A DNA stretch of 64,000 bases from positions 62,001 through 126,000 of the forward strand of contig NZ_FOYT01000006.1 in the NCBI RefSeq assembly GCF_900112175.1. Reading direction: 5' to 3'. Under the pieces are notes generated by a model. It ran no database searches and was not told the origin of the DNA. It saw nothing but the letters and a program-made list of their open reading frames with translations. Positions within the stretch are counted from its first letter, which is position 1. Each line of letters opens with the position of its first letter. Shown one piece after another: positions 1-64,000 of the stretch. Source of the stretch: Halogeometricum rufum. Its GTDB lineage: Archaea; Halobacteriota; Halobacteria; Halobacteriales; Haloferacaceae. The translations under genes and the position numbers were made by a program.

Positions 1-131
1 CGGTCGTCGAGGACGCCGTGCGGACGGTGACGCCGCCGACGCACGACGAGATACGGTCGGCTGCGGCGGCGGTCAGCGACGGTGGCTGTCCGACGGATGG
101 TGACGACGCGGTCGAACGGTCCGACGAGTAG
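1..131 (+). CDS. C-terminal fragment of a protein cut by the window edge
   Basis: An open frame runs in from the left edge (codons in phase from base 3) and stops with TAG at 129-131, giving the last 42 residues. The visible part reads VEDAVRTVTPPTHDEIRSAA and then an acidic tail. This resembles the C-terminal helix of AAA+ ATPases, where an 'edAl..v.Ps' segment is common, but too little is visible to name it. It converges on the minus-strand DUF58 operon. Function unassigned. Confidence 0.45.
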   Translation, partial: VVEDAVRTVTPPTHDEIRSAAAAVSDGGCPTDGDDAVERSDE

Positions 132-168
132 ACGGCCGAGTGATACGGTCGGCCTGCGGTGCCCCGCT

Positions 169-1077
169 TCACCACCGACAGCTGACGACGAACTCCGCTT
201 CTCCGTCTTCGACGCGCTCTCGTTCGACCGTGACTGCCTCGTCCAGTCCGTGCGCCAGGCCGCCGCCGAGGAAGGACGTCACCGGGTGGTCGAATCCGGT
301 CGCGTCCCCGTAGGCGACACCGGTGACGCCCACGGAGAGTCGCCGACGCTCCTCGTCGAACTCGGCTTCGGCCGCGCGGGCCAACTCGAACTGTTCGACG
401 AGTGCGTCACAGAGCTGGTTCCCCAGCGACTCGGGGTCTGCGCTCACGCCACCCGAGGCTGCGCGCTCGAACTCGGCGAGCATCCGTCCGGCGGTCGGTG
501 TGAACGCGACACCACGCCGTCGGCCGTCATCCGGGACGACGAACGTCGAACGAAGCTCCTCGTCGGACGGGAGTTCGTAGTCGGGGGTCTGCGGGACGAA
601 CAGGCGGACGGGGGCTCGCGTTTCGGACGTCGACGCCGTCACCGGTGCGTACACCGTGGCGTCCGCGAGACCGAGTTCGTCGCGAACGCTCGCACCGGTC
701 TCTCCGACCGCGTCGTACGCCGACTGACCGACCGTCGCCGGCATGACGCGCTCCGGCGAGAGGAAGTACGTCAAGATGGCTCCGAACACGCCGGTCGCCC
801 CGAGTGCGAGAAGAACGGTCCGCGCGTCGGGGAACGCGATTCCCGCGGCGATGCCGACGAGTCCGACGCCCATGAGGCCAAGTGCGGTCTGTCGGTGCTG
901 TAGTTGCTTCCCGCGCGCGTAGTCCTCGCGGAGGCGTCGGTTCTCGGCGCGAAGTTCCTCGATGCGGCGCTGTGTGTCGTCGACGTCGGTTCGGTCGCTC
1001 GGTGCCGACTCGGTGACGTCGGAGTCGGTCCGTCCGTCGGCGAACGATTCGGTCGTCTGGTCGTCGGTGAAGCTCAT
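169..1077 (-). CDS. Two-helix membrane protein with coiled-coil N-terminus, haloarchaeal hypothetical
   Basis: 302 residues. An acidic, Asp/Thr-rich N-terminus is followed by a coiled-coil stretch (about residues 35-60, RRIEELRAENRRLREDYARG), two membrane helices (about 65-83 and 87-106) and a soluble domain of about 190 residues. The start ATG overlaps the upstream gene's stop as ATGA at 1074-1077, so it is the last gene of a three-gene DUF58 operon and probably translationally coupled. I recognise no catalytic motif. A role in envelope assembly with the DUF58 protein is inference from position only. Confidence 0.75.
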   Translation of the reverse strand: MSFTDDQTTESFADGRTDSDVTESAPSDRTDVDDTQRRIEELRAENRRLREDYARGKQLQHRQTALGLMGVGLVGIAAGIAFPDARTVLLALGATGVFGAILTYFLSPERVMPATVGQSAYDAVGETGASVRDELGLADATVYAPVTASTSETRAPVRLFVPQTPDYELPSDEELRSTFVVPDDGRRRGVAFTPTAGRMLAEFERAASGGVSADPESLGNQLCDALVEQFELARAAEAEFDEERRRLSVGVTGVAYGDATGFDHPVTSFLGGGLAHGLDEAVTVERERVEDGEAEFVVSCRW

Positions 1078-1580
1078 GTGTTACGTTCTCCGTCCGTCAA
1101 TCCGAGGGTGACGAGTTCGTGTCTGTGCAGTCCGTACGCACCGACCGCGAGAACGACCCAGAGGAGGGCGACGGACAGCCAGACCCCTCCTTCGGCGGCG
1201 ACGTACCAGATGCCGCCGGCGAGGCCGGCGTACGCGACGACCCATCCGACGGCCGCGGTCGGCGACGCAGTCGCCGTCCACAGCGCTCCGACGAGGAGTA
1301 CTCCGAGTCCCGCCTGGACGCCGACGACCAGTCTCAGCCCCGTGAGATCGGGCGAGACGGTGACGAGTGCGACGTGACCTGCGGCGAGTGCGTACTCGAC
1401 GGGAAGGACGACCCAGACGAAGACCAGGGCCGCGGCGGCCACCAGCGACAGTTCCCCGCCGAACAGGACGAGTGCTGTGGCGGCGGCGGCGACGCCGACC
1501 AGTTCCAGTGCGACTGTCGTTCGTGCGGCCGAACCGGGTTCCGTTCCCCGTCCGAGCAGTGACCGGACTGCACCGGACAT
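1074..1580 (-). CDS. Small polytopic membrane protein of the DUF58 operon
   Basis: 168 residues, almost wholly hydrophobic, with about five to six predicted membrane segments and a short polar C-terminus (HELVTLGLTDGERNT). It begins directly at the end of the DUF58 gene and ends in an ATGA overlap with the next gene, so the three genes form one tightly packed transcription unit. Proteins of this kind regularly sit between DUF58 and other small membrane proteins in Halobacteria. Function unknown. Confidence 0.75.
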   Translation of the reverse strand: MSGAVRSLLGRGTEPGSAARTTVALELVGVAAAATALVLFGGELSLVAAAALVFVWVVLPVEYALAAGHVALVTVSPDLTGLRLVVGVQAGLGVLLVGALWTATASPTAAVGWVVAYAGLAGGIWYVAAEGGVWLSVALLWVVLAVGAYGLHRHELVTLGLTDGERNT

Positions 1581-3059
1581 CTACCGAACGCCTCCCGCGT
1601 GCCGCATCCCGGCGGCCGCTCCCCGTTGGCCCGCCCGGTCGACGCTGAGAATCGCTTCCAGCCTGTCGCCGGGACCGACCTCGAACGCGGTGACGCCGTC
1701 CAGGTTCGCGAGCTTCTGTCTGAAGTTCTCGAAGTCGCGGTACCGCTGGTACGCCGTCTCTCTGTCGGAGTCCTGAACCTCCTCGAACAGCACCGTCGGC
1801 GTCAGGAACGCCGCGACGTGCCCCTCGCCCCGCCGTGCGAGCTTCACGGCGTCGATCAGCTCCGCCCGGTTCGAATCGTCCGTGACGAGTATCGTCCACG
1901 TCGCGCGTCGGAACTCAGATCTGTGTGCCCGAATCGACGAGAACAGGGGTCGCGAGTCGAGGCGGCTGACGTAGGCATCCCGCTCGGCAACGTAGGGCCG
2001 CAGTGTCCTGTCGAATGCCGCCGTCCCGTCGTCCAACGCCTCCGCGAGACGGCGGGCTCGCGCGGTGTCTGTCTCGAACGACCGGTCGAAAGTCCCGTCC
2101 CCGTCGCGGTCCGCGGTCGGACGGAGGTCGAACAGTTGCTGACGCAAGCGGCTGTACTGTTCGAGGCCGGCACCGAGTTCCCGTTCGACGGTCAGCCCTT
2201 CGTCGCCGACGGCGAACAGGCTCACCGGATCTTCGTGCGCTCTCGCGTCTTTCAGAAACAGCAACGCTGCGTCCCGAGCGTAGTCCAGTTTCCGCCCGCC
2301 CGGCGGACCGTCACCCATGGACGCGCGATGGTCGACGACGAGCGTCGTCCGGCGCGGCGTCTTCCGCTCGTACTTTCTGACGTGCGGCTGGCCGAGTCTG
2401 GCCGTGGCTTTCCAGTCGATGTGTCGCAGTTCGTCCCCGCTCGTGTACTTACGAAGCTCGACGGGTTCCTGTCCGGTACCGAGCTGGACGGTGTCGCGTT
2501 CGCCGTAGCCGACAGCCATCTGTTCGCCGCCGCCCCCGACGTGTAACTGCCGCGGCGGGTGCGCTTCGACGTGGACGTCGACTGACTCGCCGACGGCGAG
2601 CGACTCGGAGAACAGTCCGAAGGGGTCGGTCAGTCGGAGTTCCGGCCGACCGAACCGGGCGCGCCCGGCGACGGCACCGGACGCCTGTATCGTCGTCTCC
2701 GCCGCCTGTTCCCCGTACTGCAGTCGACATCGACGTTCGTCGTCGTCGACGCCGGCGACGTTCACCGGGGGGTCGCCCGTGATCTCGACGTCCAGCAGAG
2801 ACGGTTCCGGGAGCGTCGCCTCCAGCGTGACGGTGAACGGTTCGTCCTTCGTGACGCGTTCGCGCGAACTCGTCTGGTCGACGGACAGGCCGTCCACTGT
2901 CCGCCGCGACCGCTCGACGAACCGAGCCTGATGCGCGAGAAGCCACACGCCGATGGCCGCGCCCCCGAAGAGGGGTGCCGGCCGGTCGAGGAGAACGGCG
3001 AAGAGAGTCAGTACTCCTCCGAGGGCGACGGCCGCCCAAAATCGGCTCGTGGCACGCAT
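1581..3059 (-). CDS. DUF58 domain-containing protein
   Basis: 492 residues. Two N-terminal membrane helices (about 9-24 and 28-42) are followed by an Ig-like beta region and then the DUF58 signature around residues 201-231, including GDELRHIDWKATARLG. A von Willebrand A-like segment follows (VVDHRASMGDG, about 241-251). DUF58 proteins usually work with MoxR AAA+ ATPases and are thought to act in assembly or maturation of envelope complexes; no MoxR gene is visible here unless the truncated gene at the left edge is one. An AT-rich TATA-like element near 3087-3095 lies about 30 bases before the ATG, fitting a leaderless mRNA. First gene of the operon. Confidence 0.9.
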   Translation of the reverse strand: MRATSRFWAAVALGGVLTLFAVLLDRPAPLFGGAAIGVWLLAHQARFVERSRRTVDGLSVDQTSSRERVTKDEPFTVTLEATLPEPSLLDVEITGDPPVNVAGVDDDERRCRLQYGEQAAETTIQASGAVAGRARFGRPELRLTDPFGLFSESLAVGESVDVHVEAHPPRQLHVGGGGEQMAVGYGERDTVQLGTGQEPVELRKYTSGDELRHIDWKATARLGQPHVRKYERKTPRRTTLVVDHRASMGDGPPGGRKLDYARDAALLFLKDARAHEDPVSLFAVGDEGLTVERELGAGLEQYSRLRQQLFDLRPTADRDGDGTFDRSFETDTARARRLAEALDDGTAAFDRTLRPYVAERDAYVSRLDSRPLFSSIRAHRSEFRRATWTILVTDDSNRAELIDAVKLARRGEGHVAAFLTPTVLFEEVQDSDRETAYQRYRDFENFRQKLANLDGVTAFEVGPGDRLEAILSVDRAGQRGAAAGMRHAGGVR

Positions 3060-3086
3060 TCTGTATCCACTATTCGGGAGAGTGAC

Positions 3087-3095
3087 CTAAATATT
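3087..3095 (-). promoter_or_regulatory. TATA box of the DUF58 operon
   Basis: On the minus strand this reads AATATTTAG, centred about 32 bases before the DUF58 ATG at 3059. This spacing suits a transcript beginning at or just before the start codon, typical of haloarchaea. Confidence 0.5.
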
Positions 3096-3170
3096 GTTGG
3101 TGTATCTGACAGGTGCTCGAACGAAAGTAGTGAAACGTTCCTTGCTATCGTTCACGAAAAGAAAAAGAAT

Positions 3171-3180
3171 GAGTTAAATC
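3171..3180 (+). promoter_or_regulatory. TATA-like box supporting the GTG start at 3203
   Basis: GAGTTAAATC is centred about 27 bases upstream of the GTG at 3203. The spacing matches leaderless initiation and is the main reason for choosing that GTG as the start of the DUF4129-like protein. Confidence 0.45.
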
Positions 3181-3202
3181 TGTCACTCGACATGGTAGAA
3201 GT

Positions 3203-5440
3203 GTGCCTCAGGTTCGAGTCCCCGAACGTGCCGGCTCGGTCGTCTTCTGTCTGCTCGTAGTGCTGTCTCTCGTCGCTGCCGCAACTCCCGCGAGCGGTGA
3301 GACGACCCTGCGTTCGGACGCTGGTTCGGCGGCGACCGTCACCGGTGGCGGTTCGACGACGTTCCCGCAGCAGACGACACCCGAGAACAACTCGACCGTC
3401 GTCCACGAGGACCCGGACAACGCGAGCGGTTCGGAGGAACTGGAGGACGTCCGCCGCTGGCTCGCGGGTCGGATGGCGACGGCGGTCATCGACTGCACCG
3501 AACAGGTTCGTCTCGGCAGTTCCTACGCCTGCGAGCGACTCGAACGGGACTACCCCGACTGGGCGAGTCGGTACGTCGAGGTCCGCGGGCAGAGCGACGC
3601 CGCCTCCTCGGCGGGCGCGAACCAAACGCTCAGGCAGACGCGCGCAGACGCTCGAACACTCGCCGACCAAGTGCAGCGATTCCGCGAACTCCGAGCGGAG
3701 TACGAGGCGGCCAGGGAGGCAGGAAACGACCGACGTGCTAGAGAGCTCGCACACCAACTCGTCCGCCAGAGCCGTGAGATAAACCGGACTAGCGGCCGTG
3801 TCACGAACGACTACGGCGCATTCTCGAACACCACTTCGACGGACCTGTCGGTGGCGACCGAGGCCGTCGTCGAGATAGAGAACGAGACGACGGAGACGGC
3901 CGACGAGATTCGCGAGGCGGAACTCGTCGGCACCACGCTCACCGCGGAGACAGTGCGCGCGACCGGGTCGTTCGGGTCGCCGGTCGTCGTCGAGGGTCGG
4001 CTGGTCGCCGAGAACGGGTCCGACGTGTCCGACCGCCGGGTCGCGATCGGAGTCGGCAACGGCACCGTGACGACCGAGACGGACGGCGAGGGGCGGTTCT
4101 CGCTCGAATACCGTCCCACGACGGAACGAGTCGGCGCGGCAACGTGGACGGTGACGTACCTTCCGACGAACGCGTCGTTGTACGGTCGGTCGAGCGACCG
4201 GGTTGACGTCGAGATACGACAGGAACGCGGTACGGTGACGCTGACGCGCAGTCCGTCGACCGTCGCGTTCGGCGACGACCTCTCCGTCTCGGGCCGCGTC
4301 GAAGCCGCGGACCGCGGTGTCGGGGAGGTCCCAGTCGTCGTCAGCCTCGACGGCGTGCGTGTGGCCACCGCCGTGACGAACGAGACCGGTCACTACTCGC
4401 TCGACGTCACCCTCCCTGCGAACGTCTCCGCAGGCGAGGCTCGGGTCGTCGCGGGACTGCCGTTCGAGGGACGGGCACTGACCGCCGCCGACGCGTCCGC
4501 GACGGTCCAAGTCGAGTCGACGACGACGAGACTCGCGCTGGACGGCAACCGAACCGCCGCACGCACCGTGCAGGTCGAAGGACGTCTAGAGGTTCCGTCG
4601 GGCCCCGTCGCCGGTCAGGCGGTAGAAATCGCCGCTAACGGCTCGACCGTGGCGGTGGTTCGGACCGGACCGGACGGGCGCTTTGCAGCGGACGTCGACC
4701 TCCCGGCCGCCATCTCCGCCTCCGACGCCGTGGTCGTCTCCGCGGCGTACGCAAACGAGAGAACGAACCTCGAGTCCGCGCGAACGCAGATTACGCTGGC
4801 TCCGACCAACTCGACCGAGTCGGGTGGACTCGCGGCGTTCTTCACCGGCCGCCTCCGAGTGCTGTTCGCACAACTGACCGGGTCGTCCGGCGGTGCAGGT
4901 GGTGGGGTCGTCGAGCAGTTGAACAGCGTCTCGAGAGCCGCCGCCGTCGCACTCGGTATCGTCGGACTGTCCATCCTCGGGACGATATTCGTGAGACGGT
5001 CCGAAGTGATTCCGTGGGTGATGCAGGTACTCCGAAGCGGCGACGACGCTCCGGACGATAGCCAGTCGGTGGACGAGCGCACGACGCGACAGCCCGACCC
5101 GGAGCCGACGAGCGACCACACCTCCGACCCGCTCGAAATCGCTCGGAGCCGCCTCTCCGGCGGCGACACCGACGCAGCCGTCCTCGCGGGGTACGAGGCC
5201 GTGCGGGACCGACTCGTCGACGACCACGGCAGCGACTCGTCGATGACGCACTGGGAACTGCTTCGCTCGACGTCGCTGAGCGGCGAGCGGGCCGAAGCAC
5301 TACGACAGTTGACGGAGGCGTACGAGCGCGCGGCGTTCTCGCTGGAGACGAGTTCGCCGGAGACGACGAGAACCGCCCTCGGCAACGCCGCGTCTCTGCT
5401 CACCGACACCGACCAGTCGGTCGAGTCTAGCGACGACTGA
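3203..5440 (+). CDS. Secreted membrane-anchored protein with Ig-like repeats and DUF4129-like C-terminus
   Basis: 745 residues from a GTG start. The N-terminus has a Sec-type signal (hydrophobic about 12-28, then PASGET). A helical region (about 130-200) precedes several carboxypeptidase-regulatory or Ig-like beta domains (about 250-540), recognisable by repeated GRF/GHYSLDV-type turns. One membrane helix lies at about 577-597, followed by an acidic linker and a helical C-terminal domain (about 640-735) of DUF4129 type. So the beta domains face outside and the C-terminal domain is cytoplasmic. It sits divergently from the DUF58 operon, the usual pairing for this family. Role in envelope maturation is inferred. 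Confidence 0.75.
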   Translation: MPQVRVPERAGSVVFCLLVVLSLVAAATPASGETTLRSDAGSAATVTGGGSTTFPQQTTPENNSTVVHEDPDNASGSEELEDVRRWLAGRMATAVIDCTEQVRLGSSYACERLERDYPDWASRYVEVRGQSDAASSAGANQTLRQTRADARTLADQVQRFRELRAEYEAAREAGNDRRARELAHQLVRQSREINRTSGRVTNDYGAFSNTTSTDLSVATEAVVEIENETTETADEIREAELVGTTLTAETVRATGSFGSPVVVEGRLVAENGSDVSDRRVAIGVGNGTVTTETDGEGRFSLEYRPTTERVGAATWTVTYLPTNASLYGRSSDRVDVEIRQERGTVTLTRSPSTVAFGDDLSVSGRVEAADRGVGEVPVVVSLDGVRVATAVTNETGHYSLDVTLPANVSAGEARVVAGLPFEGRALTAADASATVQVESTTTRLALDGNRTAARTVQVEGRLEVPSGPVAGQAVEIAANGSTVAVVRTGPDGRFAADVDLPAAISASDAVVVSAAYANERTNLESARTQITLAPTNSTESGGLAAFFTGRLRVLFAQLTGSSGGAGGGVVEQLNSVSRAAAVALGIVGLSILGTIFVRRSEVIPWVMQVLRSGDDAPDDSQSVDERTTRQPDPEPTSDHTSDPLEIARSRLSGGDTDAAVLAGYEAVRDRLVDDHGSDSSMTHWELLRSTSLSGERAEALRQLTEAYERAAFSLETSSPETTRTALGNAASLLTDTDQSVESSDD

Positions 5441-5485
5441 ATCCCGCGTCGTCCGCCGTCGTACCACTCAGCTTTCGTGGCTCTG

Positions 5486-6301
5486 TCACAGCGAGACGAC
5501 GAGGTCGAACGAGAGGTTGTCCGTTCCGGAGGGAGGTGGCGACGAGTAGGTGATTTCGACGCTCGATTCGGACTTCTCGCTCACCCAGAAACTGCCTGCG
5601 GCGTCCTCCGACGTCGGCGTCACCGTCGCAACCCGCGGGGCAGTCGAGAGCGGGTTCGGCAGCGCGAACGTCGTGCTCGACCCGTCCCCGCTCTTCGTCA
5701 CCGATTCAGCGGGGAGTTGTGGCGTGTGGCCCGCGTCGCCGTCCCAGACGGTCGTCGGACTGTTGCCCGTCGTCGTCACGTCGCCGGCCACGCGTGTCGT
5801 TCCGTTGTCGAACAGCGCCGCCGGTTCGGTCGCAGTCGTGACCCCGAGGACGCCGTCGTCTTCCAGCCAGAGCCCGACGTCGTTCTGATTGGTGAACGTG
5901 TACGACGGGTCGGCCGGGCCTCCGTCCGACACCTCGACTTCGTTCTTGACGATGACCGAGTCATCGATGTAGATGTCGCCCTTGTCGTCGTTCTCGTCGG
6001 CTTCGATGCGGATGTTCTGCCGGGACGCCTTCCCGAACGGTTTGTGTACGACCTCGAGTTCGTTGGTACTCTGATTGTACCGCATCCCCCAGTCGTTCTC
6101 TTCGCCGAACGTGAGCCAGTCGCGACCGACGTCTTCGAACGCGCCGTTCCCGTTCCCTCCGCCGCTCTCCGTCTGCGGTGTCGTCGCCTGCCCCGTCTGC
6201 GCGTTGCACCCCGCGAGCAACCCGGTGACGCCGAGGATACCTGAGGTGGTGAGAAACGTTCGCCTGTCCGTCTTCGGCCTCGAACTCTCGTCGGTCGGCA
6301 T
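5486..6301 (-). CDS. Tat-exported lipoprotein with tail-fibre-like beta repeats
   Basis: 271 residues. The N-terminus has a twin-arginine motif (DRRTFLTTSG) and a lipobox (GLLAGC), so it should be exported folded and lipid-anchored. The mature part begins with a Gly/Asn-rich linker, then beta-rich segments such as LTFGEENDWGMRYNQSTNEL and ENDDKGDIYIDD, followed by NDVGLWLEDDGVLGV. These resemble the shaft modules of phage and haloviral tail fibres. No catalytic motif is seen. It is divergent from the phosphatase-fold gene at 6440 and lies at the edge of the glycan locus, so a cell-surface structural or glycan-binding role is plausible. Confidence 0.7.
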   Translation of the reverse strand: MPTDESSRPKTDRRTFLTTSGILGVTGLLAGCNAQTGQATTPQTESGGGNGNGAFEDVGRDWLTFGEENDWGMRYNQSTNELEVVHKPFGKASRQNIRIEADENDDKGDIYIDDSVIVKNEVEVSDGGPADPSYTFTNQNDVGLWLEDDGVLGVTTATEPAALFDNGTTRVAGDVTTTGNSPTTVWDGDAGHTPQLPAESVTKSGDGSSTTFALPNPLSTAPRVATVTPTSEDAAGSFWVSEKSESSVEITYSSPPPSGTDNLSFDLVVSL

Positions 6302-6327
6302 CTCTACGAGCGCCTTGAACGTTCAGA

Positions 6328-6338
6328 AATATAAATGG
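6328..6338 (-). promoter_or_regulatory. TATA box for the Tat lipoprotein
   Basis: The stretch AATATAAATGG on the plus strand gives a TTTATATT element on the minus strand, about 31 bases before the ATG at 6301. It suits a leaderless transcript. Confidence 0.5.
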
Positions 6339-6439
6339 TTAGTGGCAGTCGCATTCGACGCGACGACGCGCCGGTCGGCAGACTACTGTCGCTCAACCAA
6401 AATCTTTTGACCGCCGCCGCGCATCAGACAGGACGACGT

Positions 6440-7375
6440 ATGATGTACTCGCTCTCTGACCTGAAAACGGTCAGTGAAGACCCGAAAATAGCGCTGCGAG
6501 AGTTAAACCGCCTCTACTACACTCGACTTCGGACACGCGAGTACAACGACGCCGCGCCGAACGTCTTCGACGAGGACTGGGACAACCTCCTCATCTTGGA
6601 CGCCTGCCGCCACGACGCCTTTCAGCGAGCGGTTTCTGAGTACGACATCCCCGGCGAATCCGGGCACAGATACTCGAGGGGGGCGAGTACCATGGAGTTC
6701 CTCAGGGCGAACCTGACCGAACGTGACCTCTCCGACACGGTCTACATCACGGCGACGTCGATGCTCTACCGTCTGATGGTACTCAACGAGGAGATAGACC
6801 ACAACCTGCACGCCGTCGTCGACGTCTGGGAGGACGCGATAGACGTCGGCGAGTGGGGCGTCCGTCCCGAACGCGTCGCCGAACGAACCAAAGAGGTGAG
6901 CGAGGAGTTCCCCAACAAGCGGCTCGTCGTTCACTTCATCCAGCCGCATATCCCGTTCATCGGGGAGTTCGGCTCCGAGCGCTTCGACGACGACCTCATC
7001 TGGAAGAAGATGCGACAGGGCCGACTCGACGCGTCGGACGAGGAACTGTGGCGCGCGTATATGGAGAACCTCGAACTCGCACTTCCGAGCGTCGAGGACC
7101 TCCTGAAGACGCTCCCAGGCCGGTCCGTCGTCACGGCGGACCACGGCCAACTCATCGGCGAGCAAGCGTTCCCGATTCCGTTCAAGGAGTACGGGCACCC
7201 GACCGGGATCTACTGCGACGAACTGGTCAAGGTTCCGTGGCACGTCAGCGAGAACGGCTCCCGAAAGCGTGTCGTCGCGGAGACACCGGCCGAGAACCAG
7301 TACGAGGAGAAAGACCGGTCGGACATGGACTCGAAAGCCGAAGAGCACCTCCGCAACCTCGGCTACCTGCAGTAA
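6440..7375 (+). CDS. Alkaline-phosphatase/sulfatase-fold protein
   Basis: 311 residues. The ATG at 6440 is preferred over an upstream in-frame start at 6335 because family similarity begins only after MMYSLSDLK and a TATA-like AATCTTTT lies about 36 bases before it. The fold is seen in DNLLILDACRHDAF (metal-binding Asp), YSRGASTMEFL (nucleophile region), VHFIQPHIPF and VVTADHGQLIGE (metal-binding Asp-His). The C-terminus LRNLGYLQ matches the end of the sulfatase-fold protein at 34282. These proteins hydrolyse or transfer sulfate or phosphate esters and are frequent in haloarchaeal glycan loci. Substrate unknown; no signal peptide seen. Confidence 0.75.
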   Translation: MMYSLSDLKTVSEDPKIALRELNRLYYTRLRTREYNDAAPNVFDEDWDNLLILDACRHDAFQRAVSEYDIPGESGHRYSRGASTMEFLRANLTERDLSDTVYITATSMLYRLMVLNEEIDHNLHAVVDVWEDAIDVGEWGVRPERVAERTKEVSEEFPNKRLVVHFIQPHIPFIGEFGSERFDDDLIWKKMRQGRLDASDEELWRAYMENLELALPSVEDLLKTLPGRSVVTADHGQLIGEQAFPIPFKEYGHPTGIYCDELVKVPWHVSENGSRKRVVAETPAENQYEEKDRSDMDSKAEEHLRNLGYLQ

Positions 7376-7422
7376 CGCGCGGTTCGACCGGGAAGTCACT
7401 CACCGCTACCTCGGAACCGACG

Positions 7423-8055
7423 CTAGCCGTTCTCCTCGCCCCGCTTTCGCCGGGGCGCGATGACCGTCTCTCGGAGCAGTTTCAAACCGGGCGCACCGTC
7501 GAGGAACCAGACGCTCAGGGCGAGCACCGTCACGGCGAACTCGAACCACCGAATCCACACTTTCAGCTCCGGACCGAGGGGCAAGTGAGCAGCCGTCCAC
7601 GCCGCTTTCCCCGCTATCAGCCGTTCGACGCCCGGTGTCACTCCGAGCAGTTCGACGATACGTTCGGCGGGGACCGACAGCGGCCAGACCCAGAACGACA
7701 CCTCGCGCAGGTCGTTTGCCAGTCCTCCCTGAACGAACTGCTGTGCGCCGTCGCCGATCGTCGCTGAGACGTAGCTCACACCGAACGCGACACCGGGTGC
7801 AGTGTCGCCGGTGCGCCGGTAGACCAGTCCTGCGACCAGAGCAACGACCGGAACCGCGAACAGAAACGAATGCGCGAGAGACCGTCCACTCGCCAGAACG
7901 CCGACCAGCGCGAGGGGTTTGTCGACGAAGTCGGGCAGTTGTGTGCCGAGGACGACGAACAGGGCAGCGAGTTCGCTCGGGGGGCGACGCAGGCGGACGT
8001 GCGCGTAGCCCGAGTAGAGCAGATAGCCGACTGCCAGATGTGCGTACGGCCACAT
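7423..8055 (-). CDS. Membrane-bound metal-dependent hydrolase (YdjM/DUF457 family)
   Basis: 210 residues with four to five hydrophobic segments. The family pattern is visible: YAHLAVGYLLY near the N-terminus, GTQLPDFVDKPLA around 38-50 and GRSLAHSFLF around 57-66, giving the conserved His-Asp-His set of inner-membrane YdjM-like putative hydrolases. Catalysis has not been shown for most members. It lies between the phosphatase-fold gene and the flippase gene and is divergent from the latter. Confidence 0.75.
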   Translation of the reverse strand: MWPYAHLAVGYLLYSGYAHVRLRRPPSELAALFVVLGTQLPDFVDKPLALVGVLASGRSLAHSFLFAVPVVALVAGLVYRRTGDTAPGVAFGVSYVSATIGDGAQQFVQGGLANDLREVSFWVWPLSVPAERIVELLGVTPGVERLIAGKAAWTAAHLPLGPELKVWIRWFEFAVTVLALSVWFLDGAPGLKLLRETVIAPRRKRGEENG

Positions 8056-8148
8056 TCGTTCTCTGATTCGACGCTAGCACGCGGCGAACAAATAACTCGG
8101 TGTCCGTCCCGACGCCGGACGGCTGTCGTCCGGCTCTGGTCACCAATA

Positions 8149-8156
8149 GAATTAAG
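8149..8156 (+). promoter_or_regulatory. TATA box upstream of the flippase gene
   Basis: GAATTAAG is centred about 24 bases before a GTG at 8176 but about 80 bases before the flippase ATG at 8232. The mRNA probably starts close to the GTG, leaving a leader of roughly 55 bases that contains a 19-codon open frame. Confidence 0.45.
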
Positions 8157-8175
8157 TCGAATCTCGGGCTCGTTG

Positions 8176-8235
8176 GTGTGTGTACTTGAGGCGACACGAA
8201 TCGCCTCGGTTCGGTTTCGAAGACACAACCGATGA
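8176..8235 (+). CDS. Possible leader mini-ORF overlapping the flippase start
   Basis: GTG at 8176 opens a 19-residue frame (MCVLEATRIASVRFRRHNR) that ends in a TGA sharing bases with the flippase ATG (ATGA at 8232-8235). The GTG lies at the right distance from the TATA box for leaderless initiation. It may deliver ribosomes to the flippase start by termination-reinitiation, as no Shine-Dalgarno sequence precedes the flippase. A chance overlap is possible. See the finding on repeated mini-ORFs. Confidence 0.3.
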   Translation: MCVLEATRIASVRFRRHNR

Positions 8236-9683
8236 ATCTCGCAAAATCGAGCGTCAAAGTCGCTATCGCGACCGGTGGGAGCGCGGCGATTACGTTCGGT
8301 GGTATCGCGCTGTTCGCGCGACTGCTCTCGGCCAGCGAACTCGGCGTCTTCTTCCTGTTCGAGGCCCTCCTCGGGATGCTGTTCATCCCGGCGGACTTCG
8401 GTATCCGCGGCGCTCTCCAGAAACGGATCAGCGAGGGAAACCGTCCCGGTCAGATGCTGACGACGGCGGTGCTTCTGAAGATCGTCCCGCTGACCATCGT
8501 GGTGGCCGCCGTTCTCCTCGCGAGACCGTGGATCAACCGGTACGTCGGCACCGAAATCGCCGTGTTGCTCGCGGTCGCTATCGTCTGCTACGAGGCGTTC
8601 CAGCTCACCATCGACATCCTCAGCGGTGAGTTGCGCGTCGGCGATACGGCCAGCGTGCGAGTCGCGCCCAAAGCTATCTGGCTCGTGTCCGGCGTCGCCT
8701 TCGTCGAAGCCGGTTACGGCGTCCACGGGCTCATATACGCCACTATCCTCGGCTACGTTCTGTCGTTCGTGTGGGGATTCTACCGTCGGTCCACGCCGTT
8801 CCGCCGTCCGACGTTCTCCGAAGCCCACTCCCTGACCTCTTACTCACGATACAACTTCATCTCGGCCATCAGCGGCTACTTCTACAGCTGGATGGACGTC
8901 GCGCTCATCGGGCTCTTCCTGACGACGGCGCACGTCAGCGCCTACGAATCAGCGTGGCGGGTCAGCGCCGTCGCCGTCATCGGGAGCACGGCGATAGCCA
9001 AGACCATCTTCCCGCAGATGAGTCGGTGGGACGCCAAACAGGCTATCAATCAGATCGAGGGACTCATTCCCCGGGCGGTCGGTCCGTCGATGATGCTGGT
9101 CATTCCGGCGTTCTTCGGGGTCGCGCTGTTCGCCCGAGACATCCTCTACTTCGTCTTCGGGTCCGAGTACGCTATCGCGTGGGTGGCGCTGATCATCCTG
9201 ATGGCGGAAAAGATACTCCAGTCGGTCCACTCGATCACCGGGCGGTCGCTGAAGGCCATCGACCACCCCGAACTCGCGGCGAAGGCGGCGCTGTTCGCCA
9301 TCGCGGTCAATCTCGCGCTCAACGTCCCGCTGATTCAGCTCTACGGCATCGTCGGCGCCGCCGTCGCGACTGCGCTCTCGTTCGTGGTGAACACCGTCCT
9401 CTGCATGAAGTATCTCTCCCGGTTCCTGACCATCGAACTGCCGTGGCGGGACCTCGCCTGGATCGGTGCCTCGTCGATGGGAATGTCGGCTGTCCTCGTC
9501 GGTCTCCGGTCGGTCGTCTCGGTCGACTCGCTACTGCACCTGCTGGCGATGATACTCGTCGGCGTCCTCACCTACGGCGCGTTCGTCCTCGCGTCGCCGC
9601 CTCTCAGGAGGGAAGTGTTTCAGGTGGTCCAGATGCTGCAGTCGAACCAGTCGCCCGGTGACGTCGCGAAGGGAGACGACTAA
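8232..9683 (+). CDS. Oligosaccharide flippase, Wzx/polysaccharide biosynthesis family
   Basis: 483 residues with about 12-14 predicted membrane helices across the whole length. The N-terminus (SSVKVAIATGGSAAITFGG, then ARLLSASELGVFFLFEA) is typical of the MATE-like Wzx/RfbX superfamily, which flips lipid-linked sugars across the membrane. The closing segment is polar. It heads the plus-strand side of the glycan locus and faces the carbamoyltransferase gene tail to tail with a gap of 18 bases. In Haloferax the analogous protein is AglR, but orthology cannot be claimed from this window. Confidence 0.88.
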   Translation: MNLAKSSVKVAIATGGSAAITFGGIALFARLLSASELGVFFLFEALLGMLFIPADFGIRGALQKRISEGNRPGQMLTTAVLLKIVPLTIVVAAVLLARPWINRYVGTEIAVLLAVAIVCYEAFQLTIDILSGELRVGDTASVRVAPKAIWLVSGVAFVEAGYGVHGLIYATILGYVLSFVWGFYRRSTPFRRPTFSEAHSLTSYSRYNFISAISGYFYSWMDVALIGLFLTTAHVSAYESAWRVSAVAVIGSTAIAKTIFPQMSRWDAKQAINQIEGLIPRAVGPSMMLVIPAFFGVALFARDILYFVFGSEYAIAWVALIILMAEKILQSVHSITGRSLKAIDHPELAAKAALFAIAVNLALNVPLIQLYGIVGAAVATALSFVVNTVLCMKYLSRFLTIELPWRDLAWIGASSMGMSAVLVGLRSVVSVDSLLHLLAMILVGVLTYGAFVLASPPLRREVFQVVQMLQSNQSPGDVAKGDD

Positions 9684-9701
9684 AGCTCGGCTTCGGGCGC
9701 T

Positions 9702-11462
9702 TCAGACTGCCTCGGCTTCGCCTTCGAGTTCGTGTTCTCGCCGGCCGACCTGCTCTTTCTCCACGACGATGTCCTCGAGAACGAGTACGTCGAGACCCAT
9801 CCCGAAGAAGTCCTTGATGGCTTCCGACGGCGTGTTCACGATGGGTTCGCCGTGGTCGTTGAACGACGTGTTCAGCACGACCGGCACGTCGGTGATGTTC
9901 TCGAACTCCGAGATGAGCCGGTGGTAGCGCGGGTTCTGGTCCTCGCGGACGGTCTGTGGCCGGGTCGTCTCGTCGCCCGGGTGGAGGACTGCGGTGATGT
10001 CGTCCTTCCGCTCCTCCCGCGCGTCGAACGTCTTTATCATGTACGACGACGGCTCCGGGTTCACGAGGTAGTCGTCGATGGCACGTTCGAGCATCGACGG
10101 CGCGAACGGCCGCCACGCTTCGCGGTGCTTGACGAACTCGTTGACCCGGTCCAGCGAGTCGCGCGTTCGGGGGTCCGCCAGAATGCTCCGGTTGCCGAGC
10201 GCTCGCGGCCCCATCTCCATCCGCCCCTGGAACCAACCGACCAGCGCACCGTCGGCGAGTCGTTCGGCGACGTACCGTTCTAAGTCGTCCGGACGCTGGT
10301 AGTCTATCTTGTTGGTTCGGAGCTGAGATTCGATCTCCTCGCTCGTGTACGACGGCCCCCAGTAGACCGTGTCCATCTCGGGGACCTCTCGCGGGCGGTA
10401 CTCCAGCATGCCCGCACCGAGGGCGCTCCCGGCGTCGTTCGAGACCGGCTGGATGAACAGTTCGTCCACGCAGTCGAGTTCCATGACGCGCTTGTTCATC
10501 TTGCAGTTCAGCGCCACGCCGCCAGCGAGTCCGACGTTCCCGGTGCCGAGACGCTCGCAGTACGTACTCACGACGTCGGCGACGATCTCTTCGAGCAACG
10601 ACTGCGCCGCGTAGGCGAGGTCCTTCTCCCACTGGGTGAACTCCGTCGGCGACTCCTTTCGCGGGCGTCCGAACAGCGCTTCCAGCCGTTCCGTCGCGTA
10701 CTCGAAGCTCTGTGACAGTTCGGAGACGTCGTAGTCCACGCCCGTCTCGACGACGCTCCGGAGCGTGCGTTCGATGTCCTCGTTCTCCTCTCCGTACGGC
10801 GCCAGCCCCATCACCTTCCCCTCACCGTTGTTGGCGTAGAATCCGAGGAACTTGGTGACCGCGCCGTAGAAGTAGCCGAGACTGTTCGTGTAGTCGTACG
10901 TCCGTAGTCGCTGTAGTCCCGACTCGTCGCCCCACCAGACGACCGTCGCGTCGCGTTCGCCGCGCGCGTCGAGCGTGAGAACGAGTCCCTCGTCGAACGG
11001 TGCCGGATAGAACGCCGTCGCCGCGTGGCACGCGTGGTGCTCGTGCACTTCGATCGGCGGGAGCGGGGTATCGATCGCTTTCAGCCTCTGTTCGACCGCT
11101 CGGCGGCCGAGTAGCCCTGTCTTGAGTTCCGACTTCACGCGCCAGCCGGCGTGCTTGACGCGGTCCGTCACCGACCCCGACTGCGACGTCGCTCGCTGAA
11201 CGACGCGCGGAACCATCTGCGGAAACTCGCGCGGGGACCAAGACAGCGCAACCGTGTCGACGTCCGGGAGCGAGAGCCCTCTGGCGTCGAGACAGGCTTC
11301 GATGGCTCGTTCGGGGAACGTGTTCATCGCGTGTTTCTGCCGCGTGAGTCGCTCCTCCTCGACGCCGAAGACGGGTTCGCCGTTCTCGAACAGGACAGCG
11401 GCGGGGTCGTGCGACCCCAGTCCGGCGATTCCGGGATTTATGGATAGTACGTACTGTTTCAT
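9702..11462 (-). CDS. Carbamoyltransferase, NodU/CmcH/TobZ family
   Basis: 586 residues from the ATG at 11462; a longer in-frame start at 11513 adds 17 residues with no family match before MKQYVLSINPG. Family marks in order: the N-terminal SINPGIAGLGSHDPAA and FGVEEERLTRQKH, then EHHACHAATAFYPAPF with its metal and carbamoyl-adenylate-binding histidines, GLAGGVALNCKMNKR, MEMGPRALGNRSI and the C-terminal NTSFNDHGEPIVNTPSEAI. These enzymes transfer a carbamoyl group from carbamoyl phosphate to hydroxyls of sugars or antibiotics. Here the acceptor is most likely a sugar of the surface glycan. Full length for the family. Confidence 0.93.
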   Translation of the reverse strand: MKQYVLSINPGIAGLGSHDPAAVLFENGEPVFGVEEERLTRQKHAMNTFPERAIEACLDARGLSLPDVDTVALSWSPREFPQMVPRVVQRATSQSGSVTDRVKHAGWRVKSELKTGLLGRRAVEQRLKAIDTPLPPIEVHEHHACHAATAFYPAPFDEGLVLTLDARGERDATVVWWGDESGLQRLRTYDYTNSLGYFYGAVTKFLGFYANNGEGKVMGLAPYGEENEDIERTLRSVVETGVDYDVSELSQSFEYATERLEALFGRPRKESPTEFTQWEKDLAYAAQSLLEEIVADVVSTYCERLGTGNVGLAGGVALNCKMNKRVMELDCVDELFIQPVSNDAGSALGAGMLEYRPREVPEMDTVYWGPSYTSEEIESQLRTNKIDYQRPDDLERYVAERLADGALVGWFQGRMEMGPRALGNRSILADPRTRDSLDRVNEFVKHREAWRPFAPSMLERAIDDYLVNPEPSSYMIKTFDAREERKDDITAVLHPGDETTRPQTVREDQNPRYHRLISEFENITDVPVVLNTSFNDHGEPIVNTPSEAIKDFFGMGLDVLVLEDIVVEKEQVGRREHELEGEAEAV

Positions 11463-11550
11463 GCAGTTATCAGACGGAATGGTAACGGTAAAATAGTTTC
11501 TCTGCAGCAACATGTCTCGGGACGGCCGGTCGCTCCGCGGCGAAGTATTG

Positions 11551-11560
11551 ATTTACTACT
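11551..11560 (+). promoter_or_regulatory. TATA box of the family 2 glycosyltransferase gene
   Basis: ATTTACTACT lies about 24 bases upstream of the ATG at 11579, as expected for a leaderless transcript. Confidence 0.5.
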
Positions 11561-11578
11561 AGTCAGATGTAGCTCACG

Positions 11579-12526
11579 ATGGACGGACAGCAGACGCCTC
11601 CCGGAGACGGGTGGCCGACGGTCGGTATCGTCGTCCTGAACTGGGAGAACTACGGGGACACCGCCGAATGTCTCGACTCTCTGGAATCGCTCGCGTACCC
11701 CGAACACGAGGTGTTCGTCGTCGACAACGGCTCTACGGACGGGTCCGGCGAGCGAATCGACGACGAGTTCGAGTGGGTCGAGGTCATCTACAACGACGAC
11801 AACCGCGGGGCCGCCGGCGGGAACAACCCCGGTGTCGCCCGCGTTCTCGACGAAGGGTTCGACCACGTCCTCCTCCTGAACGAGGACACCGTCCTCCCGT
11901 CGGACTTCCTGTTCCCCCTCGTCGAGACGATGGAGTCCGAAGAGAACGTCGCCGCGGTGGGTGGACGGCAGTACAATCCCGAGACGGGAAACGTCGTGAA
12001 CGTCGGCGTCTGGTTCCTCCCGTTCCTCGGTGGATTGACTCGCGTGTTGAAGAGTCCGCTCAAAGACCACCCGTACGGGTCCGCTCCGATACCGCCGTTC
12101 CTCGCGTTTCAGTACGTTCCGACGTCGATGATGCTGTTGAACGGCGATTTCGCCGCGACGCACGACGTGTTCTGCGAGGACTACTTCATCGGGATGGAGG
12201 ACGTCGACCTGGCGTATCAGGCGCATCGCGACGGGTGGAAGGTGTTGGTGAACCCGGACGCGGAAATCTACCACAAGGAGGGACGCACTATCGAGTGGAG
12301 TACGTTCAAGACGTACCACTGGGTCAGGAACAGACTGCAGTTCGCCTCGAACCGCCTCCCGATATACTTTCACGTCCCGTTCCTGCTGTCGCTCGCGCTG
12401 TTGCTCGGCTGGCTCTGTCTGCAGTGGTATCTCGACGAGAAACGCGGACACATACAAGCCGCGTTGGTCGGTGTCGCAGACTACGTTGCGGACGACGACT
12501 TCCGAGACTACGAGTTTTTCAACTGA
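11579..12526 (+). CDS. Family 2 glycosyltransferase, rhamnosyltransferase-like
   Basis: 315 residues. The GT-A fold signature is clear: VGIVVLNWENYGDTAECLDS, VVDNGSTDGSG, DNRGAAGGNNPG, and LLLNEDTVLP as the nucleotide/metal-binding NED motif; EDYFIGMEDVDLAYQAHRDG carries the catalytic ED..DL. A hydrophobic segment (about 255-280) near the C-terminus probably anchors it at the membrane. It resembles WbbL-type enzymes that add deoxyhexoses such as rhamnose, but the donor cannot be read from sequence. Divergent from the carbamoyltransferase gene. Confidence 0.88.
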   Translation: MDGQQTPPGDGWPTVGIVVLNWENYGDTAECLDSLESLAYPEHEVFVVDNGSTDGSGERIDDEFEWVEVIYNDDNRGAAGGNNPGVARVLDEGFDHVLLLNEDTVLPSDFLFPLVETMESEENVAAVGGRQYNPETGNVVNVGVWFLPFLGGLTRVLKSPLKDHPYGSAPIPPFLAFQYVPTSMMLLNGDFAATHDVFCEDYFIGMEDVDLAYQAHRDGWKVLVNPDAEIYHKEGRTIEWSTFKTYHWVRNRLQFASNRLPIYFHVPFLLSLALLLGWLCLQWYLDEKRGHIQAALVGVADYVADDDFRDYEFFN

Positions 12527-12594
12527 GTACTGGCGTTCGGTATCGTTCCCATCTCAGGCCCGGTCAGAACGCGAGGCCGGGTTCACTTACCCGC

Positions 12595-14148
12595 CTAGGT
12601 CCGCTCGCGGAGTGTAGCGACGACGGCGTCGACTCCGTCGCGACTCACGTACTTGCGAGAGAGGTAATACGCCGCCATCCGAGGGTTCGAAACCGTGGTG
12701 GCCGCACCTTTCACTCCGCGCCTCGCCGTCTTCCAGTACCCTTTCCAGTCCGTGAACGAGTTGTAGGGGTAGTCGTTCAGTTCGGGCCAACAGGTTTCGA
12801 CGATTCGCGTCGGGAACTCGTCGGCCCGTCGCATCTCGGGGGGCAACCGGTGCATCGACTCGATTATCGGTCGGTACCACAGCGGCCGAATATAATCTAA
12901 CCCGGGCGGGAGACCGAGGTGTTGTGGTCCCGCCCAGCAGCCCAACCGATGTTCTTGATACGCGAGGTCGAGCATGGTGTACGTGTCGAGATGGCCGACT
13001 CCCTCGTACCACGCTTCGAGCGACGAGATGAGTTCCGGATGTGGCGGTTTCGAGAATCGGAACAGAAGCTCGACGGGGTCGATTTCCGTCTCGGCCCGGT
13101 CCGACTCCCGCCAGAAGTAGCCGCGCGCTATCTCGCCGCCCAGCCCACCGATCTGAACGTCTGCATCGAGACTCCGTAACGTCGGGTGAATCTCCCTGAT
13201 CGCGGAACTAACCGTACACCCCGTCGCTCTCAGCCACGCTTTCTGCTCGCTCGTGGTCGCTTCGACGATTCGGAGCGGCCGCCAGTCGAGTCGGTGGTCG
13301 CTCGCAATTCGGCGGGCGATGTGCGGGTCGACTTCGTAGTCGCTTCCGCCAAACGTGTAAAGAGAGACGGTGCCGTCCTCGACCAACTCGCGGGCGACGG
13401 CCAAGAGTAACCGGGAGTCCTTCCCCGCCGTCAACGGCATCGCCGGCCGACGGTATACCGACGCGATTCGGTCAAAGAGGTGCTGGAGCGTTTCGACGAC
13501 CGTTTGAATCTCCTCGTCGGCACTGCCGCCGTTCGCAGCGTCGTCTCTCTGACCGTCTCTTGGCCAGTATCGAACCGCTTCCCATCTCTTCAGGTCCAGA
13601 TAATGGTTCGGGAGGAGTCGCTCGACACCCCGATAGTACGTTAGCTTTCCCGGAACCCACGTGTTGCACCCTCTGGAGATGAGCGGCCACCGAACGGCTT
13701 CGAAGAGGTCCGCTCGGAAATCGCGCGCGTGCGAGACGCTCGGAATCGCGAGCGGTGACGCGGCGACGACGGGCTCATCCTTATGATAGACGACGGGGAG
13801 GGCGGCGGCCGAGTCCGGATACACTCTGTGAACGCCGTCCGCGTCGAGGAGTCCGACGTACCGCCCGAGGAGCCCGCGCAGCACGTCCTCGAACGCATCG
13901 ACAATCGGGTCGGCTAAGTCGTCTCCGAGACGGATTTCGTCGCCGGAACGCCGACTCTCAACGTCGAGTACCGTTCCGAACACGATGCCGATTCGCCTCC
14001 CGTCGGCGAGAACCGGTAGTACGGTGAACGAGTCGTCGCATACGACGTTCCACGTGTCGAGTTCCACGCAGCGATATCCCTGAGGAACCTCTGTGACGGC
14101 GTTGCGTGTCAGGTAGTACTGTCGGCGGGGAATCGGGTCATCAGTCAT
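12595..14148 (-). CDS. Asparagine-synthase-like amidotransferase/ligase
   Basis: 517 residues. The C-terminal half has a PP-loop ATPase motif, PLTAGKDSR (residues 238-246), where asparagine synthases carry SGGxDS, and a following LYTFGGSDYEVDPHIA segment. The N-terminal half resembles the Ntn-type domain of AsnB, but the second residue is Thr, not the Cys needed for glutamine hydrolysis, so it should use ammonia or another amine or have lost that function. Such proteins in polysaccharide loci can amidate uronic acids; that is inference. It converges on the glycosyltransferase gene at 11579. Confidence 0.75.
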   Translation of the reverse strand: MTDDPIPRRQYYLTRNAVTEVPQGYRCVELDTWNVVCDDSFTVLPVLADGRRIGIVFGTVLDVESRRSGDEIRLGDDLADPIVDAFEDVLRGLLGRYVGLLDADGVHRVYPDSAAALPVVYHKDEPVVAASPLAIPSVSHARDFRADLFEAVRWPLISRGCNTWVPGKLTYYRGVERLLPNHYLDLKRWEAVRYWPRDGQRDDAANGGSADEEIQTVVETLQHLFDRIASVYRRPAMPLTAGKDSRLLLAVARELVEDGTVSLYTFGGSDYEVDPHIARRIASDHRLDWRPLRIVEATTSEQKAWLRATGCTVSSAIREIHPTLRSLDADVQIGGLGGEIARGYFWRESDRAETEIDPVELLFRFSKPPHPELISSLEAWYEGVGHLDTYTMLDLAYQEHRLGCWAGPQHLGLPPGLDYIRPLWYRPIIESMHRLPPEMRRADEFPTRIVETCWPELNDYPYNSFTDWKGYWKTARRGVKGAATTVSNPRMAAYYLSRKYVSRDGVDAVVATLRERT

Positions 14149-14253
14149 CTTTGCGACACTGCGTGCTGATACCCGAAACTCATCGAAAATACAATAACGT
14201 TCGGGTGATTCTCGCGAGCGGACGATACTGGGCTACTTCGGAGGCGACGAGAA

Positions 14254-14262
14254 CAAAAAATT
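14254..14262 (-). terminator. T-tract downstream of the 14294-14995 gene
   Basis: On the minus strand a run of six T residues follows the stop of the 233-residue gene by about 30 bases, consistent with a T-rich archaeal terminator. No hairpin was found next to it. Confidence 0.35.
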
Positions 14263-14293
14263 CGAGCACACTCGTGAATCGCCGAGTGCCGAG

Positions 14294-14995
14294 TCAGTAA
14301 TCGGCGGGGTCGACCGCGTTGCCGTCCAGATAGACGGTGCCGTCGAGACCGAACGACAGTTGCGTGAGCGTCCCCTCGAACGTGACGCCCTCGGTTCGAC
14401 CCTTCTTCAGCCCTCCCTCGACAAGTTCGGTTCCGTCACTCTGCGTCGTCACGGTGTCGCCACCGGCATCGAATCCGGACGTGCTGGTAACTTCACCGTC
14501 GATGACCGCGCTGTACCGGCCGTAATCTGCGTTTTCCGCAGCGACGAATTCGAGCGTGTGGCTCCCGCCAGACGTGTCGCTTCCGGAGTCACTGTCGGAA
14601 CCGCTGCTGGAGTCCGTATCGTCGGACACGGCCGGCCCCGTCGCCAGCGACTGCACCTCGTTGGCCAGTTTGACGCGAAGCGTGTTGGTGTCGGCCCGGT
14701 ACCAGATTTCGCCGGGTACGGGGTCGGTCGGGTCGCTGTCCACGCCGGAGACGCCCAGACGGTCGCGAGGTTGCGGCGGCGCTTCCGTCCACGTCTCGCC
14801 GTCTCCCAAGAACCGTCGACCGGTGTCCGTCGCGAAAAATTTTGCACCGTCCTTCGGGAGGTAGTCACCGAGGTTCGCTTCTACGTCTCTTATCTCGACG
14901 CCGCTGTCTATCGCTCTGAAGTTGTCGTTCAGCGGGACGTGCCAATCGACAGTCCCTTCTTCGGGCGTGTTGAGTTTGTGATTCTCTGTGGTCAT
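14294..14995 (-). CDS. Tail-fibre-like modular protein, short paralogue
   Basis: 233 residues and no signal peptide. Residues about 1-125 form a module shared with the next gene upstream: GTVDWHVPLNDNF, DGAKFFATDTGRRFLGDGE and GEIWYRADTNTLRVK. A low-complexity Ser/Asp/Gly linker follows (about 142-162) and then a small beta-rich domain ending LSFGLDGTVYLDGNAVDPAD. The N-terminal module looks like the baseplate-proximal part of phage tail fibres. A TATA-like ACTATAT on the minus strand lies about 25 bases before the ATG. Function unknown; a glycan-binding role is inferred from the paired paralogue. Confidence 0.65.
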   Translation of the reverse strand: MTTENHKLNTPEEGTVDWHVPLNDNFRAIDSGVEIRDVEANLGDYLPKDGAKFFATDTGRRFLGDGETWTEAPPQPRDRLGVSGVDSDPTDPVPGEIWYRADTNTLRVKLANEVQSLATGPAVSDDTDSSSGSDSDSGSDTSGGSHTLEFVAAENADYGRYSAVIDGEVTSTSGFDAGGDTVTTQSDGTELVEGGLKKGRTEGVTFEGTLTQLSFGLDGTVYLDGNAVDPADY

Positions 14996-15040
14996 AGTTC
15001 AGTTGGTGATGTTGTGATATAGTGGTTGTTCGGTATGCCG

Positions 15041-16234
15041 TTACAGCGGATTCTCCGCGTACAGTCGCAGGTTATCGACGAAGAGCGACTGGTCCTGCGG
15101 TGAGTACCAGCCGCCGCCGAAGAAGGAGTTGTGGCGCCACGCGCCAATGTTCCCTCCGTTCGACTTGCGGAGTCTCCAGTTGTCACGCTCGTACGCTTTC
15201 GTCGGGCCGCTACCGTCCAGTGGGTCGACCCAAGCTTCGAGGACGCCGTTGTTCTCCCCCGCGTCGTTGACTTTTGCGTGGTAGGTGAGTTCGTACCACT
15301 TTCCGGTTTCGACCTTCCCCGCGTTGCCGTTCATGTCCCAGGGGTCAGTCGAGCCGTAGCTGTCGCCGCCCTGTCCGGCGTGGTAGACGTAGTAGCAGAG
15401 CTGAACCGGGTCGCCAGGGTGGAGGCTGTTCTCGTAGCCGTAACGGCCGGGGTTGTGGAACGTCCCGAGGGCACGCCACGGACGGCTTACGACCTCCTGA
15501 CCCATCCACCCGGGAATCTTCCCACCACTCGTATCCCAATCAGCGTGGTCCTGATCGTTGCAGTCGAAGTTCTCCTCGAACTTCAGGTAGTACTGCGCCC
15601 ACGCCTCGTCGCGGTTGACCGACTTCCGAAGGTCACAGCCCATCCGCTCGTCCTCCATGAAGTAGAACGCGAACGCGTGCGACCCGCTTTTCACGTGTTC
15701 GTCGGTGTAGTACATACCGTGGTCGACGTGGTAGTTGACCCTGTCGTCCCAACCCCGTTCTTCGAGTTCACTGCGGAGTTTCGAGAGGTTTCGGTCCGAG
15801 AAATCCTTCGACGCCTCCGGTGCGGGGTCGTCGAAGTCCATCGTCCAGATGGGTTCGACGTCGGACCCCTCGGGTTGCGGTGACGCGAGGGCGACGATTT
15901 CTCCACCCACCTTCGCCCGGAGTTCGTCGGTGTCCTCGCGGTACCACATCTGTCCCTCGCTCACGTCCGACGGGTCAGTCGTCCGAGACGGGGCGACGAC
16001 GCGGTCCATCGGCTGCGATGGCGCTTTCACCCACGCCTGCCCATCCCCGAGATACCGAACCCCCGTATCCGTCGCGAGGAACTTCGCACCCGCGGACGGC
16101 GTGTACGCGTCGAGGTTCGACTCGACGTCGCGCACCTCGACGTCCGTATCTATCGAGTCGAAGTTCTGATTGAGTGGGAGATGCCAGTCTACGGTCCCCT
16201 CGTCTGGCGTCTCGTATTCATGATTCGATGTCAC
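15041..16234 (-). CDS. Tail-fibre-like module fused to a polysaccharide-lyase-like domain
   Basis: 397 residues, no signal peptide. Residues about 1-125 are strongly similar to the N-terminus of the next gene downstream (GTVDWHLPLNQNF, AGAKFLATDTGVRYLGDG, GQMWYREDTDELRAK). The rest is a jelly-roll-type domain with GGKIPGWMG at 237-245, the motif that marks polysaccharide lyase family 14-like and related glucuronan or alginate lyases, plus EAWAQYYLKFEENFD and a C-terminal SLFVDNLRLYAENPL strand typical of the fold. This layout is that of viral tailspike depolymerases. Catalysis and substrate are unproven. The gap to the paralogue is 45 bases. Confidence 0.65.
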   Translation of the reverse strand: MTSNHEYETPDEGTVDWHLPLNQNFDSIDTDVEVRDVESNLDAYTPSAGAKFLATDTGVRYLGDGQAWVKAPSQPMDRVVAPSRTTDPSDVSEGQMWYREDTDELRAKVGGEIVALASPQPEGSDVEPIWTMDFDDPAPEASKDFSDRNLSKLRSELEERGWDDRVNYHVDHGMYYTDEHVKSGSHAFAFYFMEDERMGCDLRKSVNRDEAWAQYYLKFEENFDCNDQDHADWDTSGGKIPGWMGQEVVSRPWRALGTFHNPGRYGYENSLHPGDPVQLCYYVYHAGQGGDSYGSTDPWDMNGNAGKVETGKWYELTYHAKVNDAGENNGVLEAWVDPLDGSGPTKAYERDNWRLRKSNGGNIGAWRHNSFFGGGWYSPQDQSLFVDNLRLYAENPL

Positions 16235-16406
16235 ACCCGCATTTCACCGGTTGCGAGCATACCCGTTGCCGCTATGCAGCGAGTGTTAGGGTCGTGACAA
16301 TCCTAGCCAGATAGTGTACGGGCCGCCATCGGGCGATTTCCGTCCGACCGGCGAAGTCCGCGAACCACCGTAACGGTTATCAAATCTTCTGGACAAGAAT
16401 CCGAAA

Positions 16407-17282
16407 GTGATAGAGTTGTTGACAAGGCTGCGGACACCGCGGGATATCTCGGCGCCGCAGATAGCTCTCGAACTGGGTGTCGGTACCGCAACCACCTCGT
16501 TGACGCTGCTCGTCCTCGTGCTCTCCGGCGTCGCGTGGGTCGGAATCGGACCGGTGGTCCTCGGTCCGCTTCCCGCAATCCTCGCCGTCGGCGGAGTGCT
16601 GGTGGGCCCCGCCGCGGTGGTCGGGGGGACTCTCGGTCTCTTACTCTACCAGTTGCTCCACGCCGTGGTCGCCCCGTTGGAACTGTTGGAAGCGCTGCTG
16701 TTCGGGGCGACGGTGGCGTTCGTCTGGAACTCGTTCGAGAGCGCCGAAACGCGTGAACGGCGTCCGCTCTCCCGACTCGCTCGACTCACCGCCGCTGGCG
16801 GCGTCGCATCGCTCTGGACAGCCGTCGTGTACGCCTTCGCCGTTCAACTGACCGGGACGTTCTCGTTCTATCCGACCGCCGCGTTCGTCGCGCTGAGCAC
16901 CGCGCTGTCGGCCGTTCTCGTGGGGGGACCCTTCCTCACAGCGGCGGCGGTGCTGTCGAAGGTAGTGGACCTCCCCCGCCTGACGACGGTCACGCAGGCG
17001 ATGCTCAGATTCCGTTCGGGGGCGGGACGGGAGGTCGTAGGCCCTCTCTCGGCCGTCGCACTGGGCTGGTTCGTTCTCGGCAGCGGTCTCAGTATCGGAT
17101 TTCAGCTGACCGAGTTGATACCGGCGTTCCACTTCCGCCTCCGTGACCTCGGCTACCTCCTGTTTCTCAAGAGCGAAGCCATGGGGCACGGCGGGGCCAC
17201 CGTTCAGGTGGGGCTGGGCGTTGCCTGCCTCGTTCTCTCGGCGTTCGTGGTCCGTCGGCGACTCCGAAGCGAGGCGAACTGA
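16407..17282 (+). CDS. Polytopic membrane protein of unknown function
   Basis: 291 residues from GTG at 16407. It has about seven to eight predicted membrane helices with short loops; a Gly/Val-rich N-terminal half resembles the membrane-embedded sensor modules (MASE type) of some archaeal regulators, but no output domain follows. The last residues are basic (VVRRRLRSEAN). It sits alone between the lyase-like gene and the GMC oxidoreductase pair. I do not recognise a named family with certainty. Confidence 0.65.
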   Translation: MIELLTRLRTPRDISAPQIALELGVGTATTSLTLLVLVLSGVAWVGIGPVVLGPLPAILAVGGVLVGPAAVVGGTLGLLLYQLLHAVVAPLELLEALLFGATVAFVWNSFESAETRERRPLSRLARLTAAGGVASLWTAVVYAFAVQLTGTFSFYPTAAFVALSTALSAVLVGGPFLTAAAVLSKVVDLPRLTTVTQAMLRFRSGAGREVVGPLSAVALGWFVLGSGLSIGFQLTELIPAFHFRLRDLGYLLFLKSEAMGHGGATVQVGLGVACLVLSAFVVRRRLRSEAN

Positions 17283-17326
17283 CCGGCGGCGGCCGAAGGA
17301 GTACGATTCGGCCCAGTCGTTCGACA

Positions 17327-17340
17327 CAACATATATGTTG
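17327..17340 (+). promoter_or_regulatory. 14-bp perfect palindrome over the TATA box of the GMC operon
   Basis: CAACATATATGTTG is a perfect palindrome. Its centre lies about 27 bases before the ATG at 17361, so it includes the probable TATA box. A dimeric repressor bound here would block TBP; alternatively the symmetry is incidental to a TATATA box. Confidence 0.45.
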
Positions 17341-17360
17341 GTCTGACTATAAGTGCAGCC

Positions 17361-17906
17361 ATGAAGCTGACGCGACGGGACGCGCTCGGTTCCCTCCTCG
17401 CTGGCGGCGTCGGGGCCGCCGGTGCTGCGCTGTTCCCCGCTTCGGACCGACGGCGGGCCGACGGTGAACGCACGCTGACCGACGCAGACGTCCGAGCGCT
17501 CACCGCAGTCGCCGAAACCGTCTATCCGACGGAGGTACTACCGACCGACGAGTTCGTGGCGAACTACGTCGGCGGGCTTCCGGAGCCGAGAGCCGGAATC
17601 GTCGCGGACACGGTACGGTCGCTCGACGCGTACGCGCGACGGGAGTTCGGGGCCCCGCTGGCGTCGCTCTCTCGCGACGAACGAGACTCCGTGCTCCGTT
17701 CGATGGGCGTCGACCGAACCGGGTCCGACCCGGAGGGGACCCTCCCCGAACGCGTCCGCTACTACGTCGTCAACCAACTGCTGTACGGGCTCTACAGTTC
17801 GCCGCGCGGGAGCAGTCTGGTGGGTATTCGGAACCCCGTCGGCTACCCCGGCGGCTACGAATCGTACCAGCGACCGCCCTCCGCTGACGCCTCGATGGAG
17901 CGATGA
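17361..17906 (+). CDS. Gluconate 2-dehydrogenase subunit 3-like Tat protein
   Basis: 181 residues. The N-terminus is a Tat signal (MKLTRRDALGSLLAGG, then a hydrophobic run to about residue 28). The mature part matches the small-subunit family of membrane-bound gluconate or sorbitol dehydrogenases (LTDADVRALTAVAETVYPTE; VRYYVVNQLLYGLYSSPRG). In such enzymes this subunit escorts and stabilises the flavoprotein. It overlaps the GMC oxidoreductase gene by ATGA at 17903-17906, so the two are coupled. Confidence 0.85.
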   Translation: MKLTRRDALGSLLAGGVGAAGAALFPASDRRRADGERTLTDADVRALTAVAETVYPTEVLPTDEFVANYVGGLPEPRAGIVADTVRSLDAYARREFGAPLASLSRDERDSVLRSMGVDRTGSDPEGTLPERVRYYVVNQLLYGLYSSPRGSSLVGIRNPVGYPGGYESYQRPPSADASMER

Positions 17907-19561
17907 GCGCCACCGACTCCGAGCCGGACCGGACCCCTTCCGACGACGCGGACGTCTGTGTCGTCGGCTCCGGTGTGGCCGGCGCACTCGTCGCGTACAC
18001 GCTTTCGAGCCGCGGCTACGACGTCGTCGTTCTCGAAGCGGGTCCACGGTTCGATCCGAGCAAGCGCCTCCAGCAGATGGAGGACGCCATCCGTCCGGAA
18101 GGAAGCATCTCCGACGTCTGGGACGTCGGCGGCGAACGAGACCGGTACACCTCTTCGGGAGAGGTGTTCTACGGCCTGAACAAGACCCGCGTGAAGGGAG
18201 TCGGGGGGACGACGCTCCACTGGCTGGGTATCACCCCGCGGTTACACGAGAAGGACTTCGAGATGCAGACGCGGTACGGACTCGCCTCCGATTGGCCGAT
18301 AAGCTACGACGACCTCAGACCGTACTACGCCCGGGCGGAGCGAGAACTCGGCGTCGCGGGAGCGGACGACAACCCGTTCGCACCGCCGCGCGAGGAGGAC
18401 TACCCGATGGAGGCGTTCCCGCCGAGTTACTCGGACTCGTTGTTCGCCGACGCGTGTGAGAGCCTCGGAATCACGATGCACTCGGTCCCGCAGGCTCGTA
18501 ACTCCGAGACGTACGACGGCCGTAGCCAGTGCGTCGGGTTCAGCACGTGTATCCCCGTCTGTCCGTCGGGCGCGAAGTACAGCGGAGACGTCCACGTCCG
18601 GAAGGCCGAAGCCGAGGGTGCGCGGGTAATCGACCGGGCACCGGTCCAGCGACTCGAACACGACGACGAGGGGAACCACGTCGAAGCGGCCGTCTACGCC
18701 ACGCCCGACGGGACGCGACATCGACAGACGGCGGACGAGTTCGTCCTCGCCGCCGGTGCCGTCGAGGTTCCGCGCCTCCTGTTGCTCTCGCAGTCGGAGG
18801 CGTACCCGGACGGACTGGCGAACTCCAGCGGGGTCGTCGGCCGGTACTTCATGGACCACCCGATAGTCAGGCTGGAAGGCCGGGTGGACCGACCGACGAA
18901 TCAGGAACCCATCGGCTATCACACCAGCGAGACGCACCAGTTTTACGACCACGAGGACCCCGTTCCCGGGAGCATCAAGTTCGTCTTCGACAACGTCAAT
19001 TCGATGAACGCTGCCAACCGCGCACTCCGTGGCGCAGACCCCGACACGAGCGGCGACTTCGCCGACGTCTTCGCCGGCGACGCGTGGGGCGACGAAGCGC
19101 TCGAACGGATGCGCGCCGACACGCCGAACCGGATGGTCGGCATGTTCGCCAACCCGGAACCACTGCCGCGGGCAGAAAACCGGGTGACGCTGAACACCTC
19201 CCGCACCGACGACTTCGGCAACCCCGTGCCCGAAGTGTCGTGGAACATCGGCTCACACGCGCGAGAGACGATGGAGTACGCACGCGAACTACAGCACCGC
19301 GTCATGGACGAACTCGGCGGAGAGGTCACCTTCGAGAGCGACCTCTCGAATCCGCGACCCGCCTCGCACAAGATGGGGACGACCCGGATGGGGACTGATC
19401 CGAACGAGAGCGTCGTCGACGAGACGCTCCGCACGCACGACCTCCGAAACCTCTCTATCGCCTCGAGCAGCGTCTTCGTCACCGGCGGTGCGATGAATCC
19501 GACCTTGACCATCGCGGCGCTCTCACTCAAGGCCGCCGACCACGTCGAAGAACGACTGTAA
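17903..19561 (+). CDS. GMC-family FAD oxidoreductase
   Basis: 552 residues. FAD binding is shown by CVVGSGVAGALVAYTL near residue 20 followed by VVVLEAGPRF. Cys210, Cys216 and Cys220 form the CVGFSTCIPVCPSGAK cluster found in gluconate-dehydrogenase-like GMC enzymes. The C-terminal MNPTLTIAALSLKAADH segment is the conserved GMC end. It should oxidise an alcohol or sugar and pass electrons to a membrane acceptor; no cytochrome subunit is encoded here. It has no signal of its own, so export would depend on the Tat-tagged partner upstream. Confidence 0.88.
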   Translation: MSATDSEPDRTPSDDADVCVVGSGVAGALVAYTLSSRGYDVVVLEAGPRFDPSKRLQQMEDAIRPEGSISDVWDVGGERDRYTSSGEVFYGLNKTRVKGVGGTTLHWLGITPRLHEKDFEMQTRYGLASDWPISYDDLRPYYARAERELGVAGADDNPFAPPREEDYPMEAFPPSYSDSLFADACESLGITMHSVPQARNSETYDGRSQCVGFSTCIPVCPSGAKYSGDVHVRKAEAEGARVIDRAPVQRLEHDDEGNHVEAAVYATPDGTRHRQTADEFVLAAGAVEVPRLLLLSQSEAYPDGLANSSGVVGRYFMDHPIVRLEGRVDRPTNQEPIGYHTSETHQFYDHEDPVPGSIKFVFDNVNSMNAANRALRGADPDTSGDFADVFAGDAWGDEALERMRADTPNRMVGMFANPEPLPRAENRVTLNTSRTDDFGNPVPEVSWNIGSHARETMEYARELQHRVMDELGGEVTFESDLSNPRPASHKMGTTRMGTDPNESVVDETLRTHDLRNLSIASSSVFVTGGAMNPTLTIAALSLKAADHVEERL

Positions 19562-19614
19562 CGCCTCGGACACCGTGAACGACCGAGGTACGACGGCGAT
19601 GCTCCTCGCGCCGG

Positions 19615-20922
19615 TTACGTCGCTGGGTCATCGGCCGCCCGGGAGTTCGACCGATTCCTGGCTACGTGTCGACCCTTCCGATACAGCCAGTAGACTCCGA
19701 TGGCGGCGAAGAGTATCAAGAACGGCTGTACCGTCGGCACCTTGTATCGCGACAGGACGAAGAAGAGGCTGTAACCACCGGTGAAAGCGACGAACAGGAA
19801 GTAGATCAGCATCACGCCGCCTCTCCGAACGCCCGTGAGTGCGATGCCGAGGGCGCCGGCGACGAACACGGGCAGGTAGGCGAGACTCCGGAGCAGACCG
19901 ACCTGATACTCGTGGACGTCGAGGACGGGCGGGAACCACCAGAAGTACCACATCGAGGAGACGACTTTCTCGGCGAACACGACGGGATGGGCGAGAACGT
20001 ACTCGGTAGCGCGTTCGAAGAACACCGCGTCGGCGCGGGCTTCGGACATCGTGCTGATTCGGGCATCGAGCGCGGGGCTGATGTGGTGGAAGTCGTTGGG
20101 AACTCCCGTGTGAATCGCCGGCGGCGCGTTCCCCCGCCAGAAGTTCCAGCCGACGAGTTTCATCAACACGAACCGGTCGTGGACGAGCGTGTTCCTGATG
20201 GCCCACGGAGCGACGAACGCGATCGTCGTCAGCGTGACCACCGTCACTAACCGAAGCGCGGCCAGACGGGAGCGACCCTGCACCTGCAGGAATATCCACA
20301 GCGCGACGAACGGGGAGAAGATGAGCGCCATCGGGAACGTGAGTATCGTCACGCCGAGGACGCTCCCGACGACCACCGCCCGTCGCTTCGTCGCGTCGTC
20401 CCGGAACCACAGAAGACTGTAGACGAGAAGCAGGATCAAGAACGTCGTGAACACGAGCTGGTGGATGACCGTGACCGAGTAGACGTAGTCCGGGTACAGC
20501 GCCATGAGACCACCACCGAGAAAGCCGATCCAGTGGCCGAACAACCGCTTTCCGACGAGGTAGAGAACGACGATCGAACCCGCCTGTACGACCGCCTGAA
20601 GCACCTGGACGAAGACGTAGGCCGTCGGTGTGATACCGAACACCTCGTACACGCCCGTGAGGAAGAACACGTACACCGGCGCCATCACCGACGTGACGTG
20701 CGTCGTGCCGGTGAGGTAGCTCGAACTGTACCCCAGTCCCATGATGAGGTTCCGAGCGATTTCGCCGTTCTCCCACGTCGTCACAGAGTAGAAGTTCTGT
20801 CTGAACGCGACGAACGCGAGGTTGACGACCAACGACAGAGAGAAGAGGAGACGGGCCGCGTTCTCGGACGCTACTGATCGAAGATTCGTCGATATCGGTT
20901 TCGCTATCGATTCAGCGTTCAT
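19615..20922 (-). CDS. GT-C membrane glycosyltransferase, family 39/PMT-like
   Basis: 435 residues with about ten to eleven membrane helices. After the first helix comes an acidic loop (TTWENGEIARNLIMGLG), where GT-C enzymes of the ArnT/PMT type place their catalytic acidic residue. Later loops include GWNFWRGNAPP. Such proteins use polyprenyl-phosphate sugars on the outer face of the membrane. The C-terminus is basic and polar. It is convergent with the GMC gene (gap 53 bases) and divergent from the nucleotide-sugar dehydrogenase gene. Confidence 0.75.
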   Translation of the reverse strand: MNAESIAKPISTNLRSVASENAARLLFSLSLVVNLAFVAFRQNFYSVTTWENGEIARNLIMGLGYSSSYLTGTTHVTSVMAPVYVFFLTGVYEVFGITPTAYVFVQVLQAVVQAGSIVVLYLVGKRLFGHWIGFLGGGLMALYPDYVYSVTVIHQLVFTTFLILLLVYSLLWFRDDATKRRAVVVGSVLGVTILTFPMALIFSPFVALWIFLQVQGRSRLAALRLVTVVTLTTIAFVAPWAIRNTLVHDRFVLMKLVGWNFWRGNAPPAIHTGVPNDFHHISPALDARISTMSEARADAVFFERATEYVLAHPVVFAEKVVSSMWYFWWFPPVLDVHEYQVGLLRSLAYLPVFVAGALGIALTGVRRGGVMLIYFLFVAFTGGYSLFFVLSRYKVPTVQPFLILFAAIGVYWLYRKGRHVARNRSNSRAADDPAT

Positions 20923-21100
20923 CTTCGTTACAGGCTCAATGGGGAGTTATCACTTAGATATTTGGCAAAACTCCGTCTTTCAGGACAGTCTGGCCCTCGT
21001 CGTGGTAGGTCAGCCACGGTATCGCCGCGCCGAATTCGAGAAACGACGAGATATTCCCGTGATGGGAGTGAGAATGGTACGAAAAATACACATTCTCCAC

Positions 21101-21110
21101 AATATATAAG
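21101..21110 (+). promoter_or_regulatory. TATA box upstream of the sugar dehydrogenase operon
   Basis: AATATATAAG lies about 41 bases before an ATG at 21146 and about 200 bases before the dehydrogenase ATG at 21307. The transcript therefore carries a long leader that contains a 53-codon open frame. Confidence 0.5.
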
Positions 21111-21145
21111 AAAGTTAATCTGTGACGACAGAGACACTTCAGTCG

Positions 21146-21307
21146 ATGTCTGTCAGCAAAGCTATCTCGGGAGGGACCGGTTTTCGCTGTTCGCGCGTCG
21201 TCGACACCCCTCTCCCGAACGGGGCCGCAGCAGATGGCGAGTTCGGGGGCCATCGACTCGGAGGGGGCCCGGAGACGGGCGAGGGGTCCGAGAGAGGTGG
21301 TCCGTGA
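21146..21307 (+). CDS. Possible leader ORF overlapping the sugar dehydrogenase start
   Basis: A 53-residue open frame starts at ATG 21146, is Gly- and Arg-rich in its second half (GGHRLGGGPETGEGSERGGP) and stops at TGA 21305-21307. That stop shares bases with both a GTG at 21304 and the ATG at 21307 of the dehydrogenase gene. A Shine-Dalgarno-like GAGGTGG lies a few bases before the overlap. The arrangement suits translational coupling. The peptide has no recognised family. Confidence 0.3.
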   Translation: MSVSKAISGGTGFRCSRVVDTPLPNGAAADGEFGGHRLGGGPETGEGSERGGP

Positions 21308-22593
21308 TGGAGCACGGTTTCGACCACGACCTGGCCGTAATCGGAGCCGGCCGCATCGGGCTTCCGTGGGCGGCCGTCCTCGCAGCGCACGCAGGTTTCT
21401 CCGTGACCTGCGTCGACGTCGACGAGGACCGAATAGACGAAATCAACGCCGGAGACGCACCCTTCGCCGAACCCGGACTCCACGAAGCGCTCGCCGAGGG
21501 ACTTCGAACCGAACGTCTCAGAGCGACGACCGACGCGAGCGTCGTCGAAGACCACCGATACGTCGCGATGACGATCAACGCGCGGCGAGACAAGATGGAC
21601 TCGTTCGTCCAGGTAGTTCGCGAGTACGCGGAGCACCTCACTGGCTCGCAGATACTCATCAATCGGACGACGCTCCCGGTCCGGATCATCTCGCGGATGC
21701 AAGAGATCGTCGGGGACGTCGCGTCAGAACCGCCGGGGTTCGCGGTGCTTCCCGAGCGACTCGCCGAGGGGAAGGCCGTCGAGGAGATTCTCTCGCTCCC
21801 GAATATCGTCGGCACGAACGACCAGCGGACGGCGACGGCGATGCGGGCACTCCTCGAGCCGTTGGGGACGGAGGTTCAGTTCACCGACCCGCGGACGGCG
21901 ATGTTCGTGAAACTGATCGACAACTCCTACCGCGACGCGCTGTTCGCCATCTCGAATCAGATCGCGTACGTCGCCGACGTCCTCGAACTAGACGGACACG
22001 AAGCGATAGCCCTCGCGAACGCGGACTACCCGCGGAACGACATTCCTTCACCCGGTCTCGTCGGCGGAAAGTGCCTTCCGAAGGATCCGCACTTCCTGAT
22101 GGACGAGACCATCTGCGACCAGCCGACGACTCCGGACCTGTTCAACGCGACGCGGCGAACGAACGCGTCGCTCCCGTCGTACATCGCCACAGAGATCCTC
22201 ACGAAGCGACCGGAGAAGGTCGCAGTTCTCGGTCTCTCGTACAAGGGCGGCGTGGGCGACACCTACAACTCACCGGCGGCGTCCATCGCGGAGATTATCG
22301 ACGCACAGGGCGTCTCAGTCTCGGCGTACGACCCGTTCGTCGACGGCCTCGACGACACGCTCGAAACCGCCCTGCACGGGGCGGACGTCGTCGTGCTAGC
22401 GACGCCACACGCGGAGTTCTCCGACGCCGTCGAGCAAATCAACGAGCACGCGCCGTCCACGGCGGTGATGTACGACGTCTGGGGGTTCTTCGACGGAGAA
22501 CGGCTCGACATCGAGTACGACGGGTTCGGCATCGAACGGGACACCGCCGTCGCCGAACCCGAAGCGGGCGTATTCACCGAGTTGAGCCAATGA
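21307..22593 (+). CDS. Nucleotide-sugar dehydrogenase (UDP-glucose/UDP-ManNAc dehydrogenase family)
   Basis: 428 residues from ATG at 21307, chosen because the Rossmann motif follows at once (LAVIGAGRIGLPWAAVLA). The central domain has TRRTNAS and DNSYRDALFAISNQ, and Cys256 in LVGGKCLPKDPHF is the catalytic thiol of the family. The C-terminal domain carries VLGLSYKGGVGDTYNSPA. These enzymes oxidise a UDP-hexose to the uronic acid with two NAD. It overlaps the following glycosyltransferase gene by ATGA and should supply it or neighbours with an acidic sugar. Whether the substrate is glucose or N-acetylmannosamine is open. Confidence 0.9.
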   Translation: MEHGFDHDLAVIGAGRIGLPWAAVLAAHAGFSVTCVDVDEDRIDEINAGDAPFAEPGLHEALAEGLRTERLRATTDASVVEDHRYVAMTINARRDKMDSFVQVVREYAEHLTGSQILINRTTLPVRIISRMQEIVGDVASEPPGFAVLPERLAEGKAVEEILSLPNIVGTNDQRTATAMRALLEPLGTEVQFTDPRTAMFVKLIDNSYRDALFAISNQIAYVADVLELDGHEAIALANADYPRNDIPSPGLVGGKCLPKDPHFLMDETICDQPTTPDLFNATRRTNASLPSYIATEILTKRPEKVAVLGLSYKGGVGDTYNSPAASIAEIIDAQGVSVSAYDPFVDGLDDTLETALHGADVVVLATPHAEFSDAVEQINEHAPSTAVMYDVWGFFDGERLDIEYDGFGIERDTAVAEPEAGVFTELSQ

Positions 22594-24329
22594 TCGTCGA
22601 CGTCATCATCCCGGCGTACAACGAGGCGGACCACTTCCGTCAGCTGGAGGAACGCCTCCTCGAACCGCTCCGATCGGTCGACAGGGACTGGGAGTTCAGA
22701 GTCTACCTCGTGGTCAACGACGACAGCACCGACGAGTCACCGGAACTCGCCGACGAGTTGGCCGAGCGGTGCGAGGAGGTACGGGTCGTTCACCGGACCG
22801 TCGACCCCGGATTCGGGAACGCACTCAAGCACGGCTTCGTCGAGAGCGACGGCGACGTCGTCGTCCCGTTCATGGCTGATTACTCCGACGACCCGTTCGA
22901 CATCCCGAAACTCGTCGACGAGATCGAGAACGGATACGACTTCGTCTACGGGTCACGATTCGCTCCGGGTGGGACGGTAGAAGGGTACTCGCCGCTGAAG
23001 CTGTTTTACAACCGCAGCTTCAACAACCTCGTCCGCCTGCTGTTCGGTGTCCGGGAGCGGGACATCACCAACGCGTTCTCCGCGTACAGACGCACCGTCA
23101 TCTCGTCGATCGGACCGGAGAACATCGACTCCGAGAGTTTCGACATCACGGCCGAACTGCCGTTGCGCGCGCACATCAAAGGATTTCGGAGTACGGAAGT
23201 TCCAGTCTCTTGGCGGAGCCGAGAAGCCGGCGTGAGCAAACTCAACGCGACTCGGAAGGGTCCGTTGTACGTGAAGCGTCTGCTCGAACAGTTCGTCGTC
23301 GGAAACGCCGCCGCGATGCGCGACCTCACCGAGAGCGTGACCAGCCAGAGCAAATCGCGTCTCCTGAGCAGCGTCGTCTTCGGCATCGTGATACTGCTCG
23401 TCCTACTCTCGATATCGGGGATGAACAGCGTGTTCGACATCCTCCGCAACGCGAACCCGGCGTGGATCGCGGTCGCCGCGGCCGCGTACCTGGGTTCGTT
23501 CGTGATACGTACCTGGCGGTGGCGGGTGCTGTTGCGGACGAGCGGACACCTCGCCAGCCGGGGGGGCGTGTTCAGGAGCATTCTCGCGGGCTGGTTCATC
23601 AACTTCCTCGTCCCGGCACGGGGCGGCGACATCCTTCGTGGTCTCGCGCTCAAGACGACCGAAGACGTCCCCTTCAGCGTCGGCACTGGGACCATCGTCA
23701 TCGCCAGAATCTTCGACATGCTGGTCCTCGCACTGGGACTGTTCGCCGTCTCGCTGCTGTTCGTCGACTCCCGTTACACCATCTACCTCGGCGTCGGTGC
23801 GGTCGGTCTGGCAGCAGTCATGCTTGCGGGACTCGGAGCTGTCTACTACTTCGGTGACTGGGTGTCCGACCGGTTCGAACACTGGATCGCCGACATCAGG
23901 GAGTCGATTCGAGCGGTCCGAGAGGCGCTACAGGAGAGCGCGACGAACCCGTTCGGCCTCTCGCTCGCGTTCCTCCTCTCGATTCCAGTCTGGGTTCTAG
24001 AGGCGAGTACGCTGTTCTTCACCGCTCGAGCGCTCAGCCTCTCGATTCCCCCGGCTCCCGTCGTCGCGGCCGGTATCGCCGCGTTCGTCTCGCAGGCGGT
24101 TCCCGTGACGCCCGCAGGTATCGGCACGTTCGAGGCGACGATCACAGCCGTCCTGTCGTTATCCGGGGTCGAGCAGAACGTCGGGACGAGCCTCAGCATT
24201 CTCGACCACTTCATGCGACTGGCCGTCGTCTACCTGTTCGGTGCCGTGAGCGTCGTCCACATCGGATTCCGTTCGCGGACGTACTTCCGGAAGAAACGGC
24301 GCGAGTCGAATACGAGCCCCGTGGAATGA
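22590..24329 (+). CDS. Family 2 glycosyltransferase fused to a flippase-like (UPF0104) membrane domain, AglD-like
   Basis: 579 residues from ATG at 22590. Residues 1 to about 235 are a dolichol-phosphate-hexose-synthase-like GT-A domain: DVIIPAYNEADHF, NDDSTDESPE, GFGNALKHGF and DFVYGSRFAPGG. Residues about 255-570 hold seven to eight helices of the lysylphosphatidylglycerol synthase/UPF0104 type, with RTWRWRVLLRTSGHLASRGG and FLVPARGGDILRGLAL as the family marks. The same order occurs in Haloferax AglD, which charges dolichol phosphate with the last sugar of the S-layer N-glycan. Sharing that role is inferred. Confidence 0.85.
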   Translation: MIVDVIIPAYNEADHFRQLEERLLEPLRSVDRDWEFRVYLVVNDDSTDESPELADELAERCEEVRVVHRTVDPGFGNALKHGFVESDGDVVVPFMADYSDDPFDIPKLVDEIENGYDFVYGSRFAPGGTVEGYSPLKLFYNRSFNNLVRLLFGVRERDITNAFSAYRRTVISSIGPENIDSESFDITAELPLRAHIKGFRSTEVPVSWRSREAGVSKLNATRKGPLYVKRLLEQFVVGNAAAMRDLTESVTSQSKSRLLSSVVFGIVILLVLLSISGMNSVFDILRNANPAWIAVAAAAYLGSFVIRTWRWRVLLRTSGHLASRGGVFRSILAGWFINFLVPARGGDILRGLALKTTEDVPFSVGTGTIVIARIFDMLVLALGLFAVSLLFVDSRYTIYLGVGAVGLAAVMLAGLGAVYYFGDWVSDRFEHWIADIRESIRAVREALQESATNPFGLSLAFLLSIPVWVLEASTLFFTARALSLSIPPAPVVAAGIAAFVSQAVPVTPAGIGTFEATITAVLSLSGVEQNVGTSLSILDHFMRLAVVYLFGAVSVVHIGFRSRTYFRKKRRESNTSPVE

Positions 24330-24488
24330 CCGCTCTGCGACGGCCTCGGCTCGCGCCTAGGGACTCAATCCGCCGACCCGTCGTCGGTCGGCACGCACCG
24401 CGTTCCGACGCCGTTCGTCGTCGCTGAGCCCTATTCGCTAACTATATCGTGATTGTCCGTCTGACATTCTATAGCTTTTGCTGTAATT

Positions 24489-24497
24489 CATATATAC
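24489..24497 (+). promoter_or_regulatory. TATA box of the PPC-domain lipoprotein
   Basis: CATATATAC is centred about 25 bases before the GTG at 24519, which supports that GTG as a leaderless start over the TTG at 24507. Confidence 0.5.
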
Positions 24498-24518
24498 TGT
24501 CTAGTCTTGGGTGGCTGT

Positions 24519-25244
24519 GTGACGAAGCAAGACAGCGAAAACGAAGACCAGAGGGAGGGCGTGACGCTCGGTCGCCGTTCCTATCTCGCACTCGCGGGCG
24601 CAACGGTGACAGGGCTGGCCGGGTGTAGCGGTCAGGGGGCGCCGTCGAAACAGGTCGCGATGGAACCACTGGAGGTGTTCGGGTACGGCGGCGCGGCGAT
24701 CGTCGCACGGGAGGCAGTCGCGGTCACGACGGCGAGTGCGGTCGTCGAGGCCGAACCCAACGACGCTCGGCGGAACGCGACCGTCGTCAGCGTCGGAACG
24801 GAGGTGGCTGGCGAACTCACGTCGGGCGACGCGGACTGGTTCGCGTTCGACGTCGCCGCCGGTGACGACCTCTCGGTGCAACTCTCGCGAGAGAGCGGCG
24901 AGGGTATCGTCGCGGTGGCGCTGTACGACCCCGAGGGGAGTTTCCTGAACCTCGTGTACGCCGGAAGCGCGACGCCCGGCGCGGTCACGGAGACGGCCGA
25001 GACGTCCGGCCGGTACTACGCCGAAATCATCGACATCAACGGCGGGGCAGGCGCCTACACCGTGACGGTGTCGAACGGCGAGACGACGACCCCGGAACCG
25101 ACGCCGACCGAGACGCCAACGCCGACTGAGACACCAACCACAACGCCGACGCCGACCGAGACGCCCACCGCGACGCCGACGCCGAATCCTGAAGACGACT
25201 ACGGACGACAGGGTTACGGTCAATACGGCTACGGCGGCGTCTGA
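24519..25244 (+). CDS. Tat lipoprotein with PPC-type beta domain and Gly-Tyr tail
   Basis: About 241 residues from GTG at 24519. The N-terminus has a twin-arginine motif (LGRRSYLALAG) and a lipobox (GLAGC). Residues about 80-185 form a pre-peptidase C-terminal (PPC) domain: EPNDARRNATVV, ELTSGDADWFAFDVAAGDDL and GRYYAEIIDINGGAGAYTV. A Thr-Pro-Glu repeat spacer follows, and the protein ends with a Gly/Tyr/Gln-rich tail. PPC domains usually bind or present other proteins at the surface. The Thr-rich spacer is a likely O-glycosylation region. Isolated gene between glycan genes. Confidence 0.75.
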   Translation: MTKQDSENEDQREGVTLGRRSYLALAGATVTGLAGCSGQGAPSKQVAMEPLEVFGYGGAAIVAREAVAVTTASAVVEAEPNDARRNATVVSVGTEVAGELTSGDADWFAFDVAAGDDLSVQLSRESGEGIVAVALYDPEGSFLNLVYAGSATPGAVTETAETSGRYYAEIIDINGGAGAYTVTVSNGETTTPEPTPTETPTPTETPTTTPTPTETPTATPTPNPEDDYGRQGYGQYGYGGV

Positions 25245-25372
25245 GTCCCGCTCGGACGTTCCAACGGCGACGTTTCGAGAGCGTTCGGAACGTCGGAGGC
25301 TGCCCGGTCGCTGCCGGTTCTGACACCACGAATTCGGTGGAGCGCTCCGGTCGCCGGTTGAGACAGTGCGGT

Positions 25373-26425
25373 TCAGAGTGCGTCGTACACGTCTCGGGTC
25401 TTCGCGCCGATGCTGCCCCAGTCGAACGCCGACACTCGCTGATAGTTCTGCGTCCCGATTGCGTCGAGGTCGGCGTCGAGTGCACGTTCCAGTGCGTCGG
25501 CTATCGACTCGTGGTCCGGGTCGTAGAGCAGTTCGGTCTGGTCCCGGAGCAGTTCCGGGAGACAACCCGTCCGCGGGCCGACGACCGGTCGCTCGAACGT
25601 CATCCCCAGAATCGCGCTCCCGGAGGTGAGGATGTCCCGATACGGCAGGACGACCGCGTCCGAAGCGTTGAAGTACACCTGCACGTCCTCGTCGGGGACA
25701 AACGACAGCGTGGCGTCCACGCGAGGGTCGGACTCGGCCCTCCGTCTAACCTCCCGCGCGTGCGACTCGTCGGAGGGTTTGCCGGCGACGAGCAGTCGGA
25801 CGTCCTCGTCCGGAAGCGAGGCGACGGCGTCGATGAGTTGCGGGACCTGTTTGTACGGCCGTATCTGGCCGAGATACAAGAAGACGGTCGAATCGGACGC
25901 GACGCCGAGTCTGTCGCGCGCCTCGTCGCGACTGACCGTATTTCGATGACTCGTCTCGTAGTGACCGTGCGGAATCACGTGGACGTGCCGGGACGTCGGG
26001 AGCCGATACCGTTCAACGACGGTGTCACGCGCCGCCTCGCAGTGGACGATGAGTTCGTCACAGAGCCTCGCGAACACGCGGCGGCCGAACAGTTCGATTC
26101 GTGGGTGCCGTCGCTCGTGGTCGAGGACGTTGTGAACGGTCCAGACGACGTCGATACGCATCAGTTTCGCAGTCAGCGTCGCGAGGAGAAAGACCGTAGA
26201 CTTCGCGTAGCTAACGAGGCGGCTCTCGCTGACGAGAAACGGGGCTATCCAGTGGAAGTGGACCACGTCCGGCCGCGTCTCGGCGACCGTTCGAAGCGTC
26301 GAAAGCGGATATCCGCTCGCGAACGTGACGTCGGTCCCGTCGGTCGAAATCCCCTCGGCCAGTCGACGCTGATAGGGGTTTCCGTCGGTGAAGTCCGGGA
26401 TAAACATGACCTTCATGCTCTCCAT
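25373..26425 (-). CDS. Family 4 (GT-B) glycosyltransferase
   Basis: 350 residues; the ATG at 26416 (MKVMFIPDF) is an equally good start three codons in. The GT-B pattern is present: N-terminal FIPDFTDGNPYQRRLAEG, VVHFHWIAPFL, then VFLYLGQIRPYKQVPQLIDA and the donor-binding FNASDAVVLPYRDILTSGSA. It is short for family 4 but has both Rossmann halves. It adds a sugar from a nucleotide donor on the cytoplasmic side; donor and acceptor unknown. It lies downstream of the membrane protein gene at 26499-28463, 73 bases apart. Confidence 0.88.
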   Translation of the reverse strand: MESMKVMFIPDFTDGNPYQRRLAEGISTDGTDVTFASGYPLSTLRTVAETRPDVVHFHWIAPFLVSESRLVSYAKSTVFLLATLTAKLMRIDVVWTVHNVLDHERRHPRIELFGRRVFARLCDELIVHCEAARDTVVERYRLPTSRHVHVIPHGHYETSHRNTVSRDEARDRLGVASDSTVFLYLGQIRPYKQVPQLIDAVASLPDEDVRLLVAGKPSDESHAREVRRRAESDPRVDATLSFVPDEDVQVYFNASDAVVLPYRDILTSGSAILGMTFERPVVGPRTGCLPELLRDQTELLYDPDHESIADALERALDADLDAIGTQNYQRVSAFDWGSIGAKTRDVYDAL

Positions 26426-26498
26426 CTCGTCGCTTCGAATCTTAGTTGTTTTGACGTAATCTCGCCGGAGCTGTCTGCCGTTCCGAGTTGGTCCCGAG

Positions 26499-28463
26499 TT
26501 ACGCTGCTACCGCGCGGCTTCGGTTCGCTCCGTACTGGATCACGACGTCACCGTTCGAGTAGACGACGCTGTCGGCGCCTCTGTCCCACCGGTACTCCTG
26601 CGAGGAGACGAACTCCGAGACGCGAACGTCGTCGTCGAACTCCGAGACGTTCAGGTCGACGAGCGTAGCCTGAAAGCCCTCGCCGCGGAACGCGGCGGCA
26701 GACATCACTGTCAGACCGGATTCCGAGAGCAACTGTCGCTCCGTATAGCTGGCTTTCAGCTTCCTGAACTGCCCGGACTCGTACGGTTTGTCGTACACGA
26801 CCGCGTACTCACGCAGGTAGGCGCGCAAGAGAGACCGACTGTACACGTTCTGAGACGGTTCCATGTGAGCGTAGACGAACTGTGTGGCGGTCACCTCCTG
26901 ATCGGAGAGGTACTCCTGCGGCGTCTTCTGGATGCCCGCGAGGTCCGTGATGTCGGGGTGCGTCGCCGCACTCGTTAGCATCGTCAAGACGAGCATCGCC
27001 GTCAGTAAGACGGCGACCGCAGAGCGAAGTCTCTTCGTTCGGTTCAGCGGAACGCCGTACTTGATTCCGATCGCTGGGACGATGACGAGGAACGGCAGCA
27101 CCATCAGCCGCCAGCGGTTGAACTCCGCGATACCCTCGAGCGGTATCCAGATCGGACTGGGGAAATACAGCGCGAAGGCCGGAAGCGACGCGAAGACGAT
27201 GAGCCGGTATCGCGTCTGCTCTATCATGTCCGTTCGAAGGAGCACCCAGAGACCCAGAGCCGCGAACGCTAACAGGAACGAGTAGTGGAGGCTGTCGACG
27301 AAGAACGGAACTGACCGCGCCAAGAGCGTCTCCAGCGAGGAGTACGAGCGAGCGAGATACGACACCGACGCGACGCCTCTGGCGGCGGGACTGGTGACGA
27401 GCACCCAGCCGATGACCTGTTGGAACATCCGCGTTACGATGGCCCAGTAGACGCCGAACATCAGACAGAACGTGGTGAAAAGCAGCGTCGTGTTCGAGTG
27501 GTGGGGCTCGCTCCGCCCGACCAGCCACCGTACCGTCAGATAACCGACCGGTACCGCTCCGACGACGATGGCCATCAGAACGCTCACGTGATGGGTTGCG
27601 ATCCACACGGCGAGTATCGGGACTGTAACGATAACGTCCCGGCTCGACCAGACGCCGCGGAACAGCAGGAACAGAAACAGCGCGTACAGCACGAAGCTCA
27701 TCGACTGATAGTGCGCGATTCGGCCGTAATGGAAGAAACTGATGTTGACGCTCGCGAGGACGATGCTGACGAGGCCGAGCGCCTGCGACGAACTCAGGTA
27801 TCGGACGAACAGGTAGAGCGCCAGGAGGGCGACCTGGAAGATCGCGATGACGAACACGGACATGAACACGCGGGGGTCGAGACCAGAGAACTGCATCCCG
27901 ACGCCGGAGACGACGTGAAACGCCGAGTACGAGAGGTACCGGGTGTCCGCGATGGCCTGTAACGACGCCCCGTCTCGCAGTAGTATCGAAACGGTCGTGT
28001 GAACCAGTGTATCAGCCGTGTTCACGTAGTACGCCACCGAGAACACCTGTGAAGCGAGCATCACAGCGGATGCCCCGCAGACGAGCGCGAGGTTCGCACG
28101 CGTCGAGGACGCCCCCTCGTCCAGAGCCACGGCCCGGAACAGGACGAGGACCAACACGACGGTCACGCCGAAGTAGAACACGATACCCGGACCGAAGACC
28201 GCTAGCACCGAGATACTGCCCAACAGGCCGAGTGTCGGGACTCTGGCGTCGGTTACGAGCGAGAACGTCTCTGTCCCCTCGCTCGTGCGTCCGATCGCCA
28301 GCAGAGCGTCAAACAACAGGAGAGCGACGACGACGTACAGACCCAACCCGACGAACCGCGGACGGCCGATTCTCGCTGCGAACCACAGCCCTACGACCAC
28401 GACAGGATGGGTCGCGACGAGGGCCACCCACAGAAGACGCTCCCGGAGACGGGCAGCCGACAT
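26499..28463 (-). CDS. Large polytopic membrane protein of the glycan locus, GT-C-like
   Basis: 654 residues from ATG at 28463; an in-frame start at 28532 adds 23 residues without hydrophobic match. About 13-15 membrane helices fill residues 5-475 and an extracytoplasmic alpha/beta domain of about 150 residues ends the protein. The loop YYVNTADTLVHTTVSILLRD after an early helix carries acidic residues as in GT-C glycosyltransferases or O-antigen-polymerase-like proteins, but no family signature is decisive. Its place upstream of a glycosyltransferase suggests transfer or polymerisation of a lipid-linked sugar. Confidence 0.7.
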   Translation of the reverse strand: MSAARLRERLLWVALVATHPVVVVGLWFAARIGRPRFVGLGLYVVVALLLFDALLAIGRTSEGTETFSLVTDARVPTLGLLGSISVLAVFGPGIVFYFGVTVVLVLVLFRAVALDEGASSTRANLALVCGASAVMLASQVFSVAYYVNTADTLVHTTVSILLRDGASLQAIADTRYLSYSAFHVVSGVGMQFSGLDPRVFMSVFVIAIFQVALLALYLFVRYLSSSQALGLVSIVLASVNISFFHYGRIAHYQSMSFVLYALFLFLLFRGVWSSRDVIVTVPILAVWIATHHVSVLMAIVVGAVPVGYLTVRWLVGRSEPHHSNTTLLFTTFCLMFGVYWAIVTRMFQQVIGWVLVTSPAARGVASVSYLARSYSSLETLLARSVPFFVDSLHYSFLLAFAALGLWVLLRTDMIEQTRYRLIVFASLPAFALYFPSPIWIPLEGIAEFNRWRLMVLPFLVIVPAIGIKYGVPLNRTKRLRSAVAVLLTAMLVLTMLTSAATHPDITDLAGIQKTPQEYLSDQEVTATQFVYAHMEPSQNVYSRSLLRAYLREYAVVYDKPYESGQFRKLKASYTERQLLSESGLTVMSAAAFRGEGFQATLVDLNVSEFDDDVRVSEFVSSQEYRWDRGADSVVYSNGDVVIQYGANRSRAVAA

Positions 28464-28683
28464 ACTGTATTCGACCCCGCACGAATTGAAATAGCTTTCG
28501 CCGACGAAGCCGACCTGAGCGGACGCGGGCACCGACTCGGCACGCGGACCGACCGGCGGCCGGCGCGTCTCGGTGTCCTGCTATCTGAGATGTTCCGGTG
28601 ACCGGACGACGAGGGCGCCTCGTCGGTGGAGCCGCCAAGGTCGGCGTTCAGGAGCGCTCGCGACGTTGGCCTTCTGTTCGTTA

Positions 28684-28691
28684 TCTATAAG
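28684..28691 (+). promoter_or_regulatory. TATA box upstream of the 28.8-kb glycosyltransferase
   Basis: TCTATAAG is centred about 33 bases before an ATG at 28721 and about 140 bases before the glycosyltransferase ATG at 28828, implying a leader with a 36-codon open frame. Confidence 0.45.
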
Positions 28692-28720
28692 AAGCGATAC
28701 CACGTCTTGACACGACAGAG

Positions 28721-28831
28721 ATGTTCCGAGTTCGTCACGTCGAGTTCAGGAGCCGGCGCGCCTCGCGCGTTCTCTCGTCGACTTGCCGCCGCACGGCGAC
28801 GACCGCCGCCCGACCCACCATCGACGAATGA
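28721..28831 (+). CDS. Possible leader mini-ORF overlapping the 28.8-kb glycosyltransferase start
   Basis: ATG 28721 opens an Arg-rich 36-residue frame (MFRVRHVEFRSRRASRVLSS at its start) that ends in TGA 28829-28831, overlapping the glycosyltransferase ATG at 28828 as ATGA. It begins close after the TATA box. No ribosome-binding site precedes the glycosyltransferase ATG, so reinitiation is a reasonable idea. No homology recognised; it could be chance in GC-rich sequence. Confidence 0.3.
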   Translation: MFRVRHVEFRSRRASRVLSSTCRRTATTAARPTIDE

Positions 28832-29997
28832 TCGTCGCCGTGTTCGCGGCCGTGTTTTGGCTCTCCGCGTTCTTGCTCGTCCACATCTACTTTCTGTATC
28901 CCGGAATACTGGCGGTCGCGGGGTCGATCATCGATCGATCGACGGCGCCGAATCGAGGCGAGGGCGAACTCCCGACCGTCTCGCTGGTTATCGCCGCGTA
29001 CAACGAGGAGGACATCATCGAAGAGAAGATTCGGAACTCGCTGCAGTTAGAGTACCTCGACGACAAATTCGAGATAGTCGTCTTCTCCGACGCATCGTCC
29101 GACGGGACCGACAGCATCGTCCGGTCGTACGCAGACGAGGGGGTCCGTCTCGAACGGATCGAAGGCCGTGTCGGGAAGACGGAGTGTCAGAACAGGGTCG
29201 CAGAACGGCTCACGAGCGATATCATCGTCTTCTCCGACGCGAACAGCATGTACGAACCCGACGCGATCGGGCATCTGGTCGAAGCGTTCGGTCCTGATGT
29301 GGGGTGCGTCGTCGGCGAACTCTGCTACCAGCAGAACGGGGTCGAGGCGGAGTCGGTCTACTGGCGGTTCGAGAAACTGATAAAGCGACTCGAACCGACC
29401 GTGAGTTCCATCGTCGGAGCGAACGGGGCGATATACGCGGTCAGACGGTCCTCCTACGTTCCGCTTCCGTCCGACCAGATCAGCGACTTCGCCGAACCGT
29501 TGGCAATCGTACGGCGAGGGGAGCGAGTCGAGTACACGTCCGAAGCGCGGGCGTGGGAGAACCCGGGGGCGACCATCGGCTCCGAGCTGTCCCGCCGAAT
29601 TCGAATCTCGACTCGGTCGTGGCACACGCTCCTCGACTATACGTCGCTTCTGAACCCGTTCCGGTATCCGTTGTTCAGTTTCCAGCTCGCCTCTCACCAC
29701 GTGATTCGGTGGCTCAACCCGCTGCTGTTGATCGCAATCGCCGTCACCAACGTCGCGCTGGTCGCCACCACCGACAATCCGCTGTACGTCCTCGCGCTGT
29801 CCGGACAGGTCGGATTCTACGCGCTCGCGGTCACGGGCGGGCTGTTGGACCGGTTCGGCCGCTCGAATCCGATCGTGACGTACGTTCCCTACTACTTCTG
29901 TGCGCTCAACTATAGCCTGCTCGCCGCGCTCTGGAACGTCGTCCGCAACCGTAACTTCGTCACGTGGGAGACCGACTCGCGGTCGAGTTCGGACTGA
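28828..29997 (+). CDS. Membrane-bound family 2 glycosyltransferase (processive type)
   Basis: 389 residues from ATG at 28828. An N-terminal helix (about 2-25) is followed by the GT-A domain: VSLVIAAYNEEDIIEEKI, VVFSDASSDGTDSIV, IIVFSDANSMYEPDAI and, where cellulose or hyaluronan synthases have QxxRW, the sequence RIRISTRSW. Three further helices close the protein (about 295-375). Such enzymes polymerise or add sugars at the membrane. The layout resembles the BcsA/NodC/HasA clan, yet the length fits single-sugar transferases too. Confidence 0.87.
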   Translation: MIVAVFAAVFWLSAFLLVHIYFLYPGILAVAGSIIDRSTAPNRGEGELPTVSLVIAAYNEEDIIEEKIRNSLQLEYLDDKFEIVVFSDASSDGTDSIVRSYADEGVRLERIEGRVGKTECQNRVAERLTSDIIVFSDANSMYEPDAIGHLVEAFGPDVGCVVGELCYQQNGVEAESVYWRFEKLIKRLEPTVSSIVGANGAIYAVRRSSYVPLPSDQISDFAEPLAIVRRGERVEYTSEARAWENPGATIGSELSRRIRISTRSWHTLLDYTSLLNPFRYPLFSFQLASHHVIRWLNPLLLIAIAVTNVALVATTDNPLYVLALSGQVGFYALAVTGGLLDRFGRSNPIVTYVPYYFCALNYSLLAALWNVVRNRNFVTWETDSRSSSD

Positions 29998-30097
29998 CCG
30001 AGCGCGGGCTCGGAGTGGCTACCACCGTCACTTCCGGTGTTGCCGCGATACGTGCCAGCGTTCGTCTCTCGCCGGATGCCCCGTGGTTGGCGCTGGG

Positions 30098-31105
30098 TTA
30101 GTTCGCAGTCGTGACGTTCACCCAGAGGTGGGCGCGTCGGTACGCGTTCGCGGCGCTCGGATCGGCCGGGACGTCTCCGCGGTACAGTAAGAACTGCAAC
30201 CGAAGCCGGTCGCCGACGAGCGTCGGGGTGACCACCCGTGGTCGTTCGACGGACCCATTCGACGCCAACGTCACCTCGAAGCGGTCCAGTCGCTCCTCTT
30301 CGGTGACCGCCATGCCCTCCCCGTCGGACTGTAGCCGCTGTAACCGTACTAAGACGGTGTAGCGCGTTCGCTCGTGTTCGTGGTTTCGAACGCCGACGAC
30401 GAGTGACCGGCTCTCGGTAGCCGTCAGTTCCGTCGGGTAGTCGTCGGTGACCAGCGTCCCGTCGTCAGCTCGCGTCAAGAGGTACAGTTCGGTGTACTGT
30501 TCGCCAGACGGATTGTCGACGGCAGCGTACCCGACACTGGCAGTCGCAAGGAGGAGTGCGACCGCGAGCAAAACGTTCAGTGCCGACTCCCCTCGCGTCT
30601 CGCGCGAGAGGAAGTCCTCTCTGATCGACCGATACCAGTCGCCGGTCGGTGCAGAGAACCGTCGAGCGGGCGGGAGGTCGAACCGCCGACTCGCTGCCAG
30701 TACGACGCAGACGACGGTGAACAGGCCGAGTGCGACGAGCATCGGCACCACTCGGAATCCCTGCCCGAGGAAGTCGAGAACGTACGCGACGATAGGGACG
30801 AGAGCGATGCTGCTCCCGAGCGAGAGCGTGAGCCGTTCCAAGTCGGTCGGGTGTCGTCGCGGAGTGCTCATCGGGTCTCGGTCTGCCCGCGGCGACTCCG
30901 GGAACAAGGCGGAGACGAAGGCGTAGCCGGGGACGAACAGGAGGAAGGGAAGCGACACGACCGCTCGAATCCACGTCTCGCGAATCACCGGAAGCGACAC
31001 GACGGCGGCAGTCACCGCGAGCAAGACGAGAGAGGCGGCCAGATCGCCGGGGAGTCGACGTAGCTGTGAGGGGACGTACGGTCGTAATCGGTCCCGAATC
31101 GACAT
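30098..31105 (-). CDS. DUF1616 membrane protein, copy 1
   Basis: 335 residues. Two N-terminal helices with FLLFVPGYAFVSALFPES (the DUF1616 mark), two more helices (about 95-140), a fifth helix (about 178-196) and then an extracytoplasmic beta domain of about 130 residues ending HLWVNVTTAN. The beta domain is paralogous to the protein at 61996 (LTRADDGTLVTDDYP here). DUF1616 proteins are common in archaeal glycan loci; function unknown. An AT-rich element around 31129-31136 lies close before the ATG, suggesting its own leaderless promoter. Confidence 0.85.
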   Translation of the reverse strand: MSIRDRLRPYVPSQLRRLPGDLAASLVLLAVTAAVVSLPVIRETWIRAVVSLPFLLFVPGYAFVSALFPESPRADRDPMSTPRRHPTDLERLTLSLGSSIALVPIVAYVLDFLGQGFRVVPMLVALGLFTVVCVVLAASRRFDLPPARRFSAPTGDWYRSIREDFLSRETRGESALNVLLAVALLLATASVGYAAVDNPSGEQYTELYLLTRADDGTLVTDDYPTELTATESRSLVVGVRNHEHERTRYTVLVRLQRLQSDGEGMAVTEEERLDRFEVTLASNGSVERPRVVTPTLVGDRLRLQFLLYRGDVPADPSAANAYRRAHLWVNVTTAN

Positions 31106-31157
31106 ATAGGACTACTCACGTGACGGAGATAAAAATAGCTCGGGGGAAAGCGAGCCC

Positions 31158-31430
31158 TCAGAGCAGACCACTGAGCTCCGCCGCGACCAGTCTCACGACG
31201 AGGTAGCCGAAGAAGAGCAGTCCGAGCGCAATCGGCCACTTGAGTCGCGCGCGCCAGCGAGGCGTGACGTTGACGGGTGCCGTCGCGAGCGTCAACAGCA
31301 TGAACCCGATGAGCGAGACCAGTACGAACAGTTCGAGCGTGAACGCACCCACGAACGTTAGGCCGAGGATCGAAGCCAGCATCCAGGCTATCTGGCCGTT
31401 GACGAACCGCTGACGCCGCGTCGTCGCCAT
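31158..31430 (-). CDS. Small three-helix membrane protein
   Basis: 90 residues: a short basic N-terminus (MATTRRQRFVNG) and about three membrane helices (about 13-35, 37-52, 66-86). It lies 52 bases upstream of the DUF1616 gene in the same direction, though that gene seems to have its own TATA box. No named family recognised. Confidence 0.6.
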   Translation of the reverse strand: MATTRRQRFVNGQIAWMLASILGLTFVGAFTLELFVLVSLIGFMLLTLATAPVNVTPRWRARLKWPIALGLLFFGYLVVRLVAAELSGLL

Positions 31431-31598
31431 GCTTCTTCTATCTCTCTTCTCCGTGTTAAACTGTCTGCCTTTCAGAGAGAGTGGTAGGTACCAGCGGACG
31501 TGACAGTCGACGTCGGTGTGCTACGTATCGAACGCGGCAGACCGGGCCCGAGACTGCCGAGGGCGCGCACAGCCAGACGGCAGACCGTCACACTCCCC

Positions 31599-32771
31599 CT
31601 ACGAGTCCCACGATCGCCAGAACGCGGTTTTAGAGCGGTCGATATTCGGTATCTCGATCAGCCGGGAGGCGCTGTCTCCCGACGAGAGCGTCGGAAACAC
31701 GTTCTTCGGTTCGTAGTCCCACTCTGCCCGCTGGAGTCCGGAGACGGACATCGGCTCCGAACCCATCCTGGTGAACGGGTACGCAGCGAGGAGCAGAGCC
31801 TTCTCGTCGCCCGCGCCGAACTCGCCTTCGTCGGACCAGTCGGTAGACTGGAGTGGGTTTCCCCACTTCCAGTGTTCCTTACTCATCATGTACTCGTCGA
31901 GTGGACTGGGAACTCTGTTCTCCACCTCTTCTTCGGTGATCGTGTACCCACCTCGGCTGTGGTCGAGAACCGTCGCGAGTCGGGTGAGCGCGACGTACGC
32001 GCTCCACCCGGAGTTCTGAACGTTGTAGCCGCTCTGCTCGTTGATGTCGGCGACCTGTTCGTGCCAGTAGACGACCAGCGAATCCGCTATCGACGGGTCC
32101 GTAAGGTACGCGTCGGCGACGGTGCAGACGTCTCCACCGACCGCCACGACCAGCGGATTCTCGGGCGAGGCGTTCCTCGCCTCTTCGACGATGAGGTCCG
32201 TCCCCGCGGACCCGATCGCGTCCGTGTCCTCGACCCGGCCGGAGGACGGCTTCTCGTGATGGTCGAAGACCCCGAACTCCGGCGACGGGAGGTTCTCCAT
32301 CCCGCTCTCGACCGCCATCCGATACGTCTTCTCGTGGTTCGTGACGTACTCCTCCCGGTGGCGCTCGTACTTCGTCTCGTTCTTCCACACCTCCCGGGGG
32401 TATCCGAGGAGGAACCCCCGCAGGTCCACGGTGTCGGAGTCCGCCATCGCCAGTGCCAACTCGCCCATGTAGTTGTCGGTGCTCTGGTCGTTCAGCTGTA
32501 CGAACGGGTTCGAGGAATCGACGTCGAGCGGATTCGGGAGGTTCTCGTAGCCGGGGTACTCGCCCGCGTCGTCGACCGGAGTGTCGGTCGCCGTCGCGGT
32601 CGATTCGGGCTCCGGTGTCTGCGTGGGGGACCGCCGCTGTTCGGTAGCCGTCGTCCCGCGTTCGGTGTCGGTTCCCGAACGCGGTTGCGACCCACATCCT
32701 GCCAGACCGGCCAGTAACACCGATAGCTTCAGAAACGACCGTCGCTCGTAGTCACGTCGATCCTCGGGCAC
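31599..32771 (-). CDS. Tat lipoprotein with nucleoside-hydrolase-like domain
   Basis: 390 residues from GTG at 32771. This start is chosen because the Tat motif (ERRSFLKLSVLLAGLAGC, with the lipobox at its end) follows directly, while a longer frame would run across the promoter of the divergent gene. After a Thr/Pro/Glu spacer the body has the alpha/beta fold of inosine-uridine nucleoside hydrolases: LNDQSTDNYMGELALAMA, then GTDLIVEEARNASPENPLVV and AVGGDVCTVADAYLTDPSIA. The metal-binding DTDxGxDD signature is not intact, so catalysis is doubtful. It may bind a sugar or nucleoside outside the cell. Confidence 0.72.
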   Translation of the reverse strand: MPEDRRDYERRSFLKLSVLLAGLAGCGSQPRSGTDTERGTTATEQRRSPTQTPEPESTATATDTPVDDAGEYPGYENLPNPLDVDSSNPFVQLNDQSTDNYMGELALAMADSDTVDLRGFLLGYPREVWKNETKYERHREEYVTNHEKTYRMAVESGMENLPSPEFGVFDHHEKPSSGRVEDTDAIGSAGTDLIVEEARNASPENPLVVAVGGDVCTVADAYLTDPSIADSLVVYWHEQVADINEQSGYNVQNSGWSAYVALTRLATVLDHSRGGYTITEEEVENRVPSPLDEYMMSKEHWKWGNPLQSTDWSDEGEFGAGDEKALLLAAYPFTRMGSEPMSVSGLQRAEWDYEPKNVFPTLSSGDSASRLIEIPNIDRSKTAFWRSWDS

Positions 32772-32975
32772 GTGTTCCGATCGTACCTGATTCGATGAAA
32801 AACTGTCGTAGCGGATGGGCGCAGTGCGTACTGACCACCCCCATCCCCGTTTCTCACGATGCAGAGGCGGGAGATGCGGGGGCGGTGAAACCGCGGGCGG
32901 ACCGCAGTCGTCCGATCGTCGTGCGACGACCGCCGTACCAGCCACCGTTCTCTGCGGCGGCGACGATCCATACAA

Positions 32976-32986
32976 AAATTTAAAGT
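32976..32986 (+). promoter_or_regulatory. TATA box of the mutase-like gene
   Basis: AAATTTAAAGT lies about 28 bases before the ATG at 33010, as for a leaderless transcript. Confidence 0.55.
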
Positions 32987-33009
32987 TCTCTTCCACCGAG
33001 TCCTGTTCT

Positions 33010-34251
33010 ATGGGTGTCACAATTATCGGCGCAGGAGTCGCCGGCTGCACCACCGGATACCTTCTCAGCCAGAACGGATACGACGTTACGATCGTCGAGA
33101 AGGACGCCGTGGGCGGCCTGCTGCGCGAGATCGAGTTCGACACCGGTTACCACTGCGACTCCGCCCCGCACCTCCTCTTCTACGACGAGGAGGAGGAAGC
33201 CGTCGTCGGCGAGTTGTTCTCGGAGTTCACCGACCTGGAGCGACACGACTTCTACGCGAAGACCTATCCGACGGGGACGCTGGAAGAGCCCCACGATTAC
33301 CCCGTCTCCCGGGCGAACATCGACAGATGGGACGACGGCGATCGGATCCGGGAGGAACTCGAAAACGCCGAGGGCAAGACGGACGCTGATTACTTCGACC
33401 AGTACATGCTCAAGCAGGTCGGCCCGACGCTGTACGAGCGATACAACGAGAACTACACCGAGAAGCACTGGGGCGTCGAACCGTCGCGTATCACGGGCGA
33501 CTGGTTCGACTTCAAGATCAGCTTCCCCGACGACGAGGACTCGTTCTTCGACGGCGGGGCGTTCTACCCCGACGAGAAGTACACGTCGGTCCTGAAGGAG
33601 ATGATCGAGGACTGCGACGTCGTCTTCGACGGAGTGAGCGGCCTCGAGACGGACGGCGACCGGATTCTCGCGCTCGAAACCGAGAGCGGGCAGCGTCTGG
33701 AAGACGACCTGTTCGTCAGCACCATCGACCCGAGTTTCCTCGTGGACGACATCGACGTGTCGCTGAACTATCGAAGCATGGTCATCCTCGGTGCCCACGT
33801 CGAGGCGTCAGAACGCCTCTTCCCGTCGCACGTGAACTGGGGGTACTTCCCGAACGACTACGAGTTCACTCGAATCACCGACTACGACTTCACGCCGCAG
33901 TCGATACCCGAGGGCGAGTACATTCTGACCGTCGAGTTCCCGTGTTTCGTCGGCGACGACCTCTGGTCGAGAGACGCGGAGTGGTTCGACGACTACCTGC
34001 TCTCGTTCCTCGACGAACAGGGAGTCGACGCGACGGTTCTCGACTCGGAGGCGCGGCGCGCACCCCGTGCGTATCCGCTGCCGGTCGAAGAGGAGATTCA
34101 GAAATTCGAGCTCATCAACGGTCAGGTCAGCGAGTACGAGAACATGCACAACCTCGGCCGAGTGAGTACGTACGAGTACATCTGGATCAAAGACATCGTG
34201 CAGCAGGCGTACGAGACGGTCGAGGAAATCACGGCCGCGGTGGCGCAGTGA
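33010..34251 (+). CDS. UDP-galactopyranose-mutase-like flavoprotein
   Basis: 413 residues from ATG at 33010. The FAD motif VTIIGAGVAGCTTGYLLSQ is followed by VTIVEKDAVGGLLREI and TGYHCDSAPHLLF, matching the place of the H.YGPH.FH region of UDP-galactopyranose mutases. YNENYTEKHWGVEPSRI in the middle and the C-terminal AYPLPVEEEIQ and NLGRVSTYEYIWIKD also resemble the family. The mutase converts UDP-galactopyranose to the furanose form. A related protoporphyrinogen-oxidase-type amine oxidase cannot be excluded. It precedes the sulfatase-fold gene by 30 bases, probably one operon. Confidence 0.72.
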   Translation: MGVTIIGAGVAGCTTGYLLSQNGYDVTIVEKDAVGGLLREIEFDTGYHCDSAPHLLFYDEEEEAVVGELFSEFTDLERHDFYAKTYPTGTLEEPHDYPVSRANIDRWDDGDRIREELENAEGKTDADYFDQYMLKQVGPTLYERYNENYTEKHWGVEPSRITGDWFDFKISFPDDEDSFFDGGAFYPDEKYTSVLKEMIEDCDVVFDGVSGLETDGDRILALETESGQRLEDDLFVSTIDPSFLVDDIDVSLNYRSMVILGAHVEASERLFPSHVNWGYFPNDYEFTRITDYDFTPQSIPEGEYILTVEFPCFVGDDLWSRDAEWFDDYLLSFLDEQGVDATVLDSEARRAPRAYPLPVEEEIQKFELINGQVSEYENMHNLGRVSTYEYIWIKDIVQQAYETVEEITAAVAQ

Positions 34252-34281
34252 GCGTCATCGAACGGCGACAACCTGCCTAGC

Positions 34282-35688
34282 ATGAGATCCGACGACGTTG
34301 TCAACTCGGTGCGGTCGTGGATGGACGAGGAGACGTACGAGCGGATTCGAGCACGGGTTTCTCCGCTGTACCGGACCGCGAAATACGACGTGGTCCAACC
34401 GGTGCAGAACCGGCTCCGATTCAGACGGCGACTGCGCGAGACTCCGGAACATCGGATAGACGACCGTGACGTGCTGATCGTCGCCGTAGACTGCCTCCGT
34501 AACGACCACCTCTCACGTGCAGGGTACGACCGCGAGACGACACCGTTTCTCGACGGCTTGCCGGGATACTCCCCCAACTGCGTCTCGGCGGCACCGTGGA
34601 CGTATTCGTCCGTTCCGTCGATATTGACGGGACAGTACCCACACAACCACGGCGCAGCGTACGATCAAGAACTGCGAAACCAGAGCGTCAACAACCCGCC
34701 GGCGACGATACGCGACGACGTGTACGCGCTGCCGGAACTGCTCGCGAAGGCGGGATACGACACGTACTTCGCCAGCGCTATCGTCACCGCCGAACTACCC
34801 CTCCGCGGGCGATTCGAGCGGTCGTCAGTCGAGCACGACGCACCCGCGGACGAACTCGTCGACGGCTTCCTCGACTGGTGGGATTCGACCGACGAGAGCC
34901 GATTCGGCTACCTCCAGCTCGGTGATTTGCACTCGCCGCTGCACCGGCCGGCGAACGCGCCCTTCGGCGAGGTCGAGGACGTGCCGGACGTCGAACGATG
35001 GGACTTCACCACGCGGACCGACCCGCAAGAGGAGTTCGAGACGTACCGACGAGAACGAATCCGTCTGTACGACACCGTGCTTCGATTCGTAGACGAGGAA
35101 CTCCGACGGTTGTTCGACGCTCTCGCGGCGCGGAGCGACCTCGACGACACACTGATCGTCGTCACGAGCGACCACGGCGAGGAGTTCTGGGAGCGAGTCG
35201 AACTCGAGCGACGCCACTTCCACGACCCGCGCGGCGTCTACGGCACCGGTCACGGCCACGCGCTCGTCCCCGAGGTACTGTTCGTTCCGCTGATTCTCGC
35301 AGGAGGATGGGAGCACGCGACCGACGAACTCGTCTCGACGACCGACATCGTCCCCACGGTGCTCTCGGAACTCGGCCTCGACGACGACTCGCTCTCGACG
35401 TGCGACGGCGTCCCCATCGACCGACTTCCGGCCGAGAGAGCGGTCCTCTCGGAGGAGATCGCGTACGGATACGACCAACAGGCAGTCGTCCGTGACTCTC
35501 ACCTCCTCATCGACTCGCCGCACGAATCAGAGTCGGTCGTACTGAACACCGACGAAGACCGCCTCGTCGAAGACCCCGAAATCGAGGCCGAACTCCGCTC
35601 GTTCCTCACCGACGACAAACACGTCGGTGACCCCTCGACACTGGATTCCCGAACGCAGGACCAACTGGCCGACCTCGGCTACCTCTGA
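34282..35688 (+). CDS. Sulfatase-family hydrolase
   Basis: 468 residues. Metal-binding residues start with DVLIVAVDCLRNDHLS, the nucleophile region is TYSSVPSILTGQYPHNHGA, and IVVTSDHGEEFWE and GTGHGHALVPEV complete the site. The canonical CxPSR of formylglycine sulfatases reads SSVPSI here, so a Ser-type, cofactor-independent nucleophile or another ester hydrolase or transferase activity is likely. The C-terminus QLADLGYL matches that of the phosphatase-fold protein at 6440. No signal peptide; a helical N-terminal extension of about 60 residues. Operonic with the mutase-like gene. Confidence 0.85.
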   Translation: MRSDDVVNSVRSWMDEETYERIRARVSPLYRTAKYDVVQPVQNRLRFRRRLRETPEHRIDDRDVLIVAVDCLRNDHLSRAGYDRETTPFLDGLPGYSPNCVSAAPWTYSSVPSILTGQYPHNHGAAYDQELRNQSVNNPPATIRDDVYALPELLAKAGYDTYFASAIVTAELPLRGRFERSSVEHDAPADELVDGFLDWWDSTDESRFGYLQLGDLHSPLHRPANAPFGEVEDVPDVERWDFTTRTDPQEEFETYRRERIRLYDTVLRFVDEELRRLFDALAARSDLDDTLIVVTSDHGEEFWERVELERRHFHDPRGVYGTGHGHALVPEVLFVPLILAGGWEHATDELVSTTDIVPTVLSELGLDDDSLSTCDGVPIDRLPAERAVLSEEIAYGYDQQAVVRDSHLLIDSPHESESVVLNTDEDRLVEDPEIEAELRSFLTDDKHVGDPSTLDSRTQDQLADLGYL

Positions 35689-35887
35689 CGGTCCGGCGAC
35701 GGACGAACAGCGGTTCCCGCGTCGCACGGTCTGCCCTCACTGCCCCGCCACGGTGGAGACCGGCGCTCGGCAGGGACTCTGAGGCCGGGTGTCGGCGCCG
35801 ACCGTAACGGACGCACAGTGAGTGACGAGAGGAACCCGACTGTCGTCATCGGCACCCGCGAAGTTTGACTCGGAGTTCGACGCGTCT

Positions 35888-35926
35888 GGCGGTGATTGAC
35901 CGCCGTGATGCCGCTAGAGACGGCAT
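35888..35926. repeat. Two tandem hairpins
   Basis: GGCGGT-gattg-ACCGCC (35888-35904) is followed three bases later by ATGCCG-ctagaga-CGGCAT (35908-35926). Both stems are perfect 6-bp pairs. There is no T-tract after them, so they are not a typical archaeal terminator. They could be part of a structured RNA or a palindromic end of an IS200/IS605-type element. Confidence 0.5.
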
Positions 35927-36240
35927 TCGCCCGGCTGTCGTCATACGATCACGAATACTGACTAGTTTCAGAGTAGGGACATGATAACTCGATAAGAGTA
36001 TTAGTAAGAAACCATTGAACGATTGATTCGTCACCCCCCGGACAGCGTACCTGGTCTACACGACATCACCTAGTCCGTTTGGCATATCTAGAACTGCGTC
36101 CGGTGATTTCACCACGCTTAAAACTCCTAAGACCGCGCTTGGGTACTCTCTCAGCCACATTTCGCAGCCCTCGTGGGCGACGAGACAGGCGGGCCGGGAG
36201 ACAGAACTAATCCACGAGATAAATCGACACTTGCGGTCTA

Positions 36241-36254
36241 GTTAGGACCCTAAC
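36241..36254. repeat. Inverted repeat GTTAGG-AC-CCTAAC
   Basis: Perfect 6-bp arms separated by two bases, in AT-rich sequence about 300 bases upstream of the epimerase gene. Operator-like; no binding protein can be named. Confidence 0.4.
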
Positions 36255-36536
36255 AATTACAGTATTAGAAACGTCACAGAAATTCGGATTCAGCCGCTCG
36301 ATCGGACGGCTCCCCCCCGCTCGGCGTAAATAGAATACTACCCGCTCGTGTCGGGCAGTTAGAATAATTATAACTCTGACATAGTCCGGGGGCAGGTCCG
36401 GGGTCGACGGTATCGGCGGTCGAACGCTAACAGAAGACCGAATATCACGACACCAGCCACGACGAACTTCGGTCGAAATGTTCTCTCCAACAATTCACGA
36501 ATGTAAGACAGTATCCGAACGAATATTCAGAGGAAT

Positions 36537-36546
36537 GATTTAATAG
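36537..36546 (+). promoter_or_regulatory. TATA box of the epimerase gene
   Basis: GATTTAATAG is centred about 28 bases before the ATG at 36570; leaderless arrangement. Confidence 0.55.
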
Positions 36547-36569
36547 CTATCACTTTTCTCATTACCCAC

Positions 36570-37577
36570 ATGGACAAGCGAGTCTTCGTCACCGGAATCG
36601 CGGGATTTCTGGGTAGCCACTTGGCGGACGCGTTCATCGAGGAGGGGTACGAGGTAGCCGGCAACGACAACCTGATCGGCGGATACGAGAGCAACGTCCC
36701 CGACGAGGCGGAGTTTCACCGCATCGAGTGCCAAGACGTGGAGGCGATGAAAGAAGCGATGGGAGACGCAGACATCGTCTACCACACGGCCGCGCTCGCA
36801 CACGAGGGACTCAGCGTCTTCTCGCCGGCGTTGATCAACGACCACATCTACCAGGCGACGTCGGGAACGCTCGCTGCCGCCGCCGACTGCGACGTCGACC
36901 GGTTCATCTACTGTTCGAGCATGTCCCGGTACGGGGAGAACGAGACGCCGTTCACCGAGGAGATGGAACCGCGTCCACAAGACCCCTACGCCATAAGCAA
37001 GGTCGCTTCGGAGGACTTGACGGAACTGCTGGCCGACGTCCACGAGTTCGAGTACGTCATCGCGGTACCGCACAACATCATCGGACCCCGACAGAAGTTC
37101 AACGACCCGTTCCGCAACGTCGCTGCCATCTTCATCAACCGGATGCTCCAGGGAAAACAGCCGATAATCTACGGCGACGGCGAACAGAAGCGCTGCTTCA
37201 CCTTCATCCAAGACGACGTCCGTCCGTTGAAGAAACTCGCGCACGAGGATGCAGTCGTCGGCGAGACCATCAACATCGGACCGGACGACGAGTTCATCAC
37301 GATAAACACGCTGGCGGAGGTCATCGCCGACATCATCGATTTCGATTTAGACCCGATCTACGTCGAGGGGCGACCGCAGGAGGTCGAACTGGCGAACTGT
37401 TCGGCGGACAAGGCTCGCGACCTGCTCGGATACGAATCGCGATACACCCTCCGAGACGGACTCGAGGAGATGGTCGAGTGGGTCGAGGAAGTCGGCCCCA
37501 GAGAGTTCGAGTACCATCTCGACCTGGAGATCGTCAACGAGAAGACGCCGGAAACGTGGAAAGAGCAGATGATCTGA
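36570..37577 (+). CDS. NAD-dependent sugar epimerase/dehydratase (extended SDR)
   Basis: 335 residues. The NAD motif FVTGIAGFLGSHLADAF opens the protein. The catalytic pair is Tyr140 and Lys144 in DPYAISKVASEDLTE, with the Ser in IYCSSMSRYGE. IIYGDGEQKRCFTFIQDDV and NIGPDDEFITINTLAEVI are typical of UDP-glucose 4-epimerase-like enzymes. It should make a UDP-sugar for the neighbouring glycosyltransferase at 37685. Exact substrate (epimerase or 4,6-dehydratase) is not certain; the SSM in place of TDE favours an epimerase. Confidence 0.88.
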   Translation: MDKRVFVTGIAGFLGSHLADAFIEEGYEVAGNDNLIGGYESNVPDEAEFHRIECQDVEAMKEAMGDADIVYHTAALAHEGLSVFSPALINDHIYQATSGTLAAAADCDVDRFIYCSSMSRYGENETPFTEEMEPRPQDPYAISKVASEDLTELLADVHEFEYVIAVPHNIIGPRQKFNDPFRNVAAIFINRMLQGKQPIIYGDGEQKRCFTFIQDDVRPLKKLAHEDAVVGETINIGPDDEFITINTLAEVIADIIDFDLDPIYVEGRPQEVELANCSADKARDLLGYESRYTLRDGLEEMVEWVEEVGPREFEYHLDLEIVNEKTPETWKEQMI

Positions 37578-37684
37578 GATGTCCACTGCGCTCGACCGTT
37601 CGCAGTACGGACGCTTCGTACGGGTGATGTGAGTGGGGGATCGGTCGGCCGAATCGAACGGAGACAACGGGGTTGACACCGAAG

Positions 37685-38995
37685 ATGGAACCAAGCACGC
37701 CAGTGGAAGTCGAGATACTGAACTGTGATAAGCCGGCAATCGGCGTCGTCGCGACCGAAGACAGTGGAGATGCCATCGCACGCATCGCTCTCCGCGCGAA
37801 CCGACGGGGGTACTCACTCCTCGTTGCCTACCAGGGAGAGTCCGAACCGGAGTCGGTGGAAATCGCCCGGGAAGCGTCTGCCATCGTCGTATCGGCGACC
37901 GACTCTGATTTCGTGGACGACATCGGCGAGTACTACCTCTCGGAGACCGCTCAAGAACTCGGCTTCCCGGGAGTCGTACTTCACGAGAACCACGACGAGT
38001 ACGTCGACTACGACGCCATCCGTCAGTCCGAACGAACCGCAACTGAGGGATTCTACGCGATTCGCTCGCCCACCCGTTCGGATCGCAGCCAGGCGTGTGA
38101 GATACTAGCCGGCATCCCTGCGTACAACGAAGGTCGGAAGATACACGAGGTCGTCACCGAGACGCGAAAGTACGCAGACGCGACCGTCGTCGTCGACGAC
38201 GGGAGTGCAGACGATACGGCTGACCTGGCTCGACGCGCCGGTGCAGTCGTCGTCGAGCACGAACGGAACCGGGGCTACGGTGCAGCGCTGCAGACGCTGT
38301 TCAAAGAGGCCGACAGACGGAACGCCGACCACCTCGTCATCCTCGACGGCGACGGACAGCACGACCCGTCGGACATCCACAAACTCGTCGACCGGCAGCG
38401 GACCACCGGAGCAGAACTGGTCGTCGGAGACCGGTTCGGCGACGGTGCAGAGAGTGAAGTGCCCCTGTATCGACGTTTCGGCCTCACTGTGGTCAACGTC
38501 CTTACGAACCTCAGCATGGGCGTCGTCCGGTCGGACGCGTGGGTGGCCGACACGCAGAACGGATTCCGAGCGTACGACCGGCAGGCGATTCGGACGCTGG
38601 CGACGGCCGACAGCCTCGGTGAACACATGAACGCCAGTACCGACATCTTGCACCACGCCCACAACCACAAGTACGATATCGAGGAAGTCGGAACGACAGT
38701 CCGATACGACATCGAGAACGCCAGCACGCACAATCCGGTCAAACACGGCGCCATCATCGTGAGCAACCTGCTGCGAACGGTGGAGCGGAAGCATCCCGTA
38801 CTGGTCCTCGGAATGCCGGGGTTCCTCAGTACGTTCGTCGGTCTGGGAATCGCTTACTGGACGATTTCGTCGTACATCCAGACGAACGAGTTCTCTCTGG
38901 GGTTCGCGATGGTCGCCTCGTTCACGACGCTCGTCGGCGTGTTCGCCTGTTTCTCGGCTATCATCCTCCACTCGTTGCAGACGCACTACGGGTGA
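37685..38995 (+). CDS. Family 2 glycosyltransferase with extra N-terminal domain
   Basis: 436 residues from ATG at 37685; a TTG at 37673 is possible but less likely. Residues 1 to about 125 form an alpha/beta domain with no family I recognise (AIGVVATEDSGDAIARIALR, then VVLHENHDEY). The GT-A domain follows: ILAGIPAYNEGRKIHEVV, VVVDDGSADDTADLA, ILDGDGQHDPSDI (DxD) and VADTQNGFRAYDRQA, as in dolichol-phosphate-mannose synthases. Two C-terminal helices (about 380-398, 403-428) anchor it. It likely makes a polyprenyl-phosphate sugar. About 100 bases follow the epimerase stop. Confidence 0.87.
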   Translation: MEPSTPVEVEILNCDKPAIGVVATEDSGDAIARIALRANRRGYSLLVAYQGESEPESVEIAREASAIVVSATDSDFVDDIGEYYLSETAQELGFPGVVLHENHDEYVDYDAIRQSERTATEGFYAIRSPTRSDRSQACEILAGIPAYNEGRKIHEVVTETRKYADATVVVDDGSADDTADLARRAGAVVVEHERNRGYGAALQTLFKEADRRNADHLVILDGDGQHDPSDIHKLVDRQRTTGAELVVGDRFGDGAESEVPLYRRFGLTVVNVLTNLSMGVVRSDAWVADTQNGFRAYDRQAIRTLATADSLGEHMNASTDILHHAHNHKYDIEEVGTTVRYDIENASTHNPVKHGAIIVSNLLRTVERKHPVLVLGMPGFLSTFVGLGIAYWTISSYIQTNEFSLGFAMVASFTTLVGVFACFSAIILHSLQTHYG

Positions 38996-39040
38996 TACCG
39001 CCCGCGGGGGGGTCGGTGCCGAGGCGATTCCGGACTCGGT

Positions 39041-39925
39041 TCACGGGAGCGCGTTCGACAACCGCCCGGCGACGTCGGACGCCAGCGCCTCCGACGCCGC
39101 GACGACGACGTCGTGCGGTTTTCCGTCGGCGAACCCGATTCGTTGGGTCCGAAGCGAGTCGCCGTTCCAGTCGGTGACGGTGCCGCCCGCCTCCCTCACG
39201 AGACGGAACGCGCCGGCGAGTTCCTCGGCCGTCGCCCGCTTGCCCTCGTGGAGGTGACAGTAGTCGCCGGAGACGGCGACGTCGTACGCTCCGCGGGCGA
39301 CGAGCGCCGAGTGGTGTCCGAGGCTCCGGTAGTCGCCGGGGTAGCCCAGACGCCAGAGCACGGACGCGAGTTCCGGTCGCTCCGCGAGCATGTACTGGTC
39401 GACGAGAACGTTAGGTGGCGTCCCGTCCGCGGACGTTCGCCCCGTCGTCTCGAGGCGCGTCCGCCGGTCGTCGCCGTCGGTCGCCCACCGTCTCGTGAGG
39501 AAGGCCCCCTCGTCGCGGTACGCTTCGTACAGGTCGCCCGTCGGGAGGACGAGGTAGCCCATCGCGGCGACGTCGCCGAAGGTCGGGTCGGGGTCGTCGC
39601 AGACGGCGACGACCGGTCCGAACGGCAGTTCGCCGACGCCGTTCGCCAGGTTCGCCGTCCCGTCGACTTCGTCGACGATGGCGAGGTAGTCGGCGTCCGC
39701 CGTCGTCGACTCGGTCTGTTCCTCCGTGAGGACGGCGTACCGTGCCGACTGGTCGGCGAAGAACCGTTCGAAGCGCTCGGTGAGCGACCGATCGAACGCG
39801 GTCGTGAAGTCGGCGTCCGCCGTCGGGACGGCCCGCCGGTCGTCGTCCGAGAGTTCCGCGAACGCCGCGTCCGCCCGTCGGAGTGCGCCGCGAACGACCG
39901 ACCGAAATCGCTCTTGTTCGCTCAT
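39041..39925 (-). CDS. Inositol-monophosphatase-family protein
   Basis: 294 residues from ATG at 39925; a longer frame to 40045 is basic and unlike the family. The metal site shows as DEVDGT (85-90) where most members have DPIDGT, preceded by LTEEQTES where members have a GEE motif. The C-terminal GDYCHLHEGKRATAEELAG and REAGGTVTDWNGD match the WDxAAxxLIxxEAGG region loosely (His in place of Trp-Asp). It could dephosphorylate inositol phosphate, fructose bisphosphate or a sugar phosphate; deviation from consensus makes the activity uncertain. Confidence 0.78.
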   Translation of the reverse strand: MSEQERFRSVVRGALRRADAAFAELSDDDRRAVPTADADFTTAFDRSLTERFERFFADQSARYAVLTEEQTESTTADADYLAIVDEVDGTANLANGVGELPFGPVVAVCDDPDPTFGDVAAMGYLVLPTGDLYEAYRDEGAFLTRRWATDGDDRRTRLETTGRTSADGTPPNVLVDQYMLAERPELASVLWRLGYPGDYRSLGHHSALVARGAYDVAVSGDYCHLHEGKRATAEELAGAFRLVREAGGTVTDWNGDSLRTQRIGFADGKPHDVVVAASEALASDVAGRLSNALP

Positions 39926-40095
39926 CTCGGTTCCGGATTGGCGGCGCTGCCGCGTAGTAGTGTCGGTCGGCCGGGGTCGAACGACCCGATTCCCGCCACC
40001 GTCCTCGCCGGTGACCGAGGCCAGACGCCGGAGCGTCCGGCCCACGAGCGGCGGCCCGCGACCGACGAGGAGACAGCGCCGACCCCGCGCTATCC

Positions 40096-40123
40096 ACTTT
40101 GCTTTATTGGGCTAAAACAAAGT
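40096..40123. repeat. 28-bp imperfect palindrome
   Basis: Arms ACTTTGcTTTA and TAAAaCAAAGT pair with one mismatch around a six-base centre (TTGGGC). It is operator-like and lies about 170 bases upstream of the phosphatase-like gene (minus strand), and about 180 bases past the dabA stop. Confidence 0.5.
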
Positions 40124-40191
40124 TCTTGCTCGAACGGCTCATCCGCCGAATGTAGCCAGCAGAGGCCGAGAAGCGTCCAAATAGCCACTCA

Positions 40192-40217
40192 TATATCAAA
40201 TAGCGCTATATCAAATA
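40192..40217. repeat. Direct repeat TATATCAAATA x2
   Basis: Two exact 11-bp copies separated by GCGC, 15-bp period; a third partial copy (CCAAATA) lies at about 40178-40184. On the minus strand they read TATTTGATATA, so they could act as T-rich termination sites for dabA or as TATA/operator elements. Confidence 0.45.
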
Positions 40218-40302
40218 CCGCCGAGCCGTCCACCAGCGAGTCAGTTCGGGTTCCGGGCGCCAGAACGGCCTCGGGGAGGAGTCCGAGACGAGTACGGACC
40301 GC

Positions 40303-42708
40303 TCAGTCGTCGGCGACAGCGGGTGCGTTCGACGCCTCGGGGTGTGCTTCGACCGGGTCGGACTCCGGTATCCACTCGAGGTCCGCCTCGTAGCGGAACG
40401 CGCGGTGGTCCTGAGTGGGGTCGACGACCGTCAGCGAGAGCCAGTCGTTGTCCAGCAGTTGGGCCAACTCGCCGTGGTCGGCCAGGACGGCGGTGACGCG
40501 TTCGACCGGCGCGTGGACGACCGTCGAGAGGCGGAGCGGCTGGTGGTACGGTTCGTCGTCGGCGAGCATCAGCGACTGGAGGGGGAGGCCGGTCATCAGG
40601 TCGCCGCCGTTGCCCTGGTAGACACCGACGTTACCGACGGGGTTCTGGGTCACCTTCGAGCCGCTCCCGTAGACGGCGTTGTCGACCGTCGAGAAGTAGT
40701 ACTGGGCGTTGATCCACTGGGTGACGACCATCGGGCCCGTGAGTATCGCTTCGAGTGCGTCGCCGTCGGGGTCCGTCGACCAGTCGTACGAGTGGAGGAA
40801 GGCGCGGCCGTCGAGGTCGAGACCGCTGGTCAGTTCGCGGGGGCCGACGACGAAGCCGGCGTTGCCCGCCAGCCCCCACTCGGGACGCGTCTCGGCCCAG
40901 TCGGCGGCGCGGCGTTCCGTCTCGCCGACGCCCGTCGAACCGTCGGCGCCCATCGACGCGGCGCGCTCGGCGGCCGCATTCTCGCGGGCGGTCGCGAGGT
41001 CCGCGCGCAACCGGTCGAGGTCGTCCGCGTGGCTCTCGGGGACGTCCTCGGCGAACAGTTCCACTTCGTCGGTCGTCGTGTTGTGCTGACCGGCGACGAA
41101 GACCGTGTCCTCGGGGATTTCGAACCCGCGGTCGCGGAGTTCGCTCTTGACGGCCTCGTCGTTACAGATGGACGCGAGGGCGCGAGCGCTCGGGCCGCCG
41201 GGGTTCCCGGCACAGGCACCGCAGTCCAGACTCGCGTCGTAGGGGTTGTTGGTCGTCTCGCTCGCGTGACCCGCGAAGACGACGAGGCGGCCGAACGTCT
41301 CCCACCCCATCAGCTCGAAGGCGGTGGCGGCGTACTCAACGCGCTCCTCGCGAGTCAGTCCCACCGGACGGTCGCCGACGTAAGAGTGCTGGTGGTCGAC
41401 GAGTTGCTCGCAGAACTCGTGGGTGTCGGGCACCGCGTCGTCGGCGGTGTCGAGCAGGTCGAAGACGCGGTCGGGAACGAGCGTCCGGGCCGCGAGCGCC
41501 AGACCGTACCCGCTACCGGCGCTCTCGACGAAGCCGAAGGCGGTGGCCGGGTTCGTCTTCACCGTCTCGACCACCTCGCTCGCGGCCTCGCGGAGGCGCG
41601 TCCAGCGGTCGTGTCTCGCGCGCGTCTCCCTGTCGACGGGGACCTCGGAGATGCGGTGCTGCGGGTCGAGAATCGGCGGACAGGCGTCGACCAACACCTC
41701 GGAATCGTACCCCTGATACTCCATGGGGATGCCGAAGAAGCCGGCGTAGCCGTGCGTCTCGTAGTCGCCGGCCGCCTCGACGTGACGGCGGATGATCTCC
41801 GACCGCGTGTCGATGCAGAAGACCAGTTGCGCGTCCGGGCGACCGCTGGGTTCGGCGTCGTCGAGCGCCTCGCTCTCGGCGGCGACGCGCTCGACGACCT
41901 GACGGCGATAACTCGCCTCCCACGCGCTCAGGAACGCGTCGGCGAGTTCGTCTGCCGCCTCGGCTTCGGTGCTGTCGGGACCGGTCGACGGCCCGATGTC
42001 GACGCCGAAGCTCTCGGAGAGGGCGAGGCGAACCGCGAGGTAGCCCTCCAGCGTGACGGGGTACGTCGACTGCCACGCGCCGTCGTCGGCGGCGCGCTGT
42101 TTGACGAAGCCGGCCCAGCCGGGGAGCGCGGCGAACTGCTCCTCGAAGATGGGCACCCACTGGCTCTCGGGATACGGCTCCAGCACGGACGCGATGGCTT
42201 CGCGTGGCGACTCCGGTAGGTCGGCGGCGACCCCGTCGTCGGGAATCTGACCGTCGTGCGCGGCCACCGACCGGAAGGCGTCGTAGAACCCGTCCTCGCG
42301 GTTCGGCATCGACCACTGCGCCTGCCCTTCGTCGAGGAACGCCGACAGCCACTTCGTCAGCACGTGGTCGACCAGTTCGGCGTCGGTGTTCGGGGGCTCC
42401 GACTCGACGCTCGTGTCCATGCGTTCCAGCAGGGTCTCGGGGTCGTTCTCGTACCCGCGCTCGGCCAGTTCGGACGCGAGTATCTCGGGCTCGATCTGCC
42501 CGTCGTCGAGGGCCGCCCGGAACGTCTCCGGGCGCGGATAGCCGCGGCCGCCGAGGAGGTCCGCGGCCTGCGTGACGGCCTCGCCGAACGGTACGTCCTC
42601 GAACCCCGAGAGCGGGTTGGCCGTCACGAACGAGTGGATCGGCCAGACCGACCCGACGGTGGTCGCTGCCTTGTCGATGCTGTCTTCGACGGTGTGTTCA
42701 GTGCTCAT
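40303..42708 (-). CDS. dabA: DabA, zinc-dependent inorganic-carbon transporter subunit (DUF2309)
   Basis: 801 residues, the full length of the DUF2309/UPF0753 family. In characterised DABs this cytoplasmic subunit has a beta-carbonic-anhydrase-like zinc site; the matching residues are Cys298 and Asp300 in LVFCIDTRSE, His481 in VFAGHASETTNN, and Cys496/Cys499 in LDCGACAG. The N-terminus IHSFVTANPLSGFEDVPFGE is also typical. With DabB it is thought to couple cation flow to CO2 hydration and bicarbonate accumulation. Its start overlaps the end of dabB by 11 bases, so both are one operon. Confidence 0.93.
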   Translation of the reverse strand: MSTEHTVEDSIDKAATTVGSVWPIHSFVTANPLSGFEDVPFGEAVTQAADLLGGRGYPRPETFRAALDDGQIEPEILASELAERGYENDPETLLERMDTSVESEPPNTDAELVDHVLTKWLSAFLDEGQAQWSMPNREDGFYDAFRSVAAHDGQIPDDGVAADLPESPREAIASVLEPYPESQWVPIFEEQFAALPGWAGFVKQRAADDGAWQSTYPVTLEGYLAVRLALSESFGVDIGPSTGPDSTEAEAADELADAFLSAWEASYRRQVVERVAAESEALDDAEPSGRPDAQLVFCIDTRSEIIRRHVEAAGDYETHGYAGFFGIPMEYQGYDSEVLVDACPPILDPQHRISEVPVDRETRARHDRWTRLREAASEVVETVKTNPATAFGFVESAGSGYGLALAARTLVPDRVFDLLDTADDAVPDTHEFCEQLVDHQHSYVGDRPVGLTREERVEYAATAFELMGWETFGRLVVFAGHASETTNNPYDASLDCGACAGNPGGPSARALASICNDEAVKSELRDRGFEIPEDTVFVAGQHNTTTDEVELFAEDVPESHADDLDRLRADLATARENAAAERAASMGADGSTGVGETERRAADWAETRPEWGLAGNAGFVVGPRELTSGLDLDGRAFLHSYDWSTDPDGDALEAILTGPMVVTQWINAQYYFSTVDNAVYGSGSKVTQNPVGNVGVYQGNGGDLMTGLPLQSLMLADDEPYHQPLRLSTVVHAPVERVTAVLADHGELAQLLDNDWLSLTVVDPTQDHRAFRYEADLEWIPESDPVEAHPEASNAPAVADD

Positions 42709-44194
42709 TGTATTCCTCCGCGGCGGTCAGCACGGTACCGGAAGCCGGTTGGCTCGCGTTCAACAGCGCGACGTAGAGACGGTGACTGCGCTCGTGGACG
42801 CCGGCCGCTATCGCGACGTAAGCGGCGAGGAAGACGACGGCGACGGCCCCGTGGAGCGCGGTCAGTTCGGTCGGGGCCGCGACGACGGGAAGCCCGGACA
42901 GGACGCCCGAGATAGCCTCGTAGACGAGCGCGTAGACGGTGATGGCCGGGACGAAGACGAGTGGGACCGCGCCGTAGCGAGCCGTCGCCGAGAGCGAGGT
43001 GTGCTCGACGGCGCTGCGGGCCGCGTGCAGCGTCGTGAGCACGACGAACGACACGAGCAGGAGCCCGCTGTCGCCGGTCGTACCCTTCCCGGTGAGGACG
43101 GCGAACAGCCAGCCGCCCGCGAGACCGGTCACCAGGACGACTGCGGCGCCTGCGACGCTCGTCCCGCGGGTCTCGCTCTCGGTCGGACTGGTGCGCTCGA
43201 CCCGTCCGCCCGCGCCGAGGAAGTGATACGCCTTGTAGAAGCCGTGCAGGACGAGGTGGGTGACGGCGGCCCCGAAGAAACCGAGGCCCGCCTGCATGAT
43301 CATGAAGCCCATCTGTCCGACCGTCGAACAGCCCAGTTCGGTCTTGACGTCGGACTGGACGGCTTTGAGCAGCTTTCCGAGCAGGGCGCTCGTCGCACCG
43401 ACGACCACGATGGCGAGCATCAGGGTGGCGTCGACGGTCACGACCGGAGCGAAACGGGTCAGCAGGATGCCGCCGGCGTTGACGAACCCGGCGTGCATCA
43501 GCGCCGACGCGGGCGTCGGGGCGGTCATCGAGGAGAGCAGCCAACCGTGGAACGGGACGAGCGCGGACTGGATCATCGCCGCGAGGACGAGGGCGGCCGC
43601 GGCGACCATCCACACCGGTCCGCCGAGACCGTCGGCGGCGGCCGCGACACCCGAGACGGTCGTCGCACCGGTCGTCCACCACAGCGCCGTCAGTGAGACG
43701 CCGAGGAGCGCGCTGCTGGCGAGGAAGTATCTCCGAGCGACGCTCGCGGCGGCCCGTGCCTGCCTCCAGCCGTCGACGGTACCGACGAGTTTCGCCATCA
43801 CCAGCCCCATCGTCAGCCACAGGGAGGCGAACAGGGCGAGGTGGTCGGCGGCCACGAGGCCCATCACGGTGACCGTGAAGCCGAACACGGCGAGGAAGAA
43901 GCCGGTCTCGTGAGCGCTACCGGCCATGTAACGGCGCGAGTAACTGTGAACGATACCGCTGAAGAACGTGACGACCACCCACATCAGGACGGTCAGGCCG
44001 TCGACGGCGACCACGCCGGGAATCTCCCAGACGCCGCCGGTCCGGACTCGGACGACGAGGGCGACGACACTCGCCGCGAACAGCGACCACACGAGCCACG
44101 TCAGTGCAGCGGACACGGACGGCGACTGCACCGTCGTGTCCGGGAGCGCTCCGACCGTCTGTTTCGAGGTGCGTCCTGACATCGTTCGACTCAT
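42698..44194 (-). CDS. dabB: DabB, NuoL/MrpA-like proton-conducting subunit
   Basis: 498 residues; ATG at 44182 is an alternative start. About 13 membrane helices with the proton-transporter core of complex I antiporter subunits: FFSGIVHSYSRRYMAG, AAMIQSALVPFHGWLLSSMT, PTPASALMHAGFVNAGGILL and GCSTVGQMGFMIMQAGLGF. Its pairing with dabA separates it from true Nuo or Mrp subunits, and no other complex I gene is near. It is the membrane partner that powers DabA. Upstream lies a 363-base gap with an inverted repeat. Confidence 0.92.
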   Translation of the reverse strand: MSRTMSGRTSKQTVGALPDTTVQSPSVSAALTWLVWSLFAASVVALVVRVRTGGVWEIPGVVAVDGLTVLMWVVVTFFSGIVHSYSRRYMAGSAHETGFFLAVFGFTVTVMGLVAADHLALFASLWLTMGLVMAKLVGTVDGWRQARAAASVARRYFLASSALLGVSLTALWWTTGATTVSGVAAAADGLGGPVWMVAAAALVLAAMIQSALVPFHGWLLSSMTAPTPASALMHAGFVNAGGILLTRFAPVVTVDATLMLAIVVVGATSALLGKLLKAVQSDVKTELGCSTVGQMGFMIMQAGLGFFGAAVTHLVLHGFYKAYHFLGAGGRVERTSPTESETRGTSVAGAAVVLVTGLAGGWLFAVLTGKGTTGDSGLLLVSFVVLTTLHAARSAVEHTSLSATARYGAVPLVFVPAITVYALVYEAISGVLSGLPVVAAPTELTALHGAVAVVFLAAYVAIAAGVHERSHRLYVALLNASQPASGTVLTAAEEYNEH

Positions 44195-44557
44195 CGTACG
44201 ACCCGTCCCGGCGACCGAGGCGAACTCGGAATCCGTTTTTGGTCGTTCTTACCCCATATCGAGAACGAAATGACTATTAAATCTATCTATATTCCCAAAT
44301 CGTTCGTTCAAAGGACATTATAGAACGTTATGGTTATTCGAGCCTGCGGTCTGACGCTCGGTGGCGGGGTCGAATTGGGGAGCCTCACGGTCCGTCCGTC
44401 CCTTCGAGTTCGTCGCGAGGCGTGCCGTACGCCCAGACGCGGCGGTCCCGGTCGTCGTTCTCTGTGCCGGATTCGGCTTCGAACCGGTGCGTCGGTACCG
44501 AAGCGTTCGATATACTCGTTCAGGAAACCATATCGTGATCTAGTCCCGAGTACCGGC
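44195..44557. promoter_or_regulatory. Divergent control region of dabBA and the amidohydrolase gene
   Basis: Gene-free. TCGTTCT and AGAACGA form an inverted repeat with a 12-base spacer at 44243-44268, about 50 bases before the dabB start. On the minus strand a GATTTAATAG box lies near 44272-44281. Toward the amidohydrolase, ACCATATCG near 44528-44536 sits about 26 bases before the ATG at 44558. The inverted repeat could bind a regulator of carbon uptake; inference only. Confidence 0.5.
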
Positions 44558-45574
44558 ATGGAAGAACTGTCAGGTACCGTCCTCGCCGGGCGGTCGTTCG
44601 AACCCATCCGCGGGCGCGTCGTCGTCGAGGAGGGTCGGATCGCGAGCATCGAGGAGACGGAGACCACGTCGACAGACATCGTCCTGCCGGCGTTCGTCAA
44701 CGCGCACACGCACCTGGGCGATTCCGTCGCGAAGGAAGCGGCCGTCGGACTGTCCCTCGACGACGCAGTCGCACCGCCGAACAGTCTGAAGCACCGGCGG
44801 TTGGCGACCGCCGACCGCTCCGACCTCGTGTCGGCGATGCACCGGACGCTCCGATTCATGCAGCGAACCGGCACGGCCTCCTGTCTGGACTTCAGGGAGT
44901 CCGGAGTCGCCGGGGCGCGCGCGCTTCGTGAGGCGGCGGCGTCCCTCGCTCTCGACCCGTTCGTCTTCGGGAGCGGCGACCGATCCGTCCTCGACGTCGC
45001 CGACGGGTACGGGGCCTCCGGCGCGAACGACAACGACTTCGCGGACCAGCGTGCCGCGTGCGAGGAGCGTGACCTGCCCTTCGCCATCCACGCCGGCGAA
45101 CCGGACGCGACCGACATTCACCCGGCGCTCGACCTGGACCCGAATCTGCTCGTCCACATGGTGCACGCCGAACGGGAACACCTCGAACGAGTCGCCGAGC
45201 AATCCGTTCCGGTCGCGGTCTGTCCGCGCGCGAACACCGTCCTCGACGTCGGAACGCCGCCCGTACGGGAACTGCTCGACCACACGACGGTCGCGCTCGG
45301 AACCGACAACGTGATGCTGAACCCCCCGTCGATGTTCCGGGAGATGGCGTACACGGCGAAGCGGTTCGACGTGACCGCTCGGGAGGTGTTACGGATGGCT
45401 ACCACGGCCGGTGCCGAAATCGCCGGACTCGACTGCGGCGTCGTCGCTCCCGGTCGGCGGGCGGCACTCGTCGTCCTCGACGGAGATTCGGACAACCTAG
45501 CCGGTTCGGTCGACCCGGTACGGGCGGTCGTGCGTCGGGCGACCGAGTTGGACGTCAAACGAACGCTCGTTTAG
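44558..45574 (+). CDS. Amidohydrolase, SAH/MTA-deaminase or chlorohydrolase type
   Basis: 338 residues from ATG at 44558; upstream codons of the same frame are basic and unlike the family. Metal ligands are visible: His50 and His52 in FVNAHTHLGDS, the His in FAIHAGEPD, HMVHAERE, and the Asp in ALGTDNVMLNPPSMFREM. The C-terminal GLDCGVVAPGRRAALVVLD closes the beta domain. It is shorter than typical SAH deaminases (about 430 residues). It deaminates or hydrolyses a heterocyclic substrate, probably a purine or pyrimidine derivative. Its stop overlaps the Lrp gene's stop. Confidence 0.82.
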   Translation: MEELSGTVLAGRSFEPIRGRVVVEEGRIASIEETETTSTDIVLPAFVNAHTHLGDSVAKEAAVGLSLDDAVAPPNSLKHRRLATADRSDLVSAMHRTLRFMQRTGTASCLDFRESGVAGARALREAAASLALDPFVFGSGDRSVLDVADGYGASGANDNDFADQRAACEERDLPFAIHAGEPDATDIHPALDLDPNLLVHMVHAEREHLERVAEQSVPVAVCPRANTVLDVGTPPVRELLDHTTVALGTDNVMLNPPSMFREMAYTAKRFDVTAREVLRMATTAGAEIAGLDCGVVAPGRRAALVVLDGDSDNLAGSVDPVRAVVRRATELDVKRTLV

Positions 45575-46056
45575 GAGTCGTCGGCCGCCCGACTCCCGGA
45601 ATCGAACTTCCCGAACGGCGTCGTCTCGTGGGCGCGCACGAGTACTTCGTCGGCGACGGTGAGCCCCATATCGAGGAGTTCCTGCGCGACGGGCGTGATG
45701 TCGCCGTCCGTCTCGCCGACGGCGGTCACGAGGAGGTTCTGTTCACCGGTGACCAACTCCTGGACCGAGACGACGCCGTCGATTTCCAAGATGTCGGGGA
45801 CGATGTCACCGCGTTCGGGAATCGAGGCGGTACAGTAGAGCAGCATCCGGAGCGGATACCCCGACTTCTGGTAGTCGACGTTCGCGCGGTATCCCTTGAT
45901 GACGCCCTCGGATTCGAGACGCCGGATGCGCTTGCGGACGGTGCTGTCCGACGTACCGGTCCGCTTCGCGATGTCTCCGGACGACGTGTTCCGGGCATCT
46001 TCCTGAAGTGCGTACAGGATCGCTCTGTCCACGTCGTCGATCTCCTCGTCGGCCAT
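45571..46056 (-). CDS. Lrp/AsnC-family transcription regulator
   Basis: 161 residues from ATG at 46056. The N-terminal helix-turn-helix is DVDRAILYALQEDARNTSSG and KRTGTSDSTVRKRIRRLESE; the C-terminal RAM/AsnC effector domain begins near YRANVDYQKSGYP and has VVSVQELVTGEQNLLVTAVG. Such proteins bind amino acids or other metabolites and control nearby genes. It converges on the amidohydrolase gene and their stop codons share bases 45572-45573, so regulation of that gene is plausible but unproven. Confidence 0.92.
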   Translation of the reverse strand: MADEEIDDVDRAILYALQEDARNTSSGDIAKRTGTSDSTVRKRIRRLESEGVIKGYRANVDYQKSGYPLRMLLYCTASIPERGDIVPDILEIDGVVSVQELVTGEQNLLVTAVGETDGDITPVAQELLDMGLTVADEVLVRAHETTPFGKFDSGSRAADDS

Positions 46057-46512
46057 ACTACCGTGTCGGAGAGGGAGGCACTTTACCTTTTGACGTCGGC
46101 CCGGTCGGTCCGTCGGACGCTCTGCCCGCGCCCGCACTCGCCGCGAGCGGGACCGGTCATCGTCCTTCAATATTCGGAAAGAGAGCTGTCTGCTCGGCTG
46201 GTGAATCCGTAACTGCCGACACTTTCAGCAAATATGACGAATGTGAAGAACGTTTTCGAGTTTCGGTCGTCGAAGCGGAACGTCTGGTACCAGAAGACGG
46301 TGTCGAATACTCGATGTGTTCCGGAAGAGGCCGAATAGTCGAACCGGCTCGGATTTACGCACGGGTCGAGGGGGTCGTCAGCGCGTTCTCGGGGAGAGCG
46401 GCCGGCGGTGTCGGAGTCGAGAACTTCGGACCCTCGCGAGCGGAGGGCCGGAGTTCGGCAAGTCGTCGCGGCGGCGCAGGAGGACAGGGACGGACGACAC
46501 GCGAGTGCGGAG
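46057..46512. other. Gap of about 450 bases, no clear gene
   Basis: Lies between the Lrp gene and the protease gene. A 34-residue frame on the plus strand (46234-46338, beginning MTNVKNVFEFRSSKRNV) is unusual in codon use for this genome, but has no clear promoter and no recognised relatives; I do not call it a gene. The right part is GC-rich and holds nothing recognisable. Confidence 0.45.
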
Positions 46513-47355
46513 TCAGTCGTCGGTCGACGCCCGTCCACCGCGAGTGCTGGTCGGTCCGACGGTGTCGCTCACCCGAACGGCGACGAACGCGGTAGAGGCG
46601 ATAGCCGCGTACTCGACGGCTCCGACGAGGAGGTGCATCTCGGCGGGAACGTGTACCGCGACCAGGAACGGCGGCTGATTCATCGTCGCGTGGAACAGCG
46701 CGACCAGCCACAGGTTCCTCGTCAGCGCGTACGCGAGACCGTAGGCGAGTCCCGCAAGCGTCAGTCCGAAGAGTCGCGTCGCCAGCGCGGGCCCCACGCC
46801 GTGCCCCGAGGCGAGAAACCAGTGCGGGAGGTGAAAGAGCGCGAACAGAACCGCCGCGAGCGAGACTCCCACCGCGGTCGCTCGACGGCGTCCGCCGCCG
46901 GCGAGCGCGGTGAATTTCGACTGCAGGTACGCCCGAAACGCCAGTTCCTCCGGAATCGCGGTGAAGAGCAGGGCGCTGACGAACGCCGCGAGGTACGGAA
47001 GCGGGTGAGCGACGACGCGCGACGGCGCTGGCTCGAACCCGGGGACGCCCCCGAGGGCGAGTCCGTACGCGACGACGTTGTAGAGCAGCCAGAACGCGGC
47101 GACGGCGACGGCGGCCGGTGCGAGCGAGCGGGCCGGTGGGAGAACCGACCGCGGCGAGACGCCTTCGACGGCGAACGCCCCGAGGGCGAGGGCGGCGAGG
47201 AAGAGCCCCCAGCCAACCCCGACGACGGGTGACCCGGACGCGCCCGAGGTGACGAGCGTGAGTCCGGACAGGGCGGCGACGATCAGGAGGTACGTTGCGA
47301 CGGGAACCACGGACCCGCCGTCGAACGCCGGCGGGTCGCTGTCGGTGCGCAACAT
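46513..47355 (-). CDS. CPBP-family intramembrane glutamic protease
   Basis: 280 residues with about eight helices. The family motifs are present in order: EELAFRAYLQSKF (EExxxR), FALFHLPHWF (FxxxH) and ALFHATMNQPP (HxxxN/Q). These proteins cleave within or near the membrane; in eukaryotes the same fold processes prenylated proteins, while archaeal substrates are unknown. It starts 378 bases before the divergent M14 peptidase gene. Confidence 0.88.
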   Translation of the reverse strand: MLRTDSDPPAFDGGSVVPVATYLLIVAALSGLTLVTSGASGSPVVGVGWGLFLAALALGAFAVEGVSPRSVLPPARSLAPAAVAVAAFWLLYNVVAYGLALGGVPGFEPAPSRVVAHPLPYLAAFVSALLFTAIPEELAFRAYLQSKFTALAGGGRRRATAVGVSLAAVLFALFHLPHWFLASGHGVGPALATRLFGLTLAGLAYGLAYALTRNLWLVALFHATMNQPPFLVAVHVPAEMHLLVGAVEYAAIASTAFVAVRVSDTVGPTSTRGGRASTDD

Positions 47356-47732
47356 CTCCTCGAACTTCGGGCGTCTCCGTGAAACAACCTTTCATATCCG
47401 GAGACTATCTCTCGCGGTCGGTCGGCGCTCTCGACTGCGGCCGCGAACGGTTCACGAGGGCGGATTCGGTCGATTCGTCTCGGCCTGTCGGACTCGTCTC
47501 CGGCGGTGGGTTCGGCGCCGCGAAGTGGGGGCGACTTCCCGCCGCGACCGGCGGCCGCTCCACCCGTATCAACCTTTGGGCGTTCCGTGAGTTCTGACAC
47601 TCCACTCACACATTTATCAGCGTCCCGCGAGGAGGTGCGACGAGTGTAATCAGGAGATAGCAACGGGAGGTCGGCTCTCGACCCCTCTCGAAGGTAGAAT
47701 TTCTGTCATCGCTGATTTCACCGCAAACGACA
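47356..47732. promoter_or_regulatory. Divergent region between CPBP and M14 peptidase genes
   Basis: No gene seen. An inverted repeat GTGAGT (47587-47592) / ACTCAC (47604-47609) lies directly before a TATA-like CATTTATCA at 47611-47619. That box is about 115 bases before the peptidase ATG, so the peptidase mRNA probably has a leader of around 90 bases. Confidence 0.4.
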
Positions 47733-50510
47733 ATGTCCGACCGAGATTGGTCCCTCACGTCCCGACGTACAGTCTTGCAGACAGCAGCCGCCGTTCTCGG
47801 CGGGTCTATCGCCCTCTCGCCGTCGGCGGCGGCCGCCGCCGCGCCGCCGTCGGAGCGGTTCTCCGAACGTTGGTGGGCGGTCGTCCAGAATTCAGAGGAG
47901 GAGACGACGGTTCCGACGCTGTTCGTCCTCGACGACGAGAGCGAGACGACCGCACTCGAAGAGATGGGTGTGAAGAACCTCAGGACGACGACGGCGACGG
48001 AGTCGCCCGCCGCGTACGGGGAGGTGCCGGTGAACTCGCAGGTCCTCTACTCGCTCGCCCGAGGCGACGTGGCGCGGACGGTGCTGTACGCCCCCGGCGC
48101 GAACCCCTTCTGGAAGCTCGAACACTATCCGAACCGCGTCTTTCCGGAGCCGTCGGCGGCGACCGGCTACGTCGACTACGCCGAGTTCGAGCAGGGAATC
48201 GACCGACTGGTGGACGAGCACGGTGACATGCTGCGCTACCGGTCGGTCGGCGAGAGTCCCGGATGGCTCGACCGGGAGGCGCGGTCGACGGCGCCGAAGG
48301 ACGTCTGGGTCGTCGAACTCACGAACGACGTTCGAGACCGCGAGTCGTTCGCGGAGAAGCAGAAACTGGTCGTCACGCTCGGCATCCACGGCGACGAGCG
48401 GTCGGGCGCCGAAGCCGGCATGCGCCTCGTCGAGGACGTCGTCTCCGGCGACGCGGAGTCCGTCGCGAGCGCGCTGGACGACGTCGCACTCGTGTTCCTG
48501 TTCCCGAACCCGGACGGGTGGGCGGCGAAGTCGCCGCTCCTCGTGGACGGTCGGTTCCGGGACGCGAACACGTTCAAGCGCTCGACCGCGACGGGGAACG
48601 ACCCGAACCGGCAGTATCCGACGGCCGGCTGGATCGACCCGGCGCACCACCCGGCCGAACCCCGCGGGCGGAATCTGCGAGACGACGGAGCGGGCGTCGA
48701 CGAGGACGTGCCCGAGGAACCCGTCGACTACACGGAGCAGGTGCCCGACTCGCTGGCTGTCGTCGAACACCTTCGGTCGTACGAGAACGTGACCTGGGCC
48801 GCCGACCTCCACGGGATGTTCGCGTCCGAGACGATGATGGAACTCCTGAGCGCAAACCACGCGTACGACTTCGCCGACGCGCACGCGATATTCGAGTACG
48901 CGGACCGGCTCCGAGGCCGACTCGACGAGGAGTTGGCACCACTGCTCTCGGAGCGCGAGTCCGTCCTGACGGAGGAAGTGAAGGCGATGCAGGAGGCGTA
49001 CGGGATGGACGAACGGCCGCCGGTCCCGACCGAACCGTTCGCCGCCGGGACGATATTCGACGCGGTCGGCTACTCGACGACGGGCGGTCTCGTCTCGTGG
49101 CTCGCACTCTCGGAGGAGGAGGGCGGCGTCGGCGCGCGGTCGGTGGCCTTCGAGATGGCACTCGACAACCGCCTCCGCGGGAGCATCGAGTACCGCCCCG
49201 ACCTCCTCGACCTGCAGATGGTCGGTCACCGGACGGCGATAGAGACACTCGTCGAGGCGGCGACGGCGGAGGCAGACGCGGCGGTGGAGACGCCGGACGG
49301 CGAGACCACCGCCTTCGTCGCGGCGGACGCCCTGCGCGCGTCGTCGGCGGACCTCCCGTTCGTCACCGACGACGGCGAGACGACGGACGAGGGAGACGAC
49401 GAACGAACGAGCACCGCGGAGTCGGTCACCGTCGCTCCCGACGACACGGCGACGCGGACGGTCACCGTCGCCGAGGAGACGCACAGCGTCTCGGGTCGCG
49501 TTCGCGCGGCGTCGGGCGCCGTCGACGTCGACCTGCTCGACCCCTCGGGCTCGCTCGTCAGGACGTACGAGGGCGAGACGCTCGCGACGAGCGCGAAGCG
49601 GACGATTTCGTTCGTCGTGAGCGACCCGACCCCCGGCGAGTGGACGCTACGCCTGACGAACGGCGTGGGCGGCGAGGCGACCGTCGACGTGCGAACGACC
49701 GCAGCGACCGGCGACGGGTCGCCGAACCCGCTGACGACGCTCGGCTACGAACAGCGTCAGTACGAGGTGACGCCGCTGGACGTCGTCGGCCCCTACCGGT
49801 CGTTCCTCGACCGTTCGGATGCGGTGACGACGGTGACGACTGACGACGTCTCGAACGGCGCACTCGACGGCGTCGACAACCTCGTGGTTCCCCACGGCGT
49901 CGGCACCGACCGTGACGCGTACGTCTCGGCGATAGACGACTTCGTCGCCGGCGGCGGGAACCTGGTCCTCACGGACGCCGGGGTCGAACTCCTCGGTGAC
50001 CTCTCGGCCGACCCGGCCGGGAGCGTCGACGCGGACGCGGTGTCGCGGGCGACGACCACGACGGCCGCCGTGACGGAACGCGTCGACGACAGCACCCTCC
50101 TCTCGGGGACGACGCCGATTCAGCGCGAACTCGCGAAAGCGGGAGCCCTCGGGTACGTCGTGGACGCCGCCGCCGCGGAGACGCCGATGTACCTCGTCGA
50201 CCCCGCTCCCTTCGAGTCCGACGGCGGGGACGTCGCCGGGTGGCGGGTCGTCCGTCGACAGTCCGACGGCGGCGAGTCTGACAGCGGCGAGTCCGAGGGC
50301 GACGCGAACGCGTCGGAGTCGACGGCGAAGAAAGTCGCGCTGGGGACGCTCTCCGGAGACGCCGGCACCGTCCACGTCGTCGGGAGTCTCCTCCCCGCGC
50401 CGTCCCAGTCGAACCTCCACCCGTTCGGCCTCCAGGGGCACGCCCCGTCGCACTGTGGGTACACCGTGCTCGCGAACGCGCTCGGACACGCGACGCCGCC
50501 GAGCGAGTGA
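47733..50510 (+). CDS. Tat-exported M14 zinc carboxypeptidase with C-terminal accessory domains
   Basis: 925 residues. Tat signal: SRRTVLQTAAAVLGGSIAL. The M14 catalytic set is His219 and Glu222 in GIHGDERSGAEAG (HxxE), His360 in DLHGMF and probably Glu474 in VAFEMALD. After about residue 560 come a PPC/CARDB-like beta domain (VSGRVRAASGAVDVDLLDPS) and a flavodoxin-like or ThuA-like domain (YVSAIDDFVAGGGNLVLTDA). The protein is much longer than a simple M14 domain. It should trim peptides outside the cell. Single gene. Confidence 0.88.
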   Translation: MSDRDWSLTSRRTVLQTAAAVLGGSIALSPSAAAAAAPPSERFSERWWAVVQNSEEETTVPTLFVLDDESETTALEEMGVKNLRTTTATESPAAYGEVPVNSQVLYSLARGDVARTVLYAPGANPFWKLEHYPNRVFPEPSAATGYVDYAEFEQGIDRLVDEHGDMLRYRSVGESPGWLDREARSTAPKDVWVVELTNDVRDRESFAEKQKLVVTLGIHGDERSGAEAGMRLVEDVVSGDAESVASALDDVALVFLFPNPDGWAAKSPLLVDGRFRDANTFKRSTATGNDPNRQYPTAGWIDPAHHPAEPRGRNLRDDGAGVDEDVPEEPVDYTEQVPDSLAVVEHLRSYENVTWAADLHGMFASETMMELLSANHAYDFADAHAIFEYADRLRGRLDEELAPLLSERESVLTEEVKAMQEAYGMDERPPVPTEPFAAGTIFDAVGYSTTGGLVSWLALSEEEGGVGARSVAFEMALDNRLRGSIEYRPDLLDLQMVGHRTAIETLVEAATAEADAAVETPDGETTAFVAADALRASSADLPFVTDDGETTDEGDDERTSTAESVTVAPDDTATRTVTVAEETHSVSGRVRAASGAVDVDLLDPSGSLVRTYEGETLATSAKRTISFVVSDPTPGEWTLRLTNGVGGEATVDVRTTAATGDGSPNPLTTLGYEQRQYEVTPLDVVGPYRSFLDRSDAVTTVTTDDVSNGALDGVDNLVVPHGVGTDRDAYVSAIDDFVAGGGNLVLTDAGVELLGDLSADPAGSVDADAVSRATTTTAAVTERVDDSTLLSGTTPIQRELAKAGALGYVVDAAAAETPMYLVDPAPFESDGGDVAGWRVVRRQSDGGESDSGESEGDANASESTAKKVALGTLSGDAGTVHVVGSLLPAPSQSNLHPFGLQGHAPSHCGYTVLANALGHATPPSE

Positions 50511-50690
50511 GAGCGAGGTGAGCGTCCGCGCGGTCCGGCGCGCACCCACACTCGTCCACGCCGAGGGGCGGACGGCCACTCGTGCTGCCCCGCGCGCCGG
50601 CGCCGAGAGCCGGTAACGGATACCTACCGCTAATTTTTCGGCGTAGAGAGCCCCTCAGAACCGTTTTCCAGTAACTGGGAACCGTTCCGG

Positions 50691-50727
50691 ATTTATACCT
50701 TTCACCCGGCACAAGCAGCACATGTGA
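50691..50727 (+). promoter_or_regulatory. TATA box followed by an ATG-TGA start-stop element
   Basis: ATTTATACC (50691-50699) is followed 27 bases from its centre by ATG TGA at 50722-50727, the first AUG a leaderless transcript would meet. A Shine-Dalgarno-like GAGGTGAG then precedes the DoxX ATG at 50739. The minimal start-stop could load a ribosome or tune DoxX translation. Confidence 0.35.
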
Positions 50728-50738
50728 GGTGAGACAGG

Positions 50739-51263
50739 ATGTCCTACAACGCGGCGAACCCGCTCGACAACGCGTTCGAGTTCGACCTCGATAGTCCGCT
50801 GACGGCCTACTGGCTCGCGCTCCTGCGCGTCGTCACGGGCTGGTGGTTCTTCCACGCCGGCGTGACGAAACTCATCGAGGACGGACTCGCCTTCACGTAC
50901 GGGCCGGCCTACCTGCAGCAGATGACGGGGACGGCGCTGGGTCCCATCCCGGTCTGGATGGGGAACAACCTCGGACCCCTCATCCAGGCGGGCGTCCCCC
51001 TCGGCGAGACGCTCATCGGACTGGGGCTGATGGTCGGCGCGCTGGTGCGACTGGCCTCGTTCTTCGGGGCGGTCTTCATGACCCTGTTCTGGGTCGGCAA
51101 CGCCGGCTTCGGCCACGGGCTCGTGAACGGCGACCTGATGGGCCTGCTGCTGTTCGGGACGATGATGGTGCTGGCGACGGGCCGGTACTTCGGGCTCGAC
51201 GCCATCCTCGAACAGACCACGCTGGTGAAACGACACCCGAAACTGCGGTACCTGCTCGGTTGA
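50739..51263 (+). CDS. DoxX-family (DoxD-like) membrane protein
   Basis: 174 residues, four helices. LALLRVVTGWWFFHAGVTKL and GVPLGETLIGLGLMVGALVRL are the DoxX-family marks. Some relatives are the DoxD subunit of thiosulfate:quinone oxidoreductase, but most haloarchaeal copies have no proven role. The start is supported by GAGGTGAG seven bases upstream. It forms an operon with the small membrane protein that follows. Confidence 0.85.
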   Translation: MSYNAANPLDNAFEFDLDSPLTAYWLALLRVVTGWWFFHAGVTKLIEDGLAFTYGPAYLQQMTGTALGPIPVWMGNNLGPLIQAGVPLGETLIGLGLMVGALVRLASFFGAVFMTLFWVGNAGFGHGLVNGDLMGLLLFGTMMVLATGRYFGLDAILEQTTLVKRHPKLRYLLG

Positions 51264-51271
51264 GGAGGTGA
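51262..51271 (+). promoter_or_regulatory. Strong ribosome-binding site of the second DoxX-operon gene
   Basis: GAGGAGGTGA overlaps the DoxX stop codon and lies six bases before the ATG at 51278; it is a near-perfect match to the 16S rRNA 3' end. It fits the rule that internal operon genes, unlike leaderless first genes, carry such sites. Confidence 0.6.
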
Positions 51272-51277
51272 ACGCTC

Positions 51278-51571
51278 ATGAACACGCAAACCGACATCGT
51301 CGACAAAGTGGCGTTGGCACTGAGCGGTGCCCTGGTAGTCATCGGCACCGCGGTACTGGGCACCGTGGAGATACTCGCGGGACAGCCCTACGGTGCGGCC
51401 CCGGTGACGAACGAGGCGGGCGAAATCGTCGCGACGCCCGCCGTGGACCCGGTCATCCGCACGGGCGTGGTGCTCGCCGGACTCGCGGTGCTGCTGCTGT
51501 GGGGCGTCTACAGAGCGGCCGCGGCCGAGGAAGCACCCGAACGCGAGCGTCGTGACGTCACCGCCGACTGA
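51278..51571 (+). CDS. Small two-helix membrane protein of the DoxX operon
   Basis: 97 residues: helix about 10-33, a polar loop (GQPYGAAPVTNEAGEIVATP), helix about 63-83 and a charged C-terminus. Preceded by a strong ribosome-binding site and 14 bases from the DoxX stop. Likely a partner of the DoxX protein; function unknown. Confidence 0.75.
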   Translation: MNTQTDIVDKVALALSGALVVIGTAVLGTVEILAGQPYGAAPVTNEAGEIVATPAVDPVIRTGVVLAGLAVLLLWGVYRAAAAEEAPERERRDVTAD

Positions 51572-51685
51572 GGCGGCCACCCGTTCTTCGCGGCTTTTCT
51601 CCGAGACTCCGAAACCGCGCGCACCGAAGAGAGCGGCGTCGCTCGGTACGAACGGCCGACGGTAGAATCAGTCGCTCTTACCGCG

Positions 51686-52663
51686 TCACTTCTGGCCGTA
51701 ACTCGCGACGTGGTGCTCCATGACGGTTCGCATCCCCCGGACGAGGCGGGCGACGTCGAAGCTCTCGATGTCGTATCGCTCGCCGAGTGCGTCGCGGTAT
51801 CTGCTCTCCCACTCCTCCTCGAACCGGTCGGCGACCCCGTTCTCGCGAATCGCCGCGATGGCGCGTTCGGGGTCGTCGTCGGTCGTGACGATGTCGCGTT
51901 CGAGAGCCTCGACGACGACGCCCGCCGTGTAGTCGTCCTCGTACAGTTCGCGTTCCCACGTGGTCACCCAGTTGCCGATGCGGGCCATCTTCTGCAGGTC
52001 CATGAGGAGACTCCGAAGTTGGCCGAGTTCCGTCTCGTCGAAGTCGGGCGTCCACATGAGGTCGATGCCCGCGTACGGGAACATCACCATGTTGAACGGC
52101 CCGTGGTGACGGGACTCCGCGAGGTTGGCTATCTCGCGGTTGTCGTTGAGGACGCGCGCGTAGTCCATCGCGTTCAGCGCCTGCCGAACGTCGAACTGGA
52201 ACACGTCGCGACGCGCCTCGTAGCACGGAGCGTCCGTTAATCGGCCCTTAACGCGGGTCCAAAGCTTCTCGGCGAAGCGGAGGATGTCGGTGTCGACGCC
52301 GGGCGCGTCGTAGCGGACGGACTCGGGCGCGTGCGGCAGTCGACGCGCCTGTTCGAACGTCTCCTCGTCGCCGAAGTGGTCGGCCAAGTCGTCGAGGACG
52401 GTGATGTACATCGTGAACACCGTCTTCGTCGTTTTAACCTCCTCCAAATCGGCAGACGGGACGCACGGAAGCGTGAACGCGTCGAACAGGTTGTGGATCC
52501 ACTTCCACAGGAACCGGTCTCTGTCGCCGACGCGGCGGTCGTACTCGTCGGACAGTTCGACGACGCACTGCGGCAGTTCGGTCTTTCGGACGGTTTCGAT
52601 ACACTCTGCGTGGTTCCCCCCAAGGATACCACCGGACTGTTGGTATGCTGCTCTCCCCGACAT
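51686..52663 (-). CDS. Class I terpene-synthase-like protein
   Basis: 325 residues, nearly all helical. It carries both metal-binding motifs of class I terpene synthases: an Asp-rich DDLAD at 91-95 within MYITVLDDLADHFGDEE, and an NSE-type triad N231, T235, E239 in RIGNWVTTWERELYEDD, followed by basic and acidic residues as in active enzymes. The length is that of bacterial mono-domain cyclases. It should ionise a prenyl diphosphate (geranyl, farnesyl or geranylgeranyl) and may cyclise it; product unknown. A GTATTAATC box 28 bases before the ATG gives a leaderless promoter. Divergent from the Bat-type regulator. Confidence 0.78.
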   Translation of the reverse strand: MSGRAAYQQSGGILGGNHAECIETVRKTELPQCVVELSDEYDRRVGDRDRFLWKWIHNLFDAFTLPCVPSADLEEVKTTKTVFTMYITVLDDLADHFGDEETFEQARRLPHAPESVRYDAPGVDTDILRFAEKLWTRVKGRLTDAPCYEARRDVFQFDVRQALNAMDYARVLNDNREIANLAESRHHGPFNMVMFPYAGIDLMWTPDFDETELGQLRSLLMDLQKMARIGNWVTTWERELYEDDYTAGVVVEALERDIVTTDDDPERAIAAIRENGVADRFEEEWESRYRDALGERYDIESFDVARLVRGMRTVMEHHVASYGQK

Positions 52664-52686
52664 ACCCGGATTAATTTAGTGCTAAC

Positions 52687-52695
52687 GTATTAATC
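52687..52695 (-). promoter_or_regulatory. TATA box of the terpene-synthase-like gene
   Basis: GATTAATAC on the minus strand, centred 28 bases before the ATG at 52663. It lies in the 187-base divergent region shared with the Bat-type regulator gene. Confidence 0.55.
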
Positions 52696-52850
52696 TTCCC
52701 ACTTAATGTTCGTATTTTACAGAAATTCAGTGATTAGAGAAGTTATTTCTATCCTGTCGGTCTGGGGTTGCCACTATGTTCAGGTATTCTTGAATATACG
52801 TTACGTTCGGATACGACCACTTATTGCCGGCGAACGTTAGGACACTCCCA

Positions 52851-55610
52851 ATGACCGTCGAACCGACCGCCTCGCAGTTCTCGGTGGAGGTGCGTCTCGT
52901 CGGCGACGACCACCGACCCGAGGAGGTCAGCGAGTACCTACTCGCGGACGAGAGAATCGAACTCCGGTCGAACCGCGAGGCCGAGGCGGATGCCGAACCC
53001 GAGGTGGACTGCATCGTCTGCACGAGTGTCGACGCCGTCGCCGCCGCGCCCGACGGGTCGGTAGTCGTCGCCGTCCTCACGGACGCGAGCGACGAGGCGG
53101 TGTCACGCGCGTACGAGGCGGGCGCGATGGCCGTCGTCCCATCGGACGAGACGCTGCCAGACCGACTGGCGTGGCTCTCGGGTGCGGGCGGACCGGCCGT
53201 CGACGACAGCGTCGACACGACCGACGTCGTGTCGGCCGCCGCCGCCTTCGGTGACGCCGCCTGCGTCCTCGACCGGCGGTGGCGCGTCGTCGAGGCGACG
53301 GACGCGTTCGCCGCCGTCGTCGGCGACGTGGACGCTCCGCCGGTCGGCGAGAACGTCTGGGCGGCGAGTCCGAACGCGCGCGCGACCGCAGAGCAGTGCT
53401 GGCAAGCCGTGATGACCGGCGACGCCGAGTCGTTCGAGGCGACGCTCCCGGACGGGCGGCGGGTCGCCGCCGACGCCGTCCCGTTGCGCGACGGACTCGC
53501 GCTCCGCTACCGGGACGTGACCGAGCGAACCGAGACGGAGGAGTCGCTGGATCGCTACGAGCGCATCCTGGAGACCATCGACGACGGTATCTACATCCTC
53601 GACGAGAACTTCCGAATCACGGAGGTCAACGAAGCCGTCGTCGAGATGACCGGCTACGACCGGGAGACGCTCGTCGGTTCGCACTCGACGATGCTCGCCG
53701 ACGAGTCCATCATCGTCGAGGCGAGCGAGGTCATCCAACAGATACTCACCGGGGAGATAGCGGACGGGCGCCTCGACGTGGAACTGGAGACGGCCGACGG
53801 AAGCACGATTCCCGTCGAGACGCGCTTCTCCGCGCTCAGTTTCAGCGACGGTACCCACGGGTCGGTGGGCGTCATCCGCGACATCAGCGACCGCAAGCGG
53901 TACGAGCGGACGCTGACCGCACTCAACAGTTCGGCTCACGAACTATTCGAGTCGCAGACGAAGCCAGCCGTCGGCGAGACGGTCCTCGGCACCGCGACGG
54001 AGATTCTCGAACTGGAGTCCGTCGTCGTCTACCTCTACGACGAGGAGGCCAGCCGACTCCGACCGGTGGCGTGGGAGGGTGAGGGCGAACCGCCGTCCAT
54101 CGGACCCGGCGACGGCGCGCTCTGGCGGTGCTTCGCCGAGAGCGAGTCTGTCCACCTCGGAACCGACGTGACGACGCTCGACCGCTGGGACGAACTCACG
54201 CCGGCCGACCCCGCCGACGCCGCCGCCGAGAGCGTCGCCATCCCCCTCGGCACTCACGGCGTCCTCGCGACGTCGTCGTCTGGCGAGGACTCCCCGCGGG
54301 GGCAGTCGACGCTGACGCACCTGCTGGCCGCGAACGCCGAGGCGGCGCTCGACCGGGTCGCCCGGTCGCTCGAACTCGAACGTCGCAGGGGCGAGTTGGC
54401 GCGACGGAACGAGGAACTGACCAACCTGAACCGCTTCAACGAACTGCTCCGCGAGGTCAACCGGGTGCTCGTCGAGTCCGACTCGCGGGAGGAGATAGAG
54501 CGGGCCGTCTGCGAACGACTCGTCGACGGCCCCTCCATCGCGTTCGCGTGGGTCGGCACGTACGACCGCGTGAACGAACAGGTCGTGCCTCGCGCGTGGG
54601 CGGGCGAGGAGCGCGGCTATCTGGACTGTCTGACGGAGTCGCCCGAGGCGTACGCGTCGGAACCGAGCGTGCGGACGATTCGGACCGACGAGACGACGCT
54701 GGTCGACAACGTCGGACAGGAGATACAGGAACACCAGTGGCGGCGCGACGCCCTCGACAGGGAGTTCGGCTCCGTCGCGAGCGTCCCCCTGACGTACCAC
54801 GAGTTCAGTTACGGTGCGCTGACCGTGTACGCGACGGAACCGAACGCCTTCGACGACGGGACGCAGCTGATGTTCGAGGAACTCGGCGTCACCACGGCGA
54901 ACGCCATCAACGGGGCGGAGGCGAAGGAGTCGCTTCACACCGAGTCGCTCATCGAGTTGGAGATTCGGGTCAGCAGTCAGAACGAACCGCTGCTCCGCAT
55001 CGCACGCGCGCTCGACGGCGAAGTGCAGTTGGAGGGGAGCATCCCGCAGACGGACGGGTCGCTACTCTACTTGACGCTCGAAGGGCCGGACGCCGACGCC
55101 GACACGCTCTCGTCGCTCGTCGTCGTCGAGGAGGTCCGAGAGATAGTCCGACGCGACGACGAGACGCTGGTCGAGGTGCAACTGGCGGCCGAGACGCTTC
55201 CCTCGCGACTGGCCGACCTCGGCGGTGCCGTCCGGACGCTCACCGCGACGCCGGAGGCGGTGGACGTCGTCGTCGAACTCTCGCCGGGGTCGGACGTCCG
55301 CGAGTTCGTCGAACACCTCCGCGAGTCGTACCCCGGGACCGAACTCAGCGCCAAGCGGACCCGCGAACGCTCCATCGAGACTCAGCAGTCGTTCCGCGCG
55401 AACCTCGGCGAGTCGCTGACCGACCGACAGTTCGAGGCGCTCCGAACCGCCTACTTCTCGGGCTACTTCTCGTGGCCGCGCGAACAGACGGCCAGCGAAC
55501 TCGCGGCGTCGCTGGACGTCGCCCAACCGACGTTCTCGCGCCACCTCCGCGTCGCCGAGCGAAAACTCCTCGACAATCTGCTGGCCGACGAGCGCCGAAC
55601 ACGTCTCTGA
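52851..55610 (+). CDS. Bat-type multi-sensor regulator (PAS, GAF, HTH-10)
   Basis: 919 residues from ATG at 52851. Domains in order: a degenerate receiver-like N-terminus (about 12-115), a PAS domain (about 130-235), a second PAS (about 240-360; DDGIYILDENFRITEVNEAV and VIRDISDRKRYE), two GAF domains (about 360-510 and 540-695), a Bat-specific domain (about 705-850) and a C-terminal HTH-10 (LTDRQFEALRTAYFSGYFSW, ASLDVAQPTFSRHLR). This is the layout of the Halobacterium bacterio-opsin activator, which senses light or oxygen and controls retinal-protein and carotenoid genes. It is divergent from the terpene-synthase gene. Confidence 0.92.
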   Translation: MTVEPTASQFSVEVRLVGDDHRPEEVSEYLLADERIELRSNREAEADAEPEVDCIVCTSVDAVAAAPDGSVVVAVLTDASDEAVSRAYEAGAMAVVPSDETLPDRLAWLSGAGGPAVDDSVDTTDVVSAAAAFGDAACVLDRRWRVVEATDAFAAVVGDVDAPPVGENVWAASPNARATAEQCWQAVMTGDAESFEATLPDGRRVAADAVPLRDGLALRYRDVTERTETEESLDRYERILETIDDGIYILDENFRITEVNEAVVEMTGYDRETLVGSHSTMLADESIIVEASEVIQQILTGEIADGRLDVELETADGSTIPVETRFSALSFSDGTHGSVGVIRDISDRKRYERTLTALNSSAHELFESQTKPAVGETVLGTATEILELESVVVYLYDEEASRLRPVAWEGEGEPPSIGPGDGALWRCFAESESVHLGTDVTTLDRWDELTPADPADAAAESVAIPLGTHGVLATSSSGEDSPRGQSTLTHLLAANAEAALDRVARSLELERRRGELARRNEELTNLNRFNELLREVNRVLVESDSREEIERAVCERLVDGPSIAFAWVGTYDRVNEQVVPRAWAGEERGYLDCLTESPEAYASEPSVRTIRTDETTLVDNVGQEIQEHQWRRDALDREFGSVASVPLTYHEFSYGALTVYATEPNAFDDGTQLMFEELGVTTANAINGAEAKESLHTESLIELEIRVSSQNEPLLRIARALDGEVQLEGSIPQTDGSLLYLTLEGPDADADTLSSLVVVEEVREIVRRDDETLVEVQLAAETLPSRLADLGGAVRTLTATPEAVDVVVELSPGSDVREFVEHLRESYPGTELSAKRTRERSIETQQSFRANLGESLTDRQFEALRTAYFSGYFSWPREQTASELAASLDVAQPTFSRHLRVAERKLLDNLLADERRTRL

Positions 55611-55766
55611 AGTGAGCAGACGGGGCCTTTCGTCACTCGCGGCTAGAGTAGTCGGTTCGTGAGACAATCTCCCAAGAATAGATGGCTATCTACATAGCGT
55701 ACGAGCTATCGATACGCTAGCCGCTTAGTTACAACTGACTTATCACGAGAGGACAGTTGCAGATGT

Positions 55767-56051
55767 ATGAACCAGGCACGAAGTGGTAGTTCGGAGACGG
55801 TTGACGAGGACCTCGACTGGCAGATTGTGACCACGGTGGCGGACGCGAAGGGCGTGGACCCGCTGGAACTCGGCGAACGACTGCACGACGTCGTCGACCT
55901 GGACGCCGTCAAGAACCTGTTCGTCGGGATGCCCGGCGAACAGTCGCTCGTCGAGGGGCACGTGAGCTTCACGTTCGACGGCTGTGAGGTCGTCGTGGAC
56001 GACCAGTGGAACGTGGACGTCGTCCCGCCGAGCAACGTGGCCGCCGACTGA
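55767..56051 (+). CDS. HalOD1 output-domain protein
   Basis: 94 residues made up almost wholly of the haloarchaeal HalOD1 domain: IVTTVADAKGVDPLELG, LHDVVDLDAVKNLF and VSFTFDGCEVVVDD. HalOD1 is a predicted output domain in haloarchaeal signalling, often stand-alone. An alternative ATG four bases upstream, in another frame, gives only an eight-residue peptide. It lies 156 bases after the Bat-type gene, which suggests a shared signalling theme. Confidence 0.85.
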   Translation: MNQARSGSSETVDEDLDWQIVTTVADAKGVDPLELGERLHDVVDLDAVKNLFVGMPGEQSLVEGHVSFTFDGCEVVVDDQWNVDVVPPSNVAAD

Positions 56052-56160
56052 CCGACCCGACCGAACCGGCGACCGTTCCCCGGCAACGTGGTGGTGTCGG
56101 GGCACAGCGATTCCCTTTTCCGGCGTACCCGACGCGCGAGTCGCACGGCCCGGCTGGCGG

Positions 56161-56820
56161 TCAGTTCGCCGGCGCCCAGCGGCTGACACCCAGACCGACC
56201 GCGACGGCGGCGAGGAAGACGGCGGCGGCACCGACGACGGCGGCGACGGCGGGCCGCGCGGCGACGAACTCGTTCAGGAGAGCGACGAGTCGGGTCGCGA
56301 GGTGCCGTGCGCCGACGCGTTCGACCTGTCGCCGCCCGTAGAGCACGAGGCCGGCCACCGCGATGTCGAACGCGAACGTGCCCGCGGCGGTGTAGACGGC
56401 GAACTTCGCGAGACTCATCTGCGCGAACCCCGCCGGGATGGACACCGCCGACCGGAAGAACGGGAGCAGTCGTCCCCAGAGGACCGAGTGTTCTCCCCAC
56501 CGGGAGAACAGTCGGCGCCCCCGGTCGATGTCGTCCTGCGAGACGCGGACGGAGTCGCCGTATCGCTCGGCCGCCGTCGCCCCGCGCGCGCCGAAGACGC
56601 GGTAGGCGAACAGTCCCCCGACGGTCCCGCCCGCCGCGCCGGCGGCGGCGAACGCGACGGCCCCCGTCGCCGACCCGACGGCGACGCCCGCTATCGCCGG
56701 GACGACGAGTTCGCTGGGTAACAGGGGAAACAGCAACGACGTCTCGAGGAACGTGAAGACGAAGATGCCGAGATAACCGTACCGGACGAGGGCGTCGAGG
56801 AGGGGTTGCGTGAGGCTCAT
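56161..56820 (-). CDS. DedA/SNARE-associated family membrane protein
   Basis: 219 residues from ATG at 56820. About five to six helices, with the family marks FLETSLLFPLLPSELVVP and GRLLPFFRSAVSIPAGFAQM. DedA proteins act in lipid recycling; some bacterial members flip undecaprenyl phosphate or phosphatidylethanolamine. Here it could recycle polyprenyl carriers used in glycan synthesis; that is inference. A much longer frame through this gene is a GC-rich shadow of the methyltransferase gene next door. Confidence 0.88.
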   Translation of the reverse strand: MSLTQPLLDALVRYGYLGIFVFTFLETSLLFPLLPSELVVPAIAGVAVGSATGAVAFAAAGAAGGTVGGLFAYRVFGARGATAAERYGDSVRVSQDDIDRGRRLFSRWGEHSVLWGRLLPFFRSAVSIPAGFAQMSLAKFAVYTAAGTFAFDIAVAGLVLYGRRQVERVGARHLATRLVALLNEFVAARPAVAAVVGAAAVFLAAVAVGLGVSRWAPAN

Positions 56821-56957
56821 CGGTGCTGAAGCTCGCGGGGACGGAACCGCGCGACTGGCTCGTACTCGACTCGCCGCAATCAATCTTCTCGCCGCCGGGA
56901 GCGTCGTCGTCGCGGACGCGGCGAGGCGGCGAACGGTGACCGCACTCGGCCGACGCG

Positions 56958-59900
56958 CTACCCCGAAGGTCGCCGGAGCGCCGTCCACTCCGACACCGAG
57001 GCGAGCGTCTCGCGGACGCGCCTCCGTTCGTCGGCCGTCAGCCCGCAGGCGTCGGCGACGCGGGCGTCGATGCGGGCGTCCAACGTCGCGGCGCGGCGGT
57101 CGAGTGTCGCCGCGCGGCGGCGGTCCCGGGCGCACCTCGCCACCGCCGCGGCGTGCGTCTCGGGGTCCGGGACGCGGAGGGCGCGGAGACGGGTCGCGGG
57201 CGTCGTCTGCGAACTCCGACCGACCGGCCGGAGACCGCAGGCCCGCCGGTCCGTCGCCGTCGCCGCCCCGACGGCGGGGAGCCACGTCGAGAGGACGACG
57301 GCGTCCCGCGGCGACGGTGCGGCGAACCGGAGCACGTCCCGCGTCTCGCGTCCCGCGTCCGTCTCGTACGTCGCCCGGAGCGTCAGTTCGTCGCCCGCCT
57401 CTCGAACCGAGAGGTCGGCGATTCGGAGCCCCGGCGTCTCGGCGCGGTGCGAGCGCGAGAGACCGTCGTCCACCACCTCCGGGTCGAACCGGTCGAGCGG
57501 GACCGACGCGTCCTCGAACTCGACGACCGAGGCGACGTCGTCGGCGAGCGACGCCCGTTCGCGACCGACGGCGAGTCGTCGGTCGACCAACGAGACGAGT
57601 TCGTCGTCGACCGACCCCGACCAGACGGGGAGCGTCTCGTAGTTGCGCTGGTTCTGCTGCGGGAACTGCGCGGGGTAGGCGTTCCGCCGGACGTAGTGGT
57701 AGTAGTTGTACACCCGCGAGTTCAGCAGGCCGAGGAGGTGCTTCAGCAGTCGCTCGTCGTCCGCGGGACCCGCCGAGCGGTGTACGGGGTCGACGTGGAC
57801 GTCGTACACCGACTTCAGGTTGGCGAGTCCCTCGACGTCGAGCGTTCCGACGAGGAAGCGTCCGGTCTGTCGACAGAGCAGTTTCGGCGGGTCGTACACG
57901 GCCTTCGAGACGGCCTCGGCGTCGACGTGTCGAATCTCCCCCCGTCGGAGGGCGTACGGCCGAACCGCCGACCCGGGGACGAGTGGCCGCGTCCCGTCCG
58001 CCGGCACCTCGTGGACGCTGTCGTCGCGCTTGCCGAACTCCTCGCCGCGGGCGACGGACCCCACCGCCTCGAGCGGGTCGCGGCGTTCGAGTTTCCGGAA
58101 GATGCCCTCGGCGACGTCGTCGCGCAGGAGTTGGAAGCGGGCGTACGCCTCTGACGCCACCGTCTCCCGGCTGAGACGCCCGTACTCGAACGAGTCGGCC
58201 CGCGCGGCGACCGCGAACGCCTCCGCGTCGCCGAACCACGTCCGGATGGCGTTCTTCCCCGTCGCGTCCGCCCCCGTGTCCGTCTCCGGGGCGCAGACGA
58301 CGACGGCGGCGCCCTCGTTCGCGTCGGCGAAGACGGTTCCCACCCGGAGGAGGTGCGTCACGCCCCCGGCGTCGATGAGGAACCGGCGGGCGGGGGCGGC
58401 CGAGAGTCGAACGAGGAGGGCGTCGGGGACGACGAGCGCCACGCGGCCGCCGGGGGCGAGGCGACACGCCCGTTCGAGGAACGCGGCGTAGAGGTTCGGT
58501 TGGGGGCCGGCGGCGGCTTCGAAGGTTCGCTTGAGGTGAGCCGTCGTGTCGCCGTCGATACGCGCGCTGATGTCCGCGCGGCCGGCCGTTCCCTTCCACG
58601 GCGGGTTGCCGACGATGGCGTCGAATCCGACACCACCGCGTCCGCTGTTCTCGGCGTCGAACACCTCGGCGAACGCCGTCCGCCAGCGAATCGCTCCCGG
58701 TCGGTCCGCCGCGGTGCCGGCGGCGGGGTCGGCGTCGTCCGCGTCCGGGCCGGGGCCGAGCAACGCGTCGCCGCACCGGAGGTGGTCGGCCAACGCGGGG
58801 AGTCGGTCGACGTCCGCCTCGGGCCCGAGCGTCTCGACCAGACAGACCAGTCGGGCGACGGCGGCCGCGGTCGGACTGCGGTCCACGCCGTACAGACACC
58901 GCTCGACGACGGCCCGTCGGACCGACGCGACCGGTTCGACCGGCGCACCCGCCTCGCGCGCCGCCCGCCGAATCCCCGACGCGAGGCGGCGAGCGACGGC
59001 GACGAGGAGCGTCCCCCCGCCCATCGCGGGGTCGGCCACCCGAGCGTCGAGGAGCGACGAGCGGACGGCGGCGACGAAGGCGTCTCCCGCCTCGTCCGCG
59101 GCGTCGTCCCGCGCGTCGTCCGCGAGCGACCCCGCGGTCCGCGCCGCGAGGTACGTCACGACCGAATCGGGCGTGTAGAACGACCCGTGGGCCTTCCGGC
59201 GCGTCGTCCGTCCGCCGGCGGACCGCTCGAACGCGTCGACGAGGCGTTCGTGCACGTCGGCGAGGTGACGAGCGTCCACCGTCCGGTAGTCCACGCCGAA
59301 CCGCCGGCCGTCGCAGGAGACGGTCCCGAGGAGCGAACAGACCCGTTCGAGCGTCTCGTCGGTGAGCGACCGAACGTCGGCGGCCGACGACGGGTCGCCG
59401 ACGCCGGTGGGAGACGACGCCGAGTCGTCGGGCGACGCCCCCGCGGCGTCTGCAGACGGTCCGGTCCCGAACGGCCCGCCCAGCGCCGAGTCGGCAGCCC
59501 CGGCGACCCACTCGCGGAGCGTCTCGCTCCCCGTCGAGTCGAGCGTCGGCCCGCCCCCCGCCGACTCGTCCGCCGTCGGCGCGGCGGCGAGTCGGTCACG
59601 GACGGCCCGGAGGGCGTCCGCGTCGGCGACGAACCGCGGCGTCCCGGTTCGGTCGGCGGCGAACAGGTCGAACGCGAGGCGGAAGGCGACTGCGACCGAC
59701 GCGCCGTCCGACGGGCCGTCGGGGGCCGCGCGGAGCGTCTCGACGGCCGTGACGAACCGGTCACCCAGCGAGGCGCGGACGGACGCCCGGCGCGCCGCGT
59801 CCGCCGACGCGAGGGCGTCGAGGAACGACTCGGCGTCGCCCCCGTTCGCGTCCTCCTCGTCCGCGTCGCCCTCGAACGCCTCGCGCGCGAACAGGGCGAC

Positions 59901-60332
59901 GAAGCGACGGCGGCCGCGGGTCGACGCCGACCCGCCGTCGCCGGCGAGGAGCGCTCGGAGGTCCAGTTCGTGGAACCGCTGTTCGTCCGGGTCGCCGCCG
60001 CCGTACAGACGCCAGTACCGGCCGTCGGTGAGGACCCCCCAGCGGTCCGTCCCGGCGAGTCGCGTCACCAGCGTTCGCGCGGCGGGTTCGCGCCCGTTCG
60101 CGTCGAGTTCGCCCGTCGGAACCGACTCCACGGGAACGTCGCTCTCGGCGAGTCCGAGGGCGTCGGGAACGGAGACCCGTCGGGTCGCCGACGCCTCCCA
60201 CGCCCGTTCGACCGCCGCCTCCCGGTCGGCGAGTGTCGACGCCTCGCGCCGCGAGTCGACGAGCGACGGCAGGTCTACCGCCAGCGTCGGCGTGGCGAAG
60301 CGCGGGTCGGCGACGCGACGGGACGGGGTCAT
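56958..60332 (-). CDS. Eco57I-type DNA methyltransferase, orphan type IIG-like
   Basis: 1124 residues. N-terminal part contains RWGVLTDGRYWRLYGGG, as in Eco57I/PglX-type proteins. The adenine-N6 methyltransferase core has motif I as DPAMGGGTLLVAVA (about 433) and motif IV as FDAIVGNPPWKGTAGR (about 572-585). The C-terminal third looks like a target-recognition region (GSAVRPYALRRGEIRH, YYHYVRRNAYPAQFPQQNQR). No clear PD-ExK nuclease motif was found, and no restriction, BREX or DISARM partner is adjacent. It could be a regulatory methylase or a single-chain restriction-modification enzyme. Confidence 0.85.
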   Translation of the reverse strand: MTPSRRVADPRFATPTLAVDLPSLVDSRREASTLADREAAVERAWEASATRRVSVPDALGLAESDVPVESVPTGELDANGREPAARTLVTRLAGTDRWGVLTDGRYWRLYGGGDPDEQRFHELDLRALLAGDGGSASTRGRRRFVALFAREAFEGDADEEDANGGDAESFLDALASADAARRASVRASLGDRFVTAVETLRAAPDGPSDGASVAVAFRLAFDLFAADRTGTPRFVADADALRAVRDRLAAAPTADESAGGGPTLDSTGSETLREWVAGAADSALGGPFGTGPSADAAGASPDDSASSPTGVGDPSSAADVRSLTDETLERVCSLLGTVSCDGRRFGVDYRTVDARHLADVHERLVDAFERSAGGRTTRRKAHGSFYTPDSVVTYLAARTAGSLADDARDDAADEAGDAFVAAVRSSLLDARVADPAMGGGTLLVAVARRLASGIRRAAREAGAPVEPVASVRRAVVERCLYGVDRSPTAAAVARLVCLVETLGPEADVDRLPALADHLRCGDALLGPGPDADDADPAAGTAADRPGAIRWRTAFAEVFDAENSGRGGVGFDAIVGNPPWKGTAGRADISARIDGDTTAHLKRTFEAAAGPQPNLYAAFLERACRLAPGGRVALVVPDALLVRLSAAPARRFLIDAGGVTHLLRVGTVFADANEGAAVVVCAPETDTGADATGKNAIRTWFGDAEAFAVAARADSFEYGRLSRETVASEAYARFQLLRDDVAEGIFRKLERRDPLEAVGSVARGEEFGKRDDSVHEVPADGTRPLVPGSAVRPYALRRGEIRHVDAEAVSKAVYDPPKLLCRQTGRFLVGTLDVEGLANLKSVYDVHVDPVHRSAGPADDERLLKHLLGLLNSRVYNYYHYVRRNAYPAQFPQQNQRNYETLPVWSGSVDDELVSLVDRRLAVGRERASLADDVASVVEFEDASVPLDRFDPEVVDDGLSRSHRAETPGLRIADLSVREAGDELTLRATYETDAGRETRDVLRFAAPSPRDAVVLSTWLPAVGAATATDRRACGLRPVGRSSQTTPATRLRALRVPDPETHAAAVARCARDRRRAATLDRRAATLDARIDARVADACGLTADERRRVRETLASVSEWTALRRPSG

Positions 60333-60391
60333 CTACCGGGACTGGCCGCGTCCTGCGACAAAAAGGTACGGCGGGGAGTCCCGGGGCCGCC

Positions 60392-61606
60392 TCACTCCTC
60401 GGCTCCGACGCTGACGCGGTCCGTGGCCCGTTCGCCGTCCGCGTCGACGACTTCTTCGCGCGCAAGCGTCGCGAGGGCGAGCGTCATCCAGCCCTGACTC
60501 CAGCGCATGTACGGCGTCTCGTCGTCGAAGAACCGCCCGACGCGACGGTAGAAGTAGCCGTCGGGGTCGTAGAGGTTGTCCATCGTCCAGTCGTAGACGC
60601 GGGTCGCAACCTCGTGCGCCTCCGGGTCGTCCGACTGGACGAGGGTGATGAGCGCCTGCGCCGACGCGTGTGCGTCGTACGGTTTGGACCGGTCGGACTC
60701 GAACTTGGGCGCGCCGTCCTCCTCGAACAGTTCCCGGACGAAGAACGACAGCCCGTTCTCGTACGCCTCGCGGACGCGTTCGCTCTCGACGCGCGTGACG
60801 TACTCGTGGAGGCTCTCGAGGACGAACCCGGTGTGGAAGTTGTCGTGGCTGAGGTGCGAGTCCGAGGCGGGCATCGAGTAGTACCACGCGCCGCTGTCGT
60901 CCTGCGCGTGGAGGACGAACTCGAACAGTTCCTCCGCGCGTTCGAACAGGGCGTCGTCGTCGGTGTGGTCGGACAGGCGGAGGAAGAACCCCGCGGCGAG
61001 GGCGTTCGCGTTGATGACGACGAACTCGTCGTGCGGCGTGTAGGTGTAGGCGTCGAACCCCTCGACGTCGACGACGTTGATTCCCTCGCGGATGTACGCC
61101 GCGGCGTCGTCGGCCACCTCGAGCGACCACGTGGCACCGGTCACTTCGTGGTGTTCGAGGAACGCGCGAGCGCAGAACACCGTCACCACGATGGACGGGT
61201 GGTACTCGGGGAGGAAGAACCGACGGGCGTTCTGCCAGTCGAAGTTGTACCCCCACGCGTGCCGCTCAGTCTCCGGCGAGGTGTGCTCTCGCAACCACCG
61301 AAGGAGTCGTTCCGCCTCCGCGAGGTACGCCTCGTCGTCCGTCGTCTCGTACAACCGCAGGCACGCCGATGCGAACAGGCCGATGCCCTTCGGGTTGCGT
61401 TCCGGTTCGATGCCGAGCAACGGACGGAGATTCACCGGCGACTTGTTGACGCCGTGGATGGCGACGAGACGCGTGAACCAGTTCGTCGAGAGCGACGAGA
61501 GAATCGGGCTGTTGAGGCCGTCGTACGGGTCGTACCCCGCGTAGTCTCGCTCCCGAGCCCAGTCGAGGGCGCGTTCGGCAGTTTCGAGAGGGGAGAGATG
61601 ATTCAT
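60392..61606 (-). CDS. Alpha/alpha-barrel glycan-locus protein (glycoside-hydrolase-like fold)
   Basis: 404 residues, helical throughout, with repeated Trp/Tyr/His-rich turns (HAWGYNFDWQNARRFFLPEY, DSHLSHDNFHTGF, YDAHASAQALITL, MRWSQGWMTLA) as in six-hairpin glycosidases and epimerases. Homologues in Halobacteria carry misleading names such as 'antibiotic ABC transporter permease'; one related protein, AglQ, acts in N-glycan assembly in Haloferax. Kinship to AglQ is a guess. It should act on a sugar or uronic acid in the cytoplasm. Confidence 0.65.
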   Translation of the reverse strand: MNHLSPLETAERALDWARERDYAGYDPYDGLNSPILSSLSTNWFTRLVAIHGVNKSPVNLRPLLGIEPERNPKGIGLFASACLRLYETTDDEAYLAEAERLLRWLREHTSPETERHAWGYNFDWQNARRFFLPEYHPSIVVTVFCARAFLEHHEVTGATWSLEVADDAAAYIREGINVVDVEGFDAYTYTPHDEFVVINANALAAGFFLRLSDHTDDDALFERAEELFEFVLHAQDDSGAWYYSMPASDSHLSHDNFHTGFVLESLHEYVTRVESERVREAYENGLSFFVRELFEEDGAPKFESDRSKPYDAHASAQALITLVQSDDPEAHEVATRVYDWTMDNLYDPDGYFYRRVGRFFDDETPYMRWSQGWMTLALATLAREEVVDADGERATDRVSVGAEE

Positions 61607-61933
61607 AATCTACTTGTCAGGTGAGCACCGGGCGTAGCCTCTTCGGCGTTTCGCGTCCATCGACCCCACGTGCGACGCCCGGGACTTCGGTAGAACTGAT
61701 TGTGCTCGGACAAAATAGTATCTCCGGTCGAAGTCTCTTCCTAACCATACAGTCGTTGTTACGGATAGGTATTTATCACAGAATTACATTTTCAGCGTCA
61801 TAAGCGAACGGTCAGATTCGTCGGCGACGGGGTATGCGGACCGTGAGCACGTCTCGCGCGGTTCGCGCGCGGTGAGCGATTATTCCAGCCATAACAAAGC
61901 GCGTACCGAAAGGACACCCGACGAGATACCCCT
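61607..61933. other. Gene-free divergent region
   Basis: About 330 bases between the barrel-protein gene and the DUF1616 operon, AT-rich between 61710 and 61800. No gene recognised. A CATAACAAAGCGCG element at 61890-61903 resembles CATAACCAAGTGCG at 63081-63094 before the next glycan gene (12 of 14 bases alike), so the two genes may share a promoter or operator element. Confidence 0.4.
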
Positions 61934-61999
61934 ATGAACGCCTCCCAGCGCACGCAGACGTCTCGCTTCGCCCGCCGCGCCCGGAGTGATACGTCGTGA
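61934..61999 (+). CDS. Possible leader mini-ORF overlapping the second DUF1616 start
   Basis: ATG 61934 opens a 21-residue frame (MNASQRTQTSRFARRARSDT then Ser) ending in TGA 61997-61999, which overlaps the DUF1616 GTG at 61996 (GTGA). A Shine-Dalgarno-like GGAGTGAT lies at 61983-61990, just before the GTG. The DUF1616 frame has an in-frame TGA at 61987-61989, so it cannot begin earlier. Coupled translation is the simplest reading. Confidence 0.35.
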   Translation: MNASQRTQTSRFARRARSDTS

Positions 62000-62991
62000 G
62001 CGGCCGCGCAGTCTACGCGGACGTCGTCGCGACCATCGCGCTCACCGCGGGTGCGGTCTTCACCGTCTTGAACCTCGAACCGGTCACCCTCAGAGCGGTC
62101 CTCGCCGGCGTGCTCGTCCTCTTCCTCCCGGGCTACGCGCTCACGACGCTCGTCTTCCCGGCCGCGAAGGAGACGCGTCCCGGCGTGGGCGACCTGCCGT
62201 CGGCGTTCACGGGGAGCGAGACGGAACACGCGGGACTGCCGTTCTTCGAGCGTCTCGCGCTCGGCGTCGGTCTGAGCGTCGCGCTCGTCCCCGTCTTCGC
62301 GTGGGGGCTCGAAGTCGGCGGGTTCGAGTTCACCGGGCCGAACGTCGCCGCCGTCTGCGGCACGTTCGCCGTCGTCGCCACGGTTCTCGGCGCCGTCCGA
62401 CGGCTCCGCGTCGCGGCGGAGACGCGCTACGTGCCGCCGGTCGGCGTGCTCGTCCGGTACCGTGAGGTGGCGCGCGGCCGGTCCGACTGGGACGGCGCTC
62501 TCAACGTGGCGCTCGCGGCCGTCGTCGTCGTCGCCACCGCCACCGTCGCGTTCGCGCTCATCTCGCCGGCGAGCGTCGGGAGCGCGTCGTACACGCAGGT
62601 GTCGCTGCTGACCGAACAGGACGACGGGTCGCTCGTCGCGGGAGACTACCCGCAGAACCTCTCGGTCGGCGAGAGCGGCGAACTCGTCCTCCTCGTCGAG
62701 AACTTCGAGCAGGAGACGACGAACTACACGGTGGTGGTCCAACTGCAACGCGTCGAATCGAACGGGGACGTGGTCGCCACGAACGAGATAGACCGCTTCT
62801 CGGAGACGCTCCGGGCGGGCGACAGCTGGCAGTTGACGCACGAAGTCGCCCCACAGATATCCGGCGAGAACGTCCGTCTCGCCTACCTCGTCTACCGCGG
62901 CGACGCCCCGCAGAGCCCGAACGTCGAGTCGTCGTACCGACACGTCACGCTCTGGATGAACGTCGAGGACGGGTCGGACACCGGCACGTAG
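61996..62991 (+). CDS. DUF1616 membrane protein, copy 2
   Basis: 331 residues from GTG at 61996, the first start after an in-frame stop; the first helix begins at about residue 6. Features: VLFLPGYALTTLVFPA (DUF1616 mark), five helices and a C-terminal extracytoplasmic beta domain (LTEQDDGSLVAGDYP, YTVVVQLQRVESNGD, YLVYRGDAPQ) closely parallel to the protein at 30098-31105. Function unknown; linked to glycan loci. Confidence 0.85.
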   Translation: MSGRAVYADVVATIALTAGAVFTVLNLEPVTLRAVLAGVLVLFLPGYALTTLVFPAAKETRPGVGDLPSAFTGSETEHAGLPFFERLALGVGLSVALVPVFAWGLEVGGFEFTGPNVAAVCGTFAVVATVLGAVRRLRVAAETRYVPPVGVLVRYREVARGRSDWDGALNVALAAVVVVATATVAFALISPASVGSASYTQVSLLTEQDDGSLVAGDYPQNLSVGESGELVLLVENFEQETTNYTVVVQLQRVESNGDVVATNEIDRFSETLRAGDSWQLTHEVAPQISGENVRLAYLVYRGDAPQSPNVESSYRHVTLWMNVEDGSDTGT

Positions 62992-63116
62992 CCGTCGCTC
63001 TCCCGAGCAAATTCGCGTGAATCGACACTAACGCAAGACATATTTTCGCCGCAATCGGAACGGCCGGTCGTTCACCGACGCATAACCAAGTGCGTTCTCT
63101 GTGCTGTGTGCGATAG

Positions 63117-63194
63117 ATGACGAGCGCACTCGATAGCCCCCGCACGACCGGTGGCCCTCGCACGACCCTCCCGGCCGAAGGTGGTGAGCTGTGA
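63117..63194 (+). CDS. Possible leader mini-ORF overlapping the DUF354 start
   Basis: ATG 63117 opens a 25-residue Pro/Thr/Gly-rich frame ending in TGA 63192-63194, overlapping the DUF354 GTG at 63191. Its last codons contain GGTGGTGA (63180-63187), close to the Shine-Dalgarno consensus and three bases before the GTG. The DUF354 frame has an in-frame TGA at 63185-63187. Same design as the mini-ORF before the DUF1616 gene. Confidence 0.35.
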   Translation: MTSALDSPRTTGGPRTTLPAEGGEL

Positions 63195-64000
63195 GCCGCG
63201 CAACGTTCGCCGCCAGCGAAGACGAACCGTCCGAGACGACGCGCAGCGTCGCCCAAACCGTCGAGGCGTGGGTCGACCTCGCGAGCCCTTCCCATCCGTT
63301 CTTCTTCAAGGCGCTGACAGACTCGTTCTCCAACGTCGAGCCGACCGTGACCGTTCGCGAGAAGACCGAGACGGTACCGTTGGCCCGACAGGTCGGCTAC
63401 GACTTTCGGACGGTCGGAAAAGACTACGAGAACCCCCACTTACGCAAGGTAGGGATTCCGCTACGAACCGCTCAACTGGCACTCGAAGCGCCGGACGCCG
63501 ACGTTGCGCTCTCCTCGCGAAACGCGATGTGCATCCTCGCGGCGAAGGTTCGCGGCATCCCCTCCATCCACTTCACCGATAACGACATCTGCGCCTACGT
63601 GGACGGGTTGGCCGCCGAGGAACTGTACCACCGGCTGGAAGCGCAGGCGACGCACAACGTCGTCCCCACGGCGTTCCGAACCGAGGTGCTGACCGACCGG
63701 GGTGCCGACCCCGACAGCATCCACACGTACGACGGCTACAAGGAGGACGTCTACGTCGCCGCCTTCGAGCCCGACCCGTCGTTCCTCGACACGATTCCGT
63801 TCGAGAGCCAGGATTTCATCGTCGTCCGTCCGGAAGCACTCTCCGCGACGTACGTGGACGCCGAGGGGTCTCTCGTCCCCGACATCCTCGCCGGCGCCGT
63901 CGAACGCGGCGTGAACGTCGTCTACCTCCCCCGCGAGGGGACGGACCGCGCGTTCGCCGACGGACTGCCGCCCGAACGGGTGTACGTCCCGGACGAACCC
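63191..64000 (+). CDS. DUF354 protein, GT-B-like, truncated by window end
   Basis: The first 270 codons are visible; the gene runs off the right edge. After a 25-residue acidic start comes EAWVDLASPSHPFFFKALTD, the DUF354 N-terminal mark, then TVTVREKTETVPLARQVGYD and an N-terminal Rossmann-like half similar to UDP-GlcNAc 2-epimerase/GT-B folds (DVALSSRNAMCILAAKVRGI, IHFTDNDICAYV). DUF354 genes are frequent in archaeal polysaccharide loci. Activity unknown. Confidence 0.8.
   Translation, partial: MSRATFAASEDEPSETTRSVAQTVEAWVDLASPSHPFFFKALTDSFSNVEPTVTVREKTETVPLARQVGYDFRTVGKDYENPHLRKVGIPLRTAQLALEAPDADVALSSRNAMCILAAKVRGIPSIHFTDNDICAYVDGLAAEELYHRLEAQATHNVVPTAFRTEVLTDRGADPDSIHTYDGYKEDVYVAAFEPDPSFLDTIPFESQDFIVVRPEALSATYVDAEGSLVPDILAGAVERGVNVVYLPREGTDRAFADGLPPERVYVPDEP

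What the first reader, a model, noticed from the sequence alone, without database searches (positions are those of the whole stretch)
51686..55610. Terpene-synthase-like gene divergent from a Bat-type sensor-regulator
The 325-residue protein has both DDLAD and an N-T-E triad with correct spacing, so it looks like an active class I terpene synthase, a group little described in haloarchaea. The gene on the other side of a 187-base promoter region encodes a PAS/GAF/HTH-10 protein of the bacterio-opsin-activator type, a family known to control retinal and carotenoid genes. Together they suggest a light- or oxygen-controlled isoprenoid product other than carotenoids.
Basis: partly seen in the sequence, partly recalled or inferred. 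Interest (0 to 1): 0.62.

Follow-up and report, generated by a model that had tools for sequence, protein, structure and literature searches.

The report
Sensor-linked terpene synthase in haloarchaea
This gene belongs to a widespread but unannotated family of terpene-making enzymes in salt-loving archaea that keeps turning up beside, and once fused to, environmental sensor proteins, so these microbes probably make an unknown terpene on cue.

Summary
The 325-aa ORF (51686-52663, minus strand) is a class I terpene synthase-like protein. The second Asp of DDxx(D/E) and the whole N-T/S-E triad are kept in 130 of 130 aligned relatives; AlphaFold gives pLDDT 94 and the best Foldseek PDB matches are mostly terpene synthases. 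Pfam misses the window protein, but 70 of 99 dereplicated relatives hit PF19086 weakly (best 7e-8). The family occurs in 120 of 391 Halobacteria genomes, and rarely in other Halobacteriota, Planctomycetota and Chloroflexota.

The sensor link is not chance. 48 of 120 haloarchaeal loci have a Bat-type or PAS-histidine-kinase gene within 1.5 kb, at about 20 times the density seen 5-9 kb away. Partner type follows the enzyme tree, TPS-linked Bats cluster among paralogs, and HalOD1 completes a TPS-Bat-HalOD1 module in 29 loci. One genome has an in-frame REC-HalX-TPS fusion; planctomycete copies sit beside giant kinases. Sensor-controlled terpenoid synthesis is the best reading. Substrate, product and signal are unknown; light or oxygen control is not shown, since this regulator is one of 28 BAT-domain matches in its genome.

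The parts
51686..52663 (-). class I terpene synthase-like gene, 325 aa
   Evidence: motifs invariant in relatives, AlphaFold pLDDT 94.3, Foldseek, relatives hit PF19086
52379..52393 (-). DDLAD, residues 91-95, aspartate-rich metal-binding motif at the end of helix 70-96
51947..51973 (-). NWVTTWERE, residues 231-239, N-T-E metal-binding triad in helix 210-241
   Evidence: lines up with RLSNDLASYERD of Sat1646 (PDB 7e4n)
52664..52850 (.). 187-bp divergent promoter region; a block next to the TPS start (AAGTGGGAAGATTAATACGTTA and nearby) is conserved in four related loci
52851..55610 (+). Bat-type sensor-regulator (PAS, GAF, GAF, BAT, HTH_10); alternative start TTG 52824
   Evidence: linked Bats form clades
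55767..56051 (+). stand-alone HalOD1 protein, 94 aa, third member of the TPS-Bat-HalOD1 module
   Evidence: PF18545 4.3e-16; conserved with the TPS-Bat pair in 29 of 41 Bat-containing loci

Best explanation
The gene encodes a catalytically competent class I terpene synthase. Mg2+ held by D91/D92 and N231/T235/E239 would ionise a prenyl diphosphate that haloarchaea already make (FPP or GGPP) and release a cyclic or linear terpene. Its expression is set by the divergently transcribed Bat-type sensor-regulator through the shared 187-bp promoter region, together with a HalOD1 accessory protein. The wider family is a sensor-coupled terpene synthase family whose partner varies by clade: Bat-HalOD1, PAS-histidine kinase, REC-HalX fusion or giant multidomain kinase. 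Shown here: motifs, predicted fold, conserved linkage, clustering of the linked regulators, one fusion. Inferred: activity, substrate, binding of Bat at this promoter. Unknown: signal and product.
For: Catalytic residues kept in 130 of 130 relatives; 70 of 99 relatives hit PF19086 and three hit PF03936; pLDDT 94.3; Foldseek matches to terpene synthases; family in 120 of 391 Halobacteria genomes; sensor genes 0.179 per kb-bin at 0-1 kb against 0.005-0.013 at 5-9 kb; linked Bats form clades apart from paralogs; partner type follows the TPS tree; HalOD1 conserved with Bat in both gene orders; REC-HalX-TPS fusion L080; methyltransferase or transketolase-C fusion and giant kinase neighbours in planctomycetes; P450 neighbour in a Chloroflexaceae contig.
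Against: No enzymatic data. The window protein itself has no Pfam hit. Foldseek E-values are modest (about 1e-4) and prenyl diphosphate synthases also appear in the list. An RY pair near the C-terminus and the upstream pyrophosphate-sensor Arg usual in bacterial enzymes are not among the conserved columns. 37 of 120 haloarchaeal loci have neither sensor nor hydrolase within 1.5 kb. No single shared Bat-binding site was found.
Confidence: 0.72

Rival explanations
1. The enzyme makes a terpenoid signal that the linked PAS/GAF sensor itself detects: a synthase-receptor pair, not merely an enzyme under sensor control.
For: The recurring partner is a sensor protein of several unrelated architectures, and one synthase is fused to a receiver domain. 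In most haloarchaeal loci no conserved tailoring enzyme accompanies the synthase.
Against: Divergent regulator-enzyme pairs are the ordinary layout of regulated biosynthesis. No ligand data. Methyltransferase and P450 partners in bacteria fit ordinary terpenoid biosynthesis.
Confidence: 0.2
2. The fold has been reused as a non-catalytic or differently acting protein, for example a prenyl diphosphate binder or phosphatase that reports isoprenoid status to the sensor.
For: Coupling to signalling proteins; canonical bacterial pyrophosphate-sensor and RY residues not conserved.
Against: Both metal-binding motifs kept in 130 of 130 members, which a non-catalytic reuse would not require; fusion or adjacency with methyltransferase, P450 and transketolase-C partners.
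Confidence: 0.1
3. The neighbourhood is a coincidence of many Bat and kinase genes in haloarchaeal genomes; the enzyme has no regulatory tie to them.
For: 11 to 36 BAT-domain matches in each of five genomes, 28 in this one.
Against: Sensor-gene density drops about 20-fold away from the TPS gene. Linked Bats from several genera form their own clades, and linkage survives changes of gene order.
Confidence: 0.03

Closest known systems
Bacterial and fungal class I terpene synthases (PF19086; PDB: T-muurolol synthase 9hqm, geosmin synthase N-domain 5dz2, ent-kaurene synthase BjKS 4xlx, aristolochene synthase 5in8)
   Same: helical fold, DDxx(D/E) and N-x3-T/S-x3-E motifs; weak profile hits for most relatives
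   Different: 12-16% identity to solved structures; window protein below Pfam detection; no conserved C-terminal RY pair; persistent sensor partners
Archaeal terpenoid biosynthesis reported in a preprint (10.1101/2024.01.29.577750, cited as reference 48 in PMC12797696)
   Same: title reports terpenoid biosynthesis in archaea found by structure-based prediction
   Different: text not held, so overlap with this family is unknown; I do not know of a sensor link being reported there
Bat-type regulators (bop/brp cluster of Halobacterium salinarum, PMC2253796; census PMC5847659)
   Same: PAS-GAF-BAT-HTH_10 architecture; in Halobacterium, Bat induces bop at low oxygen
   Different: partner is a terpene synthase gene, not bop, brp or crtB1; belongs to TPS-linked clades among many paralogs
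REC-HalX response regulators of haloarchaea (PMC5847659)
   Same: REC-HalX module in L080
   Different: in L080 it is fused to a terpene synthase domain; the census text does not contain the word terpene
Methyltransferase-terpene synthase pairs of bacteria (2-methylisoborneol type; from own knowledge)
   Same: planctomycete relatives fused to or beside SAM methyltransferases (L214, L213)
   Different: haloarchaeal members have no such partner

Membership tests
Class I terpene synthase superfamily | aspartate-rich motif DDxx(D/E) | tested here: met
   D92 130/130, D91 126/130, third acidic position E or D in 130/130
Class I terpene synthase superfamily | NSE/DTE triad N-x3-S/T-x3-E | tested here: met
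   N231 and E239 130/130, T235 T or S in 130/130; aligned with the same motif of Sat1646
Class I terpene synthase superfamily | all-helical class I fold with motifs on facing helices | tested here: met
   prediction only: pLDDT 94.3, DDLAD at the end of helix 70-96, triad in helix 210-241, Foldseek; inter-motif distance not measured
Class I terpene synthase superfamily | ionisation of a prenyl diphosphate | not testable with these tools
   needs enzyme assay
Pfam PF19086 (Terpene_syn_C_2) | profile match over the curated cut-off | tested here: inconclusive
   window protein no match; 70 of 99 relatives match at E up to 0.01, best 7.1e-8; L080 and L008 below cut-off
Canonical bacterial type I terpene synthases | pyrophosphate-sensor Arg upstream of the triad and C-terminal RY pair | tested here: not met
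   neither is among the conserved columns of 99 members; so it is not filed in this subgroup
Isoprenyl diphosphate synthases | two DDxxD motifs | tested here: not met
   second motif position holds N-T-E
Bat-type regulators | BAT and HTH_10 domains with PAS/GAF sensor domains | tested here: met
   BAT 142 bits, HTH_10 69 bits, PAS and GAF over cut-offs
Bacterio-opsin activator Bat proper | orthology to the bop/brp regulator and light/oxygen response | not tested
   28 BAT-domain matches in the genome; Halobacterium Bat was not placed in the tree; no LOV-type NCRFLQ motif seen in the sequence

The most novel reading that the evidence does not exclude
Haloarchaea and some bacteria use a terpene as a regulated signal: a class I terpene synthase is the output of dedicated sensory systems (Bat-HalOD1, PAS-kinase, REC-HalX fusion), and its product acts on the paired PAS/GAF sensor or on neighbouring cells, an archaeal terpenoid signalling circuit.
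Probability: 0.2. Interest if true: 0.88.

Novelty: new variant of a known kind. Interest (0 to 1): 0.67.

Why it matters
Haloarchaea are known for isoprenoid lipids and carotenoids, not for cyclised terpenes. A terpene synthase family present in about a third of sampled species, and called hypothetical protein in all six plasmid records found here, would open an archaeal terpenome. The persistent coupling to sensory proteins, including a receiver-domain fusion, gives a direct handle (regulator deletion plus GC-MS) on which signal controls it and whether the product is itself a signal.

Tried and rejected
PF19086 against the own genome found nothing, but it rang in no control genome either, so that result is empty. 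Single-sequence and 14-row profile searches of PDB sequences gave nothing useful. Long apparent N-terminal extensions of several relatives (for example L060, L077, L078, L085, L104) were dismissed as untranslated upstream frame because they are rich in Arg/Pro/Ser and show no domain. L080 (REC-HalX) was kept as a real fusion; L008 may be another, but its contig ends inside the putative receiver domain. A search for short words shared by the promoters of 18 divergent loci gave clade-specific blocks and no single Bat site. Literature searches found no held paper on class I terpene cyclases of archaea; the one relevant preprint is not held. An isoprenyl diphosphate synthase was considered and rejected because the second DDxxD is absent.

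Full report
Check. The ORF, motifs and gap are as described. The regulator is a PAS/GAF/BAT/HTH_10 protein with likely start ATG 52851. The window synthase has no significant Pfam, NCBIfam or PDB sequence match.

Family. A search of 391 Halobacteria genomes found the family in 120 of them and in 39 of 86 genera. In a sample of 197 genomes of the same phylum, members also appear in families outside that class. They are rare in Planctomycetota (3 of 246) and in the phylum of the Chloroflexaceae hit (1 of 301). In 130 aligned members D92, N231, W232, W236, R238, E239 and D244 are invariant, T235 is T or S, and the third acidic position of DDxx(D/E) is always E or D. 70 of 99 dereplicated members hit PF19086 (best 7.1e-8) and three hit PF03936. 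A profile of the 99 members has as its best PDB sequence match Sat1646 (7e4n, E 0.079, not significant alone); the alignment puts RIGNWVTTWERELAEGD on RLSNDLASYERDIRSGD. In the plasmid collection all six matches are annotated as hypothetical protein.

Fold. With 99 sequences AlphaFold2 gives mean pLDDT 94.3 and pTM 0.92, all helical; DDLAD ends helix 70-96 and the triad lies in helix 210-241. Foldseek lists mostly class I terpene synthases (aristolochene, geosmin N-domain, BjKS, epi-cubenol, T-muurolol, hydropyrene), with E near 1e-4 and TM up to 0.62/0.65. Prenyl diphosphate synthases also appear.

Linkage. Loci of up to 20 kb were taken around 120 haloarchaeal hits. A Bat-type or PAS-HATPase gene lies within 1.5 kb in 48 of 120 loci, and in 34 of 91 after dereplication at 85% identity. 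Sensor genes per kb-bin fall from 0.179 at 0-1 kb to 0.02-0.03 at 1-5 kb and 0.005-0.013 at 5-9 kb. Five genomes hold 11 to 36 BAT-domain matches each, so chance adjacency would be a few per cent. In a tree of linked Bats with the 30 paralog loci fetched from five genomes, one large clade holds only TPS-linked Bats, and the window Bat groups with those of its relatives; lower-scoring paralogs were not included. Partner type follows the TPS tree: Bat clade, PAS-kinase clades, MBL-hydrolase clade. The linkage survives rearrangement: divergent TPS/Bat-HalOD1 in some groups, Bat-HalOD1-TPS on one strand in others. HalOD1 accompanies 29 of 41 Bat-containing loci. In five MBL-clade loci the Bat-type hit lies 1.3 kb away behind another gene and may be unrelated.

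Fusions and distant relatives. L080 carries REC (8e-17), HalX (7.7e-7) and the terpene synthase domain in one 496-aa protein; this is a single genome. In Planctomycetota the neighbours are protein-kinase-AAA-GAF-histidine-kinase proteins (L211, L214) or a GAF-PAS-HK-REC protein (L223). In L214 the synthase is fused to a SAM methyltransferase, in L211 to a transketolase C-domain. In other Halobacteriota, PAS-histidine kinases lie next to the gene (L215, L219, L221). A methyltransferase gene adjoins it in L213 and L220 and a P450 gene in L012. These partners favour real terpenoid chemistry.

Mechanism. Shown: motifs, predicted fold, linkage, fusion. Inferred: Mg-dependent ionisation of a prenyl diphosphate, and sensor control of expression. 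[quoted passage not shown] The PAS sequences of the window Bat show no NCRFLQ LOV motif.

Novelty. Terpene synthases are well known in bacteria, and a preprint cited in PMC12797696 reports terpenoid biosynthesis in archaea (text not held). I found no held paper that describes this family or its coupling to sensors. I rate it a new variant of a known kind: known enzyme class, unrecognised archaeal family, new and repeated physical coupling to signal transduction.

Noticed in passing
L080 8790-10277: In-frame fusion of a receiver domain, HalX and the terpene synthase in one haloarchaeal genome; L008 may be a second case, cut by the contig end.
   Followed up: partly
L074, L076, L084, L086, L088-L134 (mostly family f4 genomes): In one large haloarchaeal clade the synthase is paired, usually divergently, with an MBL-fold hydrolase gene, often followed by a conserved 150-176-aa protein without a Pfam domain (L092 7737-8267).
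   Followed up: partly
L211 7698-14778; L212; L213 8999-10816; L214 8892-16509: Planctomycete relatives: four copies in one genome, synthase-methyltransferase and transketolase-C-synthase fusions, and adjacent giant Ser/Thr-kinase-AAA-GAF-histidine-kinase proteins.
   Followed up: partly
50739-51263 (+): DoxX-family membrane protein and a 97-aa ORF (51278-51571) lie beside the synthase in this window; the pair was not seen beside it in the two closest relatives.
   Followed up: partly
56958-60332 (-): 1124-aa protein with an NPPW motif, looks like a type IIG-style adenine methyltransferase/restriction enzyme (read by eye).
   Followed up: no
47733-50510 (+): 925-aa M14 zinc carboxypeptidase-like protein with a twin-arginine-type N-terminus.
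   Followed up: no
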